Positions 1 to 20,873 of a DNA stretch of 20,873 bases are shown one piece after another. The notes under the pieces are model-generated. The model ran no database searches. It had not been told where the DNA came from and saw nothing but the letters and a program-made list of their open reading frames with translations. How positions within the stretch are numbered: the stretch's first letter is position 1; each line of letters begins with the position of its first letter. The translations under genes were made by a program, and so were the position numbers. The DNA comes from a virus, in the IMG/VR virus record IMGVR_UViG_3300027784_000067, positions 1 through 20,873 of that record; one strand, given 5' to 3'.

Positions 1-142
1 TTTTGTATTTATTCTCACCCTCAGTTAAATCTACCAAATCAAGAGAACTTAAAATAAGGTTCATTCTTTGATTAAAATTATCCGCATGATTGGTATCGCT
101 AGTAGTAAATTCATTTATTTCTTTATGTGGCATTTCAACCAT
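1..142 (-). CDS. Partial CDS, N-terminal 47 codons, possible tail fibre or appendage protein
   Basis: An open frame begins with ATG at 142 and runs off the left edge. An AAGGAG ribosome binding site (151-156) lies 8 nt upstream of the ATG, so this start is well supported. A second in-frame ATG at 133 has no such site. The visible protein begins MVEMPHKEINEF and continues with TTSDTNHADNFNQRMN, a short hydrophilic N-terminus of the kind seen in fibre or collar proteins. The gene follows the fibre-associated protein at 155-535 with a 12-nt gap, at the distal end of the baseplate block where fibre and host-range genes usually sit. Function is inferred from position only; no catalytic or fold motif is visible in the fragment. 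Confidence 0.7.
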   Translation of the reverse strand, partial: MVEMPHKEINEFTTSDTNHADNFNQRMNLILSSLDLVDLTEGENKYK

Positions 143-154
143 TTAAATCACTCC

Positions 155-535
155 TTAAAATGCTGTATTCCAGTCAAATTCTATCCTGTCATCATCACCT
201 TTAGGGATAGGTGAAAATGTGGCTACTGCAATCAATGTATCTTCACTGTCATAGATCCCTGCTGCAGAAATAGTCTCACCTACAAGTTCATCCTGCTCTA
301 ACACTCCTAACATATCACAAACATAGGCATCTGAGTCAACACTATCAAGTTCTTTTTTCAATAATTCTTCAGGAACTGAAGTCCAAGTTGTATCTATATC
401 TATCGGGTCATCGCTTGAATCGTGGCCGCCACTTCCAAAAGCAATATCTTGAGCATCGGGAAGTTCAATTTCACCAGCAAGTGCTTCTGCATATTGTTCT
501 CTTGCAGCATCAGTTGTTGCTATATTCTGAGCCAT
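155..535 (-). CDS. Tail fibre-associated protein, similar to phage tail-collar fibre N-termini
   Basis: A 126-aa acidic protein with ATG at 535 preceded by AAGGAGG, nine nt away. The C-terminal half (about residues 85-126) reads GETISAAGIYDSEDTLIAVA and ends in a KGDDD...FDWNTAF strand. This resembles the pattern of phage tail-collar fibre domains (P2 gpH N-terminus type): a Gly-Leu/Ile-Tyr-Asp segment, then a Lys-Gly turn and a final beta strand. The N-terminal half has the IAFGSGGHD segment common in small proteins placed between gpI-like proteins and the fibre. It probably joins the baseplate periphery to the fibre. It overlaps the 35-aa ORF upstream by 26 nt. The fibre link is moderate; the exact role is unknown. 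Confidence 0.7.
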   Translation of the reverse strand: MAQNIATTDAAREQYAEALAGEIELPDAQDIAFGSGGHDSSDDPIDIDTTWTSVPEELLKKELDSVDSDAYVCDMLGVLEQDELVGETISAAGIYDSEDTLIAVATFSPIPKGDDDRIEFDWNTAF

Positions 536-617
536 TATCTTCTACCTCCTTATTGTCATTTGCCTTCTTAACTTTAATTGCTAAATTTTGTTCTACGTCA
601 ACTTTGTTTTTTGGCAT
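510..617 (-). CDS. Small ORF, 35 aa, translationally coupled, unknown function
   Basis: A short frame starts with ATG at 617 and ends with TGA at 510-512. The ATG overlaps the stop of the upstream gene as TAATG, and GAGGTGAT sits just upstream, the same arrangement used by the real gene starting at 2780. The product, MPKNKVDVEQNLAIKVKKAN followed by an acidic tail ending SEYSNN, is charged and has no recognisable domain. It overlaps the next gene (start 535) by 26 nt and covers that gene's ribosome binding site. It could be a true small protein, or a coupling leader that keeps the binding site of the fibre-associated gene open. I favour real translation because of the coupling signal; function is unknown. 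Confidence 0.5.
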   Translation of the reverse strand: MPKNKVDVEQNLAIKVKKANDNKEVEDNGSEYSNN

Positions 618-1597
618 TATATCACCTCAGTATTTAGTGATTGTGATACCAATTCTCTAACTCCATTGAGCTCATTGCCTCCATTCAAGTTTAGCCCTCC
701 ATCGAGCTTGTTACTTACTTCGTTATTTAACGCTGTAGCTGTTATTGTTTTGCTTAATTTTTCAGCTGCAGAAGCATCATTTCCTAAACCTCTAATTAAC
801 TTCTTAAATAAGCTTTCTACAGGCGATGCATCTTCATTTATCGTCTTTAATATTAGCGGGTTAAGAATTTGTGCCATTCTTGGGCGAGATCCATCAAGTT
901 TTTGGTCACCGTCTAAGCCTGATGTTCCATCAAGATATTGAAACGCGCCTTCATTAATTGTTTTCTGGAAATTTTTATACACATTTTCAGTTGCAGAAGC
1001 ATCATTGCTTAAGCTTTTGATTATGTCTTTTTTAAGTGCTTCATTAACGTCAAATTCATTCTTTAAAGCCATGTATATCATTAAGATTAAGTCTACACCA
1101 GCTGCTTTTGCACGATTCAATATTTTTGCTATTGACCTTGTCATATCAGATACTTCTTCAAATGTTCCGTTGGCATATTCTTCTTTGGCCTGAGAAAATA
1201 GTTCAAAATAGTCGTAATAAATCATAAATGATGCTGGTTCATTATCCCAATTCTCTATCAACCTGTTAAAAACATCGTCGCCAAGCAATGTTCTAGAAAT
1301 TTCAATCATAGTTTCAATATCGCCTGGGCTTTGGTTAGCAGTTATTTCTATCTTCAGTGCGCTTCTGTATTCAACATCAGAACGGCCATCCCTTGGCACT
1401 CCTAATGTAAACCCAATCCTGTCTAATATTTTGTCATCTGCCCAATCTAAATCTCTTGATTGTATTACATCTTCAAAATCATTTCGCAATAAATCTATTT
1501 CTTCGTCAAAAGTTCTATATAATTTGTTGAGATTACTATCTTCTTCTTTGCCATACAAATCAGGATGTCGGCTTGTGCTATCACTTATATTAGGCAC
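617..1597 (-). CDS. Baseplate/tail protein, gpI-like (DUF2612/YmfQ-type region), with C-terminal repeats
   Basis: A 326-aa protein with GTG at 1597, overlapping the gpJ-like gene by 8 nt. The N-terminal 180 residues are helical and charged. The segment WADDKILDRIGFTLGVPRDG (about 52-71) followed by YRSALKIEI is typical of phage tail proteins that follow Baseplate_J genes (P2 gpI, YmfQ, DUF2612 type). This is the expected place for the protein joining the wedge to the fibre. The C-terminal part (about 190-312) is unusual: three 18-residue repeats around an NDAS or EDAS core (192-209, 249-266, 267-284), alternating with two blocks rich in LDG/LNG turns (221-239 and 297-312). LDG-rich tails are common in this family; the NDAS repeats are not something I recognise. 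Confidence 0.75.
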   Translation of the reverse strand: MPNISDSTSRHPDLYGKEEDSNLNKLYRTFDEEIDLLRNDFEDVIQSRDLDWADDKILDRIGFTLGVPRDGRSDVEYRSALKIEITANQSPGDIETMIEISRTLLGDDVFNRLIENWDNEPASFMIYYDYFELFSQAKEEYANGTFEEVSDMTRSIAKILNRAKAAGVDLILMIYMALKNEFDVNEALKKDIIKSLSNDASATENVYKNFQKTINEGAFQYLDGTSGLDGDQKLDGSRPRMAQILNPLILKTINEDASPVESLFKKLIRGLGNDASAAEKLSKTITATALNNEVSNKLDGGLNLNGGNELNGVRELVSQSLNTEVI

Positions 1598-2780
1598 TTT
1601 CTACCACATCCACTTTCGCTGGCTCAGTATTCGCTACCTCAATATCGTCAATATCAATATTAGCTTCTGAGTAATCTGTTCCATCAGTGCTTAATGCCAC
1701 AGTTACGTCAGTTATCCCATCAATATCATGAACCTTTGCAATAATTCTAGTTCTAATAACATTTTCACCTAAGCCTAGCCCTAATACTATTTCCCCGTTT
1801 GATAATTCGCCGCCAATATATTCTATGATATTATCTTCTACGGCTTCAATTCCTCCTGAAGGAAACTCATCATCATCTGTAGTTATTGTGCAATCAACAT
1901 ATATTTGCATATCTGTAGGGCGAGTAAACTTAATTGTATGCTCATATCCCATGCTGTCTAAAACAGTATATGAATTATCGCCATAAGCCTCAATTCCTGC
2001 AGCCTTAGTGTCAAATATAGTTTCGACAATCTCTGTAGCTTCTCCTTGATATACTATACTCTCAAAAGCTTTCGGAGGAATTCCATCAACTGTAGAAGTT
2101 GTATCATTTTCTACCACTAGTGCATCTCTAACAGCATCAAGTTTTAAGATAGAAGCTCTTATAGCATCAGCTGTAGAAGCGCCTCCACCTTGCACACTAT
2201 CTTGAAATCTATTTCTTAGCTCAAAATCAGACTCAATGTCTCGGCCGCCTACTATAGGAGCAGGATTGTTTGTAGAACTAAGTCCTGAAATTGGGTTAGT
2301 TATCTCAGTTATTTCTCCAGCGCCTACATTGCCTTCTTCTCCAGCTTCTACTGCTTCAATGTTAACCTCAGCAGAATTTGTAGAGTCAATAGTCACATCT
2401 TCTACTGTGAAAAACTGAACCCCATCTATTGTTTCGACCAAAAATCCTTCTGGAATTTCTACTCCTTCATCTCCTTCAAAAACTTGCGGTTCACTACTTC
2501 TTGCTGGGTTTGCTGGCCTCCTTGAGATGCCTATTAATTTCGCTAGGTAATCTAAACTCTGGCCATGTGCAAAATCTACGAAACTTGAGTTATACACATC
2601 TTGCTGGGCGCTCCAATTTTGAGATATTTCATAAGCAAAGTTTTTAATTATTTTTCCTAAAGGAGACCTATCGCTTAAGTTTATATTTTCCCCAAACAGA
2701 TTTCTTGCTCTATTTTTTAAATCTCTTTCGATTTCTTCTCTAGTTTTTCTTTCAAACCCTGAAGATGTAACACCAGCCAT
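1590..2780 (-). CDS. Baseplate wedge protein, gpJ-like (Baseplate_J family)
   Basis: A 396-aa protein starting at ATG 2780, coupled by TAATG to the stop of the gp25-like gene, with GGTGAT upstream. The N-terminus carries the family pattern: FERKTREEIERDLKNRAR, then DRSPLGKIIKNFAYEISQNW, a conserved SLDYLAKLIGISRRPA segment (about 75-90), and a beta-rich middle with IPEGFLVETIDGVQFFTVED. GNVGAGEITEITNPISGL (about 152-169) and the following DIESDFELRNRFQDSVQGGGAST are hallmark Baseplate_J (XkdT/P2 gpJ) segments. In contractile tails this protein forms the wedge that surrounds the hub and triggers sheath contraction. The length is close to the usual 350-400 residues. It sits between the gp25-like and gpI-like genes, the canonical order. 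Confidence 0.93.
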   Translation of the reverse strand: MAGVTSSGFERKTREEIERDLKNRARNLFGENINLSDRSPLGKIIKNFAYEISQNWSAQQDVYNSSFVDFAHGQSLDYLAKLIGISRRPANPARSSEPQVFEGDEGVEIPEGFLVETIDGVQFFTVEDVTIDSTNSAEVNIEAVEAGEEGNVGAGEITEITNPISGLSSTNNPAPIVGGRDIESDFELRNRFQDSVQGGGASTADAIRASILKLDAVRDALVVENDTTSTVDGIPPKAFESIVYQGEATEIVETIFDTKAAGIEAYGDNSYTVLDSMGYEHTIKFTRPTDMQIYVDCTITTDDDEFPSGGIEAVEDNIIEYIGGELSNGEIVLGLGLGENVIRTRIIAKVHDIDGITDVTVALSTDGTDYSEANIDIDDIEVANTEPAKVDVVESA

Positions 2781-3142
2781 TATATCACCACACTTTCTTC
2801 AATCAGCTCGCCATTCTCAAGTCTAACTCTAAAATTTATATATAAAATTCTTTTTTCTCTATCTCTTTCAATATTTATTTCTTCTATTTCTACGATCCTA
2901 TCATCTTTATTTAGCTCGGCCCTAATTTCGCTTTTAAAATCTTCGTTAGGAGCTTTCCTTTTCATAAGTTGTATATAAGGAACTCCTAAATTTAAATTAA
3001 ATGGCCATTCTGTTTCATTAATACTTATCGATATTTTCACTCTTTGCACTATTTCTTCAGTTCCTTCTATCATCTTTAAGTCGCCATTTTCTTCATTAAA
3101 CTCTAAATCACCTTGGCTATTTATTTTGAGTGACTTTTTCAT
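2780..3142 (-). CDS. Baseplate wedge protein, gp25/gpW-like (DUF2634/XkdS type)
   Basis: A 120-aa protein starting at ATG 3142, with GGTGAC nine nt upstream. It begins KKSLKINSQGDLEFNEENGD, the beta-hairpin start of gp25-like wedge proteins, then GTEEIVQRVKISISINETEWPFNLNLGVP (about 27-55). This Glu-Glu-Ile-Gln-x-Lys / Glu-x-x-x-x-x-x-Gly-x-Pro pattern is shared by gp25, P2 gpW and XkdS. A C-terminal pair of beta strands follows. Members link the wedge to the first sheath ring. It directly precedes the gpJ-like gene, with its stop overlapping that gene's start, as in most contractile phages and tailocins. I call it a gp25-like wedge; the subfamily cannot be settled by eye. Confidence 0.85.
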   Translation of the reverse strand: MKKSLKINSQGDLEFNEENGDLKMIEGTEEIVQRVKISISINETEWPFNLNLGVPYIQLMKRKAPNEDFKSEIRAELNKDDRIVEIEEINIERDREKRILYINFRVRLENGELIEESVVI

Positions 3143-3157
3143 TCTGTCACCGCCTTA

Positions 3158-3613
3158 TTAAGAAGATGAAGGTTCAAGTGGTCTGTCACCATCTTCCTCC
3201 ACTTCGCTGTTTAATATTGTGCTAACATATTGCCAATCAGATTCATCAAGAATATTAATTTCAAAAGTATTTTCTACCAGTATCTCAACTTCTTGAATCT
3301 TATATTGAACATCAACAATATTATCATTGCTATCAACCACTATTCTCACGTCAGTTACTAGATGTAAAGTAGTATTTTGGCTTTTATTATAGCTATTTTC
3401 TATTGCTTCTGCTACAGCTGCGATTCCGCCATGAGCGTAATATGGCATATTTTCTTCTCCATCAAAGCCAGAACTATAATTATCTATATTATTTTCTATT
3501 ATCTTCACTAATTTATTATTGTCTTTGTCGGTAACAGTCTCTGCATCATCTTCGGCCTGATACTGATTTAGCGCAGAGACCATTTTTGAGAGTAGTTGTT
3601 CTTTAAGTGCCAT
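3158..3613 (-). CDS. Baseplate-block protein of unknown function, 151 aa
   Basis: ATG at 3613 follows AAGGAG with good spacing; the frame ends at 3158, 15 nt before the gp25-like gene. I do not recognise a family. The N-terminus is helical (KEQLLSKMVSALNQYQAEDD). A central segment has YYAHGGIAAVAEAIENSYNK (about 58-77). It is followed by three likely beta strands (LHLVTDVRIVVDSNDNIVDV, then VQYKIQEVEILVE). The end is acidic with a serine tail. It has no signal peptide or membrane segment. Its position between the central spike and the gp25-like wedge suggests a baseplate structural or assembly role, for example in tail-lysin or spike accessory functions, but that is inference from context alone. 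Confidence 0.75.
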   Translation of the reverse strand: MALKEQLLSKMVSALNQYQAEDDAETVTDKDNNKLVKIIENNIDNYSSGFDGEENMPYYAHGGIAAVAEAIENSYNKSQNTTLHLVTDVRIVVDSNDNIVDVQYKIQEVEILVENTFEINILDESDWQYVSTILNSEVEEDGDRPLEPSSS

Positions 3614-3626
3614 TAAGTTTCACTCC

Positions 3627-4373
3627 TTAACCTGTATGGCTGTCACTGCTTAACTGGCTTGTAGACATTGAAGTTATTGGAGGGCTCGTAGGCGATCCAA
3701 GATTACCAGTATGCGTATGCTGATTTATATAAGTTTTTAGACTATTACCCAGAGGAATAGGCTCAGCTCCACCTTGTAAATTGACATTGCCATCAGCATC
3801 TATATTAGCATTTCCTTTTGTTGTAACGCTTACATCACTATCACAATTTATATTAATTTCTGCAGAAGGCGTAGCTTCAATACTATATTTTGCACCTAAA
3901 TTCTCGAATAATGTAGTGCCATCTTTTTTCATAACCCATCTAGTATTCTGGTCTTGGTTTTCTATAAGCAAATCTTCAGCATAGCTAGAATTTAAGTCAC
4001 TATCATTTTCTATTTTTAATCCTTTTGCAACTATTGCGTCATCGTATGAATGGAACCTTTTAATTTGTGGGTTTTCTGGGTCTCCGCTAATAAGCAATTT
4101 ATCTAACGCTTTTTCACTAAATATCACTAAAACATTATCGCCTTTTTTATATGGTGGTCTAATTATAAATGGACCTGCGTTAAGATGCGCTACAGGAACT
4201 TCTACAATGGGCGGTATTTCAGCCATTTCTCCTTGCAATTCCTTCTTGTTTAACAGCTTAACTTTCGCATACATTGTTTTTGCATCGTACTCTTCTATCT
4301 TTGCTGGCAGTGAGGTATGAATGTCATGAATTCTTTCTTCTATCATTTTTCTTATTACTCTATTTGTTTTCAT
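3627..4373 (-). CDS. Baseplate central spike protein, gpV/gp138-like
   Basis: A 248-aa protein; its ATG at 4373 overlaps the stop of the hub gene as ATGA, with GAGGTGG upstream. The N-terminal ~110 residues (HTSLPAKIEEYDAKTMYAKV, then FIIRPPYKKGDNVLVIFSE) match the OB-fold domain of contractile-tail spikes (P2 gpV, phage Gp138 N-terminal type). The middle is a run of short beta strands (NINCDSDVSVTTKGNANIDA and neighbours), as in a trimeric beta-helical needle. The C-terminus holds an HTH triad (His219-Thr-His221) in INQHTHTGNLGSPTSPP; in gpV-type spikes an HxH motif near the tip binds iron. The final ~20 residues are Ser/Thr-rich. Expected role: membrane-piercing tip under the hub. Confidence 0.88.
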   Translation of the reverse strand: MKTNRVIRKMIEERIHDIHTSLPAKIEEYDAKTMYAKVKLLNKKELQGEMAEIPPIVEVPVAHLNAGPFIIRPPYKKGDNVLVIFSEKALDKLLISGDPENPQIKRFHSYDDAIVAKGLKIENDSDLNSSYAEDLLIENQDQNTRWVMKKDGTTLFENLGAKYSIEATPSAEININCDSDVSVTTKGNANIDADGNVNLQGGAEPIPLGNSLKTYINQHTHTGNLGSPTSPPITSMSTSQLSSDSHTG

Positions 4374-5194
4374 ATTTTTTCCACCTCACATTCAGTAGAA
4401 AACTCATCGCCTTCAGCTACGTGCTTGCCACTAATTACTCGAAATTCGCCACTTATATTTCTACTTTCTATTTTCAGAAGGCTATCAGCTCTTACTTCAT
4501 AATTTAGTAACATCTTTACCATATATTTCGCTTTGCTGCTTTCTTCTTCTCCTTCTCCTCCGCCACTACTTTCTTCTACCTTTTCTGGAGATGATATTAA
4601 TCCAGTATTTGAGTTTACTAATACTGCTTGTTTTTCTGCTTTTTCTGGCGGCCTAACATATACCAAGCCACGTTTAGAATGAAGCTTAGATTCAGTATCT
4701 TCAGCCAGCCTTTTTAATGCTTTTCTCGTGGTAGTAGATAGGGTTAATCCTTTTTCGTAGGTTATGCTTTTATTAGTATCAACTTCACCTACTTCTAACC
4801 CCGCATTATTAATTACATCTGGGATAATATCAGACGCAGTTTTACCAGATTTCCATGTTCTATTTATAGTCGACCGCATCCATAAATCTGTATCATCGCC
4901 TACAATTAGCGTCGTCTCTTTATCCATCCCTTGCCATTTAGTCTTTTTAACTTCAATTAATCCAGGAAGCAACAGCCCAAACTTTTCTTTATATCCTGCT
5001 TTTAACTTAAACTTAGTCTCTGTGGTTATACTGTCAAGCGTATTTTTGGATAAGTTGAATAGCCGAACATGACCAGCATTTCCTTCATCATCATCTGAAA
5101 ACTTAATTTCAAATTCTATTTCTAAGCCAGGATACTCTATCTTTTTATCTCCTATTTTTAGCTCAATCTTTCTCCCAAATAATTTTTCTCCCAT
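4370..5194 (-). CDS. Baseplate hub protein, gpD/gp44-like
   Basis: A 274-aa protein starting at ATG 5194, coupled by TAATG to the stop of the plug gene, with GGTGAAG upstream. The first ~100 residues are beta-rich (PGLEIEFEIKFSDDDEGNAG, RLFNLSKNTLDSI), as in hub proteins related to Mu gp44, P2 gpD and XkdQ. A central segment, TWKSGKTASDIIPDVINNAG (about 123-142), followed by LSTTTRKALKRLAEDTESKL, is the characteristic phage-hub part. A low-complexity linker, SSGGGEGEEESSKAK (about 208-222), precedes the last domain. The trimer should sit above the spike and close the tail tube. Gene order plug-hub-spike-gp25-gpJ supports this strongly, though similarity at sequence level is by pattern only. 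Confidence 0.8.
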   Translation of the reverse strand: MGEKLFGRKIELKIGDKKIEYPGLEIEFEIKFSDDDEGNAGHVRLFNLSKNTLDSITTETKFKLKAGYKEKFGLLLPGLIEVKKTKWQGMDKETTLIVGDDTDLWMRSTINRTWKSGKTASDIIPDVINNAGLEVGEVDTNKSITYEKGLTLSTTTRKALKRLAEDTESKLHSKRGLVYVRPPEKAEKQAVLVNSNTGLISSPEKVEESSGGGEGEEESSKAKYMVKMLLNYEVRADSLLKIESRNISGEFRVISGKHVAEGDEFSTECEVEKI

Positions 5195-5541
5195 TATTCT
5201 TCACCAGTAAAAATGTACGGCTTCACATCATTCATGAAATTATCATAGGTTATTCTGTCATGCTCACCTTTGAAATCTATTGGAAGAATTATAATTTCTG
5301 ACCTTCCTATATACGGGTCTTCTATATTTTCAAAGAAATCTATTCCGTAAGTTATTCTCTGCCCTTTAATTAGCGGCTCATTATTTACATCAAACAGGTC
5401 AAAGTAAAATTCTTCTGATTGACTGTTCCACCCAACTTTAAAAATTAATCTCAACCCAGCAATATCAATAAGAAAGTGATTAGGTTTTTTCTTTATCCCA
5501 TCCTTCTCTATAGGAAGAACGTTTAACTGTAGTGTCGACAT
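5194..5541 (-). CDS. Baseplate plug-like protein (Pam3 gp18 type)
   Basis: I place the start at ATG 5541 (MSTLQLNVLPI), with AGGAAG eight nt upstream. A GTG at 5550 is in frame but overlaps that ribosome binding site. The 115-aa protein is beta-rich (FLIDIAGLRLIFKVGWNSQS, then FYFDLFDVNNEPLIKGQRIT and a conserved-looking G-I/L-D-F-F segment). Small proteins of this size and pattern sit next to the hub in contractile phages such as Pam3 and are annotated as baseplate plug proteins closing the tube lumen. The gene is preceded by hairpin element A (5590-5665) in its leader, unlike its tightly packed neighbours, so it may head a transcription or processing unit. Family assignment is moderate. Confidence 0.65.
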   Translation of the reverse strand: MSTLQLNVLPIEKDGIKKKPNHFLIDIAGLRLIFKVGWNSQSEEFYFDLFDVNNEPLIKGQRITYGIDFFENIEDPYIGRSEIIILPIDFKGEHDRITYDNFMNDVKPYIFTGEE

Positions 5542-5589
5542 GCATATCACTTCCTAACTTACACTTATAATGTTATATATTGGTTGCCA

Positions 5590-5665
5590 GTGTATTTCCT
5601 ATGCATTTATATTATAACATAATAGTATACATCATTTAAACATTCAAATGCATGAGAGCACATCC
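5590..5665 (+). repeat. Hairpin element copy A (75-77 bp dispersed inverted-repeat family)
   Basis: Left arm GTGTATTTCCTATGCATTT (5590-5608), a 37-nt AT-rich spacer (5609-5645), right arm AAATGCATGAGAGCACATCC (5646-5665). As plus-strand single strand the inner 13 positions pair except a C/A mismatch at position 10; the outer stem is decayed. It lies 18 nt after the stop of the Dit-like gene and 48 nt before the ATG of the plug gene, both on the minus strand, so it would be transcribed as the complement. The spacer can fold an inner TATTAT-AAC-ATAATA hairpin. Copies B and C share arms and exact spacer length. There is no T-run, so it is not a standard terminator. Confidence 0.75.
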
Positions 5666-5683
5666 TAATGATTGTTTGATATA

Positions 5684-6256
5684 TTATTCGTTTGAAGGAA
5701 TTTCATATTGTTCTTCAACTTCTTCATCGCTATCTCCAGAGCCTGATATTTTTTCAATAAGCAAATTTAGGGTTGTAGGGTCTGCTTCATCAGTATCTTC
5801 TTCTTCGTCTTCCGTGTCTTTTTCTGTAGGCGTTTCATCTGCTTCTTCTTGAATTTCTTCTCCAGTTTCAGGATCAGTACCTACTTCTATTTCGATTTCT
5901 TGTAATTCTGCTACCCTTATTTGCTGTAATTTAATATCACACTCAAACCCATTCCCATAAGACGAGTTTTTCAATACACTTATCTCAGATATTGCCATTC
6001 TTTCATAAGTTCCAGTAGCTCCTGAGTATGTCAGCTCTTTATCTTTATTTGCAATGTTTACTAAGCTTTCATAAGTATCCCTAACCTCATCTTCAGGACC
6101 AGCAAAATAGGCTTTAAGGGATAACTCTAAAGGGTCTGCTTTAATATGGTCTGAAATATCAGCCTCATCTTCTACAGGTTTTTGTGTTACAGTGTTAGAG
6201 TGTATTATCTGCTCATCATTAATTACCTGAAATTCAATATCGCCAAGTGATGCCAT
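5684..6256 (-). CDS. Dit-like tail/baseplate protein with acidic C-terminus
   Basis: A 190-aa protein with ATG at 6256 preceded by GGTGGAT. The first ~115 residues follow the Dit-like phage tail N-terminal pattern. Early strands end in SNTVTQKPVEDEADISDHIK (about 20-39), with the typical 'PVEdGa.isDHi...P..l.l.g' spacing. The next segment is PLELSLKAYFAGPEDE, then YESLVNIANKDKELTYSGAT and the ISVLKNSSYGNGFECDIKLQQI strand. The remaining part (about 120-190) is very acidic (Glu/Asp/Thr-rich) and probably disordered. Dit-like proteins form or cap the ring at the tube-baseplate junction. The gene begins 3 nt after the tape measure stop, the usual location. Acidic tail function is unknown; it may reflect a salty environment or a linker. 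Confidence 0.75.
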   Translation of the reverse strand: MASLGDIEFQVINDEQIIHSNTVTQKPVEDEADISDHIKADPLELSLKAYFAGPEDEVRDTYESLVNIANKDKELTYSGATGTYERMAISEISVLKNSSYGNGFECDIKLQQIRVAELQEIEIEVGTDPETGEEIQEEADETPTEKDTEDEEEDTDEADPTTLNLLIEKISGSGDSDEEVEEQYEIPSNE

Positions 6257-6258
6257 AA

Positions 6259-8748
6259 TTATCCACCACTTTCCTGTACTTCTATTTCTTCAAAGATCTG
6301 CTCAATTTCTTCTCTTATCTTGCTTCTTATTTGCGGTATATCTTCAGCAGATACGTTATCAAAATTGAAATCTAAGTCAATATTATTGTTAGCTTCTTTT
6401 GCTCCTTGCGATCTTCTCTGAGCGATTGGCGAGCCAGATTGGCTATTGTCAACTTCAATGTTTACGTTAGGCTGATGTGAATCTGATGGGGTGCCTGCAG
6501 ATACATTGTTTGAACCATCATCTCCACCAATTCCTGGTATTTTGTTTAGCCAGCTTCCACTTATGTCAAATACACTTTCTAATAGATTACTGAAACTCAA
6601 ATTATCGTCCATCCAATCACCTAAGTCGTTCCACCAATCTTGTACAGGCTCAATAATATTAGGAAACTCAAAATCTACCTCCCAATCTGGAAGTGAAGGC
6701 CAGCTTATATTATCAAACCATTGCCCTACATTACTCCACCAATCTCCTAGCCATTCAACAATGTTAGGAAGATTAATTTTTTCATGTTCCCACTTAGGGA
6801 TATCTGGCCAGTCAAATGAAGTATTCCACCATTCAGCAATCTCATTATGCCAATCTATGAAATCATCAGTTGTTGGCAATCCTAACCATTCAGCAACATC
6901 ATTGTATCTATCCTCAACTGCCTCTGGCAGATCAACTATAAGAAGGTCTATTATTCCGCCAATTGCGCCGATAAACCAATTTAATCCTGACCATGCTGCT
7001 GATGCTATAGACATAATTCCTGAGCTTATTCTTCTAAACCCAATTTCTATTTTTGCAGCTCCAATTTTAATATCATCAAATCCGCTCATTAACAAATCCA
7101 AATCTCCAGTCAAAAGCCATTTAATCGCTCCGCCTATTATCTTAAGCGCTCCCCAAAACTGGTCTAACATTCCATCAACGACAATATTAATTCCAGTTAC
7201 TAAATCATACAGTGTGTCATTTACGTCCATTACAATTTCTGCAAAATCACGGCTTACTCCAATTATGTCAAGAAATTTATTAATCCACGGAATTAACGCT
7301 GAGTCGTAGCCGTCTTGCATGCCTAAATATAAATCCTCAATTATTAAATATAACCCAGCTACTGCTGCAGTTATTGCTAAAAATTTCCCTACTCCTATTC
7401 CTAATATTCCAAGAAGTCCAGTAAAAGCAGTTTTTACGGCAGATAAAGGTTTTGCAGCTAAGCCAGCTACAGCTCCTATTCCAGCTATTACAGTAACTAC
7501 TCCAAGCATTCCTCCAACTAAAGCTTGAGTAGACTCTGGCATCTTGTTGAATATATTAATTAACCCAGTTACTTTCTCCATAGCACCTGAAATTATAGGA
7601 GTAAAGAAATTCCCAATGTTTATAGCAGCAACATTAATACTACCACGTAATCTGTCAAAAGAACCTCTTAAAGTGTCTAGCTGATCCTCTGCCATTTCTC
7701 TTGCAGTTCCGCCAGCATCACTAAGTTTTTCTTCAAAGTCAGATATGTCTTCAGAGCCGCCTTGCATTATTTTTAAGAAAGTCCTAGCTGCTCGCCTAGG
7801 CATTACTTCACCTAATGCTGTCATTCGCTCTTCATCAGTCATTCCAGCTAATGCAGATTCAAACTCTCTTATAGTTTCAGTTATTCCAATAAAATCTCCC
7901 TGTGCGTTCCATAAGTCTACACCTAAATTCTCAATTGCTTTTTCAGCCTTACCAGTAGGTGTCATTAGCGTGGTTAATGCCGTGTTTAATCTACGACCAG
8001 CTTGAGTACTTAAATCACCTCTATCTGCAAGAGTACCCAGTGTTGCTGTCAATTCTTCTACTCCTACTCCTACGTTAGAAGCAAGCGATGCAACTTCTGT
8101 AAAAGCTTCACCCATCTCCTGTGCAGTAGTCATACTTTCAGCAGAGGCTTTTGCAAAAACGTCTACAAATCTTCTAGTCTCATCAAACTCAAGGCCCATA
8201 ACATTGACTGATTTTGCTACAATATCTGAAGCTGTAGATAATTTCATGCTCTCTATTGCTGCTAAATCTAACATCTGAGGCATAACTTGCATAATTTCAT
8301 TAACTCCTAAACCAGCTCTTGCAAATTCTTCCATTCCTTCTGCAGCTTCTTTTGCAGTAAAAGCAGTCTCAATCCCTAAGTTTTTAGCTTCTTCTTTTAA
8401 CATATTAAGCTCTTCAGCTGTAGTTCCTGCTACGTTTCCAACTCTAGTCATCTGGAAGTTAAAGCTTGAGGCAGATTTTGTTGTTCTTGCTATTGCAGCT
8501 CCAGCAGCAGTAAAAGCCCCAACTAAATAATATCTATATTGTCTAGCTAATGATACTGCAGTTCCTAAAGAAGCTTTTATCTGTGCACCAGCAAGTCGAG
8601 CTGAGGCGCCTAATTTTCCAAAAGTAGTCGAAGACATTTGAACATTTCTCTTTAGCCTGTTGACCTGTGAATTAGCAGACTTTAGCTTTCTATCGTTTAT
8701 TCCAAAATTTATGCCGAACCTAACACTTCTTGCTTTATTCCCAGGCAC
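6259..8748 (-). CDS. Tail tape measure protein, TP901-type core
   Basis: An 829-aa protein. GTG at 8748 (product starts MPGNKARSVRFG) has AAGGAGG eight nt upstream and lies one nt after the stop of the tail-chaperone extension. The N-terminus is basic. The region from about 75 to 345 is the TP901 core typical of tape measures: TAEELNMLKEEAKNLGIETA, FTAKEAAEGMEEFARAG, a GVGVEELTATLGTLADRG segment and RRAARTFLKIMQGG. A hydrophobic stretch of Gly/Ala/Ile (about 410-480) holds likely membrane segments, followed by another near 590. From about 610 to 720 the protein is Trp-rich, with repeated WP-x-[IL]-P-x-W and PNI[IV]E units. It sets tail length and is delivered into the cell envelope on infection. 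No peptidase or lysozyme motif was seen. Confidence 0.95.
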   Translation of the reverse strand: MPGNKARSVRFGINFGINDRKLKSANSQVNRLKRNVQMSSTTFGKLGASARLAGAQIKASLGTAVSLARQYRYYLVGAFTAAGAAIARTTKSASSFNFQMTRVGNVAGTTAEELNMLKEEAKNLGIETAFTAKEAAEGMEEFARAGLGVNEIMQVMPQMLDLAAIESMKLSTASDIVAKSVNVMGLEFDETRRFVDVFAKASAESMTTAQEMGEAFTEVASLASNVGVGVEELTATLGTLADRGDLSTQAGRRLNTALTTLMTPTGKAEKAIENLGVDLWNAQGDFIGITETIREFESALAGMTDEERMTALGEVMPRRAARTFLKIMQGGSEDISDFEEKLSDAGGTAREMAEDQLDTLRGSFDRLRGSINVAAINIGNFFTPIISGAMEKVTGLINIFNKMPESTQALVGGMLGVVTVIAGIGAVAGLAAKPLSAVKTAFTGLLGILGIGVGKFLAITAAVAGLYLIIEDLYLGMQDGYDSALIPWINKFLDIIGVSRDFAEIVMDVNDTLYDLVTGINIVVDGMLDQFWGALKIIGGAIKWLLTGDLDLLMSGFDDIKIGAAKIEIGFRRISSGIMSIASAAWSGLNWFIGAIGGIIDLLIVDLPEAVEDRYNDVAEWLGLPTTDDFIDWHNEIAEWWNTSFDWPDIPKWEHEKINLPNIVEWLGDWWSNVGQWFDNISWPSLPDWEVDFEFPNIIEPVQDWWNDLGDWMDDNLSFSNLLESVFDISGSWLNKIPGIGGDDGSNNVSAGTPSDSHQPNVNIEVDNSQSGSPIAQRRSQGAKEANNNIDLDFNFDNVSAEDIPQIRSKIREEIEQIFEEIEVQESGG

Positions 8749-8749
8749 C

Positions 8750-9016
8750 TCAGCGACCTCCTTCTCCTTTTCTCTGGCTGTTCATTTGCTTTTTCTTTTC
8801 GTTTTCTATCATTTCAAAAGCTTGATAGGCCTCTTCAAATTCGTCATCGTCCATCTCCATAACAGCATTAATGTCTTTTGTGTAATAAGCCAAGTCATAC
8901 ATCCTCAACTTTCTTGGATTTTTTCTTAACCTAGCTCTATATTTTGGCTTATTTATCTCTTCAATGTAATGTATCCCATAATCTCCTACTACATATTTAG
9001 AATGTTTAGGTTTATA
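8750..9016 (-). CDS. Tail assembly chaperone, frameshift extension (gpT-like)
   Basis: An 88-codon open frame between the chaperone first frame and the tape measure, with no usable start of its own. The first in-frame ATG lies deep inside, and an RBS-like AGGAG nearby serves only an 8-codon ORF in another frame. Upstream the frame is closed by TAG, so entry must occur in the short interval before 9012. It reads YKPKHSKYVVGDYGIHYIEE, then KYRARLRKNPRKLRMYDLAY, and ends in a charged helix with QRKGEGGR. Codon use and acidity match neighbouring genes. In many phages such an ORF is made only as a frameshift fusion with the preceding chaperone and recruits tail tube protein to the tape measure. 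The predicted fusion is 81+88 residues. Confidence 0.75.
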   Translation of the reverse strand, partial: YKPKHSKYVVGDYGIHYIEEINKPKYRARLRKNPRKLRMYDLAYYTKDINAVMEMDDDEFEEAYQAFEMIENEKKKQMNSQRKGEGGR

Positions 9017-9023
9017 GAAATGA
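9012..9023 (-). promoter_or_regulatory. Predicted +1 programmed frameshift site UCA-UUU-CUA-UAA
   Basis: The last zero-frame codons of the chaperone are UCA, UUU, CUA and UAA (9023 down to 9012). The downstream 88-codon frame is +1 relative to this. The overlap between its preceding TAG and the zero-frame UAA is only a few codons, so the shift must occur here. tRNA-Phe can move from UUU to UUC by one base, the mechanism known for influenza PA-X (UCC-UUU-CGU). A small inverted repeat, ATAGAA-TCAT-TTCTAT, spans the site. I see no -1 slippery heptamer. The shift is inference from frame structure. Confidence 0.65.
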
Positions 9024-9260
9024 TTCTATCTCATCGACAACGTTACGCATTTCAGTTACGCTATCAAAATCGTCAAAACTTAAGTCAGATGGCTCTAATA
9101 CTACGTTATCAAACAAGCCTTGAATATACTTCTCTCTAATTAAGTTTCCTTGTGGGTCAGTGCACCTATCAGAATGCTGCACAGTCCACCGCACCTTTGG
9201 TCTTTGAAGCACATATTTTTGCCCGTCAATAGTTATTTCTTTTTTATCTCCAGCAGGCAT
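9012..9260 (-). CDS. Tail assembly chaperone, first frame (gpG-like)
   Basis: An 82-aa protein with ATG at 9260 and AAGGAGG seven nt upstream. It reads KKEITIDGQKYVLQRPKVRW, then VQHSDRCTDPQGNLIREKYI and a helix ending VVDEIESFL. The 'ItidGkky.lQ.P..Rw...hsDrc...G.l..ekyiqgLfdNVv.eP' pattern is typical of small chaperones placed between tail tube and tape measure genes in contractile phages (XkdN/TAC type). It would coat the tape measure during tail assembly and is absent from the virion in studied phages. Its stop UAA follows the predicted slip site, so most ribosomes should make this short form. It lies 42 nt downstream of the tube gene stop. Confidence 0.85.
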   Translation of the reverse strand: MPAGDKKEITIDGQKYVLQRPKVRWTVQHSDRCTDPQGNLIREKYIQGLFDNVVLEPSDLSFDDFDSVTEMRNVVDEIESFL

Positions 9261-9302
9261 TCAAACCCCTCCTTTATTTTTGTTTTTATATGCCAGATGG
9301 TT

Positions 9303-9710
9303 TTATACGTCAAATGATTCTTCATAATTAGCGACTATCAATGTCCATTCTCTTTCTTCAAGCTCGCCACCTTTTTCAAAATCAGGCAAACTCTGAACAA
9401 CGCATTCTGATCCATAAGCTGAAACATCGCCAGAGACATTTTGGTCGACACAAGCAAAAGAGAATGGTTCATCTTGGTTATATAGCTCCTCTAACTTGCT
9501 ATTTGCTTGCGAATTACCTTGAAGAGTGATAGTAACCTCAGCTGCATCATTAGCATTTTTCGTAAAGGTATGATTACCTTGAGCGCCAACATAAATATCT
9601 CTCTTGTCTTCCATTCGGCTTGCTGTAATCATTGTTCCTTCAGCAAAACCAGTAATTTCAGTCCCATCAACTACTGTATGAACTCGTTGCGGATCATATC
9701 TCATATTCAT
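9303..9710 (-). CDS. Tail tube protein (DUF3277-like)
   Basis: A 135-aa protein; ATG at 9710 has AAAGGAGG three nt upstream of a short spacer. The sequence begins MNMRYDPQRVHTVVDGTEIT, then GFAEGTMITASRMEDKRDIY and VGAQGNHTFTKNANDAAEVT. This follows the DUF3277/KPP10-type tube pattern: a 'v.v.vdG..itGfa.dg.mi' start, a 'v....G......n.nd..a.vtitL.q.S..N..L' core and a final 'e.ew.l...' strand. The length fits (130-150). It sits directly after the sheath gene, the canonical contractile-tail order. Monomers should stack as hexamers inside the sheath. A Cys pair (SFACVDQN and SECVVQ) is present; no function is evident for it. Confidence 0.88.
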   Translation of the reverse strand: MNMRYDPQRVHTVVDGTEITGFAEGTMITASRMEDKRDIYVGAQGNHTFTKNANDAAEVTITLQGNSQANSKLEELYNQDEPFSFACVDQNVSGDVSAYGSECVVQSLPDFEKGGELEEREWTLIVANYEESFDV

Positions 9711-9725
9711 TAACCTCCTTTACTT

Positions 9726-10766
9726 TTATACAGTTAGCGTCCCTTCAATTTCTACACTGTGAACAGCTCCAGCTACAGTTGCAGTAAACTCAATATCTGG
9801 GAGTATCCTATCTGCTAGATTAACGTCAGATATCTCATCTCTAGTTGGATAACTTACACTCCAAAGTGCGTTTCCGTCTGCATCTCTAGCTATAATTCCC
9901 TGTGAAGCAGCTCTCTGTAAAACATCTTTAAGCTTGCCGACAACTTGGCTAATTCCAATATCATCAAGAGGAGTTTTTCCTGGGCCACTTAACAAGAAGA
10001 ATATTTCCTCTTTAATTCTAGATTTTAACCAATCTTTAGAGCGCTGAATATCTATATATCCGCCATCAGTAGTCTTCCCTTCAAGTGTCATGTCAGTTGC
10101 ATATTTCGTGATATAAGTGTTTGCTGGTCCGCCATCTTCAGCATCAAGCAGAGAATTAATATCAGTGTTTGTGTAAGTTACAGGTGCTACCCCGTTAAGA
10201 GCTTTGAACATCCACGTTGAAGAGCCTGGATCAGTTACTGACATTCTGCCTGTAAAACTTGCGTCCATATACTGCTCTTCTTCTTCTGTTCCTCCGTCAT
10301 GTGCACAAGCAGCTGCGCGGCTAGAAGAAATAGTTTCAATAGACGTATTAATAGCACTAACAGAAGTCGAAACATCATACTGACCTATGAATAACTTTCC
10401 GTTAGAACTCGCCCAGCCTGCAGCCTCTTCAAGATCTGCTTCTGTTCTAGAAGTAATCATCAAGAAATACCAATCATCATTACCTTCAGGCTCAAGTTTA
10501 TCCAGCTCTTCTGAAATACTTGTCCCAGAAGCTTCTATATCTACCCCATATACAGCTACCTCACTTGGGCTAGGTTCTTGTGCAAAATACTGCTCTACCA
10601 TATCATAAAGCGGATCACCAGAAGATACATTTGTTAAATCACTTGTTGACTCAATTTCTTTATAGTCGATGTCATTACCGTCATCAAATATTAATCCGAG
10701 ACCAAACCCTGCTTTTGAAATTGGAGTAGTCTCGTCGAATATTGTGACATCAATAATATCTACCAT
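9726..10766 (-). CDS. Contractile tail sheath protein (DUF3383-like)
   Basis: A 346-aa protein with ATG at 10766 and GAGGAGG upstream. Features of DUF3383 sheath proteins are visible: a start with FDETTPISKAGFGLGLIFDD, then the DPLYDMVEQYFAQEPSPSEV segment (about 52-71), a DDWYFLMITSRTEADLEEAA region, and a C-terminal GISQVVGKLKDVLQRAASQG followed by beta strands with FTATVAGAVHSVEIEGTLTV. Sheath subunits polymerise around the tube and contract on infection. The presence of this gene is the main evidence that the tail is contractile. The length is at the short end for sheaths, suggesting few extra surface domains. It lies between the neck terminator and the tube gene. Confidence 0.92.
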   Translation of the reverse strand: MVDIIDVTIFDETTPISKAGFGLGLIFDDGNDIDYKEIESTSDLTNVSSGDPLYDMVEQYFAQEPSPSEVAVYGVDIEASGTSISEELDKLEPEGNDDWYFLMITSRTEADLEEAAGWASSNGKLFIGQYDVSTSVSAINTSIETISSSRAAACAHDGGTEEEEQYMDASFTGRMSVTDPGSSTWMFKALNGVAPVTYTNTDINSLLDAEDGGPANTYITKYATDMTLEGKTTDGGYIDIQRSKDWLKSRIKEEIFFLLSGPGKTPLDDIGISQVVGKLKDVLQRAASQGIIARDADGNALWSVSYPTRDEISDVNLADRILPDIEFTATVAGAVHSVEIEGTLTV

Positions 10767-10770
10767 TATC

Positions 10771-11361
10771 TCAAACCTCCTCAGTAAAGCTTATAGTTTC
10801 ATCATCATAATTAATCTCAAACTCTGCTTTTTCAATTGTCTTTTCAGGAATAACTAATACATCTTCAAAACCTAATTGAACATCAAAACCAAGCCTACTT
10901 TCGTATTGTGCCTCAAGCTCTTGCCTTCTGTCTTGGATTTCTCCAATGTTTAGTACTACAGCATCATGCTTATTAAGCCACCTACGTCCAAGTTTGGGAA
11001 TCCTGAACCAATCCTGAAGTTTGCTCATATATCCATTTAAATTTCCTTGCTCAATATCATATCCGTTAAACGAAATTGTAGCATCAACCTTAGCTACATA
11101 TTCATATTCAAAATCGTATTCGAATCCCTCTGTACCATCTTCATCTTCCCATCTGCTTTCATCATAAGCAACTACACTTTTGTCTAATATCATAGTGTAA
11201 GCAGGCCAAGGAGTATTTTTTGTTATGAAATTATAAAGTATGCGAGGATACTCATACATATCTTCAGAAATTTCTTGATTAGATATAAGCATCTGTGGTA
11301 TCTCAGTATATGCTTTTATTGGGGTATTAATATCTTTTTTAAACTGCCATAAATCTATCAT
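10771..11361 (-). CDS. Neck/tail terminator-like protein (LIC_12616-type)
   Basis: A 196-aa protein with ATG at 11361 and GAGGAAT upstream; its stop lies 5 nt before the sheath start. The segment YEYPRILYNFITKNTPWPAY (about 36-55) followed by a charged strand, and a late LNKHDAVVLNIGEIQDRRQE (about 129-148), resemble phage neck terminator proteins of the LIC_12616 family, usually placed right before DUF3383 sheath genes. These cap the tail tube and join it to the head. Internal acidic runs such as DESRWEDEDGTEGFEYDFEY are marked. Family match is by pattern and context; the role is well supported by its position. Confidence 0.75.
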   Translation of the reverse strand: MIDLWQFKKDINTPIKAYTEIPQMLISNQEISEDMYEYPRILYNFITKNTPWPAYTMILDKSVVAYDESRWEDEDGTEGFEYDFEYEYVAKVDATISFNGYDIEQGNLNGYMSKLQDWFRIPKLGRRWLNKHDAVVLNIGEIQDRRQELEAQYESRLGFDVQLGFEDVLVIPEKTIEKAEFEINYDDETISFTEEV

Positions 11362-11376
11362 AATTTATTCCTCGCT

Positions 11377-11763
11377 TTACTCTACTTTCTTAGTAGCTAC
11401 AGCGTAATAGAAGTTAGAGTTTATTGTTCTATCTGTAACTTGGACTACCTTATAGTTATTGTTTTGATAGCTTATCACATCTTCTTCTTTGATGTTAAAA
11501 ACAACTTTGCTGCCATCACTTAATTTAGTCGCCTTAATATCTCGCCTCTGATAAATTTGTATATCTTGAGAAGAATACTTACCACCTTCATATTTTTCTA
11601 ATTCTTTTGCTGTCATAGGAAATATAGCTAAACGCAATTCAAAGTTCTGCTTATCGCCACCTACAAATTCACCATCCTGTATTGACCCTTCAGAAGCTCT
11701 AGTTAAGGTAACAGTTACTTCATGTTTTTTAATTATTGGCTTTGCATTAAGTTTATTTGCCAT
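11377..11763 (-). CDS. Head-tail connector/adaptor-like protein
   Basis: I place the start at ATG 11763 (MANKLNAKPIIKKHEVTVTL), coupled as TAATG to the preceding stop. A TTG at 11781 extends the frame but lies within the likely ribosome binding region, so the longer form is doubtful. The 128-aa protein is beta-rich with LRLAIFPMTAKELEKYEGGK and YQRRDIKATKLSDGSKVVFN, then VISYQNNNYKVVQVTDRTIN. 'G..y....y.V.......ng.fy.y..' is the usual end of short neck/adaptor proteins. In order it sits between tail-completion and terminator genes, where head closure or adaptor proteins are found. Exact family is uncertain. Confidence 0.65.
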   Translation of the reverse strand: MANKLNAKPIIKKHEVTVTLTRASEGSIQDGEFVGGDKQNFELRLAIFPMTAKELEKYEGGKYSSQDIQIYQRRDIKATKLSDGSKVVFNIKEEDVISYQNNNYKVVQVTDRTINSNFYYAVATKKVE

Positions 11764-12296
11764 TATAGCCTTATCCTCCAAGTAATCTGACTTTTCAAAT
11801 CACCAGTATTTTCAAGCGGGCTATCACCAACACCAGAAGTAGTTGTCTTCCCTCTTACGGTAAAAGGATGGTTTGGTGGAGAGTCTATTGCAGATATTTT
11901 TTTCTTTATATCTTTAGAAGCCCTTTTTCCAAATCTATTTAGAAGTGTTCTTGCTCTCATTTCTCCATCAATAAGCCTCTCAAAATCTTTATTGACTTTT
12001 CTATGCCATTCACCTATTTTTTCGTCAACAGTGCTCCTTATATAACTTCTCTCAGGTATTGTTATTTTTTCTAAATCAGGACTTATATTCATCCCTTTGT
12101 GCCACAAATACCCTCGCATCTTATCAGTTACTTCAATTTCAGCTCCATATTCGTTAACAGCAGCTTTTATTATTAATGTTGAGTTTTCAGGACCAAAAAC
12201 TCCTACTTCTAAAGTTGCCATCTTTAATATTTCTAACTGCTTAACGATTTCTGGAACATTATTATTGTCTTCAATCTCTACATTTCCAGGGCTCAC
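11763..12296 (-). CDS. Virion morphogenesis / tail completion protein (gpG- or HK97 gp10-like)
   Basis: A 177-aa protein; GTG at 12296 overlaps the preceding stop as GTGA, suggesting coupling, since the ribosome binding site is weak. LEILKMATLEVGVFGPENST (about 22-41), then KAAVNEYGAEI and IPERSYIRSTVDEKIGEWHR (about 80-99), match the 'vGif.......ia..nEfGa.i.vp.RpFir.t' pattern of phage morphogenesis/tail-completion proteins (Mu gpG and HK97 gp10-like). The late segment PPNHPFTVRGKTTTSGVGDS, followed by PLENTGDLKSQITW, is the equally typical 'a.PN.p.T...K....pLidTG.l..si' end. It acts at the head-tail junction. High confidence in family, less in the exact step. Confidence 0.85.
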   Translation of the reverse strand: MSPGNVEIEDNNNVPEIVKQLEILKMATLEVGVFGPENSTLIIKAAVNEYGAEIEVTDKMRGYLWHKGMNISPDLEKITIPERSYIRSTVDEKIGEWHRKVNKDFERLIDGEMRARTLLNRFGKRASKDIKKKISAIDSPPNHPFTVRGKTTTSGVGDSPLENTGDLKSQITWRIRL

Positions 12297-12640
12297 GGTG
12301 TAATCACACCAACTGATGCTTGCTTTTTATTTAACTTCTCTAACTCATTACAAGGGTCTAACAAGATAGCTTGCTGCCCATACTCTGTTGCATTTAAATT
12401 TGCTCCTGTATTCACTGCAAAACTCTGCTTTATATCTCCTATGCTATAGCTTTTTACTTCTTTATCTCTTATTCCTACAAAATGTGCTGCGAGCCATCTT
12501 TCTATTTCAGTCAATATTTCTTCATCGTCAGTACAAGTTACGTGGCTATTAACTAACAAATTAGCTACCTTAATAAATGGCGTTGTATCTACATCTGTAT
12601 CTATTATTTCTTTCACTTCTTCATCTATAGCTCTAGGCAT
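12293..12640 (-). CDS. Head-tail connector protein (gp6-like)
   Basis: I place the start at ATG 12640 (MPRAIDEEVKEIIDTDVDTT), with AGGTGA five nt upstream; a GTG at 12649 is part of that site. The 115-aa protein is mostly helical: a first acidic helix, FIKVANLLVNSHVTCTDDEE, then ILTEIERWLAAHFVGIRDKE, and a segment SYSIGDIKQSFAVNTGANLN ahead of a QAILLDP helix. Short helical proteins following the major capsid gene, with an 'l..ier.LaaH....rd......k.g......' pattern, are head-tail connectors docking onto the portal. A 105-nt gap with two hairpins separates it from the capsid gene. Confidence 0.75.
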   Translation of the reverse strand: MPRAIDEEVKEIIDTDVDTTPFIKVANLLVNSHVTCTDDEEILTEIERWLAAHFVGIRDKEVKSYSIGDIKQSFAVNTGANLNATEYGQQAILLDPCNELEKLNKKQASVGVITP

Positions 12641-12668
12641 CAAAATCACCTACCTTAGTCTGGCTTTT

Positions 12669-12708
12669 CGGCCCCATGAAATACTTAATAAAGCAAATCA
12701 TGAGGCCG
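12669..12708 (-). other. Strong RNA hairpin between capsid and connector genes
   Basis: On the minus-strand transcript CGGCCUCAUGA pairs with UCAUGGGGCCG over all 11 positions with one U-G wobble, closing an 18-nt loop. It is the most GC-rich feature in this AT-rich gap. The sequence after it is GAAAAGCC and not a U-run, so it lacks the tail of an intrinsic terminator. It could slow RNA polymerase, stabilise the capsid mRNA 3' end, or mark RNA processing. It lies 28 nt upstream of the connector ATG. The role is inferred from position. Confidence 0.6.
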
Positions 12709-12723
12709 AGCTAACCAGCTAGA

Positions 12724-12749
12724 TTAATGCTAAATGTGGGAGGCATTAA
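12724..12749 (-). other. Small hairpin spanning the capsid gene stop codon
   Basis: TTAATGC (12724-12730) and GCATTAA (12743-12749) form a 7-bp inverted repeat with a 12-nt loop; the capsid stop TAA (12746-12748) is inside the right arm. An alternative pairing ATGCT/AGCAT overlaps it. The stem is short and AT-rich, so it may be weak or chance. Confidence 0.35.
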
Positions 12750-13738
12750 GCATCAGTTACTCTTGCAACTCCAGTTTTTCCATTATAATCAGACTTTATT
12801 CTTGGAGCCCATGCTGCCATTACTTTAAAGTTAACCTGAAAACCTCCAGGACTGTCCCATTCAACAGATTCAGGAGTTTCTGCAACAGCAAGGTCAATAA
12901 CATCAGAAGTAAGCTGTACCATAACAACTTCACTTTCGTCAAGCTCATGAAGCTTCTTAATTGCATCGATTTCAGGAAACTGGTCTTCTATCCTGTTTAA
13001 TACGCTATCTCCAGAGCCATCGCTATATACGTCTCTCATAATTTCATACTCATTAGGATTGACATATAGAGTGTAAGGCCCAGCCCACCCTTCGTTGTTA
13101 AGCTCTGCAACCATGTCTTGGATAGTAGGATAGATATTTGCAATGTCATTTGACCATTCACCAGCTGCATCTACGTCTATTGCATTTGGATGATTCATGT
13201 AACCATATATCTGATAATCGCCAAACTGGATATCAGCACCGTTGACTACCATACTTTCAGATGCTTCAGAAACTTTTCTTGATGCAGCATTTGCAACTGA
13301 AACATCAAGCCCATCTCCTCTTCTACGAGAAGCAAGTAGACGTCTAATGTTTAAGCTGAAGTCTTTGTGAACTATTGGGATAGGAACTCCAGTCAAATCA
13401 AAGTTTTGTGTATCATCATCAGAGCGTGCTTGAGGACTCATTGAGATATCTGCATCAGAAATATCAGACTGGCGTTCATATTCAGAAATCATAGTTCCAA
13501 GGCCGCCAAGATCTTGAGTTAAGCCAGCGTCAAGCAAATCCTGAACTGCATCTAACCTAGTCCTTACAACGTCTAAAACTTGGTCATCAATTTCTTTCCA
13601 TTCGTCATATCGAAGAAGGCTAGAATCGTTATTAATTTGAGCTTCTTTATAATCCTTAAGTTGAGCACCATTGACTAAGAACTTTGAGAAATCATTTGGA
13701 GCATTCTTTTTAAGTTGTTCTATTCTACTTACAGTCAT
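12746..13738 (-). CDS. Major capsid protein, HK97 fold, encapsulin-like
   Basis: A 330-aa protein; ATG at 13738 has GGAGGTG upstream and directly follows the decoration gene stop. The N-terminal ~40 residues form a short charged arm. From residue 46 it tracks encapsulins (Linocin_M18 family): EWKEIDDQVLDVVRTRL resembles the encapsulin 'qW.eID......i...l' start, GVPIPIVHKDFSLNIRRLLA (about 117-136) the E-loop region, and RRGDGLDVSVANAASRKVSE (about 139-158) the spine helix. A GPYTLYVNPNEYEIM segment (220-234) matches the P-domain 'GPytLv.n...w'. In this position, after protease-scaffold and decoration genes, it must be the major capsid protein. I see no separate propeptide boundary; some N-terminal cleavage by the protease is possible. 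Confidence 0.9.
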   Translation of the reverse strand: MTVSRIEQLKKNAPNDFSKFLVNGAQLKDYKEAQINNDSSLLRYDEWKEIDDQVLDVVRTRLDAVQDLLDAGLTQDLGGLGTMISEYERQSDISDADISMSPQARSDDDTQNFDLTGVPIPIVHKDFSLNIRRLLASRRRGDGLDVSVANAASRKVSEASESMVVNGADIQFGDYQIYGYMNHPNAIDVDAAGEWSNDIANIYPTIQDMVAELNNEGWAGPYTLYVNPNEYEIMRDVYSDGSGDSVLNRIEDQFPEIDAIKKLHELDESEVVMVQLTSDVIDLAVAETPESVEWDSPGGFQVNFKVMAAWAPRIKSDYNGKTGVARVTDA

Positions 13739-14158
13739 TTAAAGCACCTCCACTTTGATGCGTACATTATCTGTTCCTGGGCTTGCAGCTTCTAATGCAA
13801 TAGCTACTACTTCTCCTGTATCCTGCAATGTTAACGTTCCATCACCTGTAGATTCAAGTTTACTTCCTATAGAGACATCATCGCTATCACTGTCAAGTAT
13901 CATATTAAACTCTTCTCCAGGAATTCCAAAAGCAAACTTTATTTGTTCATCTGTTTCATAATCATCATCAATTTCTTCGCCTATTTCTCCAGCCTCAAGT
14001 GCAACTTTAGGTGCAGCTTCACCACCATCAGTAGAATGCTTCTGAATATTTCCACTAGAATTCAATTCTACCAAATGGCCAGGTGTAATTGTTTCAGCTG
14101 CAACACCTTCTTTATACCCATAATGTTCATAAGTTCTTAATCCTACTTTGTTAGCCAT
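13739..14158 (-). CDS. Head decoration / capsid cement-like protein
   Basis: A 139-aa acidic protein with ATG at 14158 and AAAGGAGG upstream; its stop abuts the capsid start. MANKVGLRTYEHYGYKEGVA, then ITPGHLVELNSSGNIQKHST is the 'd..Y..eg.i..G.lv....dG...' pattern of small capsid cement or decoration proteins. The C-terminal half repeats short beta strands with GDGTLTLQDTGEVVAIALEA, again typical (stable 'd......ivgvAle...'). Such trimeric proteins bind the mature shell and stabilise it. Strong Asp/Glu content (for example GEEIDDDYETDEQ) is notable. Similarity is by pattern; the position between scaffold and capsid is the usual one. Confidence 0.75.
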   Translation of the reverse strand: MANKVGLRTYEHYGYKEGVAAETITPGHLVELNSSGNIQKHSTDGGEAAPKVALEAGEIGEEIDDDYETDEQIKFAFGIPGEEFNMILDSDSDDVSIGSKLESTGDGTLTLQDTGEVVAIALEAASPGTDNVRIKVEVL

Positions 14159-14194
14159 TATTCAAAACCTCCTTTAATTTTGTCAAACGTCTAA

Positions 14195-14674
14195 TTATTT
14201 GCTTGAGAAATCTTCAATAGAAGTTCCAAACTTTCTTTCTTCTCCGTTATCTTCATTAGAGGACTTGAAATTATTTAAGCCATTTCCAAGATAGTTAGCA
14301 GGTTGATTCTTTTCAGTTGCTTTTTTAATCTTTTTCAGAGTGTTTGTGTTAAGGTTTTCAAGCTCTTCATCAGTGAAATCAACAGAAGAATTCTCTTTCA
14401 ACTCTTCGGCTAAATCTTTTCTTTGGTTTTCTTCTTTCTTTTTCATGTTTTCAATTTGGCTTTTCATGTTTTCAAATTCTTCTACGTCTACTCCAAAAGC
14501 TCTTGCTACTATTTGCTTTGCAGCTTCTTGATTAAGTTCAGCTGCTTCTTCGTTTTCAGCTTCTACATCTTCAGTAGCTTTATTCTCCTCTTTCTTTTCT
14601 TCTTCTTCAACTTCTTCTGCACCTTCAGCTTCTTCTAATTTTTCTTCTTCTTCAACTGCTTCTTCATTAGCCAT
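14195..14674 (-). CDS. Nested in-frame scaffold protein (internal start)
   Basis: Inside the protease-scaffold gene, AAGGAGGT is followed nine nt later by an in-frame ATG at 14674. This is one of the strongest ribosome binding sites in the window, and it sits in coding sequence (Asn/Gly-rich linker ...NNEGGNNK, then MANEEAVEEEE). The product would be 159 aa: a Glu-rich segment, a helix with QIVARAFGVDVEEFENMKSQ, a coiled coil and the second FT-x-EELxNL motif. This mirrors the lambda C/Nu3 arrangement, in which the scaffold is made alone from the 3' part of the protease gene. The match is by arrangement, not by sequence. N-terminal proteomics would decide. Confidence 0.6.
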   Translation of the reverse strand: MANEEAVEEEEKLEEAEGAEEVEEEEKKEENKATEDVEAENEEAAELNQEAAKQIVARAFGVDVEEFENMKSQIENMKKKEENQRKDLAEELKENSSVDFTDEELENLNTNTLKKIKKATEKNQPANYLGNGLNNFKSSNEDNGEERKFGTSIEDFSSK

Positions 14675-16060
14675 CTTATTATTACCTCCTTCATTATTAT
14701 TTAAATTACCTGTGCTGCCATCTTTAGAATTGCCCTCAGGTTTATCAGACTCGTCACAGGTAACTTCATATCCTTGATTAATAGTATACAATTGATTCTT
14801 GTTTAAGTTGCTCAGTTCTTCCTCAGTGAACTCGTTGCATTTGCAGTTTTTGATGTTATTAATTAGCTCTTGTTTTTCATTGCTTTGCATATCTTCACCT
14901 ACCTTCTTTTGGATCTTATCTATATTTTCCTTAATAAATTCAGTAAAGGCATTAGCAACTTTTTTTGTGAAGTTATTATTTGCTTCTTTCTCAGCTTCTA
15001 TTTCTCTATCAAATTCTTCGTTTAAAAGCGTTCTTGCTTTAGCTTGTGCAGCATTAATAGTCTCTGAAGAAGCTCCTTCCATCATTGGAGCTCTCGATAG
15101 CGCGCCATCTAACCCATTTTCATTAAGGTTATTTGTGTTAGGATTAACTACAGGAAGGACAACTCCATCACCTAAATTGTTTGCGTTTGGATCACCTAAA
15201 AGTGACTTACTTGCTATCCAATCTCTAGCGTCTTGTGATAGTTCTGACCACCCATCACTTGGGATATCTTCAAAATCATCAGGAGCGTTATCTGAATATT
15301 CATGATAGGCTTCTCTGAAAGAAGTTAGCGTTAATGGCACATCACTCCAATTAGGCATATCTTCAGTGCCATCATACTCAGGAGTTCTAGGCATCTCTAG
15401 CTGATTGTTAATTTTTCTATTTGCCATTTTGTGAAGGCTTATTTCAGAATCATCCACTAGCTTACCTCCTTTCTTGCTGCCTTCTTCCTTTATGTGGTTG
15501 ACCATAGGAGTGCCACACCCATCTTCTAAACTACATGCTCCTTTTTGATTTGGCAAAAGAGCTAAATGGTCAGGCCTAATATTTCTCTGTATTCCTTCAT
15601 ATTCTTCTCCGTTATAAACACCTTTTGCCATCTCAACATTAGAGAAATATGATGTAGATACATTTATCTGGCTTTCATTTCTTATTGCTTCTAACGCTTC
15701 TTCAACTTCTTCATTTTCATCAGCTATATTTTCAGCTTTCTTTACGTCTATCCATATTTCTCCTTTAAGCTTATCTCCATCCCATTCTGCGTTATAAAAT
15801 CTGCCTAATACATCGTTGTTAACTACTTCTAAATGCCTGCTGCTTACATTTTTTCCATTTCTTTTTGGATGCCCAACAGGAACTGGAACATCATTCCACA
15901 CCTGGTAAAATTCTTTAAGCTCATCTTCAGGTGCTAGCATCCCGTTAAGAACGCCAGCTTTGACAGCGACAACAGGTGAAACTAAATATTCCCTGCCATC
16001 TACATTTTCACTTCTTACTTGGTTATTGTTTAAGGTGTGAATTATAATTGTTTTGTCCAT
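14195..16060 (-). CDS. Prohead protease (DUF2213-type) fused to scaffold domain
   Basis: I place the start at ATG 16060 (MDKTIIIHTLNNN), with AAGGTGGTGG upstream; a longer frame to 16141 runs into hairpin element B and is unlikely. Of 621 residues, about 1-200 are the protease: YLVSPVVAVKAGVLNGMLAP, VPVPVGHPKRNGKNVSSRHL (His and Ser candidates), and IRPDHLALLPNQKGACSLED, the DUF2213 signature end. A middle domain (about 210-385) has WSDVPLTLTSFREAYHEYSD and LPVVNPNTNNLNENGLDGAL. FTEEELSNLNKNQLYTI (411-427) recurs as FTDEELENLNTNTLKKI (562-578). Between these is a Glu-rich scaffold (about 466-515) with coiled coil after it. It should cleave and guide capsid assembly. In-frame starts with strong ribosome sites at 15457 (GTG), 14890 and 14674 suggest nested products. 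Confidence 0.88.
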   Translation of the reverse strand: MDKTIIIHTLNNNQVRSENVDGREYLVSPVVAVKAGVLNGMLAPEDELKEFYQVWNDVPVPVGHPKRNGKNVSSRHLEVVNNDVLGRFYNAEWDGDKLKGEIWIDVKKAENIADENEEVEEALEAIRNESQINVSTSYFSNVEMAKGVYNGEEYEGIQRNIRPDHLALLPNQKGACSLEDGCGTPMVNHIKEEGSKKGGKLVDDSEISLHKMANRKINNQLEMPRTPEYDGTEDMPNWSDVPLTLTSFREAYHEYSDNAPDDFEDIPSDGWSELSQDARDWIASKSLLGDPNANNLGDGVVLPVVNPNTNNLNENGLDGALSRAPMMEGASSETINAAQAKARTLLNEEFDREIEAEKEANNNFTKKVANAFTEFIKENIDKIQKKVGEDMQSNEKQELINNIKNCKCNEFTEEELSNLNKNQLYTINQGYEVTCDESDKPEGNSKDGSTGNLNNNEGGNNKMANEEAVEEEEKLEEAEGAEEVEEEEKKEENKATEDVEAENEEAAELNQEAAKQIVARAFGVDVEEFENMKSQIENMKKKEENQRKDLAEELKENSSVDFTDEELENLNTNTLKKIKKATEKNQPANYLGNGLNNFKSSNEDNGEERKFGTSIEDFSSK

Positions 16061-16123
16061 ACGTTTACCACCACCTTGCTTTTTAGCTGTAACAAAACAC
16101 CAGATTGTTATTAGGGTTTTATA

Positions 16124-16200
16124 GTGTATGTTCCTGTGCATTTATATATTATGGATGTATATTATATCACATATATAATCAAATGCATGAGAGCATATAA
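16124..16200 (+). repeat. Hairpin element copy B (75-77 bp dispersed inverted-repeat family)
   Basis: Left arm GTGTATGTTCCTGTGCATTT (16124-16143), 37-nt spacer (16144-16180), right arm AAATGCATGAGAGCATATAA (16181-16200). As plus-strand single strand, 18 of the inner 19 positions pair, counting four G-T wobbles; the one mismatch is C/A at position 10, as in the other copies. It lies 23 nt after the stop of the Com-like gene and 63 nt before the ATG of the protease. It has the same orientation as copy A and is opposite to transcription. Confidence 0.78.
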
Positions 16201-16223
16201 TATACAACTGAGATAACTGGCGT

Positions 16224-16391
16224 TTAGTTGTTTATGTGCCTATTCTCAACTTCACTGCCAAAACTAATCGTATTTAAGCTGCCACAATTTGGGCAAACTA
16301 TAACTATTTTTCCTTCACTACCCTTCATATCATGCTCAAATAGCTTTTCTTCACACTTTTGGCAGCGAAACGTGTTAAAGTTAGAATTCAC
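16224..16391 (-). CDS. Small Com-like zinc-ribbon protein, 55 aa
   Basis: GTG at 16391 follows AAAGGAGG with eight nt spacing; TAA is at 16224-16226. The product reads FRCQKCEEKLFEHD, a short loop, IVIVCPNCGSLNTISFG and a polar tail. Two CxxC pairs (Cys10/13 and Cys33/36) form a zinc ribbon. The 'RC..C.klLf.......i.i.CP.C' pattern is that of Mu-like Com proteins, small zinc fingers that in Mu bind mom mRNA and activate its translation. Similar proteins occur without mom in head modules of many phages. Here it sits between the minor head gene and the protease, with element B just downstream. An RNA-binding or regulatory role is plausible; no mom gene is in view. Confidence 0.8.
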   Translation of the reverse strand: MNSNFNTFRCQKCEEKLFEHDMKGSEGKIVIVCPNCGSLNTISFGSEVENRHINN

Positions 16392-16432
16392 TTAAGCTTC
16401 CTCCTTTGCGGTTTTGCAGAAGAAATCGATGG

Positions 16433-17374
16433 TTAGCTGCCACTATATTTTCCTTTATCTATATTTGTTGCATCGCCTGTAACAGGAAGCCATGTACACC
16501 TACAGTTAGGATGTACTGGAATTACTCCTCTTGCTTCTTTAATTTTATAAGTCTCACCTTCTAATCCAGCACATGTTTCACACAGCCTCCCATCATCTAC
16601 TACTGAATGCTCAACTTCTGCTTCTACGCCATCTAGCCCAGCTTGTTGATAATAATTAAGAGTTGCGTTAGAATGTGCTCTTACAGTTTCAGTTCTTGCT
16701 ATAGTATTAGCTCTAGTTATTCCTATTTTATCAACCCTATCGTTAAGTGCTGAAGCTATTTTACTTTTACTCTGACCTTGCATAACTCCTTCAGTCAGCG
16801 TTCTATTAACTTCCTGTGCCATTGCTTCTGTAGCACCTTTTAACTCTCTAAAGTTCCTTTCTTGCAGCAATCCTAATGCATCAACATGGGTAGGATGTTT
16901 CATTGCTTCTTCTACAGCTATTGCTGATACACCTTCCATCGAAGGAAGTTTAGATACACGATTCGCTGAATCTTTAACACCTTTTCTATAGCTCTGCTCT
17001 ACATATCCATTCTGCCAATTTTCACCTTCTACTGATCTTTTTACTTGCTCTAATATGTCATCATCTATTTTTTCTTCCATTACTCCTATAAATGATTCAA
17101 TTCTCTCTGTCATTTGTGGCTGTGCTATTGGTTGATTTATAGTAATCACTATATTTTCAGCTTTGTTAAAGTCCATTCCAGGCTTACCCTTTATTCCTAA
17201 CGCATCTTCCTTCTCAATAACTTTTCTTATCCAACCTTTCAACTTTCTAAATCTCTTTCTTGCATCTCTTGCATATGACTGGCGTATTGTCTTAGTCTCT
17301 GTAGGATCTTTTCGCAACTTCTCATTTAATGATTGATGTTTACTATTACAATTGCAGCTTTTTATTACAGGCAT
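16433..17374 (-). CDS. Minor head protein, Mu gpF / SPP1 gp7-like
   Basis: A 313-aa protein with ATG at 17374; the ribosome binding site (AAAGG) is weak and 10 nt away. It follows the portal gene with an 18-nt gap. The first ~60 residues are basic and helical and hold a CNC pair. The Phage_Mu_F pattern fills the C-terminal part: GQSKSKIASALNDRVDKIGI, then TRANTIARTETVRAHSNATL (about 219-238) and a Cys/His cluster (Cys265, Cys268, His288, Cys291, Cys293) in CETCAGLEG and HPNCRCTW. The cluster probably binds metal. These proteins join the portal in small numbers and may enter the cell with the DNA. No fused toxin or ADP-ribosyltransferase domain was seen, unlike some relatives. Confidence 0.9.
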   Translation of the reverse strand: MPVIKSCNCNSKHQSLNEKLRKDPTETKTIRQSYARDARKRFRKLKGWIRKVIEKEDALGIKGKPGMDFNKAENIVITINQPIAQPQMTERIESFIGVMEEKIDDDILEQVKRSVEGENWQNGYVEQSYRKGVKDSANRVSKLPSMEGVSAIAVEEAMKHPTHVDALGLLQERNFRELKGATEAMAQEVNRTLTEGVMQGQSKSKIASALNDRVDKIGITRANTIARTETVRAHSNATLNYYQQAGLDGVEAEVEHSVVDDGRLCETCAGLEGETYKIKEARGVIPVHPNCRCTWLPVTGDATNIDKGKYSGS

Positions 17375-17392
17375 GCAAATCAGGCCTTTCTA

Positions 17393-18862
17393 TTAATGCT
17401 GTTCTGGAAAGCTTTGGTTGAATTGTTTCATAACTTCTTCATTACCTTCATCAACGGTATCTACTTCTGAAGTATCTGCAGGAAGTCCAATCTCATCTAA
17501 CACAGCGTCAACATCAACTATCATATTTGAACCGCCTTCAGCTAATGCATTTGCAGCCTCCAATTTCAGCTTCATAATTTCAGCATGCTCTTTCTCAGTT
17601 TTCTGAAATAAATCAGGCCAGCTAATTGTATACCCATTAGGGGGTTCAGCTAAAGCTCCATAATCTATAAATCTATCAATAAGTGGCTCTAATACCTGCT
17701 GCTGTGCAAAGTTATTTCTTCTCTCTTCTATCAAAGAAAGCCAAGTCCTTTCGTCTTGGTTAGCTGCCATCTGACCAGACTCAGAACCAAGCAATATTCT
17801 TTTAGGTATTCCTGTTGCTGCAGACATTAATGATATTAATACGTCAAAAGGATTAGATGGGTCAGCTATGTTTCTTTCAAACATCTCGACATCTACACCT
17901 TCAGTTCTTACCAATGATGTGAAATCATGAATAAAGTCTTGAAGATTTTTCTGCAAATCTTCTGCATCTTCAGGAGCTAATTCATAATCATCTCTAACTT
18001 GAGCTTTTAAATCAGTTTTTGCGTTTTGGTAAAAGTTTTCAGGCGAAGCTCCTGCTAATTTTTGCAGTGAATCTAAAAGGTTGTAAACTCTCTTCAGTCT
18101 CGGCCTTCCATATACGTCATTCTCATCAAGGTCTTCTGCTATATGAATTACACGTGAATGATGCACTTTGACATTTTCAATATCTATATCATTGCTCTTA
18201 TTTAGGTCAGCTCTCAGCTCTATTTTATATTTCTTAGGAAGGCCAAATCTTGGGTTTGTTGGGTCTTCTTCCCAATCATCAATCTTCGTACTTCCTTGGC
18301 TATATGGTGATAGGTACATAATATCTTCAGGGCCGTCTAACTGCCCCATCTCTGCGGCTAGGCTTTTGCCATCATTTACGCCTATTAATATTATCCCAAA
18401 TTCACCTATGCCAGATATCCTATCAGCCCTATTAAGCTTATTATAAAGCCTTATTCTTCTATCTTTTTCTATTTCCTCCCACTGCTTCTCAAACTGCGTT
18501 TTATTATCACCTTCACGTATGCCTTCTACTCTTTCTTTTATTTTTGGAGGCTTTCGCCAAGTTTCATTAGGCTTTGCATCAACAATTCTTCCAGCAATAT
18601 CTTGTCTATCATATTTGTCATAATAATTTTGGTAGCATAAGTTGCGTGTAAAGCCAAAAACTTCATACAAATCTCTTTCTCCATTAAATTGCTTTCCAGC
18701 CATAGAACTTAAAGCTGCTCTATCAAGTAATTGCGACACAACATTCGTTGTTAGCATATTATTATCACTGTTTTGTGCACTAGCTTTACTGCTACCATCT
18801 TCGTTTATATTATACTTTGACAATATGCTATTTTCTTGTTTTCCATTATCTATATTTGCCAT
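17393..18862 (-). CDS. Portal protein (DUF1073-type)
   Basis: I place the start at ATG 18862 (MANIDNGKQEN), with GGTAGGTG upstream; GTG at 18871 lies in that site. The 489-aa protein has the DUF1073 portal pattern: YEVFGFTRNLCYQNYYDKYD (about 66-85) then GRIVDAKPNETWRKPP, RISGIGEFGIILIGVNDGKS, HSRVIHIAEDLDENDVYGRP, and SLMSAATGIPKRILLGSESG with QMAANQDERTWLSLIEERRN. The last two are the clip/stem region shared by such portals. Twelve copies should form the DNA entry ring. Hairpin element C lies 41 nt upstream of the ATG. Some databases label DUF1073 proteins 'anti-CBASS Acb1'; with terminase and Mu F genes on either side, portal is the correct reading. Confidence 0.93.
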   Translation of the reverse strand: MANIDNGKQENSILSKYNINEDGSSKASAQNSDNNMLTTNVVSQLLDRAALSSMAGKQFNGERDLYEVFGFTRNLCYQNYYDKYDRQDIAGRIVDAKPNETWRKPPKIKERVEGIREGDNKTQFEKQWEEIEKDRRIRLYNKLNRADRISGIGEFGIILIGVNDGKSLAAEMGQLDGPEDIMYLSPYSQGSTKIDDWEEDPTNPRFGLPKKYKIELRADLNKSNDIDIENVKVHHSRVIHIAEDLDENDVYGRPRLKRVYNLLDSLQKLAGASPENFYQNAKTDLKAQVRDDYELAPEDAEDLQKNLQDFIHDFTSLVRTEGVDVEMFERNIADPSNPFDVLISLMSAATGIPKRILLGSESGQMAANQDERTWLSLIEERRNNFAQQQVLEPLIDRFIDYGALAEPPNGYTISWPDLFQKTEKEHAEIMKLKLEAANALAEGGSNMIVDVDAVLDEIGLPADTSEVDTVDEGNEEVMKQFNQSFPEQH

Positions 18863-18903
18863 AATTAGCACCTACCTATATGTGCCTATACTTCAAAACA
18901 AGG

Positions 18904-18978
18904 GTGTATTTCTCATGCATTTGATAGTTAAGATGTATATTACTATTGATATAATATCTAAATGCACAGGGAATACAC
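18904..18978 (-). repeat. Hairpin element copy C (75-77 bp dispersed inverted-repeat family, opposite orientation)
   Basis: On the minus strand: GTGTATTCCCTGTGCATTT (18978-18960), 37-nt spacer (18959-18923), AAATGCATGAGAAATACAC (18922-18904). Of 19 positions 17 pair, with mismatches at 10 (C/A, shared with A and B) and 12, and two wobbles. The outer seven pairs (GTGTATT/AATACAC) differ in sequence from copy B yet still pair. It lies 38 nt after the terminase stop and 41 nt before the portal ATG, and is the only copy transcribed in its folding orientation. Confidence 0.78.
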
Positions 18979-19016
18979 TGAGGCTATAAATATAACGAAT
19001 ATATTACACGTTACTA

Positions 19017-20441
19017 TTACCAAACTCCTGCTCGCTTACTTTTGCCACTTAGTTCAGTAATTCCCCAAACTAAAGCATCTAATCTATCAGGGCTATCGCT
19101 ATCACCTTGCTCCCAGCTTGTCATCTGCTTTTCTAATTCAGTAAAAGGCCTTGTGTGTATTATTTTATTTTGCTCATATAATGCTGCAATAGGTTCAGCT
19201 CTTATCTTCTTTCCTCTTGTAGCTTTTACACTTTTATAATTAACTACTGGGTCATGATTTCTTATGTTACTCTCTATCAAATCGCCACCTTGGTTTGCTT
19301 CACCTATAATTGCTGATGCTTGATACTTGTTATATAAGCTTACTGCAATTTGTGCCCATTCACTTGGACTATATACTCCTGAAGCATCTTCTATTACATA
19401 ATATTTATCTCCTCCAGCAGCTTTCTTTTTATTCACTTTACCACAAACTATTATTCCAGTCTCGTCTGATTTCGAATTACTCGAAACTGCTGGATCTATT
19501 GCAACAATTACTCTGTCTAAATCTGGAAATTGTGAATTGTGCGTTATAATGTCATAATCCCATAATGCATTTTCGCTTGTTGCCCTAGGAACTTGCTGAT
19601 ACAATGATTCAAACATTCTACTTAACATTCCAGCTTTTATATCTTCAATTTCTTCTTTTGGATACCTTTCAGGCCACAATACTTCTCCAGGTTTTCTTCC
19701 TAAAACATCTTCTGATTTTGCTATTGCTGGAAATTTTATTACCTGCCATTCTTCTTCTTCTCTATCTAAAAGCCTTCCAGCTAAATCATCTTCATGCCAT
19801 CTAGTCATTACTAAAACTATTGACCCTTTTGGGTTTAATCTAGTTCTCAACACTGACTGATACCATTTATCTACTTTGTCTCTTATAGTTTTACTTGAAG
19901 CTTCTTCCCAATTTTTAAACGGGTCATCTATTATTGCGACATCTGCTCCACGTCCTGTTATTGGGCCTCCAACTCCAGCTGCTGCTAAACTCCCACCATA
20001 CTCTGCTAATTTCCATTTCTTTTTAGCTGAAGCTTGTGAAGATAACTCTTTGCCAAAAACATCGCCACCACATCTTCTTACTGTATTTCTTGCTATTTCG
20101 CTAAAATCATAAGCTAAATCTGCTGTATATGAACTTAAAATTATTTCATTGTTAGGGTTCCTTCCAAGATACCATGCTGGAAATTTTTTCGAAACCATCT
20201 CTGACTTTCCATGTCTTGGCGGCATAAATACCATTAGTTTCCTTAAATTGCCTTTTTCAATTTGTTCTAACTTTTCAGCTAACATCTCAAGATGCTGAGC
20301 ACGGTTCCAATTGTACCTTCCTTTTTCGCTGCTGTAACCACTATCATATTCAAGAAAGTCACAAAGATGCCTTCTAGCTTTCTCTCTTTTAACTGCACTT
20401 CTATCTAACTTAGTCGCTAAGCTTTTCACTAATCTCTTCAA
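19017..20441 (-). CDS. terL: Terminase large subunit
   Basis: A 474-aa protein starting at TTG 20441 with AAGGAG 10 nt upstream, overlapping the small terminase by 32 nt; GTG four codons on is an alternative. ATPase motifs: Walker A PPRHGKSE (74-81), Walker B VAIIDDPF (168-175), coupling motif VLVMTRWHEDD (209-219). The C-terminal nuclease shows VAIDPAVS (313-320, Asp316), IIGEANQGGD (378-387, Glu381) and DRLDALVWG (452-460) as likely metal ligands. This fits the TIGR01630-like group of phage terminases, and the length is typical. It packages DNA into the prohead through the portal encoded just downstream. All key residues are present, so it should be active. Confidence 0.96.
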   Translation of the reverse strand: MKRLVKSLATKLDRSAVKREKARRHLCDFLEYDSGYSSEKGRYNWNRAQHLEMLAEKLEQIEKGNLRKLMVFMPPRHGKSEMVSKKFPAWYLGRNPNNEIILSSYTADLAYDFSEIARNTVRRCGGDVFGKELSSQASAKKKWKLAEYGGSLAAAGVGGPITGRGADVAIIDDPFKNWEEASSKTIRDKVDKWYQSVLRTRLNPKGSIVLVMTRWHEDDLAGRLLDREEEEWQVIKFPAIAKSEDVLGRKPGEVLWPERYPKEEIEDIKAGMLSRMFESLYQQVPRATSENALWDYDIITHNSQFPDLDRVIVAIDPAVSSNSKSDETGIIVCGKVNKKKAAGGDKYYVIEDASGVYSPSEWAQIAVSLYNKYQASAIIGEANQGGDLIESNIRNHDPVVNYKSVKATRGKKIRAEPIAALYEQNKIIHTRPFTELEKQMTSWEQGDSDSPDRLDALVWGITELSGKSKRAGVW

Positions 20442-20873
20442 GCTTCTCCAGCTCCTTGTCAGATAGCTTGCTTAAATCAAAAGTTTTGTCAACATTAATT
20501 GGACCTCCATTTGGACCTGAAATTTCAAGCTTGTTTTTATATTTCTCTTTCATTTCAAAAAATAGCTTAATTGCTCTTGTCTCGCCTTGCTTGCAATTTT
20601 TGATTAGCTCACGCCACACATTTGGAACTTCTCTATCAGTGTATTTGTCTATCTTTGCATTGACACGCGCTATGAATTGCTCGTCATTCTTCCACTTATA
20701 ATACGTTTTTCTGCTGACTGGTATATTGTCTATGACTTCTTGATTAGTAGTCACAGTAGGGTCAGCCAACATTTCTGCAGCTTTCTCTTTTATCGTTTCG
20801 CGCTCATCTATCTCTAAATGTTTACCGTCAGGCTGATTTTGCACCTTGCTTTTTGCACTATCTTTTGCACTAT
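20410..20873 (-). CDS. terS: Terminase small subunit, N-terminus beyond the window
   Basis: The frame is open to the right edge. A GTG at 20844 could start a 144-aa product but lacks a good ribosome binding site, and upstream codons (SAKDSAKSK) continue in frame, so the true start is probably outside. Residues after the GTG include LADPTVTTNQEVIDNIPVSR, then KTYYKWKNDEQF, a helix-turn-helix of the type in Firmicute small terminases (phBC6A51-like). A helical region follows (VWRELIKNCKQGETRAIKLF), and the C-terminal tail, DLSKLSDKELEKLEEISEKL, probably contacts the large subunit. It should recognise the packaging site. Three GTGCAAAA repeats lie at its visible 5' end. Confidence 0.85.
   Translation of the reverse strand, partial: SAKDSAKSKVQNQPDGKHLEIDERETIKEKAAEMLADPTVTTNQEVIDNIPVSRKTYYKWKNDEQFIARVNAKIDKYTDREVPNVWRELIKNCKQGETRAIKLFFEMKEKYKNKLEISGPNGGPINVDKTFDLSKLSDKELEKLEEISEKLSD
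20837..20870 (-). repeat. Three GTGCAAAA direct repeats near the terminase small-subunit 5' end
   Basis: GTGCAAAA occurs at 20870-20863, 20858-20851 and 20844-20837 on the minus strand, at steps of 12 and 14 nt. The first two fall inside a repeated Ser-Ala-Lys coding unit. They could be a terminase recognition site, since pac sites often lie in or near terS, or simply a coding repeat. Confidence 0.45.

Follow-up and report, generated by a model that had tools for sequence, protein, structure and literature searches.

Programmed +1 frameshift sites are scarce in bacteria and difficult to detect. The closest described counterparts of the locus analyzed here come from archaeal myoviruses: in 2020, the tail assembly chaperone (TAC) of the HF1 group (HF1, HF2, Serpecor1, and Hardycor2) was proposed to be made by a +1 shift at TTT-CGC (PMC7230728), and the TAC of HSTV-2 is also listed as +1 (PMC5009743). 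When we checked HF2, we found AAG TTT CGC AGA TAG with the +1 frame open. The TACs of lambda (G/GT), Felix O1-like phages, Pakpunavirus, Vequintavirus, and similar phages belong to the -1 kind, and a GTTTTT -1 site is conserved in Vandenendeviridae and Andersonviridae (PMC12846349). Influenza A PA-X (UCC_UUU_CGU) and the amalgaviruses have a +1 shift at UUU followed by C with no clear stimulator. In the Listeria phages PSA, A118, and A500, a +1 shift at the re-pairing codon of CCC_U occurs in capsid and major tail protein genes, at sites that stand beside a stop or a pseudoknot (PMC5009743).

We analyzed a virus record of 20,873 bases with 36% G+C (the window, meaning the whole stretch of DNA). 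Every recognized gene lies on the minus strand, in the order terminase, portal, head genes, tail terminator, sheath, tube, chaperone region, tape measure, hub, and baseplate; because a sheath gene is present, the tail is taken to be contractile. A small pair of ORFs (9260-8750) sits between the tube (9710-9303) and tape measure (8748-6259) genes, as lambda G/GT does. An earlier note on this DNA had placed a tail chaperone at positions 8750-9260; the coordinates were correct, with the feature on the minus strand. The features of the region are as follows.

9726..10766, minus strand: tail sheath (DUF3383 / phrog_205)
9303..9710, minus strand: tail tube protein (KPP10_Orf10 / phrog_280)
9012..9260, minus strand: TAC-N, the frame-0 tail assembly chaperone ORF, 82 aa, with an ATG start and an AGGAGG-type SD (aaaggaggggtttga ATG)
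9017..9020, minus strand: predicted +1 shift site UUU_C, inside UCA_UUU_CUA_UAA (9023-9012)
8750..9025, minus strand: +1 frame encoding the TAC-C extension, without a start codon near the overlap
8750..9260, minus strand: predicted TAC-NC fusion, 169 aa, with its junction between ESF and YKPK and TTTC read as one Phe
6259..8748, minus strand: tape measure protein (PhageMin_Tail / phrog_1533), with a GTG start at 8748

Elsewhere in the window, the tail module includes two minus-strand genes (3161-3613 and 3630-4373), flanked by those for the baseplate hub and wedge, that had no PHROG match. Three intergenic stretches (5588-5666, 16123-16192, and ~18904-18982) carry a similar element of 70 to 80 nt. 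It includes an imperfect palindrome (ATGCATTT...AAATGCAT) and may be a promoter or regulatory sequence that recurs.

Frame 0 (9260-9012, 82 codons) terminates in GAA TCA TTT CTA TAA. The +1 frame (9025-8750) spans 91 codons from stop to stop, 87 of them past the frame-0 stop, and closes with a TGA (8752-8750) adjoining the GTG of the tape measure gene. The -1 frame stays open for just 7 codons past the frame-0 stop, and the combination of -1 frame and slippery heptamer that marks classical -1 TACs was not found. The two frames overlap by 14 nt, within which UUU is the only codon compatible with re-pairing. Near this overlap, the +1 frame has no ATG or GTG; its first TTG and ATG stand ~39 to 41 codons in, within the extension. 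The description in the earlier note of a +1 frame that lacks a start and is entered only at the end of the first frame thus held, as did the predicted junction ESFYKPK: translation of TTTC as a single Phe yields the 169-aa fusion with ...EIESFYKPK. As in lambda G/GT, the second ORF overlaps the first in a different frame without a start of its own, and this arrangement is conserved in relatives. A profile built from the second frames of relatives, with the window excluded, had the window's second ORF as its sole significant match among 158 window ORFs (E=2.2e-4), which argues that this ORF is more than a chance open frame.

The identification of the locus as a tail assembly chaperone, proposed in the earlier note, draws support from gene position and from predicted fold. 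The first frame matches phrog_1778 (unknown function; E=1.4e-15), and its AlphaFold model (pLDDT 84) has a beta hairpin followed by helices. A Foldseek comparison with viral models placed annotated TACs of Bacillus phages 019DV002 and Gemini and of ChaoS9 among its closest matches, with a probability of 1.00 and TM of 0.63 to 0.66, but with weak E-values (0.011 to 0.020); the single strong match (E 2.1e-5) was an uncharacterized protein. Judged from the model, the N-terminal domain thus resembles a TAC fold. No solved structure in the PDB matched the first-frame model in Foldseek, and no curated TAC model in Pfam or NCBIfam matched the chaperone family; TAC families are very divergent. Pfam also gave a weak, sub-threshold match between the second frame and mitochondrial ATP synthase D, which we attributed to helical similarity and discounted. 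A TAC of a contractile-tailed phage related to Bacillota phages is the best explanation of the locus.

Relatives were drawn from phage records, from IMG/VR, from a set with one genome per species, and from an even draw of ~398 Bacillota genomes. When the window's own two frames were used as queries in a close-relative search of viral contigs, only a near-copy of the window was found; the relatives were reached via the tube, the sheath, and the chaperones of Roos, AP45, and D6E. The even draw of Bacillota genomes contributed four clear matches, one of them previously collected. L098, a match in G237 (E 5e-4) that lies within a 479-aa frame, was set aside as likely false. Most relatives have 21 to 35% identity to the window's first frame, and the second frame is in +1 register in all relatives examined from this chaperone family. 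The frameshift-type set comprised 45 tail-chaperone loci from Bacillota phages and prophages; 26 loci under 70% identity formed a representative set.

We read the site codons at the Phe homologous to F81 in an alignment of the first frames. At this position, 39 of the 45 frameshift-type loci have UUU-C and one (L065) has UUU-U, making 40 UUU-type loci, and five have CCC-N; the six exceptions likewise have codons capable of re-pairing. The codon that follows UUU in the 39 UUU-C loci is CTT in 35, CTA in the window, CTC in L097, and CAA in D6E and L036. Among the CCC-N loci, CCC-A is found in the four retained Pd_22F-like loci and CCC-U in L059, and the +1 frames are open around these CCC codons. 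Across the representative set, UUU-C is present in 25/26 loci, compared with 5.6% of Phe codons and 28% of Phe-Leu pairs in the same loci; because the loci are related and not independent draws, we claim no P value for this conservation. The alignment of relatives that the earlier note called for therefore showed that UUU-C is kept, and this conservation at a homologous codon lends support to its interpretation of the locus as a candidate +1 shift at UUU-C.

The constraint extends to codon choice. Scored against each locus's own usage, Leu CTT (22/24 versus 4.4 expected; z, 9.35) ranked first and Phe TTT (26/26 versus 15.9 expected; z, 4.33) second among 36 conserved columns, and double coding by both frames at the site could be part of this constraint. 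Neither an SD-like stimulator upstream nor a hairpin stimulator downstream of the site was conserved in the 26 representatives. Further, we found no avoidance of in-frame UUU_CUU elsewhere in the same loci (19 seen versus 14.1 expected). Since other genes do not avoid it, the hexamer is probably weak as a site on its own, and context that we did not recognize may be needed besides it.

The window family resembles the described systems in part. Like the HF1-group and HSTV-2 TACs, it has a myovirus TAC pair flanked by the tube and tape measure genes and a +1 direction, and with the HF1 group it shares a UUU-C near the first-frame stop, a prediction only in both cases; the HF1 group differs in its archaeal hosts, its A-site CGC, and its longer first frame (156 codons in HF2). 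The -1 TACs of lambda, Felix O1-like phages, Pakpunavirus, and Vequintavirus have the same gene position, two-frame design, and presumed role, but the second frame was -1 in 7/7 phages from Gram-negative hosts in which the window's tail tube family is present, whereas it is +1 in the window family. The earlier note had called the site the same type as that of PA-X. Both do have UUU then C, with a +1 direction and no clear stimulator, and in the window family UUU-C stands conserved at the only possible switch point; however, the A-site codon is CGN in PA-X and amalgaviruses but CUA in the window and CUU, CUC, or CAA in its relatives, the ribosome is bacterial, and the proteins are unrelated. 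The likeness to the Listeria phage sites lies in a +1 shift at a re-pairing codon of a tail gene in Bacillota phages, with CCC-U in L059 and CCC-A in the Pd_22F group as the counterparts of CCC_U; the Listeria sites differ in belonging to genes other than TACs. An RF2-type site (CUU_UGA with an upstream SD-like sequence) does not describe the locus, which uses another codon, does not place a stop in the A site, and shows no SD enrichment.

In a Paenibacillus/Brevibacillus prophage clade (L060-L064, L066, L068-L078, and L080-L087), the two ORFs are arranged differently. UUU-C is at the site in 0/25 of these loci, all 25 have a second-frame start (ATG or GTG) within the overlap zone, 20 of them with an SD match of -5 kcal/mol or better; a start with such an SD match was found in 0/45 frameshift-type loci, the loci having been grouped after inspection of the sequences and not blind. 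In this clade, the second chaperone ORF begins inside the acidic tail of the first gene. In a midpoint-rooted tree built from tube plus chaperone, with the site columns excluded, loci with UUU-C fall to either side of the root. Those with a separate start group together in a single clade (SH-aLRT 99), and CCC requires two changes. Because the separate-start loci fall in one clade, they represent one evolutionary event and not 25. In the Paenibacillus sp. 2.1 assembly, frame breaks in the chaperone region distinguish two near-identical copies of one prophage (L047 and L050); these breaks have the appearance of assembly errors.

Single-locus breaks such as these would favor a reading in which a sequencing error, or a recent frameshift mutation, split one gene in two. 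For the window, we regard this as having next to no chance of being correct. A second contig, IMGVR_UViG_3300000557_000058, which is 99.8% identical to the window over 15,238 bp (27 mismatches and 2 gaps), was assembled separately and is 100% identical across 801 bp at the chaperone locus, which makes a sequencing error unlikely and led us to reject it; moreover, dozens of distant relatives share this +1 arrangement, which contradicts both error and recent mutation. The second ORF could instead be a separate protein, made by independent initiation or by re-initiation after the frame-0 stop, as the Paenibacillus/Brevibacillus clade apparently does. However, the overlap zone of the window has no ATG or GTG, the first candidate starts of its second frame lie inside the extension, no frameshift-type locus offers a start with an SD match at the threshold used, and separate initiation would leave the conservation of the UUU and CUU codons without a reason. 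We therefore rejected independent initiation for the window, where it has a very low probability.

A rival judged marginally less probable still retains the second frame but reaches it otherwise, by a -2 shift, a +1 shift at UCA or CUA, or RNA polymerase slippage. A -2 shift lands in the same frame as a +1 shift, and the junction peptide is not fixed by sequence alone. However, tRNA-Phe could not re-pair after a -2 shift in the window, where CAU stands two bases upstream, and UUU is invariant while the neighboring codons vary across the family, which argues against a shift at those neighbors. With variable codons just upstream, the UUU-type loci have no switch point in common other than UUU. 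Transcriptional slippage usually needs a long homopolymer run, and none is present here.

Given the sequence evidence, programmed +1 frameshifting at UUU-C very probably makes a minor tail-chaperone fusion protein. UUU-Y is known to be +1-prone in bacteria. Most ribosomes would make the 82-aa TAC-N, and in the remainder the P-site tRNA-Phe would move from UUU to UUC, giving the +1 shift; we infer the ribosomal slip at UUU-C, the tRNA mechanism, and the low fusion ratio alike. By analogy with lambda, TAC-N may coat the tape measure while the C-terminal part recruits tube subunits, and a low fusion yield would suit such a chaperone. In lambda, the molar ratio is kept at about 30:1 (PMC5009743), and tested HK97-like TACs gave 6 to 7% (PMC3711429).

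The earlier note held a +1 UUU-C site to be worth recording. It is conserved across the family, but this type of site had already been predicted, as TTT-CGC in the HF1 group (PMC7230728), and together with the HSTV-2 listing this gives a tail chaperone made by a +1 shift at UUU-C a precedent. Within the open-licence PMC literature, what appears to be new comprises a +1 UUU-C TAC in bacterial phages, its conservation throughout the family, the constraint on the CUU codon, and the replacement of the site by CCC-N or separate initiation. We consider it likely that a lineage of Bacillota contractile-tailed phages and prophages had an ancestral UUU_CUU +1 chaperone, that CUU is part of the signal, and that the site was replaced once by a start codon and twice by CCC-N.

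For annotation, the second frame is missed, shortened, or called a separate hypothetical gene in the records of Roos, AP45, D6E, and Pd_22F, which can be corrected. For instance, of the second frame of Faecalibacterium phage Roos (L004 5227-5442), GenBank has just a 129-base piece, annotated as orf14, and a shift at its UUU-C would give the full chaperone extension; Roos can be induced with mitomycin C (PMC11792537). According to the PRFect paper (PMC10885494), forward shifts have no general motif identified to date; the conserved UUU_CUU in a widespread tail-gene family is a simple motif that can be searched for. The family also offers a natural comparison of frameshifting with separate initiation for the same two protein domains and, if the proposed history is true, would provide a natural series for studying the requirements of a bacterial +1 site that functions with no known stimulator.
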